From Alphaproteobacteria bacterium (lineage in GTDB: Bacteria > Pseudomonadota > Alphaproteobacteria > Rhizobiales > JAKIUO01), in contig JAJRRW010000091.1 in assembly GCA_024279115.1 (NCBI GenBank), positions 1 through 49,807 on the forward strand: 49,807 bases of DNA, given 5' to 3'. The translations under genes and the position numbers were made by a program. The notes under the pieces are model-generated. The model searched no databases. It was not told where the DNA came from and saw only the letters and a list, made by a program, of their open reading frames with translations. This document shows, piece by piece, positions 1 to 49,807 of this stretch; positions within the stretch are counted from its first letter, which is position 1; each line of letters opens with the position of its first letter.

Positions 1-413
1 TGAGCAAACCTTTGATTGTGATCGCGAATGTTGTTGTGTCCGACCTGACAATTTTTACTATGTCTTTCATATGGTGACAATAGCATTGTGAGGGGTTAGA
101 ATCCTTTAGATTGTTGGTGCGTTTGATACATAAGGCCGGACTGGTCCCTTAATAATCCCGCTTTGGACAGATAGGGTACAGGGGCTTGCCTCTCTTAAAT
201 TGAATGGTGTTGTCTATTTGCTCCCCGGGGCAAGCCCTGGGAGCCGATGGGGGCCGCACATAAGTCATATCCAGTCCTCGCATACGTAGCTCACGAAACC
301 CTACATATAAAGTGAGGCAGGCCCACTAGCCCCGCTCCCATCCTTCTCGCAAATGGGGTGCAGGGGCTTGCCCTTGCCGCTCTGCGCGGAGCAGGCCCGC
401 CCGGCGAGGGCAT
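1..413. other. Non-coding left edge with dispersed repeat fragments
   Basis: I see no convincing gene here. The stretch holds a GC-rich near-palindrome, CTCCCCGGGGCAAGCCC, at 221-237, continuing to a GGGAGC at about 239-244, and the segment GTGAGGCAGGCCCACTAG at 312-329. Both recur in the same order and orientation near the right end of the window (about 49622-49647 and 49689-49705). A further short motif, CAGGGGCTTGCC, occurs twice (about 179-190 and 361-372). This looks like a decayed mosaic of intergenic repeats downstream of nadE. Confidence 0.5.
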
Positions 414-2105
414 TCACACTGGATCGCGGAAGCGATTGGTAATGGGGTAGCGGCGGTCACGGCCAAAATTACGGCTGGTGATTTTGATGCCCGGGGCCGC
501 CTGACGGCGTTTATATTCCGCGATATAGAGGAGATGTTCGATTTTTTTGACCATCTGTTCATCGTGGCCTTTGCCGACAATGTCCGCCACTGACATTTCG
601 CGTTCCACAAGACCTTGCAGAATATCATCGAGCACTTCATAGGGCGGCAGGCTGTCATCGTCGCGTTGATCTTCGCGCAACTCGGCGCTTGGTGGCTTGG
701 TGATAATGTTGGGGGGGATGACAACGCCGTCTGGGCCAAGTGCGCCCGCTGGTTTGTGCTCATTGCGCCAGCGGCACAGATCGAACACCTGCACCTTGTA
801 GACATCCTTGATGGGGTTGAAGCCGCCGTTCATATCGCCATAGATGGTGGCGTATCCCACCGACATTTCCGATTTGTTGCCGGTGGTGACGAGCATCAGA
901 TTGAACTTGTTGGAGATGGCCATTAGCATGACGCCTCTGGTGCGCGATTGCAGATTTTCCTCGGTCACGTCAGCTTTGTGATCCTTGAAGAGCGGCGCCA
1001 GTTCTTGCAAAAAACCGGTCACGGGTTTTTCGATAGGCAAGGTGTCATAGGGAACATCGAGCGCCTCGGCGCAGTCTTTGGCGTCCTTGAGGCTTTCATC
1101 CGAGGTATAGTGATAGGGCAACATGACGCAATAGACACGCGACGGCCCCAGGGCGTCAACGGCAATGGCTGCACAAATGGCGCTATCGACGCCCCCCGAC
1201 AGGCCCAGCACGACGCCAGGAAAACCGTGCTTTTCCACATAATCGCGCAGGCCCAGCACCAATGCGGCATAAATGGCGGCCTCGCCACTGGACCAGTTTT
1301 GCGGTTCGGCCTTGTCGCAGGTCCAGTCGTTGTCGTTGCGGGTCCAGTTTGAAATGATCAGAGCAGGGGCAAAGTCGGGCCCTTGCAGGGCGATGCTTTG
1401 ATCCTTGTTGCAAATGAAAGAGGCGCCATCAAACACCAGCTCATCTTGTCCGCCGACCTGATTGACATATAACAAAGGCAGGCCCGTCTCCTTGATGCGC
1501 TGTGCGACAATTCGTTTGCGGGCCGCTCGTTTTTGAACGCTGAACGGCGAGCCGTTGGGAACCACAAGGATCTGCGCACCTTGCTTGGCCAGATGGCGGC
1601 AAATATCCCCATTGCTCCAGATATCTTCGCATATGGGCGTACCCAGCTTGATGCCTTTGACCTCGATGGGCTCTGGCAGTGGGCCGCGCTCAAAGACCCG
1701 TTTTTCATCAAACACCGAATAGTTCGGCAGATCGCGCTTCATAACCAACTGGCTGATCTTGCCATCCGCCAGCAAAGCAAGTGCATTATATAGCTTGTTT
1801 TTCGTGAGCCACGGCGTGCCGATCAATATAGCGGTGTCAAGGCCCCTGGTGGCCTTGGCAAGGGTTTTGATAGCGTCCATGGCGGCGCGTTGAAAGGAGG
1901 GCTTGAGGATCAGGTCTTCGGGGGGATAGCCGGTGATAAACAGCTCGGTGAAGACCAGCAGATCACAATCGGCCTGTTGCGCGTCTTTAAAGGCATCGTT
2001 GGCGCGTTTGGCATTGCCGTTGATGTCGCCAACGGTCGGGTTGAGCTGGGCAAGCGCTATCTTGAGTTTCTTTGGGCGCAATATGTGAGGTGTTTTAGGA
2101 GCCAT
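414..2105 (-). CDS. nadE: Glutamine-dependent NAD+ synthetase
   Basis: This enzyme makes NAD+ from nicotinate adenine dinucleotide, using ammonia released from glutamine, in the cytosol. The N-terminal half is a nitrilase-fold glutaminase with the expected Glu (FTELFITGYPPEDL), Lys (MKRDLPNY) and Cys (GTPICEDIW). The C-terminal half is the synthetase with the ATP-binding P-loop LGLSGGVDSA. At 563 residues the length fits the two-domain bacterial form. I place the start at the ATG at 2103-2105 (MAPKTPHIL); the frame is open a little further up to a TTG at 2141, but that stretch looks non-coding. The gene stands alone and diverges from rpmI. The family assignment is firm; the exact start is less so, because no strong ribosome-binding site is visible. 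Confidence 0.95.
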   Translation of the reverse strand: MAPKTPHILRPKKLKIALAQLNPTVGDINGNAKRANDAFKDAQQADCDLLVFTELFITGYPPEDLILKPSFQRAAMDAIKTLAKATRGLDTAILIGTPWLTKNKLYNALALLADGKISQLVMKRDLPNYSVFDEKRVFERGPLPEPIEVKGIKLGTPICEDIWSNGDICRHLAKQGAQILVVPNGSPFSVQKRAARKRIVAQRIKETGLPLLYVNQVGGQDELVFDGASFICNKDQSIALQGPDFAPALIISNWTRNDNDWTCDKAEPQNWSSGEAAIYAALVLGLRDYVEKHGFPGVVLGLSGGVDSAICAAIAVDALGPSRVYCVMLPYHYTSDESLKDAKDCAEALDVPYDTLPIEKPVTGFLQELAPLFKDHKADVTEENLQSRTRGVMLMAISNKFNLMLVTTGNKSEMSVGYATIYGDMNGGFNPIKDVYKVQVFDLCRWRNEHKPAGALGPDGVVIPPNIITKPPSAELREDQRDDDSLPPYEVLDDILQGLVEREMSVADIVGKGHDEQMVKKIEHLLYIAEYKRRQAAPGIKITSRNFGRDRRYPITNRFRDPV

Positions 2106-2239
2106 AAGCGACTGTTTAGGGCCTGTGGAGGCTGGCCGCAAGGGGGGGTGTTATTCTATCATGAAGAGTTTGGGGGGGCTTTTTCCTGAGTTTTCCGGGG
2201 CTTTGCCAAGAGTTTGCCCGGACTTTCCCAAGACTTTAC

Positions 2240-2268
2240 TTGTCAGCTTGCTTGAAAACCATTATAAA
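2240..2268 (+). promoter_or_regulatory. Probable promoter of rpmI-rplT
   Basis: TTGTCA at 2240-2245 and TATAAA at 2263-2268 are separated by 17 bases, a close match to a housekeeping sigma-70 promoter. It would start transcription near 2275 and leave a leader of about 120 bases before rpmI. Ribosomal-protein leaders of this kind often carry autoregulatory structure, but I could not assign a known leader family here. infC, the usual neighbour upstream of rpmI, is absent. Confidence 0.6.
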
Positions 2269-2396
2269 ACCTCTTCCTGAACGGTCCGGCGGGGCATGCC
2301 GTGGCTGTTCTTCAAGCGTAAAACAGGAATATTTTGAAAGAACTGCCTGTTCTGGTGGGCTTTTCATCTATTCCATATCTGATCGGAGAAACGCAA

Positions 2397-2594
2397 ATGC
2401 CCAAGATGAAGACAAAAAGTGGCGTCAAAAAACGCTTTAAACTGACCTCCAAAGGCAAAGTCCGTGGCGGTCAAGCCGGCAAACAGCATGGTATGATCAA
2501 GAGAACCAAGAAATTTATTCGCAATGCGCGGGGCACGACTTTGCTCGCTGATTGTGATGCCAGAATCATCAAGAAATTTATGCCATACGGCTAG
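2397..2594 (+). CDS. rpmI: 50S ribosomal protein L35
   Basis: This is a 65-residue, strongly basic ribosomal protein. It begins [15 protein letters not shown] and contains the family's typical [20 protein letters not shown] core. The start at 2397 has a GGAGA ribosome-binding site at about 2385-2389, and the open frame upstream of it is non-coding leader. rplT follows after 54 bases, so the two are very probably cotranscribed, as in most bacteria. Confidence 0.97.
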
Positions 2595-2648
2595 GTTTTG
2601 ATTTTAAATTTCCACAGGTTTTAATTCCCCAAGTTTGAGGAGACGTTC

Positions 2649-3014
2649 ATGTCACGTGTAAAAAGAGGCGTTACCACACACGCCCGCCACCGTAAAATTA
2701 TTAAAAAAGCCAAGGGCTATTATGGCCGCCGCAAAAATACCTTCCGCATTGCCAATCAGGCCGTGGAAAAAGCCGGCCAATATGCTTATCGCGACCGTAA
2801 GGTCAGAAAACGCAATTTCCGCTCCTTGTGGATCCAGCGCATCAATGCTGGCGTGCGTGCCTATACCGACAATGCCATGACCTATGGACCGTTTATGAAC
2901 GGTCTCGCCAAGGCTGGTATCGAGGTTGATCGCAAGGTTCTGGCTGATCTGGCCGTTCATGATGTCGATGGCTTTAATGCCCTTGTCGATCAGGCCAAAG
3001 CAGCGCTGAAATAA
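2649..3014 (+). CDS. rplT: 50S ribosomal protein L20
   Basis: This 121-residue basic protein binds 23S rRNA early in assembly of the large subunit. It starts [20 protein letters not shown] and has the conserved [20 protein letters not shown] and [20 protein letters not shown] blocks. A TTTGAGGAGA ribosome-binding site lies just before the ATG at 2649. In other bacteria L20 represses the operon; whether the leader here does so cannot be judged by eye. pheS lies downstream, separated by a 125-bp palindromic repeat element. Confidence 0.97.
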
Positions 3015-3033
3015 AAGTTTTGATTGCAAAATT

Positions 3034-3158
3034 GTCATCCCCGCGAAGGCGGGGATCCATAACCACTGATCTAGCCATTTTATGTCGTGACTCGTAGTTG
3101 ACTTTTCGACTGTTTTGCGATGGCAGGGAGTATGGTTCCCCGCCTGCGCGGGGATGAC
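3034..3158. repeat. Palindrome-flanked repeat element, copy 1
   Basis: Two 25-base arms in inverted orientation (3034-3058, beginning GTCATCCCCGCG, and 3134-3158, ending CGCGGGGATGAC) match at about 23 of 25 positions. Each arm is also a hairpin by itself (CCCCGCNNNGCGGGG type). They enclose about 75 bases. A second copy with the same organisation and partly similar interior is at 31792-31918. The GTCATCCCCGCG motif is a common interspersed repeat in proteobacteria. This copy ends only 32 bases before the pheS start codon, so it could act as a terminator for rplT or as a structured leader. Confidence 0.85.
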
Positions 3159-3190
3159 ATCGGTGTACCTTATGGGGTGAGAGACTCATC

Positions 3191-4273
3191 ATGTCGGAAA
3201 TCAAGCAGCTGGAAACACAGATACTTGCCGCCATCAAGGCGAGCGATGAGCTTGCCGGGCTGGAAGAAATCCGCGTTTCGGCACTTGGCAAGAAGGGCAG
3301 TGTTTCGGCCTTGATGAAAGGGCTTGGGAAACTGCCCGCGAACGAGCGCGCGAGCTTTGGCCAGCAGGTCAATGGCGTCAAACAGGCGCTCAATCAGGCG
3401 CTTGGCGACAAGAAAGCGGCGCTTGCCGATCGAGCGCTGGCGGCCCGACTTGCCTCCGAAAGCGCCGATGTGACGCTGCCGGTGCGCCCCGGGCCACTGG
3501 CCGAGGGCCGTATTCACCCGATTTCGCAAGTGATGGACGAGATCAACGAAATCTTTGCCGATATGGGCTTTGATATTGCGGAAGGTCCCGATATTGAGGA
3601 TGATTTCCACAATTTCACCGCTCTTAATATTCCTGCCGAACATCCCGCACGCCAGGAACAAGACACCTTCTATTTTCCTAAGCGCGCCGATGGCTCCAGC
3701 CTGGTATTGCGCACCCATACCAGTCCGGTGCAGATCAGAACCATGGCGTCGCGCCAGCCTCCGATCCGCATCATTGCGCCGGGCCGCGTTTATCGCATCG
3801 ACAGCGATCAGACCCACACCCCCATGTTTCATCAAGTCGAGGGGCTGGTGATCGACGAGCAAACCCATATGGGGCATTTGAAATGGGTGCTGGACGAATT
3901 TCTCAAAGCCTTTTTTGAAGTTGATAATGTGCAAATGCGCTTTCGCGCCAATCATTTCCCGTTTACCGAACCCTCGATGGAAGTCGATGTGCGGTATAAG
4001 AGAGTGGGGGATGAAGTACGCATTGGCGAGGGCGACGAGTGGATGGAGATCCTTGGCTGCGGCATGGTGCATCCCAATGTGCTCAAAGCCGTTGGCTATG
4101 ATCCTGACAAATTACAAGGATTTGCGTTTGGTGTCGGCATCGACCGGTTGGCCATGCTGAAATATGGAGCGCCGGATTTGCGCGATTTCTTTGCCGCAGA
4201 CATGCGCTGGTTGAAGCATTACGGGTTTGGCGTTTTGGATGTACCAACCCTGGCGGGGGGACTTGGTTCTTGA
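3191..4273 (+). CDS. pheS: Phenylalanine--tRNA ligase alpha subunit
   Basis: The alpha subunit of cytosolic (alpha-beta)2 phenylalanyl-tRNA synthetase carries the class II catalytic core. Its 360 residues start with the coiled-coil tRNA-binding arm (about residues 1-85). The catalytic domain then shows [13 protein letters not shown], motif 2 ([20 protein letters not shown]), [12 protein letters not shown] and motif 3 ([17 protein letters not shown]). The length is normal. The beta-subunit gene does not follow directly: a tandem repeat and a cytochrome gene intervene. The stop codon (4271-4273) lies inside the first unit of that repeat. Confidence 0.97.
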
Positions 4274-4378
4274 AAAGGACCAGGGTCTTGAACGCCAGGA
4301 CTTGGATCTCGAATGGCCGACCTGGTGCTTGAAAAATAATCTGGATCTCGAATAAAGGACTTGGATCATGAAATTTTT
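4261..4378 (+). repeat. Degenerate tandem repeat, six units of about 20 bp
   Basis: Six units with the rough consensus ACTTGGATCTCGAA plus about six variable bases run head to tail: 4261-4278, 4279-4299, 4300-4319, 4320-4338, 4339-4358 and 4359-4378. The first unit contains the pheS stop codon and the last contains the start codon of the cytochrome gene (4368). Unit length drifts from 18 to 21 bases, so the array is old or free of coding constraint. The repeat fills the whole gap between the two genes and also supplies GGAC just upstream of the second start codon. Confidence 0.75.
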
Positions 4379-4829
4379 GTGGACGGCATTGATTGCGTCT
4401 TGGCTGATAATCGGCGGGCTGGTTTATCTGTTTTTTATCAAGGGCTCGGTGATCGAGGCCAATGATCAGCGCACGGCGATTGTTCTGACCGAAGGGGAGC
4501 GGGATTTCGTTCTTGCTGAGATGCGCGGGTTTTTGACCGCCGTTCAGGGCGTTTTGGAAGGTGTTGACGAAAAAGACATGAAAAAAGTTGCGCAGGCTGC
4601 CAAGGCGGCCGGTGCGGTGGCGACCAAAAATATGCCGGGTTCCTTGCCGCGCAAACTGCCTTTGGCGTTCAAGCAAATGGGGCATCCGACCCATAATGCC
4701 TTTGATGAACTGGCGGTTGAGGCCTCTGACATTGGCGATGCCGGTCAGGTGATCAACAAACTAAGCACCCTCATGAACAATTGCGTTGCCTGTCACGCCA
4801 CCTACAAGCTTGTGGTGGGCGCGAAATAG
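4368..4829 (+). CDS. Membrane-anchored class II-like cytochrome c
   Basis: This is a 153-residue protein with one N-terminal transmembrane segment (about residues 4-24) that would anchor it to the inner membrane facing the periplasm. The rest is helical, and the single heme-attachment motif CVACH lies at the extreme C-terminus (residues 139-143). A C-terminal heme motif on a helical domain is typical of the cytochrome c-prime / c-556 family (class II). The specific redox partner is unknown. The gene sits between pheS and pheT, 31 bases before pheT, and is probably cotranscribed with them, although nothing links its role to tRNA charging. Heme attachment implies a cytochrome c maturation system elsewhere in the genome. 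Confidence 0.8.
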   Translation: MKFLWTALIASWLIIGGLVYLFFIKGSVIEANDQRTAIVLTEGERDFVLAEMRGFLTAVQGVLEGVDEKDMKKVAQAAKAAGAVATKNMPGSLPRKLPLAFKQMGHPTHNAFDELAVEASDIGDAGQVINKLSTLMNNCVACHATYKLVVGAK

Positions 4830-4860
4830 ATTTCGCGACTTTTAACCCGGGATTTGAGAT

Positions 4861-7272
4861 ATGAAATTCACTTTGAGTTGGTTGAAAGAGCATCTGGATA
4901 CCAAGGCATCGCTCGAACAAATCTGTGATGCTTTGACGATTACCGGGCTGGAAGTCGAGGGCATTGAGGATCCAGCGCAAACATTTGCGCCTTATGTGAT
5001 CGGCGAAGTGCTGGAGGCAAGCCCTCATCCCGATGCCGACAAGTTGCAGGTTTTGAACGTGGATACGGGCAAGGGCTGCGTACAGGTTGTTTGCGGTGCT
5101 CCCAATGCCCGCAAGGGATTGAAAGGCGTCTTTGCGCCGGTGGGCACCTATGTGAGTGGGATCGACCTGACGCTTAAAAAGGCCAAAATTCGCGGCGTCG
5201 AAAGTTTTGGCATGATGTGCTCGGAGCGCGAGCTGGAATTATCCCAAGAGCATGACGGCATTATCGATCTTGACACGGATGCCAAGCCGGGCACCCCTTA
5301 TGCGCAAGTCGCTGGCCTTGACGATCCAACCATTGAAATCGCCATCACGCCGAACCGCCCCGATGCGCTTGGCGTGCGCGGCATTGCCCGCGATTTGGTG
5401 GCCGCCGGGCTTGGCACGCTGAAAAAAGACCCTTTGACCAAGACCAAAGGCAAGGGGGAGTGCCCCATCAAGATCGAGCTGGACAATGGCGATCAATGTC
5501 CGGTGTTTGCCGGTCGGTTGATCACAGGGATCAAAAATGGTCCTTCTCCAGACTGGTTGCAGCAACGCCTCAAGGCGGTTGGCCTGCGCCCTATCAACGC
5601 GCTGGTCGATATGACCAATTATATTTCCTATGATCGCGGACGCCCCTTGCATGTCTATGATGCCGACAAATTGAAGGGGCCTGTTCGCGCTCGTGCGGGG
5701 CGAGATGGGGAGCAGTTTTTAGCGCTTGATGGCGAGACCTACAAGGTCGATGAGCGCATGTGCGTGATTGCGGATGATAGCGGCGTGCTCGGGCTTGGCG
5801 GCATTATGGGCGGCGAGGACAGCGGCTGTACCGCCGACACCACCAGCGTCTTTATTGAGAGCGCCTGGTTCGATCCTATCAACACGGCGATGACGGGGCG
5901 GCGGCTCAATCTGATGTCCGATGCGCGCTATCGCTTTGAGCGCGGTGTCGACCCTTCTTCTGTCGAGGACGGGCTGCATCTGGCGACAAAAATGGCGTTG
6001 GGGCTTTGTGGTGGCGAGCCCAGCAAGATCGAGATTGCCGGAGCGGCTCCCTTGCGCGATCTGACCATTGAGCTGGAGGCCAAAAAGCAGTTCAAGCGCT
6101 TGACGGGGGCATCGCTTAGCGAAAACAAAATCGAAAAAATTCTCCAAGACCTTGGCTTTAAAGTCAAAACAAAGGGTGCGGTTCTGACGGTCAAGGTGCC
6201 GGAATGGCGCCCTGACGTGCATGGCGCTGCCGATCTGGTTGAAGAGGTTGTACGCATTTATGGTGTCGATAATATCGACACCACGCCGCTGCCAGCCCTG
6301 TCAGGTGTGGCGAAGCCCGTTTTGACCATCCGCCAGAAACGGGTGTCACGGTCGCGCCGTTTGCTGGCGGGGCGCGGGTTCGTGGAAGCGGTTACCTATT
6401 CCTTTATTCAGCGCCCGCATGCAAAGCTGTTTGGCGGCGGCTTGGCATGCATAGAGCTTGCCAACCCCATCTCCAGCGATATGTCGAGCATGCGCCCAGG
6501 CCTGATGCCGGGATTACTTGGCGCCATCAAGCGCAACCGTGCGCGCGGTGTCATGGACGCCGCCTTGTTTGAAGTGGGGCAATCTTATCGCGGCGACCAG
6601 CCAGATGATCAATATGTCAGCGCCTGCGGCATCCGCTTTGGTCACAATGCTTTGAGCGGGGCGGGACGCCATTGGTCGGGGAATACAAACAGCGTTGATC
6701 TGTTTGAGGTGAAGGCTGACTGTCTGGCGCTTTTGTGCCAGCTTGGTGTTGATACAAGTAAAGTACAGATCAGCCGCGATGCCCCGGACTGGTATCATCC
6801 CGGGCGTTCCGGCGTCATTCGTCTGGGCCCCAAAATCATTCTGGGCTATTTTGGCGAGCTGCATCCAGGGGTACTTGGCAAAATGTCTGTGGCGGGTGCT
6901 GTCGCCGGGTTCGAGCTGTTGATTGATGATTTGCCGGTGCCAAAACGTAAAGGCGTAAGTCATACGCGCAAAGCCCTGAAAATTACCGATCTGCAACAGG
7001 TTAAGCGAGATTTCGCGTTTCTTGTGGATATTGATACGCCCGCCAATGAGGTGGTGCGGGCCGCGCAATCTGCTGACAAGAAGTTCATCCAGGCGGTGAA
7101 TGTGTTTGATTGTTTTGAAGGCGAGGCGCTTGGCGCGGATAAAAAATCCTTGGCTATTGAAGTGACCTTGCTGCCCATCGACGAAACCCTCACCGACAAA
7201 CAGATCGACGAGGTGGCCAGCAAAGTGATCGCCGCCGTCAGCAAAGCAACGGGCGGTGAAATTCGCGGCTAA
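4861..7272 (+). CDS. pheT: Phenylalanine--tRNA ligase beta subunit
   Basis: The beta subunit of phenylalanyl-tRNA synthetase provides tRNA binding and editing. Its 803 residues show the standard order: an N-terminal EMAP-type tRNA-binding domain (about 40-150, VGAPNARKG-like VVCGAPNARKG), the B3/B4 editing domain (about 210-380, with GIMGGEDSG), B5 (about 400-475), the catalytic-like domain (about 490-690), and a C-terminal ferredoxin-fold anticodon-binding domain (about 705-803, DFAFLVDIDTPANEVV). The length is normal for the bacterial form and no disruption is visible. It is 31 bases downstream of the cytochrome gene. Confidence 0.97.
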   Translation: MKFTLSWLKEHLDTKASLEQICDALTITGLEVEGIEDPAQTFAPYVIGEVLEASPHPDADKLQVLNVDTGKGCVQVVCGAPNARKGLKGVFAPVGTYVSGIDLTLKKAKIRGVESFGMMCSERELELSQEHDGIIDLDTDAKPGTPYAQVAGLDDPTIEIAITPNRPDALGVRGIARDLVAAGLGTLKKDPLTKTKGKGECPIKIELDNGDQCPVFAGRLITGIKNGPSPDWLQQRLKAVGLRPINALVDMTNYISYDRGRPLHVYDADKLKGPVRARAGRDGEQFLALDGETYKVDERMCVIADDSGVLGLGGIMGGEDSGCTADTTSVFIESAWFDPINTAMTGRRLNLMSDARYRFERGVDPSSVEDGLHLATKMALGLCGGEPSKIEIAGAAPLRDLTIELEAKKQFKRLTGASLSENKIEKILQDLGFKVKTKGAVLTVKVPEWRPDVHGAADLVEEVVRIYGVDNIDTTPLPALSGVAKPVLTIRQKRVSRSRRLLAGRGFVEAVTYSFIQRPHAKLFGGGLACIELANPISSDMSSMRPGLMPGLLGAIKRNRARGVMDAALFEVGQSYRGDQPDDQYVSACGIRFGHNALSGAGRHWSGNTNSVDLFEVKADCLALLCQLGVDTSKVQISRDAPDWYHPGRSGVIRLGPKIILGYFGELHPGVLGKMSVAGAVAGFELLIDDLPVPKRKGVSHTRKALKITDLQQVKRDFAFLVDIDTPANEVVRAAQSADKKFIQAVNVFDCFEGEALGADKKSLAIEVTLLPIDETLTDKQIDEVASKVIAAVSKATGGEIRG

Positions 7273-7286
7273 AAGGGGAGGGGCCG

Positions 7287-7507
7287 GTGAGCGCATTTGA
7301 TTGGCATGGTGATTTGATCACACGCCAGACGCCGGTCACGCCAAGCTATAAAAATACGCAAAATGTGCGTCTCTTTTGACGCTTCAATGTGGCGAGAGTT
7401 TTAAATTTGACCGTGAGTTCATGTCCTGGATCAAGGATGGAAAAACTAAAACCATGGGAGATGTGGCGGATGAGTGGCTGCGCCGCCATCCTTTGGCACT
7501 GGCCTGA
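7287..7507 (+). pseudogene. DUF6434-family small protein, frameshifted
   Basis: From a GTG at 7287 the frame reads SAFDWHGDLITRQTPVTPSY and NTQNVRLF, then stops at TGA 7377-7379. From 7388 a second frame resumes the same domain with CGESFKFDREFMSWIKDG, KTMGDVADEWLRRHP and a TGA at 7505-7507. Adding one T to the TTTT run at 7374-7377 joins the halves into a single 73-residue protein with continuous family similarity. The DUF6434 assignment is from memory of that family's FDWH...TPSYKNTQNVRRF and KFDR.FM.W pattern. The function is unknown. It starts 14 bases after the pheT stop. It is either a recent pseudogene or a one-base sequence error. Confidence 0.7.
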
Positions 7508-7621
7508 ATGATCCAGCAAGGGCCGGTATTGATTGGGGCGGGGTTCTTGCATGGCGCGATAAATCTTGTAAGATAATGCTAAGCTCGTTGTGAGCCCCGA
7601 TGGGAAGCGGGAATTTTGGGA

Positions 7622-9253
7622 ATGTTCGATATTAAATCTATTTTGACTAGCTGTACCGTGATCGCCTTTGGCCTTTTTATGCTCGCCCCTGCCAATGCCG
7701 CCTCAAAACGTGTCGCGCTGGTGATTGGCAATTCCACATATGAACATAGCAGCGTTCTAAGTCATCCTGAAAATGATGCTATGGCGATTGCCAAAGCCCT
7801 CAAGGACGTGGGTTTTGACGTCATAATGGCGATTGACGTGACATATCGAGAGATGCCCAAACTGCTGTCCCGGTTTGCTCAAAAACTACGAACCGCAAAG
7901 GTTGGTCTGTGTTATTATTCCGGTCACAGCTTGCAGATCGAGGGCGAGAACTATCTGGTCCCTGTTGATGCTGACGTTCCCTCAAAAATTGACGCGCCGT
8001 TTCAGGCCGTGCGGCTTGATCGTATTTTGAATATTTTGCAACAGGGGCCCGAACAGACGCTGGTGTTTCTGGACGCCAGCGGGGATAATCCGCTTGCCAA
8101 AAAGCTGGCGCGCAGTTTCAAAACCGGTTCGTCGATTATTGGACGTGGACTGGCGCGCATCAAGGCGCAATCAGGCATGATGGTGGCTTATGCAACGGCA
8201 CCAGGCGACGTGGTTCAAGCGCGCAGAGGCAAATATTCGCCGTTTACCAAGGCGGTGGTGGCGCATATCGCCACCCCGGGGCTTGGCATTTCGCAGATGT
8301 TGCGCCAGGTGCGCAAGGATGTGATGAAGGCAACCGGACATGAGCAGGTGCCCTGGATGAGTTCATCGCTTCGCGATGACTTTATGTTCCAGCCACGCCA
8401 GCAAGAGACCGTCAGCATTTCCTTGCGGGCAGGGCCCCAGCCGGCTGGCTCCAATGCAGCATTATTCGAGCAAAATGCCTGGAATGCGACCGTGAGAGCA
8501 GGCTCGTGCGGAGCCTATCGGCAGTATATGAACTCTTATGCGCAATCCTTTTTCACCGGTCTGGCCCAATCGTGGATCGATAAAAACTGCGCCAACGCCA
8601 CGCCAAAACCTGCCTCCCCGCAACATTCTGATATGATTGCCATGCTGCCCCTGGTATCGATTGCCCCAAACCCGCGCCCCAGCCCCGCTAAAAGTTTGCC
8701 ATATATGCAGCGACTGGCGCGCACCATGCAAGCCGAGCTACAACGCATTGGCTGTTTGAGCAGCAAAGTGGATGGGCTCTGGGGGCAAACGTCGCGCCGG
8801 GCGGTCGATGAATATAATCGGGTTGCCAGCCGAAAAATATCACCCGAGCTGCCCAGTATTGAGGCCATTAATGTGCTCAAGAGGGTGGGACCAGCAACCT
8901 GTCAGTTGCAGCCCGAAATCGCCAGTGCATTGCCAGGAAAATGGGCGTGTAAATTCAAAACCGATGTCTATTTGACGCGGGACGTCTTCTTGATGAAACA
9001 AGGCAAGAAGGTCATCGGCGAAATATGTCGGGCTGACACGGTGATCAGTGAGTTTGATGGCAAATATTACTGGCTGAAACAATCGCAAAACTGCCGTGCA
9101 AAATCAATGCTGGCATTCGGTGTCCCGGTGAGTAAGACATCTTACGTGAAATCAAGGCTTTGGTTCAAGAGAGATAAGCTATTTGGGCAGGCTTACGAGA
9201 CCTCCAAAAAAATATTCCCCTGGGCTGGAATCCGGTGGCTCGCTTTGAGCTGA
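7622..9253 (+). CDS. Caspase-fold (peptidase C14-like) protein, catalytic Cys replaced, C-terminus frameshifted
   Basis: A signal peptide (about residues 1-27, ending PANAAS) indicates export. Residues about 30-240 match the bacterial caspase/C14 fold: RVALVIGNSTY, a strand-Gly-His motif (YYSGHSLQIEGENYLVP) and LVFLDASGDNP. The last is where active members have LDACR(D/N)NP, so the catalytic Cys appears to be Ser and proteolysis is unlikely. A peptidoglycan-binding-like module follows (about 365-415, ELQRIGCLSSKVDGLWG), then a beta-rich tail. The frame ends at 9253, but a second frame continues sensibly (RFELSEGQLKTSLGGYVTQK) to a TAG at 9343-9345. One added A in the A7 run at 9206-9212 would give 574 residues. 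The role is unknown; a cell-envelope scaffold is possible. Confidence 0.75.
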   Translation: MFDIKSILTSCTVIAFGLFMLAPANAASKRVALVIGNSTYEHSSVLSHPENDAMAIAKALKDVGFDVIMAIDVTYREMPKLLSRFAQKLRTAKVGLCYYSGHSLQIEGENYLVPVDADVPSKIDAPFQAVRLDRILNILQQGPEQTLVFLDASGDNPLAKKLARSFKTGSSIIGRGLARIKAQSGMMVAYATAPGDVVQARRGKYSPFTKAVVAHIATPGLGISQMLRQVRKDVMKATGHEQVPWMSSSLRDDFMFQPRQQETVSISLRAGPQPAGSNAALFEQNAWNATVRAGSCGAYRQYMNSYAQSFFTGLAQSWIDKNCANATPKPASPQHSDMIAMLPLVSIAPNPRPSPAKSLPYMQRLARTMQAELQRIGCLSSKVDGLWGQTSRRAVDEYNRVASRKISPELPSIEAINVLKRVGPATCQLQPEIASALPGKWACKFKTDVYLTRDVFLMKQGKKVIGEICRADTVISEFDGKYYWLKQSQNCRAKSMLAFGVPVSKTSYVKSRLWFKRDKLFGQAYETSKKIFPWAGIRWLALS

Positions 9254-9380
9254 GCGAAGGGCAGTTGAAAACCTCGCTCGGCGGATATGTGACGCAAAAG
9301 GGCGAGCGATACCGCTTTGCAACCAGCGGCTCCTGCATGAAATAGCGCGGCCATAAAAATGCCCTGCGCGGACAGCGTCG

Positions 9381-10619
9381 TCATTCGCTCTTCTCGCCGA
9401 TAATCAGCTCACCCTGCCATTGTCTGTTGAGCAGCAAGGCGCCCACAAGTGACACGGCTGCCAATGCCGCCATCACCAGATAGGCTTGTGAGCCACGGTT
9501 TGCGTAGCGCGACCCGGAGATCATCGTCATGATGCCCATGATGACCCCCATGGCAAAGGCTGCATAAAGCCCCTGGCCGGTGGCGGAATATTGTTCGGGC
9601 ACCGCTTGGGCGATAAAATGGATGGCCCCCAGATGAGCCGCGCCAAACGACAAGGCATGCAGGATCTGCACGGGAAACAAAATATACAAAGGCGGATCAA
9701 ACGCGGTGATAACCCAGCGAACAATCGCACCAAGGGCGGCAAATATCAGCAGATTGACGGGGCCAAAGCGCAAGAGCAGGGGAGTTGACCAGGCGAACAG
9801 GGTCACCTCTGCCAGCACCCCAACCGCCCACAGGGCCCCGATAATGCCTGCCGCAATACCCAGACTTTGCCAGTGCAGGGTGCCAAAACCATAGAGAATG
9901 GCATGGGTTGCCTGAATACCTGCCGAGGTCATCAAAAATAGCAAGAACAGTTTTGAACGCATCAGTTGCATGGCGTCGCGCCAATGGATCGGCGGCAGGG
10001 GCGCGGCTTTTTCCATCTGTCTTTTACTGGTGCCAATGGGCAGGGCATAAGCGGACAAGATGGTGATAAGGATGGCCGCCAGCATCATGTGCAAGATCAG
10101 CCCGTCCCCCCAGCGATCAATGAGCATCCCTCCTGCCAGGCTGGCGAGTATGAAGGTCAAGGAGCCCCACAGGCGAATACGGCCATAGTCGAGCCCCGCC
10201 AGCTTGACCTCTGACATGGCGATTGATTCGGTAAGGGGCATCACCGATGTCCAGAAAATGCCAAACAATATGGAGACGCTCAAAAGCGGCCAGAACCCGT
10301 AAAAAGGGACAAAGGCCAGCAGCGATAGAAATGATCCCCAGGTGAGGGCGATGAGGACGCGGCGTCGATCCCCCAGCTGGTCGGCCAGAAACGAAATAAT
10401 CGGTGTAAAGATCACGCGGGTTATCAAGGGGGCGGCGATGATAAAACTGATTTCTATCTCATCAAGGCCCCTTGATTTCAGCCAGACCGGGAAAAATGGC
10501 AGAATGATCCCCACCAGCAGAAACACCGCCCCATAAAAACTGGCCAGTCTGATCGCCAGTTCTCTCGCGTCATTGTGCGGATTTTGATGTTTCATGACGG
10601 GTTCGCAGGATTTGTTCAT
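9381..10619 (-). CDS. MFS transporter, HcaT/MFS_1-like
   Basis: This 412-residue inner-membrane protein has about twelve hydrophobic segments. The typical MFS loop signature between helices 2 and 3 is seen as FLADQLGDRRRVL, and a central cytoplasmic loop (about 195-215) separates the halves. Overall it resembles the MFS_1-like group containing the phenylpropionate transporter HcaT and nucleoside permeases, but the substrate cannot be deduced. The gene is isolated. Its 3' end converges on the caspase-like gene, leaving only about 35 bases after the TAG at 9343-9345. Two candidate starts exist, ATG at 10619 and ATG at 10595; neither has a clear ribosome-binding site. Confidence 0.85.
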   Translation of the reverse strand: MNKSCEPVMKHQNPHNDARELAIRLASFYGAVFLLVGIILPFFPVWLKSRGLDEIEISFIIAAPLITRVIFTPIISFLADQLGDRRRVLIALTWGSFLSLLAFVPFYGFWPLLSVSILFGIFWTSVMPLTESIAMSEVKLAGLDYGRIRLWGSLTFILASLAGGMLIDRWGDGLILHMMLAAILITILSAYALPIGTSKRQMEKAAPLPPIHWRDAMQLMRSKLFLLFLMTSAGIQATHAILYGFGTLHWQSLGIAAGIIGALWAVGVLAEVTLFAWSTPLLLRFGPVNLLIFAALGAIVRWVITAFDPPLYILFPVQILHALSFGAAHLGAIHFIAQAVPEQYSATGQGLYAAFAMGVIMGIMTMISGSRYANRGSQAYLVMAALAAVSLVGALLLNRQWQGELIIGEKSE

Positions 10620-10738
10620 TTTAGGTTAACGGTGATTGGTCATAACTACTAATGGTTGCATGCGCTCAAAGTGATTTGATTCCAAGAAAATCAATTTGCG
10701 CGTGCGAGAGGCAATGAGGCTCATTGATAGAGAGTGTT

Positions 10739-11713
10739 ATGAACAATTCCAAGGCGATCGTCGAGACAGCTAAAACATATGATGCAGACCAGCTCGACCG
10801 GGACGAATATCAGGCACTGGAAACAGCCTTGCTGCAAACGGCGCGGGGTCGTAATTTTCTGACTGAATATCTGCGCCGCAATGGGGGCAGTGCGGTTCCG
10901 GCCCAGACCATGATGCTCAATGAGGGTGGTTCTGCGCCGCTGGCTGGCAGCGATACAGACAAAATATTGCAGGCCGTGGAAAAACTGCATAACGCGGTCA
11001 TGGATCAGCAAAGCAAGCCTGTTGCCGATCACGCCCGTATTGATATTCTGGAGATGGCCAAGGCCATTGCCAAGACCAGATCCGAAATCGTCGCCATGCG
11101 CACCGATGGCGAATATGACCATATGTCGGTTGCTGCGGGCGAAATGGATGCCATTGTTCAGTCTACTGAAAAAGCTACTAATGATATTTTGCAGGCTGCT
11201 GAGAAAATTCAGGAAGTGGCGTGGCGTCTGCGCGAAGCGGGCACAGAAGAAGCTGAATGTGAGGAAATCGACAATTGCGCCACCGAAATTTATATGGCCT
11301 GCTCGTTCCAGGATATCACCGGCCAGCGCACCACAAAGGTCGTGCGGGTTCTGCAATATCTTGAAGCGCGGATCAATTCGATGATCGAGATCTGGGGGCT
11401 GTCAGCAGAAGAAGAGCTGGACGGCGAGGGGCATGTCGCCCCTGTTGCCAATGCGGCGATAATTGACGAGCGACCAGACGCCCACCTGCTGAACGGGCCT
11501 CAAATGCACGAGACGGCCTTGGGGCAGGATAATATCGATGCGCTTCTTGGCGAAGATCCGTTTGCGCAGGTTGCCAATGAGGACACGCCACAAGCGACAG
11601 ACAGTACACCCAGCGTCGAGCTATTGTCTGTCGACGCCATTGATGATATTTTTGATGCGGCCTCGCCGAATGAAGAAATCGATGAAGAGCAGCTTAAGGC
11701 ATTGTTTAACTGA
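10739..11713 (+). CDS. CheZ-like protein phosphatase, orphan
   Basis: The 324-residue protein has a long helical region and the motif CSFQDITGQRTTKVVRVLQ at about residues 185-203. This matches the CheZ signature (F-Q-D-[IL]-T-G-Q), whose Gln is the residue that dephosphorylates a response regulator. The C-terminal 90 residues are acidic and end in EEIDEEQLKALFN, a plausible docking tail; E. coli CheZ likewise docks CheY with its C-terminus. No chemotaxis or flagellar gene lies in the window, so the target receiver is unknown. I prefer the ATG at 10739, preceded by GAGAG, over a TTG at 10724. Confidence 0.75.
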   Translation: MNNSKAIVETAKTYDADQLDRDEYQALETALLQTARGRNFLTEYLRRNGGSAVPAQTMMLNEGGSAPLAGSDTDKILQAVEKLHNAVMDQQSKPVADHARIDILEMAKAIAKTRSEIVAMRTDGEYDHMSVAAGEMDAIVQSTEKATNDILQAAEKIQEVAWRLREAGTEEAECEEIDNCATEIYMACSFQDITGQRTTKVVRVLQYLEARINSMIEIWGLSAEEELDGEGHVAPVANAAIIDERPDAHLLNGPQMHETALGQDNIDALLGEDPFAQVANEDTPQATDSTPSVELLSVDAIDDIFDAASPNEEIDEEQLKALFN

Positions 11714-11873
11714 TAAAAATTTCAGATGCCAAAATGGCTGACGGTCGCCGCAGCGGTGGGCTGAATTTGGGGCGGTTCACAAGCTTTTTATTCGATTTGC
11801 CTATTTCAACCCCGATGACTATGGTGAGGAAATTGGAAATTCCATTGAATGCTATTTCGGGGAAGGGTCTATC

Positions 11874-12602
11874 ATGCTTCGTATTTTGTTTTTGCTGCTT
11901 GCCGTATTTATCGGCGGTTGGGTCGCTTGGCCTGCTTATTCTGCCTACCAGATATATGGCGGTATGCAATCTGCTGACACGGGAGTCCTGGAGAGCAAAA
12001 TCAACTGGGACTCTATGCGGACTTCTTTACGGCCCGCGGTGACAGTGGAAGTCGAAAAAGCCCTGGGCGGCGATAAAAAAGGATTGACGGGTGCCTTGAT
12101 GCCTCAGATCATTGATGCGGCTCTCAAAGCTGTTGTGACCCCGGCGGGTCTCGCACAGGTGATGGCGCATGGCGGAGATGTATCGAGCGCGGTGAGTGAG
12201 ATCGTTTCCAAGCAGGCCGGTAAACTTGGCGGTCTGGGAGCTCTTGCTGGCGGCGGCAATAGTGGCGGCGGCGGCGGTCTGCTGGGGGGCTTGCTCGGTG
12301 GAAATAGTGATAGTGGCGCTGGCGGCCTGCTGGGCGGTCTGCTCGGCAATAAAAAAGTGCGTGAAATGGCCGGCGAAAAAATTGGCGGGATGATGAAAAA
12401 AGACGAGCCCGAAATGGCTGACAAGCCCGCAACTCCGTCTTATGGTCTGGCCAATATAAAACGCTTCGCCTATACAGGTTTTGGGGCCATGGAAGTTGGT
12501 GTCGCCAAAGATCCAGCCGTTGACAAATCTGATGTTGTCGCGGTTATGGAGTTTCAGAATTTCGACTGGAAACTGACCGGCTTGATCCCACGGGCAAAAT
12601 AG
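11874..12602 (+). CDS. DUF2939 family protein with glycine-rich repeat
   Basis: This is a 242-residue protein. An N-terminal hydrophobic segment (about 1-22) ends in WPAYSAYQIYGGMQSAD and is followed by INWDSMRTSLRP, the pattern of DUF2939 proteins. Residues about 120-165 are a low-complexity Gly/Leu stretch containing two copies of GGLLGGLLG, which could form a glycine-zipper membrane hairpin. The C-terminal part (YGLANIKRFAYTGFGAMEVG...) looks globular. A GGAAGG ribosome-binding site precedes the ATG. The function is unknown; export or inner-membrane anchoring is likely. Confidence 0.7.
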   Translation: MLRILFLLLAVFIGGWVAWPAYSAYQIYGGMQSADTGVLESKINWDSMRTSLRPAVTVEVEKALGGDKKGLTGALMPQIIDAALKAVVTPAGLAQVMAHGGDVSSAVSEIVSKQAGKLGGLGALAGGGNSGGGGGLLGGLLGGNSDSGAGGLLGGLLGNKKVREMAGEKIGGMMKKDEPEMADKPATPSYGLANIKRFAYTGFGAMEVGVAKDPAVDKSDVVAVMEFQNFDWKLTGLIPRAK

Positions 12603-12712
12603 CTCGTGTGACGCATTTTTGGACCCGATCGCAGTTGTTTGTGGCTTGGTAAAAAATTGATTTAATCCAGGCACAGGCATTCTGTGAGCCTGGCGGCAAG
12701 CGGTGGATTGGC

Positions 12713-13762
12713 ATGAAACTAGACATGCAGAACCTGTTGAATGCGGGACAAAACCTGTTCAAGACGGGGGTGCCCTCGCTTAAAAAGCCAGGCCCTGCCC
12801 GTCAGGCAGAGCTTGTTGCCGTTCCAGAAAACCCCATACCAGCAGACGGCAAAGTGGGGTTTATCACCAGCAGCAACGGTGTGACCCTTCGCTATGCTCT
12901 GTGGCGGGGCACCAGCGAACACCGCTTTGCTACCGTGTGCATTTTGCCAGGGCGCGGTGAGTTTATCGAAAAATATAGCGAGACCATCTCGGACCTGCGC
13001 CGTCGCGGTTTCACGGTGGCCATATTTGACTGGCGAGGACAGGGTGGCTCCGACCGGGAGCTGGCCAATCCGCGCAAGGGTCACGTTACAGATTTCAAAG
13101 AATATGACGCCGATTTGCACAGCTTCGTGAAGCAGGTTCTGCTACCCGATTGCCCGGCCCCGTTTTTTGCCTTGGCCCACTCCTTGGGGGCCCATATATT
13201 ACTGCGCAACACGGCCTATGAAAGCTGCCAGTTCGAGCGTGTGGTGATGGTCTCGCCGATGCTGGAGCTGGTGCAGCTGCCGGTGTCAATCGGGCTGGCC
13301 CGCTTCTTTGTTGAAGCCGCCTCGATTGCCGGTTTTTCAGATGTCTATGTGCCAGGTGGTAGCGATCGGGTGGTTGAGGAGCTGGGGTTTGAAGGCAATG
13401 TTCTGACTTCTGACCGGGTGCGCTATGAACGCTATGCCAAGGTGCTGGAGGCGGCGCCGCACCTGGGGACGGGGTCTCCCACCAATGGCTGGTTATATGC
13501 CGCGTTTCGCTCCATGCAAAAAATGAGCGAGCCTGGGTTCCCCGGGCGCATCAAGGTGCCGGTGCTCATGTTTTCGGCATCTGACGATAAAATTGTCTCC
13601 TCCGAAGCCATTCAAAAATTTGCCTCACGGGCGCGCATGTGCCGTCTCACCGATATTCCTGGCGCGCGCCATGAAATAATGCAGGAGCGCCAGACCTTTC
13701 GCGAAGAGTTCTGGGCCGCCTTTGACAAGTTCATTCCCGGTACCAAGGAATGGCAGGACTAA
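12713..13762 (+). CDS. Alpha/beta hydrolase, lysophospholipase (PldB/monoglyceride lipase)-like
   Basis: This is a 349-residue serine hydrolase of the Hydrolase_4 group. The visible landmarks are LPGRGEFIEKY (oxyanion region), FDWRGQGGSD, the nucleophile elbow ALAHSLGAH (Ala-His-Ser-Leu-Gly, first Gly replaced by Ala), the acid in SASDDKIVS, and the catalytic His in GARHEIMQE. The order matches PldB-like lysophospholipases and monoacylglycerol lipases. There is no signal peptide, so it is probably cytosolic or peripheral to the inner membrane. Substrate choice within the group cannot be decided from sequence alone. Confidence 0.85.
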   Translation: MKLDMQNLLNAGQNLFKTGVPSLKKPGPARQAELVAVPENPIPADGKVGFITSSNGVTLRYALWRGTSEHRFATVCILPGRGEFIEKYSETISDLRRRGFTVAIFDWRGQGGSDRELANPRKGHVTDFKEYDADLHSFVKQVLLPDCPAPFFALAHSLGAHILLRNTAYESCQFERVVMVSPMLELVQLPVSIGLARFFVEAASIAGFSDVYVPGGSDRVVEELGFEGNVLTSDRVRYERYAKVLEAAPHLGTGSPTNGWLYAAFRSMQKMSEPGFPGRIKVPVLMFSASDDKIVSSEAIQKFASRARMCRLTDIPGARHEIMQERQTFREEFWAAFDKFIPGTKEWQD

Positions 13763-14004
13763 GCGGTTTGCGTTCTCTTTGATTGTCAGATTGGTGTCCT
13801 CCCGGTGGGTGCCAAACCGCTGCCGCGACAAGTAGAGCCGGGGGCGCGATGACGTGCCGCTCCGGGGGCAGCGGCAAGAAGAACAGATGTGGCAAGTTTG
13901 CCCCTTCACCCTGGTTCAAGCCCGGGGAGCAACCACCCAACCCCGTCCAATAAAAGCGGGCCAGGCCATGTAGCCCTCCAATTCCAAGTGCTCAGGTTCA
14001 ACGG

Positions 14005-14841
14005 CTAAGACTGGGCGAGCACTGCCAGAGCCTTGTCGTGGAGCACTTGATTGGCGCTGGCGAGGATTTCTCCCCCTTGCGCGGGGTCGCCATTGTCCCA
14101 GGTCGTGACAATACCACCCGCCGCCCTGATAATGGGGATGAGCGGCGCGATGTCATACACCGCCAATCCCGCTTCGACGACAATGTCCAGCAGTCCCATA
14201 GACAGCAGGCAATAGGCGTAGCAATCATATCCATAGCGGGTCATGCGGGTTTGGTTTGACAGGCGCTGGAATTTTTCCCAGCCCCCCCGGTGGGCGAAAT
14301 GCTCGGGAGCCGTGCTTGACAGAACAGCCTGCGAGAGATCGTCAACGCAGCTTGTCGCAAGGCGCTTGGTGGCATCCTGGCCTCTGCGATAAAAAGCGCC
14401 ATTGGCTCCCCCCCAGAAGCGCTCCCCCGTAAAGGGCTGGTTCATCATGCCAAGGCGCGGCTGGCCCTTGTGGGCAAGGCCGATCAGCGTGCCCCAGGTG
14501 GGAGCGCCGATAATGAAAGCGCGAGTGCCATCAATGGGATCAAAGATCCAGCACAAATCAGCATCCGGGTCCTTGTTGGGAAATTCCTCACCGATAATGC
14601 CATGATCTGCAAAGCGCTTATTGATGAGATCGCGCATGACCTGTTCGGCCCCCCGGTCAGCCTCTGTGACCGGGTCGTAAATGCCCTTTTCGTGTTTTTC
14701 ATCCACGTCCAGCTTGGAGCGGAAAAACGGCAGAATGACATTTGCCGAGCAATCCGCGAGATCGTGAAGGATGGGCTCGAAAACCGAAAAATCAGTGGTA
14801 TTTATGTGACTATTGCGGTCGTTGGAAGGTTGATCACGCAT
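14005..14841 (-). CDS. hisN: Histidinol-phosphatase, inositol monophosphatase family
   Basis: This 278-residue Mg-dependent phosphatase has the family's metal-binding sets: DPVTEADRGAEQ, GEEFPNKDPD, DPIDGTRAF, and a C-terminal VYDIAPLIPIIRAAGG. The phrase YDIA.LIPI.RAAGG with VTTWD is typical of the HisN subgroup, which converts L-histidinol phosphate to histidinol in histidine synthesis in many actinobacteria and alphaproteobacteria. A general inositol-monophosphatase role cannot be excluded. The ATG at 14841 is clear. It diverges from a putative small RNA gene at about 14996-15080. Confidence 0.85.
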   Translation of the reverse strand: MRDQPSNDRNSHINTTDFSVFEPILHDLADCSANVILPFFRSKLDVDEKHEKGIYDPVTEADRGAEQVMRDLINKRFADHGIIGEEFPNKDPDADLCWIFDPIDGTRAFIIGAPTWGTLIGLAHKGQPRLGMMNQPFTGERFWGGANGAFYRRGQDATKRLATSCVDDLSQAVLSSTAPEHFAHRGGWEKFQRLSNQTRMTRYGYDCYAYCLLSMGLLDIVVEAGLAVYDIAPLIPIIRAAGGIVTTWDNGDPAQGGEILASANQVLHDKALAVLAQS

Positions 14842-14995
14842 AAATTCGGGTCTTTCTGTGTCGTAACTGTGGCTTATATGTGGTGCATCGCGGCAACATG
14901 CAGTGTAAAATTAGCACATATGGCTGATTAATAATTGCCGAATCGCTTATTAGTTCGTACTCTGAACCTGTCTCGACAAACGGATTATCTCATAT

Positions 14996-15080
14996 CGTGG
15001 CAGTATGGATGATCCCGAGTTGGATTATTTCCTCTCTGTGTGAGAAAAGATCGCAAGTTTCCTCTTGCGGTCTTTTTTTT
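14996..15080 (+). ncRNA. mmgR: Putative trans-acting small RNA, mmgR/suhB (alpha-r8) type
   Basis: About 80 bases end in a strong intrinsic terminator and hold no open frame. A small 5' hairpin is possible (GATCC at about 15011-15015 with GGATT further on), followed by an unpaired TTTCCTCTCT at 15029-15038. From memory, the alphaproteobacterial mmgR/alpha-r8 family has a short unstructured pyrimidine core, about TTTCCTCCCT, just before its terminator and a length near 77 nt. It was first named after a neighbouring suhB-like phosphatase gene, and here a gene of that family (hisN) is divergent from it. The 5' end is estimated from terminator position and typical length. Confidence 0.5.
15049..15080 (+). 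terminator. Intrinsic terminator of the putative small RNA
   Basis: GATCGCAAG at 15049-15057 pairs with CTTGCGGTC at 15064-15072 (one G-U pair) around a TTTCCT loop and is followed by eight T residues. This is the strongest intrinsic terminator in the window on the plus strand. Read from the minus strand it has only a four-T tail, so it may also weakly terminate the upstream N-formylglutamate amidohydrolase gene. Confidence 0.85.
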
Positions 15081-15140
15081 GTGCGTGTCATTTTCATATT
15101 GAGCAGGACCTGCTGCGGCCCCTGACTGTTATTGAACGGT

Positions 15141-16043
15141 TCATTCAGCTGCGAGGCGCGAACCAAATGACAGATCGGGGAGCGAATTGATCAGCGCCTT
15201 GGTCAAGCTCTGCAAATGGCTGCGCAACTCCTCAAAACCGGAGGTTTTTTCCAAAGTCCGTTCATTGAGATAGAGCCGGCGATTGATCTCTATTTGCAAT
15301 ACGTGAATACCGTTTTGCGGTTTGCCATATTGTTTTGTCACATAGCCCCCGGCATATGGCTTGTTGACGCTGACATGGTAGCCCATGGATTGCAGTTGGC
15401 AGCGCACCATATGGGTCAACTCAAAATCGCAGCTTTTATCAAACAAATTACCAAGCACAAAGTCGGGGGGAATGTCTTTGAAGCCGGGCAGATTGCCAGA
15501 GGGCATGGAATGGCAATCGATCAATATGGCGTGCTGGCAGGTTTTCATGGTATTGGCAATCAGCGTGTGTAGTGCTGCGTGATAGGGGTAATAGAGATGA
15601 TTGATCCGCGTTTGAGCCTCATCGAAATCGAGTTTGTCTGTATAGATTTCGCGTCCCTGGGAAACGATACGCGCGATAGCCCCCAGGCCACTCTTCACCT
15701 TGGCTGAATCTTCAATAGCAAATTCGGGGAGCGGGCCAGCAAACAGCTCGGGATCAAGTTCGAACGGATGGCGGTTGAGGTCGAGATAGGCCCGTGGCAC
15801 CAAAGAATGTATGAAATGCGCCCCTTGAGCTGCGACATGGGCAAACAGCTCGTCGACATAGGCGTCTTCAGAACTGCGCAACTGCATTGGCGAGAGGTTC
15901 GAGTTTTGCAAAAAGGCGCGCGGGTATATACGGCCGCTATGGGGGGAGCTGAAAATAAACGGGCCGGTTGCCGGGCACGCAGTTTCAAGCGCAAAAGCTG
16001 GCTGGAAATTTTCCTCGATGGTCTGGAGTTCTTGTGATGCCAT
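15141..16043 (-). CDS. N-formylglutamate amidohydrolase family protein
   Basis: This 300-residue hydrolase matches the FGase family. It shows FSSPHSGRIYP (metal ligand His), LRSSEDAYVDELF, PRAYLDLNRHPFELDP, ILIDCHSMPS and a C-terminal LQIEINRRLYLNE. Family members hydrolyse N-formyl-L-glutamate to formate and glutamate in histidine degradation. In alphaproteobacteria a copy regularly lies beside cpdR without hut genes, as here, so its true substrate may differ. The protein has no signal peptide and is complete. It is divergent from cpdR across about 400 bases. Confidence 0.85.
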   Translation of the reverse strand: MASQELQTIEENFQPAFALETACPATGPFIFSSPHSGRIYPRAFLQNSNLSPMQLRSSEDAYVDELFAHVAAQGAHFIHSLVPRAYLDLNRHPFELDPELFAGPLPEFAIEDSAKVKSGLGAIARIVSQGREIYTDKLDFDEAQTRINHLYYPYHAALHTLIANTMKTCQHAILIDCHSMPSGNLPGFKDIPPDFVLGNLFDKSCDFELTHMVRCQLQSMGYHVSVNKPYAGGYVTKQYGKPQNGIHVLQIEINRRLYLNERTLEKTSGFEELRSHLQSLTKALINSLPDLSFGSRLAAE

Positions 16044-16449
16044 ATTGTCCGGGCCCAGATTGGTTGCTTGCGGCCTCTATATCGCCGATTTCAGACCCTG
16101 TTTTAGCCCGAATTTTCTTCTAAAACAAAGTCTGTTGAAAATTAACATGAAAAGCGCGCCGTTTTGGACAGAGTTTTCCCGTGTTATTTTTATTGATTTG
16201 GATTGTTTGCGTTGAGTGAGTAGGGTTCAAACAGGCGTCAAAGCGCTTAAGTGTGGTGCTTTATATGTTGTATCTGGATCTGTAAACGGACTGTTAGTTT
16301 GCTGGTTACATTATTTGTTATGGATATGCGCATAAGATATGTGACCAGATACCAGCGACCTGCTAGGTTGCTCGTATCATATTGTGAGAGGCGATGCTTG
16401 CTCACCAGCTAAGGGTCTAAGTCGTAGCGAAATTAGAGGCAGGAAAAAG
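16044..16449. other. Divergent intergenic region before cpdR
   Basis: No gene is visible. The region holds the promoters of the flanking divergent genes, a ten-base palindrome TATGCGCATA near 16325-16334, and a hairpin AGCGACCT-GCT-AGGTTGCT at 16354-16372 about 80 bases before the cpdR start. I could not find a full CtrA box (TTAA-N7-TTAA), although cpdR is under cell-cycle control in related bacteria. Confidence 0.4.
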
Positions 16450-16842
16450 ATGGCGGTAAATGAACCCCGGAAAATGAGTATGCAACGTATTCTTTTGGCT
16501 GAAGATGATGATGATATGCGCGGTTTTCTGGAGCGCGAGTTGAAAAAAGCCGGTTATGATGTCGTGGCCTTCGGCAATGGGCTGGAGGCTTATGAGCGTT
16601 TGTGCGAAGAGCCTTTTACATTGCTTTTGACGGATATTGTGATGCCGGAAATGGATGGCATCGAGCTGGCGCGCCGGGCGGCCGAATTTGATCCCGATAT
16701 CAAGATCATGTTCATCACCGGATTTGCGGCTGTGGCGCTCAATCCTGACAGCAAGGCGCCAAAAGAGGCCAAGGTGCTATCCAAGCCGTTTCATTTGCGT
16801 GATCTGGTGGCACAAGTCGAGCGTATGGCACAAGAAGACTAG
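16450..16842 (+). CDS. cpdR: Cell-cycle response regulator CpdR
   Basis: This is a 130-residue single-domain receiver. It shows the acidic cluster AEDDDDMR, the phosphoacceptor Asp in LLLTDIVMPEMDGIELARRA, the Thr in FITGFAAVAL and the Lys in VLSKPFHLRDLV. The AVALNP stretch and the absence of an output domain match CpdR. Unphosphorylated CpdR brings ClpXP to the pole to degrade cell-cycle regulators such as CtrA and PdeA in Caulobacter; phosphorylation through the CckA-ChpT relay inactivates it. AGGAA at 16441-16445 supports the ATG at 16450; internal ATGs at 16474 and 16480 are alternatives. The placement next to an FGase gene and tRNA-Val is typical of the group. Confidence 0.9.
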   Translation: MAVNEPRKMSMQRILLAEDDDDMRGFLERELKKAGYDVVAFGNGLEAYERLCEEPFTLLLTDIVMPEMDGIELARRAAEFDPDIKIMFITGFAAVALNPDSKAPKEAKVLSKPFHLRDLVAQVERMAQED

Positions 16843-16867
16843 CGGTTTTTGCCAGATTTGAGCTGTT

Positions 16868-16894
16868 CGCGCAGATGATAGAATTGTCTGCGCG
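16868..16894 (+). terminator. Hairpin downstream of cpdR
   Basis: CGCGCAGA at 16868-16875 pairs perfectly with TCTGCGCG at 16887-16894. There is no T run after it, so it would be a weak or factor-assisted terminator, or a stabilising 3' hairpin of the cpdR message. Confidence 0.4.
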
Positions 16895-16985
16895 GCAATG
16901 TGTTTCCTTGCTTGCACTTTCCCTTCATACCCGATATAGAAATCCCTTCAACAGATTTACGAAGCTTTATCTATGAATTCGTTAA

Positions 16986-17060
16986 GGGCGCGTAGCTCAG
17001 TGGGAGAGCACCTCGGTGACATCGAGGGGGTCGTAGGTTCAATCCCTACCGCGCCCACCA
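16986..17060 (+). tRNA. tRNA-Val (anticodon GAC)
   Basis: The acceptor stem GGGCGCG (16986-16992) pairs with CGCGCCC before the discriminator A. The D arm is GCTC-AGTGGGA-GAGC, the anticodon arm CCTCG-GTGACAT-CGAGG with anticodon GAC, and the T arm GTAGG-TTCAATC-CCTAC. The CCA end is encoded (17058-17060). It reads GUC/GUU valine codons. Confidence 0.97.
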
Positions 17061-17188
17061 TGAAAATCCTTATGGGTTTCGAATTAACATATTGCGATCG
17101 ATAGATCATCGATAAATGCCTCAATCGGGGGCGTTGCGGGGGTGCCGCCGAAAACGGGCCAAGCAAGTTAAAAGTGAAGTCAAGCGAC

Positions 17189-17314
17189 ATGAAGATCAGG
17201 AATTCTCTCAAATCACTGCGCGGACGTCATCGCGATAATCGCATTATCCGTCGTCGCGGCCGCCTCTATATCATCAATAAAACGAATCCTCGGTTCAAGG
17301 CTCGTCAAGGTTAA
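17189..17314 (+). CDS. rpmJ: 50S ribosomal protein L36, zinc-free type
   Basis: A 41-residue basic protein begins [18 protein letters not shown] and ends [11 protein letters not shown]. It matches L36 of the C-minus form: none of the zinc-binding Cys residues of the classic protein is present. This is the usual form in alphaproteobacteria and often lies away from the main ribosomal operons. It follows the tRNA-Val by 128 bases and stands alone. The gene is easily missed because of its length. Confidence 0.95.
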
Positions 17315-17556
17315 TTGAGGCCCGTCAGGGCTGGTTATTGCCTTTTCAAAACGGATCGAGATGCCGTTTTCAAGATTTTGTGCAGCACATTCTACCCTTT
17401 TGCGGGGTTGGGTGTGTTTTTGCGTTCTGTCTGCCGCTTGCCAATCTGTGACCGTGTGGCCACGATTTTTGACTTATGGACAGCAAACTTCAAGCAAAAG
17501 CCTGAAATAATCCGGTTTTATTGACCGGGCCTCGTTTGCGCCCGTATTCTTGATCC

Positions 17557-18270
17557 ATGAAAAACGGCGAATCACATGTCCGTTTGTATCTCGTCGGTCA
17601 TAAAGGCAGGGTGGCAGTTTTGAGCCTATGCCTTTTTGTATTGCTTACCTCACATACATATACACATGCAGGTCCGGTAGCGGGGCCATCTAATCCGCTT
17701 GCTGGATATATAGCAGATCATAGTCCCTTGACCTTAATGGACCAGGGGCTGGTGATTTCCCTGCCCGAACATATGACGATTAAAGAGCGCAAGCCGCTGC
17801 TTGATCGCCTTTACCGTCGCTTGCGCAGTGCCTCGTCGGTTCATAGCGCCAGGCCCATTGCGGACGCCATTGAACAGGTCTGGCTGACGTCTGGCGACGA
17901 TAATATCGATTTCATTATGCAAAATGCCATTCTGGCCATGGAACAAGAAGATTTCGTGGTCGCCGAAGAATTGCTTGATCGTGTGATTGAATTGCGGCCT
18001 CACTATGCGGAAGGCTGGAACAAGCGCGCCATGGTACACTTCATGAAAAAGGAATTTGAAAAATCCTTGATGAAGCTGCGCCAGACCCTGGCTCTTGATG
18101 CCAAGCATTTTCAGGCTTTGCACGGGTTGGCTCTGGTCATGCAAGAAGTTGGCGATCGTCGCAGCGCCTTGCAGGCTTACCGCGTGTTGCTGCACAACCA
18201 TCCTCAATTTTCAGAGGCACTGGAGGCGATCAAGGAACTTAATCGCAAAGTCAACGGTCAGGACACTTAG
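17557..18270 (+). CDS. Exported tetratricopeptide repeat protein
   Basis: This 237-residue protein has an N-terminal hydrophobic stretch (about 20-38) resembling a signal peptide. Its C-terminal half contains about three TPR units (for example AEGWNKRAMVHFMKKEFEKS and FQALHGLALVMQEVGDRRSA). Such proteins usually act as periplasmic adaptors. The family is widespread in alphaproteobacteria, but I cannot give a specific function. The gene is tail to tail with fixJ, with the two stop codons overlapping by four bases (18267-18270), so a bidirectional effect on transcript ends is likely. Confidence 0.75.
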   Translation: MKNGESHVRLYLVGHKGRVAVLSLCLFVLLTSHTYTHAGPVAGPSNPLAGYIADHSPLTLMDQGLVISLPEHMTIKERKPLLDRLYRRLRSASSVHSARPIADAIEQVWLTSGDDNIDFIMQNAILAMEQEDFVVAEELLDRVIELRPHYAEGWNKRAMVHFMKKEFEKSLMKLRQTLALDAKHFQALHGLALVMQEVGDRRSALQAYRVLLHNHPQFSEALEAIKELNRKVNGQDT

Positions 18271-18914
18271 GCTGAGGGTGGTTGCTCGTCGGGCTCCAGC
18301 CCTGCAAGCAGGCACAAGCGCACCAGATGTGACAGGCTTTCGGCTTTGGTTTTTTCCATAATATGGGCCCGGTGCACTTCAATGGTGCGCGGTGACAGGT
18401 CTATTTTGGCGGCGATCGCCTTGTTCGATAGTCCTGCCAGCAAGTATTTAAGGACATCCATTTCGCGCGGTGTCAGCGGTGCAAGTTGTGCTTTGGCTTC
18501 GCTGATCTTTTGTTTTTCGGCAGAATTGGTTTCCCCCCAGCGGATAGCTGCGTTGACCCGCTCGATCAAAGCGTCAGGTTCAAACGGTTTTTCAATAAAA
18601 TCAAAAGCACCAATTTTCAGGGCCTGCACGGCCATTTTCACCTCCCCATGGCCGGTAATAATAAGGATGGGAGGGAGGTTGCCGCGCTTGACGAGCAGCT
18701 CAAGCAGCTCGATACCGTCAATGCCGGGCATGCGCACATCAATCAGCGCGCAACTGATATTTTCGGGCTGGTAGGTTTCCAGAAAACTTCTGGCATCTGG
18801 AAAGGTTGAGACATCAGCGCCGCTGCCCCCCAGCAGGGCCTGCAGGGAATCGCGCACGGCGTCGTCATCGTCGATGACGCAAACAGTTTTGGGCTTTGTA
18901 CCAGGTTTCATCAT
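18267..18914 (-). CDS. fixJ: Response regulator FixJ
   Basis: This 215-residue two-domain regulator has a receiver (about 8-125) with the acidic CVIDDDDAVRDS, the phosphoacceptor Asp in CALIDVRMPGIDG, the Thr in ILIITGHGEV and the Lys in FIEKPFEPDAL. A LuxR-type helix-turn-helix follows (about 145-205, LTPREMDVLKYLLAGLSNKAIA). FixJ is phosphorylated by FixL at low oxygen and activates fixK-type genes. AGGAGGAA lies just upstream of the start. It is encoded 39 bases downstream of fixL and is surely cotranscribed with it. The TxxEV...GAFDFIEKPF pattern distinguishes it from generic NarL regulators. Confidence 0.9.
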   Translation of the reverse strand: MMKPGTKPKTVCVIDDDDAVRDSLQALLGGSGADVSTFPDARSFLETYQPENISCALIDVRMPGIDGIELLELLVKRGNLPPILIITGHGEVKMAVQALKIGAFDFIEKPFEPDALIERVNAAIRWGETNSAEKQKISEAKAQLAPLTPREMDVLKYLLAGLSNKAIAAKIDLSPRTIEVHRAHIMEKTKAESLSHLVRLCLLAGLEPDEQPPSA

Positions 18915-18953
18915 TGATCCGTTCCTCCTTGATGGTGCTCTTCTTGAGCAGCT

Positions 18954-20146
18954 TTATGAACTGACGTCTTCCGCTTTGGAATCGATCGGCAGGATGAAGT
19001 AAAATTCCGCTCCTCCCGCTTGCCTGTTTCTGCCACGGATGTCTCCATTGTGGGAGGTGATAATGGTTTTCGAGATGGCAAGACCCACCCCCACCCCGTC
19101 TGTTTTGCTGGTATTGAAAGGCTCAAACAGTGTTTTTTCCACGTCAACAGCCAGTCCGGGGCCATTGTCGAGCACGCGAACGATAACGCTGCGAGTGCCA
19201 TGGCGGGTGATGTCGATGCGGATGATCCGTTCAGTGTCCTGGGCGCTTACCGCATCAACAGCGTTGCGCACGAGATTGGCGACGACTTGCTGAATTTGAA
19301 TGCGGTCCATGCAAATATCGGGTACCGGACCCGGTTTGTTGATTTGCACATCAATGGGGCGGTTGCCTGTGCCGATGGTGGCAATTTTTACGGCCTCGCG
19401 CACCGCATCTTCCAGATTTTCCCAGCGAAACCTGGTTTCGTGATGTTTGACGAAGGTGCGGATGCTGCGAATGATTTCACCCGCGCGCTGGGCTTGTTGG
19501 GCCGATTTGTCCAACAGATCCAAAAGGGCCTTCGTTTGCTGGTTCGTGCCAAGATCGGCCACCAGTTTTCGCGTCACCAGCGTATAGTTGGCGATGGCCG
19601 TTAGTGGCTGGTTCAATTCGTGGGCGAGGGTGGTGGCCAGCTCTCCCATGGCACTATGTCTGGCCAATTGAATGAGTTCGCTCTGCAATTCGGCAATCTG
19701 ATTTTCGGAAATGCGGTGAGCGGTGAGATCTCGCAAGAACCCGGTGAACAAATGTGTGCCGTGGCGGGTGATCACGCCAACGGACAGCTCGACGGGAAAC
19801 AAGGTGCCGTTTTTCTTGCGCGCCGTGACTTCACGACCAATGCCGATTATGTTTTTTTGGCCTGTCAGCAGATATTTTTGCAAAAAACTGTCGTGTTTTT
19901 CGGCGAGAGGGGAGGGCATCAGCAAGGACACATTTTCACCAATAATATCCTCGGCCTTAAAGCCGAACATGCGCTCGGCGGCCGGGCTGAAGGCCAGCAC
20001 AATACCGCTTTCATCAATGATGATGAGACCATCAGGAGCGGTCTCGATGACCAGCTTGAGAAGCTCTTCTTGCGCAAGGTCAAAGCCGGTTTTGTTGTGG
20101 TCGCTGCGTGTGGTGATGTTGCTGGCCTCTCTTTGTTGCCTGTCAT
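18954..20146 (-). CDS. fixL: Oxygen-sensing histidine kinase FixL, N-terminal frame broken
   Basis: The kinase pairs with FixJ. A PAS domain keeps the residues known from Bradyrhizobium FixL: the proximal heme His (AEKHDSF) and the distal Arg (NIIGIGREVT), followed by FTGFLRDLTAH. So it should bind heme and O2. The phosphoacceptor His is in TLAHELNQPL, and the ATPase shows NLVRNAVDA, DNGPGL and GVGVGLAIS. No membrane segment is seen, so it is probably soluble. The intact frame begins only at a GTG near 20000, inside the PAS fold, although residues ending ETAPDGLIIIDESG upstream clearly belong. The only ATG (20146) is in another frame; one extra T in the plus-strand TTTT run at 20090-20093 would join them into 397 residues. 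Confidence 0.85.
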
Positions 20147-20288
20147 GCGTAAGTTTAGGTTGGGCGGATGCTTTTTAAAAGGGCCAATCGAGCGGATGCT
20201 TAAAGCCTTGTAATGCCTGCCAGCAGGACCGCACTGGCGCTGACAAAGAACGTTCCAACACGGATAAGATAAAAGCTTTTAGCGTGGC

Positions 20289-20302
20289 TTGATGTAGATC
20301 AA
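20289..20302. promoter_or_regulatory. FNR/FixK-type binding site
   Basis: TTGATGTAGATCAA is a perfect TTGAT-N4-ATCAA anaerobox, the consensus for FNR and FixK regulators. It lies about 140 bases upstream of the likely fixL start and on the far side of alkB's 3' end, so fixLJ is the natural target. FixK normally acts downstream of FixLJ, so this would be feedback. Confidence 0.65.
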
Positions 20303-20386
20303 TGTGGCAACGCCTGGAGAGGTTCACAGTGCGCTTAACAACAGCTCGAGCGCGGCCTCATGACCTTCCCTTCCCGTCCGCGCTCC

Positions 20387-20414
20387 GGCGATGGCAGGTT
20401 CGCCTGTCATCGCC
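20387..20414. other. Twelve-base-pair hairpin with TTCG loop
   Basis: GGCGATGGCAGG (20387-20398) pairs with CCTGTCATCGCC (20403-20414) with one G-U pair, closed by a TTCG tetraloop. There is no T run on either side. It sits between the 3' end of alkB and the fixL promoter, where it could stabilise the alkB message end or act in Rho-dependent termination. No gene is visible in the remainder of 20147-20481 apart from the FNR-type box. Confidence 0.6.
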
Positions 20415-20481
20415 ACCCTATCGTCATCAAAACGATTGCAAGTTGGTTTCGGCCAGGCCCGGTTCGCCCCAGGGGTAAGAG

Positions 20482-21102
20482 CTAGCGGTCCGGCGTGATA
20501 CGGCGCATGGTCAGGTTGTAACGGCCTCCTTGGGCAAGCAGGCGAGATGCTCCAGCTATAACGCGGTCGATGCCATGATAGGCAATGCGCATGGGAGGCT
20601 CAAGGATCAAAATATCACCCGAAGATAGAAAAAACGTGCGTGTGGGGTCACTGCGTTTCAATCCCCCGAGGCGGAATTGAGCTTTGTCGCCAAGCGATAG
20701 GGACATGATCGGCGCTTGCAGGTTTTGTTCATCGGCATCGCGATGCAATCCCATGCGCGCCTTTGCATCGTAATAATTGATCAAGCAGGCCTCTGGCAGC
20801 AGCGAAAAATCTGTGAGATCGTCCCATAGAGCCAAGAGCGTTGAAGGGATCGGCGGCCAGTTTTGTCTGGTTGTTGGATGGGTCTCTTGATAGCGATAGC
20901 CTTGAACTTTGTCTGACACCCAGCCAAGGGTGCCCATATTGCTCATGGCCACGGAAAATGGTTTGCCTGTTTTGGGCATGGTGGGTTGAAAAAGAGGGGC
21001 TTTGAGCAGGGCCTTTTGGATGTGCTCCAACAGCTTTTGCTGGGCGGCCTGGTTGAGAAAATCAGGAAAATATCGGCAACCCGGAGCGATTTCAATTTCC
21101 AT
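20482..21102 (-). CDS. alkB: AlkB-type DNA/RNA demethylase
   Basis: This Fe(II)/2-oxoglutarate dioxygenase removes alkyl groups from 1-methyladenine and 3-methylcytosine. The iron ligands appear as His and Asp in GLHRDADEQ and His in IAYHGIDR, and the 2-oxoglutarate Arg residues are in RYNLTMRRI. INYYDAKARMG before the first ligand is typical of AlkB. I prefer the ATG at 21102 (MEIEIAPGCRYFPDF) because CAGGGA lies before it and the resulting 206 residues fit the family; the frame is also open to an ATG at 21195. It diverges from dnaK and precedes no other gene in its direction until fixL. Confidence 0.88.
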   Translation of the reverse strand: MEIEIAPGCRYFPDFLNQAAQQKLLEHIQKALLKAPLFQPTMPKTGKPFSVAMSNMGTLGWVSDKVQGYRYQETHPTTRQNWPPIPSTLLALWDDLTDFSLLPEACLINYYDAKARMGLHRDADEQNLQAPIMSLSLGDKAQFRLGGLKRSDPTRTFFLSSGDILILEPPMRIAYHGIDRVIAGASRLLAQGGRYNLTMRRITPDR

Positions 21103-21318
21103 GACAATTTCCCTGACAATGATTTTCTCCTTGATATTGTCGTGATTCATCGGCAAAGGAGGACTGTCCGACACGCGGCACATTTGATCAGGCATGTTGT
21201 ACCCACGCGGTGCATAAGTTGATCAAGATATGGTGCACATGCAACAAAAAGACAGTTTTGGACAAGGAATTTGCGATTGAGTGTGCAGGTTGCGACATTT
21301 CACCTTGCCGCGCACATC

Positions 21319-21347
21319 TTGCAGGTGCTTTAAGTGACCACTATATA
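21319..21347 (+). promoter_or_regulatory. Probable dnaK promoter
   Basis: TTGCAG (21319-21324) and TATATA (21342-21347) are 17 bases apart. The CTTGCA start of the upstream element also fits the -35 element of alphaproteobacterial RpoH promoters, so heat-shock control is possible. Transcription would begin near 21355, just before a small GTGAC-TCCTAT-GTCAC hairpin (about 21361-21376), leaving a leader of about 130 bases. No CIRCE element is seen. Confidence 0.5.
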
Positions 21348-21484
21348 ACAGCCTGAACAGTGACTCCTATGTCACGATCAGAGGTAAGCAAGGGGACCGT
21401 ACCCCGTCAATTGGACAATTTTTGGCGAGGCGCCTGGTACAACAGGGCCTGAACGGTCTGCCGTAATTAAGAGGAATACGAAAT

Positions 21485-23395
21485 ATGTCGAAAGTCATTG
21501 GCATTGACCTTGGCACAACCAATTCTTGCGTCGCCATCATGGATGGCGGTGATCCAAAGGTCATCGAAAACGCGGAAGGGGCACGCACGACGCCTTCGGT
21601 TGTGGCCTTTACTGACGATGGAGAACGCCTGATTGGTCAGCCGGCCAAGAATCAGGGTGTCTCTAACCCCGAAAACACGCTGTTTGCCATCAAGCGTTTG
21701 ATCGGTCGTCGTTTCACAGATGAAGCGGTTGCCAAGGATCAAAAGCTGGTGCCGTACGATATTGTCAAGGCTGACAATGGCGATGCCTGGGTTGAGGCGC
21801 AGGGGCAAAAATACTCCCCCTCGCAGGTGTCCGCCTTCATTTTGCAAAAAATGAAAGAAACGGCTGAGGCCTTTCTTGGTGAAAAAGTGGAAAAAGCCGT
21901 GATCACGGTTCCCGCCTATTTCAATGACAGCCAGCGCCAGGCCACCAAAGATGCAGGCAAAATTGCCGGTCTTGAAGTGCTGCGCATTATCAACGAACCA
22001 ACAGCGGCTGCGCTTGCTTACGGGCTCGATAAAAAAGAAGGCAAGACCATTGCGGTGTTTGACCTTGGTGGCGGGACGTTTGACGTCTCCGTTCTGGAAA
22101 TCGGTGATGGCGTCTTTGAGGTCAAATCGACCAATGGCGATACCTTTCTTGGCGGCGAAGATTTCGACATGCGTCTGGTCGGTTATCTTGCCGATGAGTT
22201 CAAAAAGGAAAACGGCATCGATTTGCGCGGTGACAAGCTGGCCTTGCAGCGCCTTAAAGATGAAGCCGAAAAAGCCAAGAAAGAACTGTCAAGTGCGCAA
22301 CAGACCGAGATCAATCTGCCGTTTATCACGGCCGATGCCTCTGGTCCCAAACATCTCAACATGAAGCTGACCCGCGCCAAGCTGGAAAGCCTTGTGGACG
22401 ATCTCATACAGCGGACTGTTGGTCCTTGTGCCTCGGCCTTGAAAGATGCCGGTTTGCAGGCTGCCGAGATTGATGAGGTTATTCTGGTTGGCGGCATGAC
22501 CCGCATGCCGAAAATCCAGGAAGTCGTGAAGAATTTCTTTGGTCGTGATCCTCATAAAGGTGTTAATCCCGACGAAGTGGTGGCCATGGGCGCAGCCATT
22601 CAGGCAGGCGTCCTGCAAGGCGATGTCAAGGATGTGTTATTGCTTGATGTGACACCATTGTCGCTTGGTATTGAAACGCTGGGCGGTGTGTTCACCCGTC
22701 TGATCGATCGCAATACCACCATCCCCACCAAGAAGGGGCAGACATTCTCGACGGCGGAAGATGGACAGACGGCGGTGACGATTTCAGTGTTCCAGGGCGA
22801 ACGTGAAATGGCGCGAGACAATAAAACGCTTGGCCAGTTCAATCTGGAAGATATTCCCTCCGCGCCGCGCGGCATGCCGCAAATCGAGGTCACCTTCGAT
22901 ATTGATGCCAATGGTATCGTCCATGTGGGAGCACAGGATAAAGCGACCGGTAAAGAGCAATCGATCCGTATTCAGGCGTCTGGTGGCCTGTCTGAGGCCG
23001 ACATAGAAAATATGGTCAAGGATGCTGAATTGCATGCCGATGAAGACAAGAAGAACCGAGAACTTGTCGAGGCCCGCAATAACGCAGAGTCACTTATTCA
23101 TGGCACGGAAAAAACCGTGGATGAACTTGGTGACAAGATCTCTGAAGCTGATCGCAGCTCCGTTGAAACCGCTATTTCAGAATTGAAAGAAGCGCTCGAA
23201 GGCGAAGATGATCAGTTGATCAAAACCAGAGTGGATACCTTGACCCAGGCCAGCATGAAAATTGGTGAGGCGCTCTATGCGCAAAGCGCCAATGAAGAAG
23301 TGCCGGATGATATGGGGGCCGGCGTTGATGGGGCAGATGATGTGGTTGACGCTGATTTTGAAGACATTAGCGACGATGACAAAAAGTCGGCCTAG
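21485..23395 (+). CDS. dnaK: Chaperone DnaK (Hsp70)
   Basis: This is a 636-residue Hsp70. The ATPase domain begins [13 protein letters not shown] and contains [29 protein letters not shown] and VGGMTRMP. The linker [19 protein letters not shown] leads into the substrate-binding domain and helical lid, and the tail [10 protein letters not shown] is the usual co-chaperone-contacting end. AGAGGAA lies just before the ATG. It folds client proteins in the cytosol together with DnaJ, encoded next, and GrpE, which is not in the window. Confidence 0.98.
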
Positions 23396-23446
23396 CTTTG
23401 CGGTAAAAACTGTTCTGACAAATTCCAAGAACAGGATATAGTGGCA

Positions 23447-23481
23447 AGACAGGCCAGGGGAAATTTCTTCCTGGCCTGTCT
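23447..23481 (+). promoter_or_regulatory. Perfect 12-bp hairpin between dnaK and dnaJ
   Basis: AGACAGGCCAGG (23447-23458) pairs perfectly with CCTGGCCTGTCT (23470-23481) around an 11-base loop. It lies between the dnaK stop and the dnaJ start and lacks a T run. The likely effect is partial termination or protection of the dnaK 3' end, lowering dnaJ output relative to dnaK, as reported for dnaK-dnaJ spacers in other bacteria. Confidence 0.6.
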
Positions 23482-23523
23482 GCATGTTTGAATGAAGAAA
23501 TAATATTGGGTCGAACTTATACA

Positions 23524-24684
23524 ATGGCGAAACGCGATTATTACGAAACACTGCAAGTCGCCAAAGGCGCCAGCGAAGCTGATTTGAAATCGGCTTTTCG
23601 AAAGCTTGCCAAGAAATACCATCCTGATGCCAATCAAGGGGACGACAGTGCCGAGAAGCGATTCAAGGAAGTAGGCGAAGCCTATGAAGTCCTGAAAGAC
23701 CCGCAAAAGCGCGCCGCCTATGATCAGTATGGACATGCGGCTTTTGAAAATGGCATGGGCGGCGGTCCTGGTGGCCCTGGCCAACACGGCTTTGGCGCGG
23801 ACTTTGGTGCCTCCATGTCTGATATTTTCGAAGATCTTTTTGGTTTTGGTGGGGCCGCTGGCGGCGCAGCTGGCGGGGCCCGTCGCGGCGGACGCCAGCG
23901 CGGTGATGATCTGCGCTTCAATATGGAAATCACCCTTGAAGAAGCCTTCAAGGGTAAAAATGCCGAGATCAATGTGCCAACCCCGCTGGCTTGTGAAACC
24001 TGCGGTGGATCAGGGGCCAAGAAAGGCACCAAGCCGGTTTCATGTCGGACCTGTCACGGGTCGGGCAAAGTGCGGGCGGCGCAAGGCTTTTTTACCATTG
24101 AACGCACCTGTCCCGATTGTCATGGGCATGGGGAAGTGATTGATGACCCTTGCGGCGATTGCCGTGGCACGGGGCGCAAGGTCAAGGAACGCACTTTGAG
24201 CGTCAATATCCCTTCGGGCGTCGAGGATGGTACGCGCATCCGTCTGGCGGGAGAAGGGGAGGCAGGCGGCCAGGGCGGTCCGGCCGGTGATCTTTATATT
24301 TTCTTGTCGATCCGCAGTCATCAGTTTTTTCAACGCGATGGTGCCGATCTGTTTTGCCGGGTCCCCATCGCCATGACGGCGGCGGCGCTTGGCGGCCAGA
24401 TCGAGGTGCCAACGGTGGATGGCGGGCGCACCCGCGTGAAAATCCCAGAGGGTACCGAAAGCGGCAAGCAGTTTCGGTTGCGCGGCAAAGGTATGCCGGT
24501 TTTGCGCACCAGCAAGCTGGGCGATATGTATATTCAGGTGGAAGTGGAAACACCCAAAAACCTGACCCGCAAACAAAAAGATCTGCTGAAATCCTTCAAA
24601 GAGTCCTGTACCGATAAAAACCACCCAGATAGCGCTGGTTTTTTTGCCAAGGTGAAAGAGTTCTGGAACAAGGCTGGCGCTTAG
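23524..24684 (+). CDS. dnaJ: Chaperone protein DnaJ (Hsp40)
   Basis: This is a 386-residue class I Hsp40. It has a J domain (residues 1-70, [11 protein letters not shown]..., with the HPD motif in KYHPDANQG), a Gly-rich linker, four CxxCxGxG-type zinc motifs ([32 protein letters not shown]), and the C-terminal beta domains. It stimulates DnaK's ATPase and delivers substrates. I place the start at [10 protein letters not shown] (23524), not at the in-frame codon 36 bases upstream. Confidence 0.97.
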
Positions 24685-24688
24685 GGGC

Positions 24689-24749
24689 TGTTGACGTTCA
24701 TCCTAAAAAACCTGATTTGCGCCTCAAACTGACAAAAATCAGGTCAACA
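24689..24749. other. Competing inverted repeats after dnaJ
   Basis: TGTTGAC (24689-24695) can pair with GTCAACA (24743-24749), while ACCTGATTT (24710-24718) can pair with AAATCAGGT (24736-24744). The two pairings share bases 24743-24744, so they largely coexist as one long hairpin with only a junction conflict. No T run follows. It probably marks the end of the dnaKJ transcript. Confidence 0.45.
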
Positions 24750-24818
24750 CCGTTTATGTTTTTGAGCTGATACCGATATTTTTTGATATTGTACACAATT
24801 GATCCCGGAGATATTCTT

Positions 24819-25328
24819 ATGAAGCTTGCGAATTCCATATTGATATTTTTGGTGACAACCTTCCTCTTGGGTGGTTGCGGCGGGGGTGGATATAAATCCG
24901 AAATCCAGGCTAAAAACGCCGTGGTATGGCGTGGACAAACCTATTATGCCTGTCAGGACAAAGTCGACAGCATTCTGGCTTTTGAAAAAAATGGTGGTAC
25001 CAAGCACGCGCCGGTCAATAGTGCGGGCAAAGATCGTCTGTGGCAACACCTCACCTACCTTATTGATTTGAAGATGGAGCCTGAATGCCTGCAGCAGCCT
25101 CGCGCTGGCCAACTGTCTTTGGCGATCATTGAAAATACCAAATCATCGGGAAACTTCTTGTCCGCACTAACCTCAAACGTCCCGCCGGAAGTTGCCGCCA
25201 AGGGGAAATGGGGCACCAAGTTTTACGAACAAAGCCTGCTTCGCGGGGCCAGCAAACAAGATCTTGTGAAGTTTGCAAATGATGGCACCATGAGTGAATG
25301 GATCAAGCTGGCCCAGTGGATGGATTGA
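24819..25328 (+). CDS. Hypothetical lipoprotein
   Basis: This 169-residue protein begins with a lipoprotein signal peptide: a hydrophobic core (LANSILIFLVTTFLLGG) and lipobox LGGC, placing the lipidated Cys near residue 22. It is followed by Gly residues and then a globular region with few landmarks (YYACQDKVDSILAF, LWQHLTYLIDLKMEPECL). GGAG at 24807-24810 supports the ATG at 24819. I do not recognise a family. It stands alone between dnaJ and a YbjN-type gene. Confidence 0.7.
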   Translation: MKLANSILIFLVTTFLLGGCGGGGYKSEIQAKNAVVWRGQTYYACQDKVDSILAFEKNGGTKHAPVNSAGKDRLWQHLTYLIDLKMEPECLQQPRAGQLSLAIIENTKSSGNFLSALTSNVPPEVAAKGKWGTKFYEQSLLRGASKQDLVKFANDGTMSEWIKLAQWMD

Positions 25329-25528
25329 GTGATCGGCCCGACTGGGGCAACAAGCTTTGGCGGTTCAGCCTGATCCATATCCTGGCAAACGCAGTGCCGG
25401 GGTTATAAGCGCTCAAAATAAAATATATCTTTGTGAGGGTTGGCAAGCCACTGTTCGTGACTATTATCTCTTCAAGTCAGAGCGTGATGGTTCGGCTGCT
25501 TGGTACTCTTACCTGTTGGAGGATCTCT

Positions 25529-25996
25529 ATGGGTTCATTGATCGATGTTGTCGAAGATTATCTGCTTGAAATCGGTTGGAAATTTGAAAAAGATGATGAT
25601 AGTGATGTCATCAAAACCGGGGTCAATGCCAAAAACGCCTCGTTCCGGCTGATTATATACAGCATGGAGGACAAGGACCTGCTCACCGTCTATGTGGCCC
25701 AGGACAATAATATTCCAGAAGATAAGTTTGCGATTATCTGTGAATTTATCGCCCGCGCCAATTATGGCTTGAATCTCGGCAATTTTGATCTTGATCTGGA
25801 AGATGGCGAACTTGGCTATAAAGTCGCTATTGACCTTGAAGGCGGGGCTTTGTCCACAGATATGGTGGGCAATATGGTTGGCGCCGGTGTGTCGACCATG
25901 GATCAGTATTATCCCGGGCTGATGGCCGTTTTATTTGGCAATGCCACGCCTGAAGAAGCCATTATTTCCATCGAACGCCCCCCTACAACGCATTGA
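25529..25996 (+). CDS. YbjN domain-containing protein
   Basis: This is a 155-residue acidic protein. The layout fits YbjN/type III secretion chaperone-like folds: an N-terminal helix (IDVVEDYLLEIGWKFEKDDD), a beta region (SFRLIIYSMEDKDLLTVYVAQD), CEFIARANYGLNLGNFDLDLEDGELGYKVAIDLEGG, and a C-terminal helix with MDQYYPGLMAVLFGNATPEEAI. GGAGGA at 25518-25523 fixes the start at 25529; the frame is open upstream but that part looks non-coding. pyrF starts 22 bases after its stop, so the two are probably cotranscribed. The function is unknown. Confidence 0.8.
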   Translation: MGSLIDVVEDYLLEIGWKFEKDDDSDVIKTGVNAKNASFRLIIYSMEDKDLLTVYVAQDNNIPEDKFAIICEFIARANYGLNLGNFDLDLEDGELGYKVAIDLEGGALSTDMVGNMVGAGVSTMDQYYPGLMAVLFGNATPEEAIISIERPPTTH

Positions 25997-26018
25997 TAGA
26001 ACTGGAAAATACTCTAAA

Positions 26019-26720
26019 ATGATCACTCCCAAAGAGCGCATCATTGTGGCGCTTGACTTCCCGTCCGTGGAGCAGGCGCGCGACATGTCCCATCGTCTTG
26101 CCGGCCGGGTTGGTGTGTTTAAAATCGGTATGGAACTTGTCTATTCGGGCGGCTTGGAGCTGGCACGCGAGCTGGCCGAGGGGGGCAACCAGGTTTTTCT
26201 GGATCTCAAACTTTTGGATATTGGTCACACTGTGAGGCAAGCCACCAAAGCGGTTTCCCGGCTTGGCGCCCGCTTTTTGACTGTTCATGCGGTGGATGAA
26301 AAAACCATGATAGCGGCGGTTGAAGGACGAGGCGACAGCACGCTAAAGCTGCTGGGCGTCACGGTTATGACCAATCTTGATCGCGATGATCTAAAGCAAC
26401 AAGGCATTGCGCAACTGTCGCCCTCGCAGCTTGCCATCAAACGCGCTGCTATGGCAGTCAATTGCGGATTTGAAGGGGTGATCACCTCTGGCCATGAGGC
26501 AAGCGCCATACGAACTGCTATCGGGGCGGACAAATTGATCATCACGCCGGGTATTCGCCCTGCTGGCGCAGATGTCGGCGATCAAAGCCGCGTCATGACC
26601 CCGGCCCGCGCCTTGCAGGCAGGAGCCGATTTTCTGGTGATCGGGCGCCCCATTACACAAGCGCAAGATCCCGTTGCCGCCGTCGAGGCGATCACTGCGC
26701 AGATGGAAGCGGGTGAATGA
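26019..26720 (+). CDS. pyrF: Orotidine 5'-phosphate decarboxylase
   Basis: This enzyme catalyses the last step of UMP synthesis. Its 233 residues form the TIM barrel with RIIVALDFPS, the catalytic Asp-Lys-Asp array in VFLDLKLLDIGHTV, and the phosphate-binding ends TPGIRPAG and FLVIGRPITQ. I start at MITPKERIIVALDF (26019); upstream in-frame codons overlap the preceding gene and are not needed. The length matches the short bacterial form. Confidence 0.95.
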   Translation: MITPKERIIVALDFPSVEQARDMSHRLAGRVGVFKIGMELVYSGGLELARELAEGGNQVFLDLKLLDIGHTVRQATKAVSRLGARFLTVHAVDEKTMIAAVEGRGDSTLKLLGVTVMTNLDRDDLKQQGIAQLSPSQLAIKRAAMAVNCGFEGVITSGHEASAIRTAIGADKLIITPGIRPAGADVGDQSRVMTPARALQAGADFLVIGRPITQAQDPVAAVEAITAQMEAGE

Positions 26721-26814
26721 GGGTCATCGGCTCTTTTATCTGGTTGCGTTGGGGAACCGAGCTGCGTGCGTAGCGCGCCATAAACCTGCCTATCTCCGCT
26801 GACATGCTCACCCC

Positions 26815-27471
26815 ATGTTCAAATTGATAAAAATTGTTTGCGGGTTGCTGGTGCTGCTGGTTCTGGTCGATAGCGTCGCCGCGCAAAACACGCCAACCAC
26901 CAGCTCCACCACCTCGGCACTGGCGCAAAAGCTCAACAAAGCGGCGCTCGATCGCCTCTTGGCCAATGTCACCTATGACCCCGCCTATGTAAGCATCAAA
27001 TATCCCATGGGGGATGTGCCAGCTCATATGGGGGTGTGTTCGGATGTGATCATTCGCTCTTACCGGAAGCTGGGGCTGGATCTGCAAGAGCTGGTGCACA
27101 AGGATATGCGCCGTGCGTTTGGCAAATATCCCAAGCGCTGGGGCTTGAAGCGACCCTACAAAAATATCGATCATCGCCGCGTTGCCAATCTGCGAGTGTT
27201 TTTGACGCGCCATGGCAAGGTGTTGAAAATCAGCAACAAAGCCGCCGATTATAAAACCGGTGATCTGGTGACATGGGATTTGGCGGGCACCAAACCCTCA
27301 AGCCTTATTCACACAAAGCTTCCCCATATCGGCATTGTTACAGACCGGCGCAGTGCAACGGGTGCCCGGCCGCTGATCGTCCATAATATTGGTCGCGGTC
27401 CCAAGCTCGAAGACATTTTGTTCCAGTATAAAATCACTGGCCACTATCGCTATTTGCCGCAAAACCAATAA
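26815..27471 (+). CDS. DUF1287 family periplasmic protein
   Basis: This 218-residue protein has an N-terminal signal peptide (about 1-23, ending VAAQN). The mature part matches DUF1287: GVCSDVIIRSYRKLGLDLQ, DMRRAFGKYPKRWGLKRP, NIDHRRVANLRVFLTRHG, DLVTWDL, LPHIGIVTDRR and ITGHYRYL. The Cys in GVCSDV and the His in PHIGIV suggest an NlpC/P60-like cysteine hydrolase fold acting on cell-wall peptides, although catalysis is not established for the family. It converges on the PBP1A-type gene that starts at 29479. Confidence 0.85.
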   Translation: MFKLIKIVCGLLVLLVLVDSVAAQNTPTTSSTTSALAQKLNKAALDRLLANVTYDPAYVSIKYPMGDVPAHMGVCSDVIIRSYRKLGLDLQELVHKDMRRAFGKYPKRWGLKRPYKNIDHRRVANLRVFLTRHGKVLKISNKAADYKTGDLVTWDLAGTKPSSLIHTKLPHIGIVTDRRSATGARPLIVHNIGRGPKLEDILFQYKITGHYRYLPQNQ

Positions 27472-27490
27472 GCCTTGTCAGACACACAGC

Positions 27491-29479
27491 TTATTGCACG
27501 CTGTTGCTATCGGCCTCGCTAAAAGCTGGTTTCATGTCTGGTTTTTGGGCCATGGCTTGGGGAACAGTGCGTTGGTTAGCCATGATGATGTCGTCAAGGG
27601 GCAGCTGTTCGTCGACAATGAGCGCCTGGGCTGTGGCGATGGTATTTGCGCCAAGGCCGGGCAGGGACCGGGGCGGACGGCCCTGATGCGCCAGTTGCAT
27701 GATTTGCTTCCATAAAATGGCTGGCAGCTCGCCGCCGCTGACACCGTTGGTGGGGGTGTTATTGTCATTTCCTGCCCACACCCCGCAGGTGAAATACCCG
27801 CTATAGCCGATGAACCAGGCATCGCGATAACCTTGTGTGGTGCCGGTTTTACCAGCGCTGGCATGACCATCAAGCGCAGCTCGTTTGCCGGTGCCGGTGC
27901 GCACCACAGCCCCCAGCATATCGTTCATGTCATAAATATAGGCGGGTTCAATAATGCGCACGGGGCGCGTGTCTTCATATTCATAGACAAGTTCTCCACG
28001 TGCCGTTGTCACCTCTTTGATAATGTGGGGAGGGGCGCGAAACCCACCATTCATGAACGGGACATAAGCGCCCGTCATTTCAAGCGGTGTCACCTCGCTG
28101 GAGCCCAGCGCCAATGAGGGGCGTTGTTTGAGTTTTGAGCGTATACCAAGCCGTTTGGCGGTCTCTATGACGCGTTCCAGCCCGACATCATCGGCCAGCC
28201 TGGCGGCAACGCTGTTGATGGAGCTGGCCAGAGCCTTGCGCAGTGTCACCGGGCCACGGTGAAATCTTGCATAATTGCGCGGTTGCCAGCCTTTGATCTT
28301 GATGCGTTCATCTTGTTCAATACTATTGGGAGTGCGGCCGTTTTCCATGGCCGCCAGAAAGACAATGGGCTTGAAGCTGGAGCCGGGCTGGCGGCGGGCC
28401 TGCGTGACCCGGTTGAACTGGCTGTGCTGATACGAAGCGCCGCCGATCATCAGCTTGATGCCGCCACGCTCATCAAGCAGCACGGCCGCTGCCTGATCGA
28501 TATTTTTTGCCAGCTTATTGCGCTTGATCATGTCGTGAACAAGCTGTTGGGCGCGCACCTGCCAGTCGAAATTGAGCGTGGTTTTGACAATCAGATCCGT
28601 TTCGATGCGGCCAACACGCTCTTTGAGCCGCTCCATGATCCAGTTAAGGGCATATTGGGTGCCTTTGAGCTGGCTGGTTGCGCGTGGGCGCTTTTTAAGG
28701 CGGGCGGGATGCTTGTGTGCAAAGCGGGCCTGTTGGCGGCTGATCGCACCGGTTGCCACCATATTGTCGAGCACCACAGCGGCGCGTTGGTGGGCGCGTG
28801 CAATATTTCTGGTGGGCGCATAATATGAGGGGGCTTTTAGCAAGCCGGCCAGCAAGGCGGATTCTGCCAGCTCAAGATTTGCGGGTGATTTGTCAAAATA
28901 GCGCCAACTGGCGGCGGTAATGCCGTGAGTGGCTCCCGCGCCGAAATAGACCCGGTTGAAATAATATTCTAAAATCTGTTCCTTGCTGTAATGATGCTCG
29001 ATCCACAAGGAAATCACCAGTTCGCGCAATTTGCGCGTGAGGGTGCGTCGGCGGGTCAAAAAGACGTTTTTGACAAGCTGCTGGGTGATGGTACTGCCGC
29101 CTTCGCGCAATCGCCCTTTGGAGATATTATTCCAGAGCGCCCGCGCCAGCCCGTGGGGATCAAGCCCCCAATGGGAGAAGAAGCGCCGGTCTTCCGTTGA
29201 CAAAACCGCATCAATCAAGGTTTTGGGGAGCGCCTCGAACGGCGTATTGGCCTGCCGGGTGCCGCGCTTTTCCAGCACATGTCCCGTATCAGCAAGCAAG
29301 GTGATGGTGGGAGATTTATGATTGAGGGTGGCGCGCAGATCGTGCGAATAGCTACGGTCGAACCACCAGAAAAAAGCGGCGACCGTCATGGCAAATACGA
29401 TTGCGGTGAAGGAAATGAATTTTGCAAATCGCACCAGTAGCGATGGATTGCCCGCCTCAATATTACGCATGGGAAGCAT
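27491..29479 (-). CDS. Bifunctional penicillin-binding protein, PBP1A family
   Basis: This 662-residue peptidoglycan synthase is anchored by one N-terminal segment (about 17-40). The glycosyltransferase domain (about 75-250) shows EDRRFFSHWGLD, GGSTITQQLVKN and RKLRELVISLWIEHHYSKEQILEYYFNRVYFG. The transpeptidase domain (about 330-640) shows SxxK (QPGSSFKP), SxN (SSINSVA) and KTG (AGKTGTTQGYRDAW). All catalytic motifs are intact, so lipid II polymerisation and cross-linking are expected. It stands alone, unlike pbpC further on. The ATG at 29470 is an alternative start. Confidence 0.93.
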   Translation of the reverse strand: MLPMRNIEAGNPSLLVRFAKFISFTAIVFAMTVAAFFWWFDRSYSHDLRATLNHKSPTITLLADTGHVLEKRGTRQANTPFEALPKTLIDAVLSTEDRRFFSHWGLDPHGLARALWNNISKGRLREGGSTITQQLVKNVFLTRRRTLTRKLRELVISLWIEHHYSKEQILEYYFNRVYFGAGATHGITAASWRYFDKSPANLELAESALLAGLLKAPSYYAPTRNIARAHQRAAVVLDNMVATGAISRQQARFAHKHPARLKKRPRATSQLKGTQYALNWIMERLKERVGRIETDLIVKTTLNFDWQVRAQQLVHDMIKRNKLAKNIDQAAAVLLDERGGIKLMIGGASYQHSQFNRVTQARRQPGSSFKPIVFLAAMENGRTPNSIEQDERIKIKGWQPRNYARFHRGPVTLRKALASSINSVAARLADDVGLERVIETAKRLGIRSKLKQRPSLALGSSEVTPLEMTGAYVPFMNGGFRAPPHIIKEVTTARGELVYEYEDTRPVRIIEPAYIYDMNDMLGAVVRTGTGKRAALDGHASAGKTGTTQGYRDAWFIGYSGYFTCGVWAGNDNNTPTNGVSGGELPAILWKQIMQLAHQGRPPRSLPGLGANTIATAQALIVDEQLPLDDIIMANQRTVPQAMAQKPDMKPAFSEADSNSVQ

Positions 29480-29620
29480 AGCCTTTTACATACCAACACA
29501 AACACCCCACAAACATGTGGGAACACTTGGATAGTCTAGCGGGCTTGGCTTACACTATGGTTAATCAATTGGAAATAAGAGTAAAACGCCAACATACAAG
29601 AAATCAAAGGACCCGACCCC

Positions 29621-29992
29621 ATGCGCTATTTGTTTTTATTGGCGGCCCTGCTTTGTCTTGGCATGCTGGTTATTCATGTCTTGATGGGGGGCATTGAAAC
29701 GCTTAATCCGCTGATGGCCAGCCCACTTGCGCTGGAAGTACGCGTGGCGATATTGGCGATCTGGCATGGTATGACGCTGTTTTTTATCCTCTCGGCGCTG
29801 GCGTTTTTCTGGGCCTTTGCGGTGGATCAGGTCAGATCTCGCCCCATAGGTCTGTTGCTTGGGGCATTTTACACGGTTTTTGCCGCAATTATCGCCAGTT
29901 TATCGTTTCTGTGGTTCGAAGATTTGATGATATTACCCCAATGGACCTTGCTGGCTCCCATCGGAATATTTGCTCTAATTGCCTCAATTTAA
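29621..29992 (+). CDS. Small integral membrane protein
   Basis: This is a 123-residue protein with about four hydrophobic segments (about 3-24, 42-66, 77-99, 104-122) and few polar residues, so it is probably an inner-membrane protein. I recognise no family or motif. A ribosome-binding site is weak (AAAGGACCC before the ATG). The gene lies between the PBP1A-type gene, from which it diverges, and the YiiX-like gene. Confidence 0.6.
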   Translation: MRYLFLLAALLCLGMLVIHVLMGGIETLNPLMASPLALEVRVAILAIWHGMTLFFILSALAFFWAFAVDQVRSRPIGLLLGAFYTVFAAIIASLSFLWFEDLMILPQWTLLAPIGIFALIASI

Positions 29993-30093
29993 TCAATTTT
30001 TGTCCTCTTCACTGCTTTTATACTTCTATATGTTTATACTGTAAGAGAAATTCAAAGTGGAACTTATACAATAGAAGTGTTCGAGCGAGGCAC

Positions 30094-31221
30094 ATGGCAT
30101 TTGTTGATGGAATATTGGACAAGATAGGCGATGGTATCGCCCGCGTTCTGGCTCGTGAGGCAAGCGGATATGAGCCGTTTGCCCCCTCTGATCCAGAAAC
30201 CCTTGAACGTGTCCTTTTGCCTGGCGATGTGTTGCTGATCGAGGGCAATCAAAAAGTCTCCGCCGGCATCAAATATATCACCCAGTCCACCTGGTCACAT
30301 GCTGCCCTTTATATTGGTGAGGCGCTGGAAGAACGTGACGAAAACGGCAAGCGCCGCACGCTTGTTGAGGTCAATCTTGGCGAGGGCTGCGTCGCGGTGG
30401 CTCTGGACAAGTATGAATGTTACAATACCCGTATCTGTCGCCCCGTTGGCCTGACCCGCAAAGACCGTAAAAAAGTCGTTGATTTCATGGCAGGCAGTCT
30501 GGGCCTCAAATATGATATGCGCAATATCATAGATTTGATGCGCTATTTGCTCCCCACGCCGCCTATCCCGGTGCGCTGGCGTCGCCGTATGATTTCGATT
30601 GGCAGTGGTGAACCGACCAGAGCCATTTGTTCAACGCTCATTGCACAAGCCTTCCAGTCAGTCAGATATCCCATATTGCCGCGCGTCCAGCGCATCCGCA
30701 AGCATGAAAAAAAGCATGGTCTTGGCACCTATACACGCCAGGAAATCCTGCATATTCGCCATCATAGCCTGTTTACCCCGCGTGACTTTGATCTGTCTCC
30801 CTATTTCAAGGTCGTCAAGCCAACGGTCGAGCATGGCTTTGACTATAAAACGCTGGAATGGGGAACATCGAGCTATGATATAGCTGATACAGACATGATC
30901 GACAAACAGCCAGGGGAACCAGCCCCCGACCCCGAAAAAATCCATATCAAGAAAGCCGCCGATAGCGGGGCCACCTCTTCCAAAACCAAGGATAACAAGG
31001 GCGGCAAGCCTAAGCAAAAGACCGATAGCAAGACACAAAACAATGATCGAACTCTGGTGCTCAATAATAGTATTCACGCTCTTCCACGCGGTTCCCTCAA
31101 CAAGTTTGCGCGCCGTGGTAATCGAGCGTTTTGGCAGAACGGCCTTCCTGTCAGCCTATTCGGCGATCTCGCTGGTCATGTTCGCGTGGCTGTTCATCGC
31201 CTTTTGGCGCGCCGAACATAG
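30094..31221 (+). CDS. YiiX/YebB-like permuted NlpC/P60 cysteine hydrolase
   Basis: The domain order is that of circularly permuted papain-like enzymes: LLPGDVLLIEGN, then the His in STWSHAALYIGE (about residue 69), a conserved acidic VEVNLGEG, and the Cys in RAICSTLIAQAF (about 176). Members hydrolyse amide bonds in lipids or cell-wall peptides. I start at MAFVDGILDK (30094) after GAGG. Beyond about residue 285 the protein becomes Lys- and Ser-rich and then overlaps the NnrU-family gene by 179 bases. The overlap part (ALPRGSLNKFARR...) looks like out-of-frame nnrU, so the true end is probably near 31046, where a TGA overlaps the nnrU ATG in a neighbouring frame. Confidence 0.75.
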   Translation: MAFVDGILDKIGDGIARVLAREASGYEPFAPSDPETLERVLLPGDVLLIEGNQKVSAGIKYITQSTWSHAALYIGEALEERDENGKRRTLVEVNLGEGCVAVALDKYECYNTRICRPVGLTRKDRKKVVDFMAGSLGLKYDMRNIIDLMRYLLPTPPIPVRWRRRMISIGSGEPTRAICSTLIAQAFQSVRYPILPRVQRIRKHEKKHGLGTYTRQEILHIRHHSLFTPRDFDLSPYFKVVKPTVEHGFDYKTLEWGTSSYDIADTDMIDKQPGEPAPDPEKIHIKKAADSGATSSKTKDNKGGKPKQKTDSKTQNNDRTLVLNNSIHALPRGSLNKFARRGNRAFWQNGLPVSLFGDLAGHVRVAVHRLLARRT

Positions 31222-31732
31222 CGGCGCTTATTTTATCACCTCTCCTGAAGTGCGTATTGTTAGCGCGGCAATATTGCTGGCCGCCTTCTGGTTGTTTGCA
31301 GCGGCGCTTTTTCGCAAACCTCCCATCTTGTTGACGGCGGAAACGGTGCTGCAACAGCCAGGGGCGGTGTTTGGTGTTTTGCGCCTCACCCGCCATCCGC
31401 TTTTGTGGGCGCTGGTTTTGTGGTCCGGGGTGCATATGGTGAATAATGCCGACCCCGCCGGTCTTTCCTTGTTTGGGTATTTTTTAGTACTGGCGCTGTT
31501 TGGCACATGGCCCATTGATAAAAGGCGGGCGCGATTGATCGGCGAAAAGCGCTGGCAACAAATTCTTCAAGAGACGTCGAATGTGCCGTTTGCGGCGGTG
31601 GTGCGAGGTCGCGCGAAGCTGTTTTTGGCGATCAGGGAAATTGGCTGGCTGGTGCCTGTTGTGGCAATTACCGCCTGGGGTGTGGTTTTGGCATTGCATG
31701 AAAATCTGTTTGGCCTACCGGTGTTTTATTGA
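31043..31732 (+). CDS. NnrU family membrane protein
   Basis: This 229-residue polytopic protein has about six hydrophobic segments. The conserved block GVLRLTRHPLLWALVLWSGVHM and the preceding FAWLFIAFWRAEHSGAYF match NnrU. NnrU was first linked to nitric oxide and nitrite reduction in Rhodobacter, and relatives (NnrU/isomerase-like MFS) are widespread, some involved in carotenoid isomerisation. No denitrification gene is nearby, so the role here is open. It starts inside the tail of the YiiX-like frame. Confidence 0.85.
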   Translation: MIELWCSIIVFTLFHAVPSTSLRAVVIERFGRTAFLSAYSAISLVMFAWLFIAFWRAEHSGAYFITSPEVRIVSAAILLAAFWLFAAALFRKPPILLTAETVLQQPGAVFGVLRLTRHPLLWALVLWSGVHMVNNADPAGLSLFGYFLVLALFGTWPIDKRRARLIGEKRWQQILQETSNVPFAAVVRGRAKLFLAIREIGWLVPVVAITAWGVVLALHENLFGLPVFY

Positions 31733-31791
31733 ACTACCCGAATAATGGACAATCTGAAAAATTAGTCATTGTTTCACGACAATTATTTCAT

Positions 31792-31918
31792 GTCATCCCC
31801 GCGAAGGCGGGGAACCATAACCCCAGACCTGTCATTTTCACGTACAAATCCATCAACAGACTCCCGTTCCAAATTGTCAAGCCAGGGAGTATGGATCCCC
31901 GCCTACGCGGGGATGACA
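31792..31918. repeat. Palindrome-flanked repeat element, copy 2
   Basis: Inverted arms at 31792-31816 (GTCATCCCCGCG...) and 31894-31918 (...CGCGGGGATGAC) match at about 23 of 25 bases and enclose about 77 bases. The interior shares CCATAACC near the left arm, a CATTTT in the middle and GCCAGGGAGTATGG next to the right arm with copy 1 at 3034-3158, in the same orientation. The remainder of 31733-32024 shows no gene. It lies between the nnrU and pbpC 3' ends, which converge. Confidence 0.85.
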
Positions 31919-32024
31919 CTGATGTATAACGCTAAATCAACGCGTGTTCTTTAAAGTCAGAGGTATTTCTTATCCTTCATTCGGGGTATCTACGAATTTT
32001 TTTTACCAAAATAATGCTCACTCT

Positions 32025-34130
32025 CTACTCCACCCGCACTAACACGCTGTCAGCGCGGCCCAGCGCGTCGAGCACGCCAAGGCGCACAAAGCCTTTTTCC
32101 TTGGGTTTCCAAAATGTAGTGCGGCGGGCGCGGTTGGCTTTGATGGGGGCGCCGTTGATCATCCAGGTGAGAGGCAGTTTGCCGCCCTCCGCTTTGAGGG
32201 CCAGAAACTCGAAATGGCCCTGTTGGTCAAGAGACAGAGCTAGCTGCGTACCATTGTGGGGAAAGGCGATTTTAACCGGCGGGTTGAGGCTTGCGTGTTC
32301 CGCATATTGCGTATCGGTGCGCTCGAAATGGCGCATGGGGGCGGGCAGCTGCGCGGATGTGTGAGCGATCAGGGTTCCCTTTGGAGCGGCGGGTAGCGGC
32401 ACCAACGGGCGGCCGAGCTGCTCAAAGGCATCGAACAAAGCCGGGGCGGCGGCGGTGCGCCCCGTGAGCCCGGGACTTGCGGTGCCATCAGGGCGACCAG
32501 CCCAGACAATGATCGTGGTTTGCCCGTCAAACCCGGCCGCCCAGGCATCCCTATAGCCATAAGAGGTGCCGGTTTTATAAGCGATTTGTCCTTTGCGGGC
32601 ATTTTTTGGCGGCGGGGCATCGGCCAGAATATTGCCAACCTGCCAGGCGGCCTGCTCGCTCATCAGGCGCACGCCTGTGCCACGGGTGCTTTGCTGCCCC
32701 GGTTTTTGGCGCCAGCCAAGATCAATCATTTCGCCGCCACGAGCCAGTCCCACATAGGAACGGGCCAGATCCTGCACGGTAATGCCCAGCCCCCCCAGCA
32801 CCATCGACAGATTGGGCTTGGCCCCAACGGGTGTTCTAAGATCAACGCCAATTTGTGCAAATCTGGCGAACATGCGGGCTGGCCCCACCTTGTCCAAGAG
32901 TTTGACGGCTGGAATGTTGAGGGAAGTTTACAACGCCTTGGCAACACTCAAAGTGCCGTTCCAGCTATCATCGAAATTCTTTGGTTTGTAATGGCCAAAG
33001 CGGGTGGGCACATCATCAATGAGCGTTTGCGGATGGGCCAGTCCTTCTTCAAAGGCTAACCCATAGATAAAGGGTTTGAGTGAGGAGCCGGGGGAGCGCA
33101 CCGCCTTGATCATATCGATGGGGCCATGAAACCGGTCCTCAAGAAAATCCGGGGAGCCTACATAGCCGCGTATCTCGCCGCTTTTATGGTCGATGGCGAG
33201 AATGGCCACAGAATGTTTGTCCCCGAGCCGCGTGGCATGAGTCAAGGCAAGCGCCTGCAATCTTTGCTGCAAGCCTTTGTCGATGGTCAGGCGGTGAACG
33301 CTTTTGGCCGGAAAAGCATTTTTTTCGCTTTGCGCCAGATGCGGCGCGAGCTTTGGAAAGCTTTGGCGCTTGGTTGGCACCGGATCCAGCATGGCGCGTC
33401 TGGCTTCCGCCATGCTGATGACGCCGCTCTTGGCAGCGCGCATCAAAACCCGGTCGCGGGCTTTTTGTGCACGTTTGTGACGTCGGTCAGGACGGCGCAT
33501 TTCCGGGGATTGCGGCAGCGCGACCAGCAGCGCTGATTCGGCCAGCGACAAATGGCGGGGCTCGCGGCCAAAATAGGCCAAGGAGGCAGCACGTACCCCC
33601 TCCAGATTGCCGCCAAAGGGGGCAAGTCGCAGATAGAGCGAGAGAATCTCGCGTTTTGAAAACCGCCGCTCCAGCTCAAGGGCCCTCATGGTCTGGCGAA
33701 ATTTTGCCGCCAGAGTACGCTTGTCACGCGGCTCCAGCAGGCGCGCTACCTGCATGGTAAGGGTGGATGCCCCCGAGATGATGCGGCCATTGAACAATAA
33801 CTGTTTGGCAGCGCGCAGGCTGGCCAGAATATCAACGCCTCGATGGCTGTAAAAACGCTTGTCTTCATAGGCCAGCAACAGCTTCAAATAGATCGGATCG
33901 ACTTTGCCGGGATCAATCGGCAAGCGCCAGCGCTCGGCTTTGGTGGTAAAGGCGCGCAGCAGCTCGCCCTGGCGGTCCAGCACGATAGTCGACAGGTCCT
34001 GCGCCTTGGCAATGGACAAGGGGCCCATTTTCTGAGTGGCAAATTTGAGGATGCCATAGGCGGCGAGTAAAGAGAAGGCCACAAGCAGGCCCCCAGCTTT
34101 ACTCGCCAGCTTCAAGGGCTTACTCGCCAT
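32025..34130 (-). pseudogene. pbpC: Penicillin-binding protein 1C, interrupted by an in-frame TAA
   Basis: The frame begins at MASKPLKLASK (34130), overlapping the end of the alpha-2-macroglobulin gene by 11 bases. The glycosyltransferase domain is intact (YEDKRFYSHRGVD, GASTLTMQVARLLEP, ERRFSKREILSLYL). The transpeptidase Ser-x-x-Lys is present (SPGSSLKPFIYG). After SVAKAL a TAA (complement of 32928-32930) interrupts the frame, and the same frame continues TSLNIPAVKLLDKVGP, that is SxN, then KTG (IAYKTGTSYGYRDAW) and the C-terminal PBP1C domain. A CAA-to-TAA change explains the stop. As read, the product would be a glycosyltransferase with half a transpeptidase; the rest would need readthrough or re-initiation. 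Confidence 0.85.
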
Positions 34131-37100
34131 TGACAACCTCCACAAAACCGCTGGCAGTACTGGCGACGCGTTCGGGGCGATACATGTCTTCGACACTGGC
34201 CGGGCCATGGGTGTAACGCCCCGGAGCCACGGCGCGGATCACATAAGCGGTGGTGATCGAACTGGCCTGGCCCTTTTTCAAATCATAGGCCGCCAGAAAG
34301 CGGTCATCTTTGAACTCGACATGTCTGGGCGTGGATTTTTCCAGCCATGACAGGGCCGACAAGTCCGCCGATGAGACGAGCCGTGGATTATCGATCTCGA
34401 AGCCGGCGGGCAGGGGATCAGAAATCATGATCTGACCGCCGATCGGTTTGCCCTCATGCACCTTGATGACGGTGATCAGCCTGGTGTTTTGGACGACCTT
34501 CGAGGGATCAACTTTTTCACCGGCCAGCGTGAAATAGTCGCGCGATATGGTGAAGCCATTGGCGCGCGGTGGTTCTGGCGTCTGGGGAGAGCCCGAAATC
34601 GTGATGGTGGCGCGAGCATTGGCGTCCCCCATATTGGTGACCTCAAAGGGCTTTTGCAGATCATTGGTGGCCAGGCTTTTGATCAAGGTGCCGGTATGGC
34701 GGGTGCCGTTGAGGTCAAGCTGATAGGTCTTGGCTTCTTCGAACAAGGCGTTGGCGGCAAGCAGCAGCCAGGCCTGTTCTTGTGTGTTGGTATGGGGCGC
34801 TGCCATATTATCTTGCTGGCGTTCCAAAATGCCCGACAGGGTTGGCATCAAGCTATTGCGCAGGCCGGTTTCCGAGACCAGCGCCAGAGTGGCCGCGCCA
34901 TCACGAAGAGAGGAGCCATAGTCGGAGCTGAAGCGGCGCTTGTTGACACCTCGTTCCTTGTTCAGTTTGCCAATGGCGCTATCATAGACCTTTCTGGCTC
35001 GTTGCTGATCGCCATAAAGCGACAGGGCGGTTGCCAGCTGCGCTTTGGCCATGGGATTGGCGAAGGCGTCGAGCTTTTCATCGGCATAATAGCGCAATTC
35101 GGAGAGCCGGGCGCGTTTGTTGCGGGCCAGCACATAGAGCGAATAGGCTATAGATTCGCCGCCATATTTAAAGTCCGAGGCATAGTTGAGGGTGTTGGAG
35201 AGCTTGTCGAGGGCAAAGGTCAGATTGCGCTGTGGCACGTCAAACCCCTTTTCGCGGGCTCTGGTCAAGAACTCGGTGACATAGGCGGTCAGCCACGGGC
35301 TGCCATTGCTGGTTGACCACAGGCCAAAGCTGCCATTATGCCCCTGACGCGAGATCAGCTTGTCGATGGCTTTTTGGATGGTTTTGCGCAGATCCAGATC
35401 CTTGTCTTCGAAAATACCGGCGCTTTTGGCGACACTTGAGAGATAAAGCAAAGGCAGGGCGCGAGAGGTGATCTGCTCCGAGCAGCCATAGGGGTAACGA
35501 TCGAGCGAGGCCAGCAATCCGGGGATATCGGGCAGGCTGGCGGGGCCAATGGACAAGGTGGCTTTTTCCGTGCCGGGCACAAAGCCGGTGAAAATATCGC
35601 TCGACAGGATCAGCTTGTTGCCAGCCGATACCGTGCGCACGGATTGCCGCGTGAGACTGGGATAAGCGGGCTTCACCGGAACCACATAATCCCTGGCAAT
35701 ATTAATGCCGTCTGGCCCTGTCAGGTGAATGCTGACCACCGCTTTGCCAATCGCATCGGGGGTGAGGGGGAAATTGATCGTGTGTTTTTGATCAATGTCC
35801 AGTTTGAGTTTCAGATTTTGCGGTGGCGTGATGGAGCCGCTACCCTTGTTGCCAAGGGCGCTGGTCAGCTGCAGGTCATACTCGCCCTTGGGGCCTTCCA
35901 CATTGTGTAACACCAGATGCAGTTGCGAGCGGTCCCCTTTGGCCAGGAAGCGAGGCGTTGTGCCGCTGACAATGACGCGGTCGCGGATAATCACATCCTT
36001 GGCCGCATGGCCCATTTTGTCTTTGCTCCAGGCAACGGCCATGACTTTTACCGTGCCGTTAAAGGCCGGGATATCGAAATGCAGGACGGCTTTGCCCTGA
36101 TCATCGACGGTCACAACACCGCTGAACAGTGCCAGCGGGCGCTGGTCGGGAGGATTGCCGTTCATATTCATGCCATCAGCCTCTCCCGGGCCATCACCGC
36201 CCGAGCGAATAGAGCCGCGCACGCCCTGCATGCCATCAATCAAACGGCCATAGAGATCACGAAATTCCGTGCCGAGCCGGCGCTGGGAGAGGAAATGTTT
36301 TTCGGGAGAAGGGGGCTTGTAACCGGTCAGGTTCAAGATGCCCACATCAACGGCGCTGGCCACCACATAGGCTTTGGCCCCGGGTTTTAGCCCCTTGAGG
36401 GTGAGGGGGACGTCCAGCGATTGATTGGGGCGGATTTTTTTCGGCGTTTGCAGATCGAGCGTCAAGACGCGCTTCTTGTGTCCGGCATTCAGCCAGGTGA
36501 TGCCAATGGCGCGGCCCGGCATGCGTTTATTATTGATGCTCATGGGACGATACAGGCTGACCGCCACATAGGCCCCGGCTCCCCAGCTGTCATCGACCAG
36601 CAGATCGGTGGAGCTGGCACCTTTGGGTACGCTAACGGTTTTCATGGCGCGGATACCGCCGTTCAGCACGGTGATGAGGGCCTTGCCAGCCATGCGCGAA
36701 ACAATGCGCAGCTTGGCTGTTTCGCCGACATTATAGTCAGTTTTATCAAGCGCCACATCGAGCATGTCGGGAGTGTCGGAGACAGCGGTGGCGTACCAGC
36801 CAGCATTAAACTCATAGCTGGCGGCCGGGCGACCATTATCGTTGGATCGCACTTCAAGGCGGAACTGACCCCATTTGATTGGCGCAGACAGGCGGACCGG
36901 CTGATCCGCGCTTGCATCAATGGTGCCGGTGGCGAGGCGCTCTTGCGTGATGATGCGCTCATGGCTCCAGCGACCATTATTCTGGTACCATTGATAGCGG
37001 CTGTTCAGCTTTACCAGCTCCCATGTGAGATTTTTAAAACCGCGCCGTTTGCCGTTCACGCCCATCACCGCCACATCGAACTGCGCGATGCTGTTTTCTT

Positions 37101-39390
37101 GCAGATCATCAAACAGGGGCTTGATGCCAATGAGCGCGGTTTGGGGCTCTACCGGTATGCTCATCTGGCGTTCGATGGAGCGGCCAGAGGGATCACGCAG
37201 GCGCAAGGTGATCCTGGCCCGCAGCGGTTTGGTGGTGTCTTGCAGGGCCGGCAGTCTGGCCAGCACGGAGGCTTTGCCGCGCTCATTGGTGCGGGGCAGA
37301 TCCTTGAAGGGGGAGCGGGTGGCTTTCACCTTCTCGTCGGCAAGGCCGAAATGATAGCCTTTGAAGCCATCGATCTCGCTGGTATTTTCGGTGATCTGCA
37401 TCTCGCCTTCAAGAGCATGATCCTTGGCCGCAGCCCCATACAGATATTTGCCATCAAGGTCAATTTTAAGCGGCGTTTGGGCCGACAGACGGGTGGCTGT
37501 GCTCGACAGGGTCAAATCCATGCGCTCTGGCACAAAGTCCTCGACGAGGAAGGAGGTTTCGCCAAGCGCCTGTCCTTTGACATCGGTGTAGGCAAGCACC
37601 CGCCATGTGCCCGTTTTGGCCGAGGCTGGCAGGCTGAGGGAGAAGGTGCGGCCGCCAAGCCCCTGATCCTTGACCAGATAGCGCTTATATTCGCGGTTGT
37701 CGGGGCGCAGGAATTTGAAGGTCAAAGGCAGATTGGACAAGGCCCTGGCTTCAAGGTCGCGTACCAGACCTGTGACATGAACGGTTTCGCCGGGTTTATA
37801 GACACCTCGCTCCGAGAACAGCTGCACATCAACGGGGCCGGGGGTCGGGCGGCCTGTGACACCGCGATCGGAGAGATCAAAAGCGGGGCTGGTGAGATCG
37901 AGAAAGGCATAATCGCCGCTTGCCGTTTGCGCCACCAGCATAGCGGGGCTCATGCCACCTTCTCCTCTGGCAAGGGCGGCGGGAAAGCTTACAAAACCAC
38001 CGCCATCGGTGGTCTGGGTGCCCAATATCTGATTATTTTTGGCAATCAGACGAATAGTGGCTCCCGAGATCATGTCGGCGCTCTCCAACGAGCGCACAAA
38101 AGCGTGTACCCCGTCGGCACCGATCAGCCCCGACAGGCCCAGATCGGACACGATGAACCATTGCGTGGCTTTTTGCTTCCAGTCGTCCCGGGGTTTGTTC
38201 TGCGCATCGGCAATCATCACATAAACGCCAGATTTCAGGTCAGGAATGGCTTTTTGCACGGGAAAGGCGGTGATCACATCCTTGTTGAGTTTTTGCTCCA
38301 CATCAAGAGTGCCCTCCCAGATATGCTGACCGAGCCGGTTTTTCAGCTCTTCAATATTATATCCAGCCAGCGGCTTGAGAAACTCGCCTTGCACAGCATT
38401 GCCAAGGCCGCGATCGCTAAAGCGGTAAATCTTTGTATAGATCTTTTTGGTGTTGACGCTGGTCACGGGAATACCAACCTGTCCCGTGCGTGGCAGGACA
38501 TATTTATTACCCGACAGACGAACAGAGGGGGATCGGTCCTTGACATAGACAGACAATTCTATGGTTTTCTTCAGATCATCATCAATCTGGGCGGGGATAC
38601 CGGCGCGCAATTTGACCTTGTAGCGTTGGCCATGTTGCAGTCCGTCAATACAAATCTGACGACCAGAGCTGGTAACGGCTGGTTTGTTCGAGCCTTGCAG
38701 GACAGTGTATTTCACGTAGTCAGTGCCTTTTTTCAGTGTTTCTGAAAAATTGATACACAGGCGCGGGACCGTGGCGTCGCTATCAATATTGTAATCCAGC
38801 ATACGAAAGCCGTGCTGTTTATAGAGGGTGTTGTATTTATTGCGGGCCGAGACCTGCTCCAGATGGGCAAGGCTTGCTTCCAGGGCGTTGAGGCTGGAGC
38901 GCCAGCTCTGACGGCGGGAAAGGGCTGAGCCAAGCAGGTACAACGCATCGGCCTTTTGCTGCTGGCTTTGCGCTCCCTTGTAGGCCAGATAGGCAGCCGC
39001 TCCGGCATGTTCTGGATAGGTGTAGCGATCTCGATAATTCTTGGTGGGATATTGCAGCAGGGATTTTGAGAGTTGCAACAGCGCCTTTGTACCGCCGCCG
39101 GCAACATAGGCAGCGCCATAATAATTGATGGCTTCGCTATATTTTTTAGCCGCCATTCGCACCTTGCCGGCCCACATCAGCTTGTCGATATCTCGCGATG
39201 ATTTTTTGTGGGTCTGCTTCAGACGGGCATCATATTGGACGGCTTCAATAGCCACTTGCTTATTGCTGTAAACGCTGGCGGCCTGTGCCGGAGCGATCAA
39301 TAAAAGTGCGGAAATGAACAAGGAGAAGAGGAGATATGCGGTCGGGTGAGCGGCGAGGCGGGGGGCGGTCATCGAATTATCTTTCAGCAT
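34120..39390 (-). CDS. Bacterial alpha-2-macroglobulin, YfhM-like
   Basis: This protein of about 1,756 residues has a signal peptide (hydrophobic LLFSLFISALLLIAP, then AQAAS). Downstream are macroglobulin-type beta domains with DLTSPAFDL, PVDVQLFSERGVYKPGETVHVTGL and FVEDFVPERMD-like blocks. The thioester motif Cys-Ser-Glu-Gln is intact (PYGCSEQITSR, Cys codon at 35482-35484, about residue 1303), followed by the helical thioester domain. Such proteins trap attacking proteases covalently in the periplasm. It is encoded with pbpC, as in E. coli, where PBP1C is thought to repair the wall after a breach. TTG 39402 and ATG 39372 are alternative starts. Confidence 0.92.
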   Translation of the reverse strand: MLKDNSMTAPRLAAHPTAYLLFSLFISALLLIAPAQAASVYSNKQVAIEAVQYDARLKQTHKKSSRDIDKLMWAGKVRMAAKKYSEAINYYGAAYVAGGGTKALLQLSKSLLQYPTKNYRDRYTYPEHAGAAAYLAYKGAQSQQQKADALYLLGSALSRRQSWRSSLNALEASLAHLEQVSARNKYNTLYKQHGFRMLDYNIDSDATVPRLCINFSETLKKGTDYVKYTVLQGSNKPAVTSSGRQICIDGLQHGQRYKVKLRAGIPAQIDDDLKKTIELSVYVKDRSPSVRLSGNKYVLPRTGQVGIPVTSVNTKKIYTKIYRFSDRGLGNAVQGEFLKPLAGYNIEELKNRLGQHIWEGTLDVEQKLNKDVITAFPVQKAIPDLKSGVYVMIADAQNKPRDDWKQKATQWFIVSDLGLSGLIGADGVHAFVRSLESADMISGATIRLIAKNNQILGTQTTDGGGFVSFPAALARGEGGMSPAMLVAQTASGDYAFLDLTSPAFDLSDRGVTGRPTPGPVDVQLFSERGVYKPGETVHVTGLVRDLEARALSNLPLTFKFLRPDNREYKRYLVKDQGLGGRTFSLSLPASAKTGTWRVLAYTDVKGQALGETSFLVEDFVPERMDLTLSSTATRLSAQTPLKIDLDGKYLYGAAAKDHALEGEMQITENTSEIDGFKGYHFGLADEKVKATRSPFKDLPRTNERGKASVLARLPALQDTTKPLRARITLRLRDPSGRSIERQMSIPVEPQTALIGIKPLFDDLQENSIAQFDVAVMGVNGKRRGFKNLTWELVKLNSRYQWYQNNGRWSHERIITQERLATGTIDASADQPVRLSAPIKWGQFRLEVRSNDNGRPAASYEFNAGWYATAVSDTPDMLDVALDKTDYNVGETAKLRIVSRMAGKALITVLNGGIRAMKTVSVPKGASSTDLLVDDSWGAGAYVAVSLYRPMSINNKRMPGRAIGITWLNAGHKKRVLTLDLQTPKKIRPNQSLDVPLTLKGLKPGAKAYVVASAVDVGILNLTGYKPPSPEKHFLSQRRLGTEFRDLYGRLIDGMQGVRGSIRSGGDGPGEADGMNMNGNPPDQRPLALFSGVVTVDDQGKAVLHFDIPAFNGTVKVMAVAWSKDKMGHAAKDVIIRDRVIVSGTTPRFLAKGDRSQLHLVLHNVEGPKGEYDLQLTSALGNKGSGSITPPQNLKLKLDIDQKHTINFPLTPDAIGKAVVSIHLTGPDGINIARDYVVPVKPAYPSLTRQSVRTVSAGNKLILSSDIFTGFVPGTEKATLSIGPASLPDIPGLLASLDRYPYGCSEQITSRALPLLYLSSVAKSAGIFEDKDLDLRKTIQKAIDKLISRQGHNGSFGLWSTSNGSPWLTAYVTEFLTRAREKGFDVPQRNLTFALDKLSNTLNYASDFKYGGESIAYSLYVLARNKRARLSELRYYADEKLDAFANPMAKAQLATALSLYGDQQRARKVYDSAIGKLNKERGVNKRRFSSDYGSSLRDGAATLALVSETGLRNSLMPTLSGILERQQDNMAAPHTNTQEQAWLLLAANALFEEAKTYQLDLNGTRHTGTLIKSLATNDLQKPFEVTNMGDANARATITISGSPQTPEPPRANGFTISRDYFTLAGEKVDPSKVVQNTRLITVIKVHEGKPIGGQIMISDPLPAGFEIDNPRLVSSADLSALSWLEKSTPRHVEFKDDRFLAAYDLKKGQASSITTAYVIRAVAPGRYTHGPASVEDMYRPERVASTASGFVEVVNGE

Positions 39391-39605
39391 TGGGGTGGGC
39401 AAAATTGGGCTTGCAGCGAGATAGCGAGTTGTCTGTGAGCTTTAACTTAGGACACAATGTCGCACGAATGAAGTCCTTGGCGGGCGCGAGGCCACCTTTA
39501 TTTCTTTCAAACATTTCCTTTTTGCAGACCATTTGATGGTTTTTGATGGTAAAACACCGGATTGAGCTGATTGCAGACTTTGACGGTGAAGGATAGGCAA
39601 AATAT

Positions 39606-40619
39606 ATGACGGGATCGAGCCAGCAACCCCCGGACGGTTTTGAACACGGCAAGAAGCCGCAAAACCGTGTTGCCGATGCGGCCGCAAACAACTGGGTCGA
39701 TCGCTCCGCACCTGGTTTCGCGCAGCCCTATCTGCGCTTGATGCGGGCGGACCGACCGATTGGTTTTTGGTTACTGTTCTGGCCGTGTGCCTGGTCTTTG
39801 ACGCTTGGCTCTATCGCGGAAAACGAAGTCTGGCTGAATCTGTGGTTTTTGCGCAATTTACTGTTGTTTTTGCTGGGTGCTATTGTTATGCGCGGAGCCG
39901 GCTGCGTGTGGAATGATATCGCTGACCGGCATATTGACCGGCAGGTGGAGCGCACAAGATCAAGACCCATCCCTTCAGGCCAGGTCAGCGTCAAAAGCGC
40001 TCTTTTATTCATGATAGCGCTTGGCCTCACTGGTCTGCTTGTATTGTTGCAATTTAACTGGTTCGCGATTTATCTGGGGCTGTCTTCGCTGCTGATCGTG
40101 TTGATTTACCCCTTTATGAAGCGCTTTAGCAATTGGCCACAAGCCGTGCTGGGGCTGGCTTTTGGCTGGGGCGCGCTGATGGGATGGGCCAGTATGCGTG
40201 AGATGGTCGAGTTGCCAGCATTGTTGCTATATGCGGGAACCATCAGCTGGATAATCGGTTATGATACGATTTATGCCCATCAGGACCGCGAAGATGATGC
40301 GCTGATTGGCATGAAATCAACGGCCTTGCGGTTTGGGGAGCATACCAAAAAATGGCTGGCAGTGTTTTTTGGCCTGACCATGCTGTTTTTGGTTGCCGCA
40401 AGCATTGCCGCCATTGCTGTCATGGGCGAGACGATTTCGCTATCGGCGCTGGCCGTTTTGATGTTGGGAACGGGGGCGGCAGGTGGCTTACTGCTCTGGC
40501 AGGTGTTGACGCTCGACATAAACGACCCGGACAATTGTCTTGATCGCTTCCGTCAGGCCCATTTTTTCGGAATATTTGTGTTTTTAATGCTTGTCGCGTT
40601 ATGGTTCGCGCAAAGCTAG
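39606..40619 (+). CDS. ubiA: 4-Hydroxybenzoate polyprenyltransferase
   Basis: This 337-residue integral membrane enzyme attaches a polyprenyl chain to 4-hydroxybenzoate in ubiquinone synthesis. The two Asp-rich motifs are visible: CVWNDIADRHIDRQVERTRSRP and GYDTIYAHQDREDDALIGMKS. DRPIGFWLLFWPCAWSL near the N-terminus is typical of UbiA, and about eight hydrophobic segments follow. The first 30 residues are a polar extension. It stands alone upstream of the lipid A cluster. Confidence 0.95.
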   Translation: MTGSSQQPPDGFEHGKKPQNRVADAAANNWVDRSAPGFAQPYLRLMRADRPIGFWLLFWPCAWSLTLGSIAENEVWLNLWFLRNLLLFLLGAIVMRGAGCVWNDIADRHIDRQVERTRSRPIPSGQVSVKSALLFMIALGLTGLLVLLQFNWFAIYLGLSSLLIVLIYPFMKRFSNWPQAVLGLAFGWGALMGWASMREMVELPALLLYAGTISWIIGYDTIYAHQDREDDALIGMKSTALRFGEHTKKWLAVFFGLTMLFLVAASIAAIAVMGETISLSALAVLMLGTGAAGGLLLWQVLTLDINDPDNCLDRFRQAHFFGIFVFLMLVALWFAQS

Positions 40620-40894
40620 GGCCAGAACGGAGATGCTCAATCGGTCCTGACCCTGGATACACACGCACAAACCGGCTTCTCCCAAAAGGATGAAACCGGC
40701 CTGTGCTTTCGTTTTTGACGCCTGACCTGTAAGCTTTGCGCGAGCATGGATGTGCGGACCTCTATCGGGTCCCTCCCATCTCTTGTCAGTATAGCAATAA
40801 GTCGTTTATTGCCGTTTAAAAATTTTGGTTAAAACAATGTGAAATTCAATGTAACGCTTAGGCGAAAGTCCGCATTGATTCTATTTTTGAGAAA

Positions 40895-41755
40895 GTGATC
40901 AATCACTTGATGAATGTTGAAAAGCAAAAACAGCCAGAGGTCGATTTGGCGGATGATCTTCACCTCATGACAACTGCGGTGAACGAAGCTGGCAAGCTGG
41001 CCCTGGAGTTTTTTGGTGATCGCGCCAACGACAAATGGCTCAAAGACGATGGCAGCTTTGTCAGTGACGCCGATATGGCGCTCGACAAGCTGTTGCACCA
41101 ACGTTTGCTGGCGGGACGCGAGGACTATGGCTGGCTTTCCGAGGAGACGGAAGATAATCTTGAACGGCTGAACAAATCTCGCGTATGGATTGTTGACCCG
41201 ATCGATGGCACGCGGGCCTTTTTGCATGACAAGCCCCATTGGGTTGTGTCGGTGGCGCTGGTTATTGATGGCGTGGTGCGCATGGGCTGTTTGTATAATC
41301 CGGTGAAAGAACAATTTTTCGAAGCGGTGCTGGGGCAAGGGGCCAGGTTGAACGGCCAGGAAATGCGGATCGATGGGCAGTCAGATATTGAGGGTGCCAC
41401 CATTATCGCGGCTCCGGGGCGTTTTAAAAGCAATATCTGGCCGACGCCATGGCCCCGTGTGGAGAGTTTTATGGTCAATTCGGTTGCGTACCGCATGGCG
41501 CTGGTTGCCGCGAACAGAGCCGATGCCTTATTGACCCTTTCTGGCAAAAGTGACTGGGACCTGGCTGCGGCTGATCTGTTGGTGCGCGAAGCTGGCGGCA
41601 TGGTCAGCGATCACCAGGGCCGTGAGCTGACATTCAATCGTCAAAACACGCGCCATCCCAGCGTCTTGGTTGCCAACCGTGAGCTGTATCCAAAATTACT
41701 GGCCCGCACAAAACTGGTGGCGGCCAGCAAGCGCTCTGGCTGCGCCCATAATTAA
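40895..41755 (+). CDS. cysQ: 3'(2'),5'-bisphosphate nucleotidase / inositol monophosphatase family
   Basis: This is a 286-residue Mg-dependent phosphatase with the family's metal sites: SFVSDADMALD, SEETEDN, VDPIDGTRAFLHDKPHW and SDWDLAAADLLVREAGG. The overall pattern fits CysQ, which recycles 3'-phosphoadenosine 5'-phosphate from sulfate assimilation, but inositol-monophosphatase activity is possible. In alphaproteobacteria a gene of this type regularly opens the DUF4170-msbA-waaA-lpxK cluster. The start is GTG 40895 or ATG 40910. The GTG lies inside a palindrome, AAGTGAT-CA-ATCACTT, at 40893-40908. Confidence 0.8.
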   Translation: MINHLMNVEKQKQPEVDLADDLHLMTTAVNEAGKLALEFFGDRANDKWLKDDGSFVSDADMALDKLLHQRLLAGREDYGWLSEETEDNLERLNKSRVWIVDPIDGTRAFLHDKPHWVVSVALVIDGVVRMGCLYNPVKEQFFEAVLGQGARLNGQEMRIDGQSDIEGATIIAAPGRFKSNIWPTPWPRVESFMVNSVAYRMALVAANRADALLTLSGKSDWDLAAADLLVREAGGMVSDHQGRELTFNRQNTRHPSVLVANRELYPKLLARTKLVAASKRSGCAHN

Positions 41756-41821
41756 CAAGCAAACAAGCGGCGGTCGGTTTTTGATAGATTGAACGCCAAG
41801 CCATGAATGAGGACAAAAGAT

Positions 41822-42082
41822 ATGAGCGAACAAAATGAGCAGGGCGAACAGCAATTGCTGCATATGGTGTTTGGCGGCGAATTGAGTGACCTGTCAAAAG
41901 TCCATTTCCGTGATCTGGACGCCCTTGATGTGGTTGGTATATACCCCAATTATGCAGCGGCGTTCGATGCCTGGAAGCAGGCGGCGCACCGCACGGTCGA
42001 TAATGCCCATATGCGCTATTTCATCGTCCACATGCATCGCTTGTTCGACCCCGTGGACGACAAAGACGTGGCAGTTGAATAA
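41822..42082 (+). CDS. DUF4170 family protein
   Basis: This 86-residue protein reads QLLHMVFGGELSDLSKVHFRDLD, VVGIYPNYAAAFDAWK and DNAHMRYFIVHMHRLFDP, the full DUF4170 pattern as I remember it. Family members are small, soluble and restricted to alphaproteobacteria, usually next to waaA genes. The function is unknown; the location suggests a link to Kdo or lipid A assembly. GAGGA at 41809-41813 supports the ATG at 41822. Confidence 0.85.
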   Translation: MSEQNEQGEQQLLHMVFGGELSDLSKVHFRDLDALDVVGIYPNYAAAFDAWKQAAHRTVDNAHMRYFIVHMHRLFDPVDDKDVAVE

Positions 42083-42151
42083 AGCGGGCCAGCCCGCTAT
42101 TGCTATTGTAATATTGCGATAATCCAACGGACCAGAAAAGGCCTGCAGAAC

Positions 42152-43963
42152 GTGAAAGACAGCCTATTCAAGGATGTGCGCGACATCGAGCGGGAGGATG
42201 ATTCCCTCCAGAAGAACTATACCACAAGGCAGATTGTCGAACGCGTCTGGCGCGAAAACCTTTATCCGCGCCGTAAGCTGGTGATATTGGCGATGATCGC
42301 CATGCTGTTTGCGGCGGCAACAACTGGCCTCATGGTGCCGGCCATCAAATTTGCCATTGACGATATCTTCGTGGCGCGAAAGATGGAATTTGTCTATTAT
42401 CTTGCCGGCGCGACGTTTCTCATCACCCTTGTCAAATCGGTTTCGGAATATGTCTCCAAGCTGACCATGGGCTATCTTGGCAACCGCTTCATTGCCGATA
42501 TTCGCATTTCTTTGTACGAAAAACTGACCTATGCGGATATGCAATGGATCGAGGGCACGCATTCGGGATTGTTCTTGTCCAACTTTCTCAGTGATACCAA
42601 TTTCATTCGAGACACGGCCAGCCGCGTTATTATTGCTCTTGGCGAAAATCTCACCAAGGCGATATTTCTCTCCCTCGCGATGATCTGGCTTGATCCTTTG
42701 ATGTCCATGATTATTTTGCTGTCTATGCCGCCAGCCATTTTTTTCATGAACCGGCAGCGCGGTGAAATGAACCGCGCCACCAAGAAAACTCTGCAAGAGA
42801 CCGGTAATCTAAGCAAGCTGATCACCCAGACCTTGCGCTCCTTGCGCGTGGTGCGGGCTTATGGCCAGGAGCAGCGCGAGATCAATCGTGCCAGGCAAAC
42901 GATTGAACGGGCACTGGAATTTTCCATGCGTTCCTTGCGGGCTCGATCAAAATCGGGGCCGGTAGTGGAATTGCTGGCGGGTGTCGGCTTTTCAGGAGCA
43001 ATTTTGTTTGCGGGCATGGAGGGAGCGCAAGGGCGCATGACGATTGGCGAGTTCAGTGCTTTTCTGGCCGCTGCCATGTTGCTCTATCAACCACTAAAAT
43101 CGCTGGCCCAATTGCAGATCAGCTTGCAAGAAGGGGTGGCGGCATCTGGCCGGGTGTTTGGCATTATCGACCAGCCGCAAACCATGATTGAGCCAGCCGA
43201 TGCGACAGAATTGAAGCTGACCCGGGGGGCTATCAGTTTTGAGGGGCTGGATTTTTCCTATGAAGATGGCAATCGCGTATTGTCAAATTTCACGCTTGAT
43301 ATTCCGGCGGGAAAGTCGGTGGCGCTGGTGGGGCCGTCAGGGGCGGGGAAAAGCACCATTCTCAACCTCGTATTGCGGTTTTTTGATCCAGACAAGGGCA
43401 AAATTCTCATTGATGGCCAGGATATTTCACAGCTCAAGCTGAATTCGCTTCGGGCCAATATCGCCCTTGTTACGCAGGATCCCATATTGTTTGATGATAC
43501 GCTGGAAGCCAATATCGCTTATGGTTCCAAGGGGACTGATGCGGCCAAGGTGGCACAAGCAGCCAAGGCGGCGGCGGCTCATGATTTCATTATGGCCTTT
43601 TCGCGCGGATACAAAACAAGCGCCGGGGAAGCTGGCAATAATCTGTCTGGCGGCGAGCGGCAAAGGGTCGCCATAGCGCGGGCCTTGATGCATGATGCGC
43701 CGATCTTGTTGCTGGATGAGCCAACCAGCGCGCTTGATAGTCAGGCTGAAGAAAAGGTGCAAAAAGCGCTGTCTCGCTTGATGAAGGGCCGCACCGTATT
43801 GATGATTGCCCATCGCCTTTCGACGATCAAGGATGTCGATATTATCTGCGTGCTCGACAAGGGACGGATCGTCGAGCAGGGCACCCATAACGAATTGCTG
43901 GCATCAGGCGGCCTTTATTCGCGTTTATACAAGACCCAGTTCGAAGGGCGGGACGATATTTAA
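42152..43963 (+). CDS. ABC transporter, MsbA-like lipid exporter
   Basis: This 603-residue half-transporter joins a six-segment membrane domain (about 45-330) to an ATPase. The ATPase has Walker A (GPSGAGKST), the signature LSGGERQRVAIARAL, Walker B (ILLLDEPTSALD) and the switch His in MIAHRLST. A cytosolic leader of about 45 residues precedes the first segment. Next to DUF374/waaA and lpxK, flipping of core lipid A across the inner membrane is the most likely job. The start is GTG at 42152, with AAAGG about 13 bases upstream. It is nine bases from the next gene, so it is cotranscribed with it. Confidence 0.88.
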   Translation: MKDSLFKDVRDIEREDDSLQKNYTTRQIVERVWRENLYPRRKLVILAMIAMLFAAATTGLMVPAIKFAIDDIFVARKMEFVYYLAGATFLITLVKSVSEYVSKLTMGYLGNRFIADIRISLYEKLTYADMQWIEGTHSGLFLSNFLSDTNFIRDTASRVIIALGENLTKAIFLSLAMIWLDPLMSMIILLSMPPAIFFMNRQRGEMNRATKKTLQETGNLSKLITQTLRSLRVVRAYGQEQREINRARQTIERALEFSMRSLRARSKSGPVVELLAGVGFSGAILFAGMEGAQGRMTIGEFSAFLAAAMLLYQPLKSLAQLQISLQEGVAASGRVFGIIDQPQTMIEPADATELKLTRGAISFEGLDFSYEDGNRVLSNFTLDIPAGKSVALVGPSGAGKSTILNLVLRFFDPDKGKILIDGQDISQLKLNSLRANIALVTQDPILFDDTLEANIAYGSKGTDAAKVAQAAKAAAAHDFIMAFSRGYKTSAGEAGNNLSGGERQRVAIARALMHDAPILLLDEPTSALDSQAEEKVQKALSRLMKGRTVLMIAHRLSTIKDVDIICVLDKGRIVEQGTHNELLASGGLYSRLYKTQFEGRDDI

Positions 43964-43971
43964 GCCTTTCA

Positions 43972-46041
43972 ATGACCAATAGAAACCTCAATATAGACAG
44001 TGCGAAAATCGTGAAAGACCAGAGCGCAGGCCGCATAAATAACCTGACAGCCGGGCTGATGGCTCGCTATATCCGTCTGGTGTTTGCGACCTCAACGCGC
44101 AATGACGACTATCGTCAACTCAATGACAGCTTTGCGAAAAATGCCCCGCTGATCATCGGCGGCTGGCATGGCACGTTCTTGCTGGCGCCGGTTTTGATGC
44201 CCAAGCCCGATGAAGTCAGTGCGGTCGTGGCGCGTCATGGCGACGCCGCCTTGATAGGGCGGATGCTGGAACGCTTTGGCGTCAGGCTGATCCGCGGCGC
44301 CGGGGCTGGTGGCAAAGCCAAGGACAAGGGCGGCATGTTTGCGCTGCGGGCCTCCTTGCGCGAGCTAAAGGCGGGGCGTTCAATCGCCATGACAGCGGAT
44401 GTACCGCCGGGGCCAGCGCGCCAGGCTGGGCTTGGTATCATCACGATTGCCCGTTTGTCGGGGCGACCAATTTTACCGTGCGCCGCCGTCACGTCGCGTT
44501 TCAAAGTGCTCAATAGCTGGAGCCGGTTTGTGGTCAATCTACCATTTTCAAAACTGGTCTTGCTGTCTGGAGAGCCGGTTTATGTGCCAGCGGGGGCCGA
44601 TCAACAGATGATGGAAGCCAAGCGGCAAGAGCTGGAGACAAAAATAAATGATCTGGTGGCCAAGGGACATGACATGGTTGGGGCTGACCCTTTGTTGAGT
44701 GCGCCGCCAGCAGTTGGCGTGCATCCAAAGCCTGGCCTGGCGCTCAAGGTCTATCGCGGTGCCATGACACTGGCGCAACCACTGGCCCGCCCTATTTTGC
44801 GGCGGCGCGCCAAGCGGGGTAAAGAGGATTTATCGCGGATGTCGGAGCGTTTTGGTCGCTCAACGATCCCCAGACCCCGGGGGGATCTGATCTGGTTCCA
44901 TGCCGCAAGTGTTGGCGAAACCAACGCCATTTTGCCGCTGATTGGCACCTTGCGCGAACAATTTCCCGCACAAACGATTTTGCTGACCACCGGCACCGTA
45001 ACGTCGGCGCGCATTGCCAGTAAACGGTTGCCAGAGGGGGCCTTGCATCAGTTTATTCCCCTCGATAGCCCGGCGTTCATGAGCCGCTTCCTGGATCACT
45101 GGCACCCGGATCTGGCCTTGCTGGTGGAATCTGAAATCTGGCCAAACCTGATGCTGGAAACAAGTGCGCGCAAGATACCCATCGCGTTAATTAACGGCAT
45201 CATATCGTATAAAAGTTTTCGCAATTGGCGCCGTCAGGGGGGCTTGGCGCGACCATTGTTCGGGCGTTTTGACCTGGTGCTTGTTCAAAATGAGCAGTTG
45301 CAGAAGTTTTTCTTGAGACTTGGAGCCCCGGAAGTGCGTGTGGTGGGCAATCTGAAATTTGATGCGCCCGCACTGCCCGTTGACGACTTGAAAAAACATC
45401 AATTGCTAAAATGGATTGTCAAGCGCCCGCATTTTCTGGCAGCCAGCACCCATTCTGGAGAAGAGCGCCATATTATTGAAGCTCACAAGATATTGCGCCA
45501 GACGTTCCCGGATCTGGCGACCATCATTGTGCCACGTCATCCAGAGCGCGGGGGGGATATTGCCGAACTGGTCAGGACCAGCGGTTTTGAGTGCGTTCAG
45601 CGCTCAAGCGGCGATCCCCTTACCGTGCAGAGCGATTTTTATATTGCCGATACGCTTGGTGAGCTTGGCCTGTTTTTTGATATATCGGACATCACCTTTC
45701 TGGGCGGCTCGCTGTCACAAAATGGCGGCCACAACCCGGTTGAAGCCGTGCGGTTTGATACCGCCGTTCTGACGGGACCGAACTGGCGCAATCAGGCTGA
45801 TAGTTTTAACGCTTTGCTAAACGGCAAAGGGGCGCTGGAAGTGGCATCGGGGCGCCAATTGGCCGATCAGGTCAAAATCTTGATGGAGGATGAGCAAGAG
45901 CGCTTGATACTGGTTGCGAGAGCCGAGCAGATTATTGGGGAAATGACAGGGGCCGTTGCGCGTACATTGGAGGCGATTACCCCGCTGTTGCCAGCCATCA
46001 AGCGGGGCGCAGGCAAGCCAGGAATTGAGCGCGCGACATGA
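43972..46041 (+). CDS. waaA: DUF374 acyltransferase-like domain fused to Kdo transferase WaaA
   Basis: At 689 residues this is far longer than WaaA alone (about 425). Residues about 25-235 match DUF374, a lysophospholipid-acyltransferase-like family (GGWHGTFLLAPVL, RGAGAGGKAKDKGG, TADVPPGPARQAGLG). A linker rich in Pro and Ala follows (about 240-260). Residues about 262-680 are a complete WaaA: KRGKEDLSRMSERFG, FHAASVGETN (catalytic Glu), LVESEIWPNLMLE, GNLKFD, ASTHSGEERH, VPRHPERGGDI and LGGSLSQNGGHNPVEA. WaaA adds Kdo to lipid A at the inner membrane. In relatives these are two adjacent genes. The stop overlaps the lpxK start (ATGA). Confidence 0.88.
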   Translation: MTNRNLNIDSAKIVKDQSAGRINNLTAGLMARYIRLVFATSTRNDDYRQLNDSFAKNAPLIIGGWHGTFLLAPVLMPKPDEVSAVVARHGDAALIGRMLERFGVRLIRGAGAGGKAKDKGGMFALRASLRELKAGRSIAMTADVPPGPARQAGLGIITIARLSGRPILPCAAVTSRFKVLNSWSRFVVNLPFSKLVLLSGEPVYVPAGADQQMMEAKRQELETKINDLVAKGHDMVGADPLLSAPPAVGVHPKPGLALKVYRGAMTLAQPLARPILRRRAKRGKEDLSRMSERFGRSTIPRPRGDLIWFHAASVGETNAILPLIGTLREQFPAQTILLTTGTVTSARIASKRLPEGALHQFIPLDSPAFMSRFLDHWHPDLALLVESEIWPNLMLETSARKIPIALINGIISYKSFRNWRRQGGLARPLFGRFDLVLVQNEQLQKFFLRLGAPEVRVVGNLKFDAPALPVDDLKKHQLLKWIVKRPHFLAASTHSGEERHIIEAHKILRQTFPDLATIIVPRHPERGGDIAELVRTSGFECVQRSSGDPLTVQSDFYIADTLGELGLFFDISDITFLGGSLSQNGGHNPVEAVRFDTAVLTGPNWRNQADSFNALLNGKGALEVASGRQLADQVKILMEDEQERLILVARAEQIIGEMTGAVARTLEAITPLLPAIKRGAGKPGIERAT

Positions 46042-47107
46042 GTGTGCTGGCTAAAGCTCCCAAATGGTGGCAGCAGCGGCACCATCCCTTGTCTTACCTG
46101 CTGGCCCCTGTTGGCTTCGTTTATGGGCTTGGCGTGAAGTTGCGCTTCGCGTTGACCACCGCCTATCGCTCCTCATTGCCGGTTATCTGTATCGGCAATT
46201 TTACGCTGGGCGGCGGCGGCAAGACACCTTTGGCCATCGAAATTGCCGGCCTGCTCAAAAGGCTGGCCATAAACCGGTATTCCTGACCAGAGGATATGGC
46301 GGCCAGACAGCGGGGCCACATCTGGTGGATCTGGCAAAGGACAATGCCAGCGTGGTGGGAGATGAACCGCTGATTCTGGCACAACATGCCCCCGTTGTGG
46401 TGTGCGCGGACCGCCCAAAAGGCGCGCGCTTTATCGAGCAGATGGAGGCGGATGTGATTTTGATGGATGACGGGTTTCAAAACCCCTCGCTTGCCAAGGA
46501 TCTCTCGCTGGTGGTGGTTGATGCTTTGGCGGGAGTTGGCAATGGCCGCATTTTTCCAGCTGGTCCCCTGCGGGCCGGGTTGGCTTTTCAGCTGCCAAAA
46601 ACAGACATTCTGGTGATCAGTGCTCCCTCTCTGGCGGGGGAGGCCGGATCGGTAAAGCAGGCCGGATCGGTAAAACAGGCTAGGTCGGTAAAGCAGATCG
46701 AGAACGCTTTTGTGGGCGACATCATTTGCAGTACCATCGTCGCTGTGGGGGATGTGGCCTGGTTGCGCGGGACATCGGTTGCAGCCGTTACCGGTATTGC
46801 CCGGCCCGACAAATTCTATGCAACCCTTCAGGCTTTGGGGGCGCTCATTGTCGACAGGCATGAGTGTGCCGATCATCACAATTTCAGCGAGCGCGAGGCA
46901 AACGATATTTTGATCGCCGCACAAAGGAATGAAACACAGATCGTCATGACCCAAAAGGACTGGGTGAGATTGCCAACGACCGGCGAGCGCGGCCACTTGC
47001 GCAACAAGGCAAAGATGCTTGAAATAGAGTCGCGGATGGATCACCCCCAGCGAGTGCTGGGTCGGCTTGAAAAAGCTATTTCTGCTGCAAGTCGAGATGG
47101 CGCTTGA
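46038..47107 (+). CDS. lpxK: Tetraacyldisaccharide 4'-kinase, one-base frameshift
   Basis: LpxK phosphorylates the lipid A precursor at the inner membrane. The first frame (46038-46286) has the membrane-proximal helix and P-loop GNFTLGGGGKTPL, then stops at 46286. A second frame carries the rest: GHKPVFLTRGYGG, DEPLILAQHAPVVVCADRPKG, the catalytic MDDGFQN, GNGRIFPAGPLRAG and the C-terminal domain to a TGA at 47105-47107. One extra A in the AAAA run at about 46256-46259 gives a seamless LLKKAGHKPVFL and a 356-residue protein. Residues near 203-220 hold a three-copy AGSVKQ repeat. Since lpxK is essential in most Gram-negative bacteria, a sequence error is likelier than a true mutation. Confidence 0.9.
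46643..46696 (+). repeat. 18-bp tandem repeat inside lpxK, three copies
   Basis: Copies are at 46643-46660, 46661-46678 and 46679-46696; the first reads GCCGGATCGGTAAAGCAG. The second differs at one base and the third at two or three. Each encodes A(G/R)SVKQ in frame, so the array lengthens a surface loop of LpxK without breaking it. Near identity suggests recent expansion. Confidence 0.95.
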
Positions 47108-47300
47108 GGGAAATATCGGCTGTCTTGTAGGCTTCTTGGCGCTCCACGGACCAATAGCGCAGATCTTCAAGGTCAATGGGGTCGTTAGTCACCGCACATT
47201 TGACGAAGGTGCCGTGTTTGAGGACCTGATAGTCACCGTCCTGATAGACCACCTTGGCCTCGGTCGCCCCGGCGAGGGGTGTTTGAAATCTCTTCAGCAT
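47076..47300 (-). CDS. DUF2093 family protein
   Basis: This 74-residue protein contains AKVVYQDGDYQVLKHGTFVKCAV, DPIDLEDLRYWSVERQEAY, which is the full DUF2093 pattern. The family is small, alphaproteobacterial and of unknown function, and usually follows lpxK in the opposite direction. Its last 32 bases overlap the 3' end of lpxK on the other strand. Confidence 0.88.
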   Translation of the reverse strand: MLKRFQTPLAGATEAKVVYQDGDYQVLKHGTFVKCAVTNDPIDLEDLRYWSVERQEAYKTADISLKRHLDLQQK

Positions 47301-47341
47301 ATGTGTTCCACAATAGTTACAGTGCTTGTGATGAAGATATT

Positions 47342-47821
47342 CTAGTTGCCCGTGGCCTCTTTGACAATGCTGTTTAGCAAAGTGTCGATGGCATCAAGAG
47401 CTTTTTGCGATGCCTCACCAGGGGCTCCCAGCGGGCGCTTGTAACCAACCACCACGGTGCCCGGCTTATCGGTCGTTTCATAGACAAAAACCGTATAGGG
47501 GCAAACGCCCATATTGGCGGGGTCGGCTTCCATCATCTTGCGTGACAGGCGAGCCGAGCAAAATTGCAGGAACTGGGCACCCTTGTAGATTTTTTTCGTG
47601 CCCCCCAGATCCTTGCGGGTGCGATCCAGCATTTCGCCAATTCGACCGCGATAGTCAATATTGAGACCGGCGTCCTGAATGGCGTCCTGGGCGTCTTGCA
47701 GGACGTCGGCATATTCGCCTTGCGTCGTATAGGATTTAAGCGCAGCTTCATTGGCGCTGGCAAGTGATGTAAAGGAAAGTGTCATGATCAATGTGCCAAG
47801 CAAGCGAAGGACCGGTTTCAT
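47342..47821 (-). CDS. DUF302 family periplasmic protein
   Basis: This is a 159-residue protein with a signal peptide (LRLLGTLIMTLSFTSLASANE). The mature part matches DUF302: YTTQGEYADVLQDAQDAIQDAGLNI, LDRTRKDLG, AQFLQFCSARLSRKMMEADPANMGVCPYTVFVYE and VVVGYKRPLG. DUF302 proteins often occur near redox or metal proteins, but no activity is established. GGGAG before the ATG at 47821 fixes the start; in-frame upstream codons look non-coding. Confidence 0.85.
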   Translation of the reverse strand: MKPVLRLLGTLIMTLSFTSLASANEAALKSYTTQGEYADVLQDAQDAIQDAGLNIDYRGRIGEMLDRTRKDLGGTKKIYKGAQFLQFCSARLSRKMMEADPANMGVCPYTVFVYETTDKPGTVVVGYKRPLGAPGEASQKALDAIDTLLNSIVKEATGN

Positions 47822-47999
47822 GTGAGGGCTCCCAACCAGAATTATAATTGCGGGTACTATGTTACTATATTTAGAATGAGTAGCAAAGAAGGCAAGAGGT
47901 AGGGGCAGGGGGCTGTATGTTGGCATATTTGCGCCGCAAACAGGCGTTAATTTGGCGGAGCTAATTTAGCAGGCAACCAGATATGATGGGAATTGTCAC

Positions 48000-49376
48000 A
48001 TGTCGAGAGATCTGACCCCCATGAGCGCGCAGGATTGGACCCCGCTTCAAGGCGAGGTTTTGCCACCTGTCGCCGCCCGGCCAACGCGTATGAAAGTCAA
48101 AAAATACGGCTTTTTAGGCGCGTTTTTGCGCCCCATTGGTGTTGCCATTGCCTTGCTCATTTTGGGTGTTGGCTCCTTGTCAATCGGCACCAGCTATTAT
48201 CGCAGCTATCAGCGTCATGTGGAATTTTCGAAGGTCACCCATAGTGATGACAGCTATTTGACGGTGTTGCTTGGCATGGCCGGGCCAGCTCTTTCCACCG
48301 GCGAAACCAAATTTGTCTATCGCGATATCAATGGCAAGCTGCACCGCGTGGTGGCTGCCAAAAGCGCTCTCAATGAGTTTGTAAATAAAACGCTTGTGCA
48401 ACTTGATGAAGAGCGTGAGCGCATTCTGCTTGGCGTCAAAGTCGATCTGGACGCCGTGTTCAAAAGCGCTTTTGCTGATCGCGAGGAGGTCGTCAATGAA
48501 TATGCTGACTGGTTTTTTGAGTGGAAGCGCTCCTATGTGATTTTAAAAGAAGCGATCAAATCCAGCGCCACAAGATTTGCTCAGCTGGGACAATATGAAA
48601 GCCTCAAGGAAGCGGTGGAGCGTGACGTCAAAGACTATTTTTTGACCAACTATAATGGGCGGGTATTAAAGCCAGAGACCCGCGACAGGATCATCGCCAT
48701 GAAGATGGAGGCGCTGGTGCTGCGGGCCCATGCCCGCTATCGGCTGGCCATTGTGCGTTCCGATCAGCAATTGCAGAGCTTTTTAGCCGCTCACACGAAG
48801 GTTCTGGAAAAATTCCCGAGCGATCAAAAGGTCATTGATCTGGGTCTTAACTGGGATGCCCAAAAATGGAAATCGCCTCACTATATGGTGCAGGACAGAG
48901 CCTTTGACGGGATTGTGGGAGTTGGCAGTGTGGCGGTGGGCGGTACGTTTGGAGCCTTGGCTCTTGGGCCGTTAATGACCCGCACGGTGGCGGCCTCGTT
49001 TGCGACCTTGTCGCGAGGCGTGGCGACCAGTATGGGGGCACGAATTGCCCTTGCGGCAGGGGGAGCAATCGCGGGGACGGTTGCAGCTCCTGGCGTTGGT
49101 ACCGCGATTGGCACGGCGGCTGGGTTGGCGCTTGGGGCGGCGGCGGACTATTATATGAACAAACAGCGCGCCCAAAAGGGCCGCAAAAATTTCATCAAAA
49201 CCAACCGCGAAGCGCTGGACCTGACCATTTTGCAATGGAAAAACAAGCTCAATGGCAATGTCGCCAGTGCCGTCAGCCGCTGGTTTGACGATGCGCGTGC
49301 TGGTGTTGTGTTATCGCGCCAAAAGCTTCCGCCAACACCGCACCAAACTGGCGTTAAGAACACACCCATGCTGTAA
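48000..49376 (+). CDS. Unrecognised membrane protein with C-terminal glycine-zipper region
   Basis: This is a 458-residue protein I cannot assign. After a polar N-terminus there is one transmembrane segment (about 41-65, PIGVAIALLILGVGSLSIG). Residues about 70-310 are soluble and mainly helical (VNEYADWFFEWKRSYVILKEAI, SLKEAVERDVKDYFL). Residues about 305-385 are Gly/Ala-rich and hydrophobic (VGSVAVGGTFGALALGPL, AGGAIAGTVAAPGVGTAIG), resembling a glycine zipper that inserts as a membrane hairpin. A basic C-terminus (KQRAQKGRKNFIKTNREA) and about 60 more residues close it. The gene stands alone. A stress- or envelope-associated role is only a guess. Confidence 0.7.
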   Translation: MSRDLTPMSAQDWTPLQGEVLPPVAARPTRMKVKKYGFLGAFLRPIGVAIALLILGVGSLSIGTSYYRSYQRHVEFSKVTHSDDSYLTVLLGMAGPALSTGETKFVYRDINGKLHRVVAAKSALNEFVNKTLVQLDEERERILLGVKVDLDAVFKSAFADREEVVNEYADWFFEWKRSYVILKEAIKSSATRFAQLGQYESLKEAVERDVKDYFLTNYNGRVLKPETRDRIIAMKMEALVLRAHARYRLAIVRSDQQLQSFLAAHTKVLEKFPSDQKVIDLGLNWDAQKWKSPHYMVQDRAFDGIVGVGSVAVGGTFGALALGPLMTRTVAASFATLSRGVATSMGARIALAAGGAIAGTVAAPGVGTAIGTAAGLALGAAADYYMNKQRAQKGRKNFIKTNREALDLTILQWKNKLNGNVASAVSRWFDDARAGVVLSRQKLPPTPHQTGVKNTPML

Positions 49377-49807
49377 TTTTCCACTTATCCCATTTGTGCT
49401 TTTTCTTTGATTGTATTCATCTGTGATTGCAGGTGTAATCAGCAAAATTGTGCTGATTCGATCAGTCCGGTGGTCTGTCTCCCTTCAATTGTCGAATTGG
49501 TGACATCGCGGTCTGGACGATTGCACTTCGCGGACAAGCTGATGCGGTAGCGGTGACGTGCTGATCCGGGGCGAGGGGGCGTAAGGGGCGTAAAAATGAT
49601 GGTTTGCGCCGCGGCCCCACTGGACCCCGGGGCAAGCCCGGGGAGCGGTGAGGTTGCAATGTGGCTTCATCAAAGCACGACACTTTAGGTGAGGCAGGCC
49701 ACTAGGTGCTTTTCGAAAAAGTGGGTACCGTTTTTTTGCTTAAGAAGCACGGTAAACAGTGCTTTTCGAAAAAGTGGGTACCGGTTTTTCGAGTAAGAAG
49801 CACGGCA
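49377..49807. other. Non-coding right edge with repeat mosaic
   Basis: No gene is visible. In order the stretch contains short A/T-rich sequence, a GGACCCCGGGGCAAGCCCGG motif with GGAG after it (about 49622-49645), GTGAGGCAGGCCACTAG (49689-49705), and then two direct copies of a 47-base palindromic element. The first two motifs repeat the arrangement seen at the left edge of the window. Confidence 0.5.
49706..49805. repeat. Two tandem copies of a 47-bp nested palindrome
   Basis: Copies lie at 49706-49752 and 49759-49805, period 53. Each is a nested inverted repeat: outer GTGCTT with AAGCAC, inner CGAAAAA with TTTTTCG, and GGTACC at the centre; the first copy has small changes in its right half. 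The core CGAAAAAGTGGGTACCGG is a repeat I recall as common in rhizobial genomes. The window ends two bases after the second copy, so the array may continue. Confidence 0.9.

Follow-up and report, generated by a model that had tools for sequence, protein, structure and literature searches.

What is encoded in the 299-base gap between hisN, a histidinol-phosphatase gene, and a gene for N-formylglutamate amidohydrolase (FGase) in the alphaproteobacterial genome considered here? The window, that is, the whole stretch of 49,807 nucleotides that was analysed, corresponds to contig C99 in a draft genome of 2.83 Mb (G000; 98% complete). A first-pass annotation had placed in the gap a candidate small RNA of the mmgR/suhB family. 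The evidence reviewed below points to a small RNA gene of about 80 nt that is syntenic with the FGase-linked alpha-r8 (mmgR) RNAs and is probably their orthologous, strongly diverged descendant, with its own promoter, the aid of Hfq, and a regulon other than phasins. The candidate lies on the plus strand, antisense to hisN and FGase. Regulation of hisN in cis is ruled out by this strand.

Structure of the candidate RNA gene

Table 1. Coordinates of the candidate RNA gene, its parts and its neighbours in the window
Feature	Position	Strand	Basis or remark
hisN, histidinol-phosphatase, inositol monophosphatase family	14005..14841	-	TIGR02067, 292.6 bits (cut-off 275.15); PF00459
-35-like hexamer CTGTCT	14968..14973	+	putative, read from the sequence; 17 bases before the -10-like hexamer
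-10-like hexamer CATATC	14991..14996	+	putative promoter element; invariant in 5/5 genus members
Proposed small RNA gene, about 78-80 nt	15002..15081	+	predicted start set by the -10-like box, predicted end by the T run; conservation block
5' hairpin, stem 15011-15015 with 15022-15026	15011..15026	+	stem pairs kept in 96% of cells across 5 sequences
Core TTTCCTCTCT	15028..15037	+	9/10 identical to alpha-r8 10-mer TTTCCTCCCT
Intrinsic terminator: 16-pair stem, 6-base loop, T8 tail	15042..15080	+	folding, alignment, sequence
FGase gene	15141..16043	-	PF05013, 236.6 bits; convergent with the RNA
cpdR-type response regulator	16384..16842	+	NF046022 above cut-off; conserved neighbourhood member

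A promoter-like stretch, a 5' hairpin, a core and an intrinsic terminator follow one another on the plus strand (Table 1). The two promoter hexamers were read by eye, and a consensus promoter scan gave no match; in the other four genus members the -35-like hexamer differs at 0 to 2 bases and the spacer is 17 or 18 bases long. The first-pass annotation had described a core close to the conserved family sequence and a strong T8 terminator, and both descriptions hold. The core differs from TTTCCTCCCT by a single base change that is fixed in all five genus members, and a hairpin at 15042-15079 with a folding energy of -18.7 kcal/mol (z -6.6; none of 200 shuffles was as good) is joined to a T8 run at 15073-15080. 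A simple terminator scan left the hairpin unlisted on the plus strand and listed a weaker minus-strand version of it.

Hairpin and terminator pairs are retained in 98% of cells of the five-genome alignment. Substitutions in the 5' hairpin are one-sided only, and a compensatory change (on both sides of a pair) is absent from the five aligned sequences. The window contains two sites that differ from TTTCCTCCCT at no more than one base, of which the site at 15028 alone is followed by six T at most 55 bases downstream; such a combination of core and T run was held by 2 of 80 shuffled window strands.

Conservation within the genus

The candidate stretch is 91-93% identical to the window across the genus (5/5 genomes), and the flanks, the coding tails of hisN and FGase included, are 45-70% identical. 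Mean identity to the window is 0.93 for the 5' part of the RNA (44 bases), 0.91 for the hairpin, 0.82 for the promoter stretch, 0.70 for the two coding tails, 0.65 for the hisN leader, and 0.45 for the 59 bases adjoining FGase; the conservation peak spans 0.91-0.96, as against 0.45-0.70 in its surroundings. Judged from these alignments, the stretch is under selection, and since it is conserved in the genus, the candidate RNA is more than a chance occurrence. A covariance model built from the five genus sequences (R1) recovers exactly these sites, each genus genome having a single full-length match with E no higher than 4e-20; one of them has an extra match to part of the terminator's reverse (G004, E 0.004). 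Among the remaining 145 of the 150 order genomes, R1 gave three weak matches only (E 0.005-0.008).

Conservation of this kind might also reflect a shared, partly bidirectional terminator or 3' region of the FGase gene, with no independent plus-strand RNA. FGase ends 60 bases away, and the same hairpin is terminator-like on the minus strand. However, the 44 bases before the hairpin, unneeded by a terminator, are equally conserved (0.93 vs 0.91), the promoter-like stretch is raised (0.82) whereas the 59 bases on the FGase side reach only 0.45, and the T8 tail sits on the plus strand; this explanation is very unlikely. The only reading frame noticed inside the candidate RNA has 12 codons (15005-15043), and a 12-residue peptide, possibly leaderless, with its ATG at 15005, its stop at 15041-15043 and the terminator directly behind, is a highly improbable product of the locus. 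Although this frame (MDDPELDYFLSV) is open with the same stop in four of five species, the stop is lost in the fifth, three of the four varying codons are nonsynonymous, and the changes are spread equally across the three codon positions (2, 2, 2); no ribosome-binding site is seen, and directly behind there is no plus-strand gene to attenuate.

Relationship to the alpha-r8 family

How close, then, is the putative alpha-r8 descendant to the family described by RF00519 (alpha-r8 / mmgR / suhB)? The covariance search that the first-pass annotation had named as a check went against it: RF00519 at its gathering score found no match in the whole window. When the gap alone was searched, RF00519 topped the list at 19.6 bits against a cut-off of 41, with the model covered end to end (15007-15087); its E value of 0.071 over 4227 families corresponds by our own arithmetic to about 2e-5 for a single family. 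RF00519 at E<=5 had no match at this site in the four congeners, and a whole-genome search (E<=0.001) returned only another locus, not the hisN-FGase site. A model built from 21 canonical alpha-r8 RNAs with an automatic, poor structure (R2) missed the hisN-FGase site. The same alignment with a hand-set, corrected structure and the filters off (R3) ranked the site first in each of four congener loci (10.8-11.9 bits) and only fourth in the window (10.1 bits, E 0.72). Searched against 92.5 kb of other loci, R1 returned just two matches at E<=10, both at FGase-linked alpha-r8 sites and both weak (E 0.36 and 1.9).

Judged on sequence only, kinship with alpha-r8 is weak, and because covariance-model scores are low or missing, it rests mainly on position and architecture. 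Among the traits of RF00519, a Rho-independent terminator and FGase linkage opposite a phosphatase gene were found. The combination of a weak hairpin with the canonical core UUUCCUCCCU behind it was not; the hairpin is present, and the core reads UUUCCUCUCU in all five genus members (9/10 identical). The RNA is filed as a divergent syntenic relative, not as a member of RF00519, because it scores below the cut-off and carries the fixed core change. The earlier family assignment survives in part, with position, strand, part order and neighbourhood standing as a lead and the covariance score falling short.

Like FGase-linked alpha-r8 / mmgR / suhB, the window RNA lies between FGase and a COG0483-type phosphatase gene on the opposite strand, and it shares with the FGase-linked RNAs a length of about 77-80 nt, a short 5' hairpin, an unpaired core (UUUCCUC-CU) and an intrinsic terminator. 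Unlike alpha-r8, it reaches 19.6 of 41 bits and has a C to U change in the core, an AT-richer terminator stem, and GUGUGAGA where alpha-r8 has a AGACUUGGG segment; its PhaR boxes are lost, and its genome is without detectable phaC or phaR. The Caulobacter crescentus RNAs SisA-SisD are described as alpha-R8 siblings, SisA lying downstream of an FGase gene as in the window; in contrast to the window RNA, they carry the canonical 10-mer. Pairing of these siblings with the sponge CrfA on Hfq is reported (PMC12559287).

Elsewhere in the genome, a second alpha-r8-like RNA is found between aspS and a DUF1465 gene (C28:14806-14880; L001:1501-1575). This aspS-linked RNA scores 37.9 bits with RF00519, just below the cut-off, and 29.3 with R3, is conserved in all five genus genomes, has a GC-rich terminator, and retains CCTCCCT and ACTT, not TTTCC. 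None of the 30 order-relative RF00519 loci (L002-L031) has an aspS context.

Synteny of the FGase-linked slot

In most species, an alpha-R8 copy is reported to adjoin the FGase gene, with TTTCCTCCCT quoted as the 10-mer (PMC12559287), and S. meliloti sm8/mmgR is described as sitting between two opposite-strand genes (PMC2573895). The suggestion that the phosphatase neighbour fits the suhB context agrees with the presence of hisN and with a published account in which suhB RNA is made from the strand opposite that of a phosphatase gene of COG0483 (PMC1273637).

An FGase gene (E<=1e-20) was found in 54 of the 61 genomes searched. Thirty FGase loci were taken, 25 of them outside the genus, together with 80 named loci; one locus (L044) ends at a contig edge. 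The exact TTTCCTCCCT lies antisense near the FGase end in 20/25 order-relative and 52/80 named loci, a hisN-like gene is present in 18/25 and 50/80, and cpdR adjoins FGase in 22/25 and 74/80, respectively. Conversely, an FGase match is present in 25 of the 30 RF00519 loci (L002-L031). In a genome of family f43 (G046), only about 50 bases separate the end of the hisN match from the FGase match (L039), which leaves no room for the RNA.

Since it recurs across order-relative and named loci, the order hisN / RNA / FGase / cpdR is old. A distance of 113 bases separates the window core from the end of FGase, a value inside the range observed in relatives. The window RNA is the occupant of the alpha-r8 slot, with a matching place, strand, and order of hairpin, single-stranded core and terminator. 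A real small RNA unrelated to alpha-r8, which would have taken over this gap and would merely resemble the family in its core, would fit the weak or missing covariance scores, a terminator stem without the family's GGCC-rich sequence, and GTGTGAGA after the core where the family has AGACTTGGG. Such a replacement is unlikely, however, in view of the same gap, strand and part order, the 9/10 core bases, a typical core-FGase distance, and the altered alpha-r8 RNAs at the FGase slot in other PhaR-less lineages (G009, G059 and G012; 27.6-38.2 bits).

PHB genes, PhaR boxes and the distribution of RF00519

The control of PHB granules that the first-pass annotation cited for mmgR is unsupported for this organism. 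PhaC_N and PHB_acc_N (PhaR) had no match in the 98%-complete draft, in which a missing contig is possible, or in congeners G002, G003 and G004 (the last 88% complete). Congener G001 has both matches, within a clustered, complete-looking set of phaZ, phaC, phaR and phaA (C216:13000-22000, L159). A PHB cluster in one of five genus genomes suggests recent loss or patchy distribution. Contamination as the source of these genes was rejected: their contig also carries a transaminase gene that belongs to the genus, with 91, 89 and 80% identity to its counterparts in G002, G003 and G000, respectively. The transaminase gene of G002 is followed by other genes, not a PHB cluster; that of G000 lies near a contig end, and the matching neighbour site is unreadable there. 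By our own reading, NRPS-like and phosphopantetheinyl-transferase-like genes lie beside the transaminase gene in G002 (C96, L166:9693-17452).

PhaR is reported to bind the mmgR promoter in S. meliloti, and its palindrome consensus has the core YGCRNYGCR (PMC12542648). This motif lies upstream of the 10-mer in 16/18 order-relative loci (two of the 20 were left out because their flanks were short) and in 41/51 named loci (1 of 52 dropped), with 0.6 and 1.6 expected in shuffles. Among the genus upstream stretches it occurs in 1/5, 144 bases before the core; elsewhere it lies mostly 38-75 bases before. The RNA gene of G001 has no PhaR box although the genome has PhaR. A PHB function of this RNA in its host is doubtful, since neither PhaC nor PhaR was detected and no PhaR box lies close to the promoter.

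Across the order, 249 genomes at least 90% complete were screened, with RF00519 above cut-off in 205 and PhaR in 215. A strong RF00519 match was present in 201/215 PhaR-positive vs 4/34 PhaR-negative genomes (Fisher p 9e-24), and in a 61-genome sample that overlaps this one, in 40/46 genomes with PhaR vs 2/15 without (p 3e-7); these p values overstate the evidence because the genomes are related. Fourteen PhaR-negative genomes were identified by elimination from the listing. As read from lists, the PhaR-negative genomes with a visible family belong to f1, f4, f6, f9, f14 and f51, where none of them is above the RF00519 cut-off, and to f15, f22 and f33, where some are. Exceptions are four f43 genomes (G046, G085, G114 and G140) with PhaR and no RF00519 match at E<=1e-4, and four genomes (G025, G153, G170 and G199) with a strong match and no PhaR. 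Literature searches, in which the key 2016 survey of where alpha-r8 occurs (Lagares, Roux and Valverde) figured as a citation, turned up no paper on such a coupling of alpha-r8 or mmgR with PhaR or FGase; the coupling may have been published before.

Proposed mechanism and implications

The putative alpha-r8 descendant would be transcribed from its own promoter, opposite hisN and FGase, and would end at the intrinsic terminator. With Hfq (hfq is present in all five genus genomes), it would act as a trans-acting antisense RNA whose unpaired core UUUCCUCUCU would mask purine-rich ribosome-binding sites, a mechanism modelled on published accounts of MmgR and SisA (PMC7143759, PMC12559287). The C to U change in the core would still permit pairing with G, and pairing to GAGGA-type sites may change little. 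With a promoter without PhaR boxes and PHB synthesis lost in most of the species, the regulon would most likely be one other than phasins. In G000 and G002 the RNA gene is the sole location of exact 11-base complements of the core, whereas G001, G003 and G004 have such complements away from it; no target is named.

A broader scenario is offered as tentative and, on balance, rather doubtful. The shape of alpha-r8 may be held by its PhaR link; without PhaR and PHB, the RNA might be lost or freed, its operator dropped, and its core changed and then conserved anew for different mRNAs, perhaps carbon- or nitrogen-linked, and the aspS-linked RNA would retain a portion of the former core. The accounts available tie MmgR to PHB in a single species and map no direct target (PMC12559287, PMC7143759).

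The association of RF00519 with PhaR over 249 genomes amounts to a simple, testable rule, and the locus illustrates that an Rfam cut-off can miss diverged relatives that their neighbourhood reveals. If a lineage keeps an alpha-r8 descendant without PHB genes, the role of the RNA would be separable from the context of its discovery.
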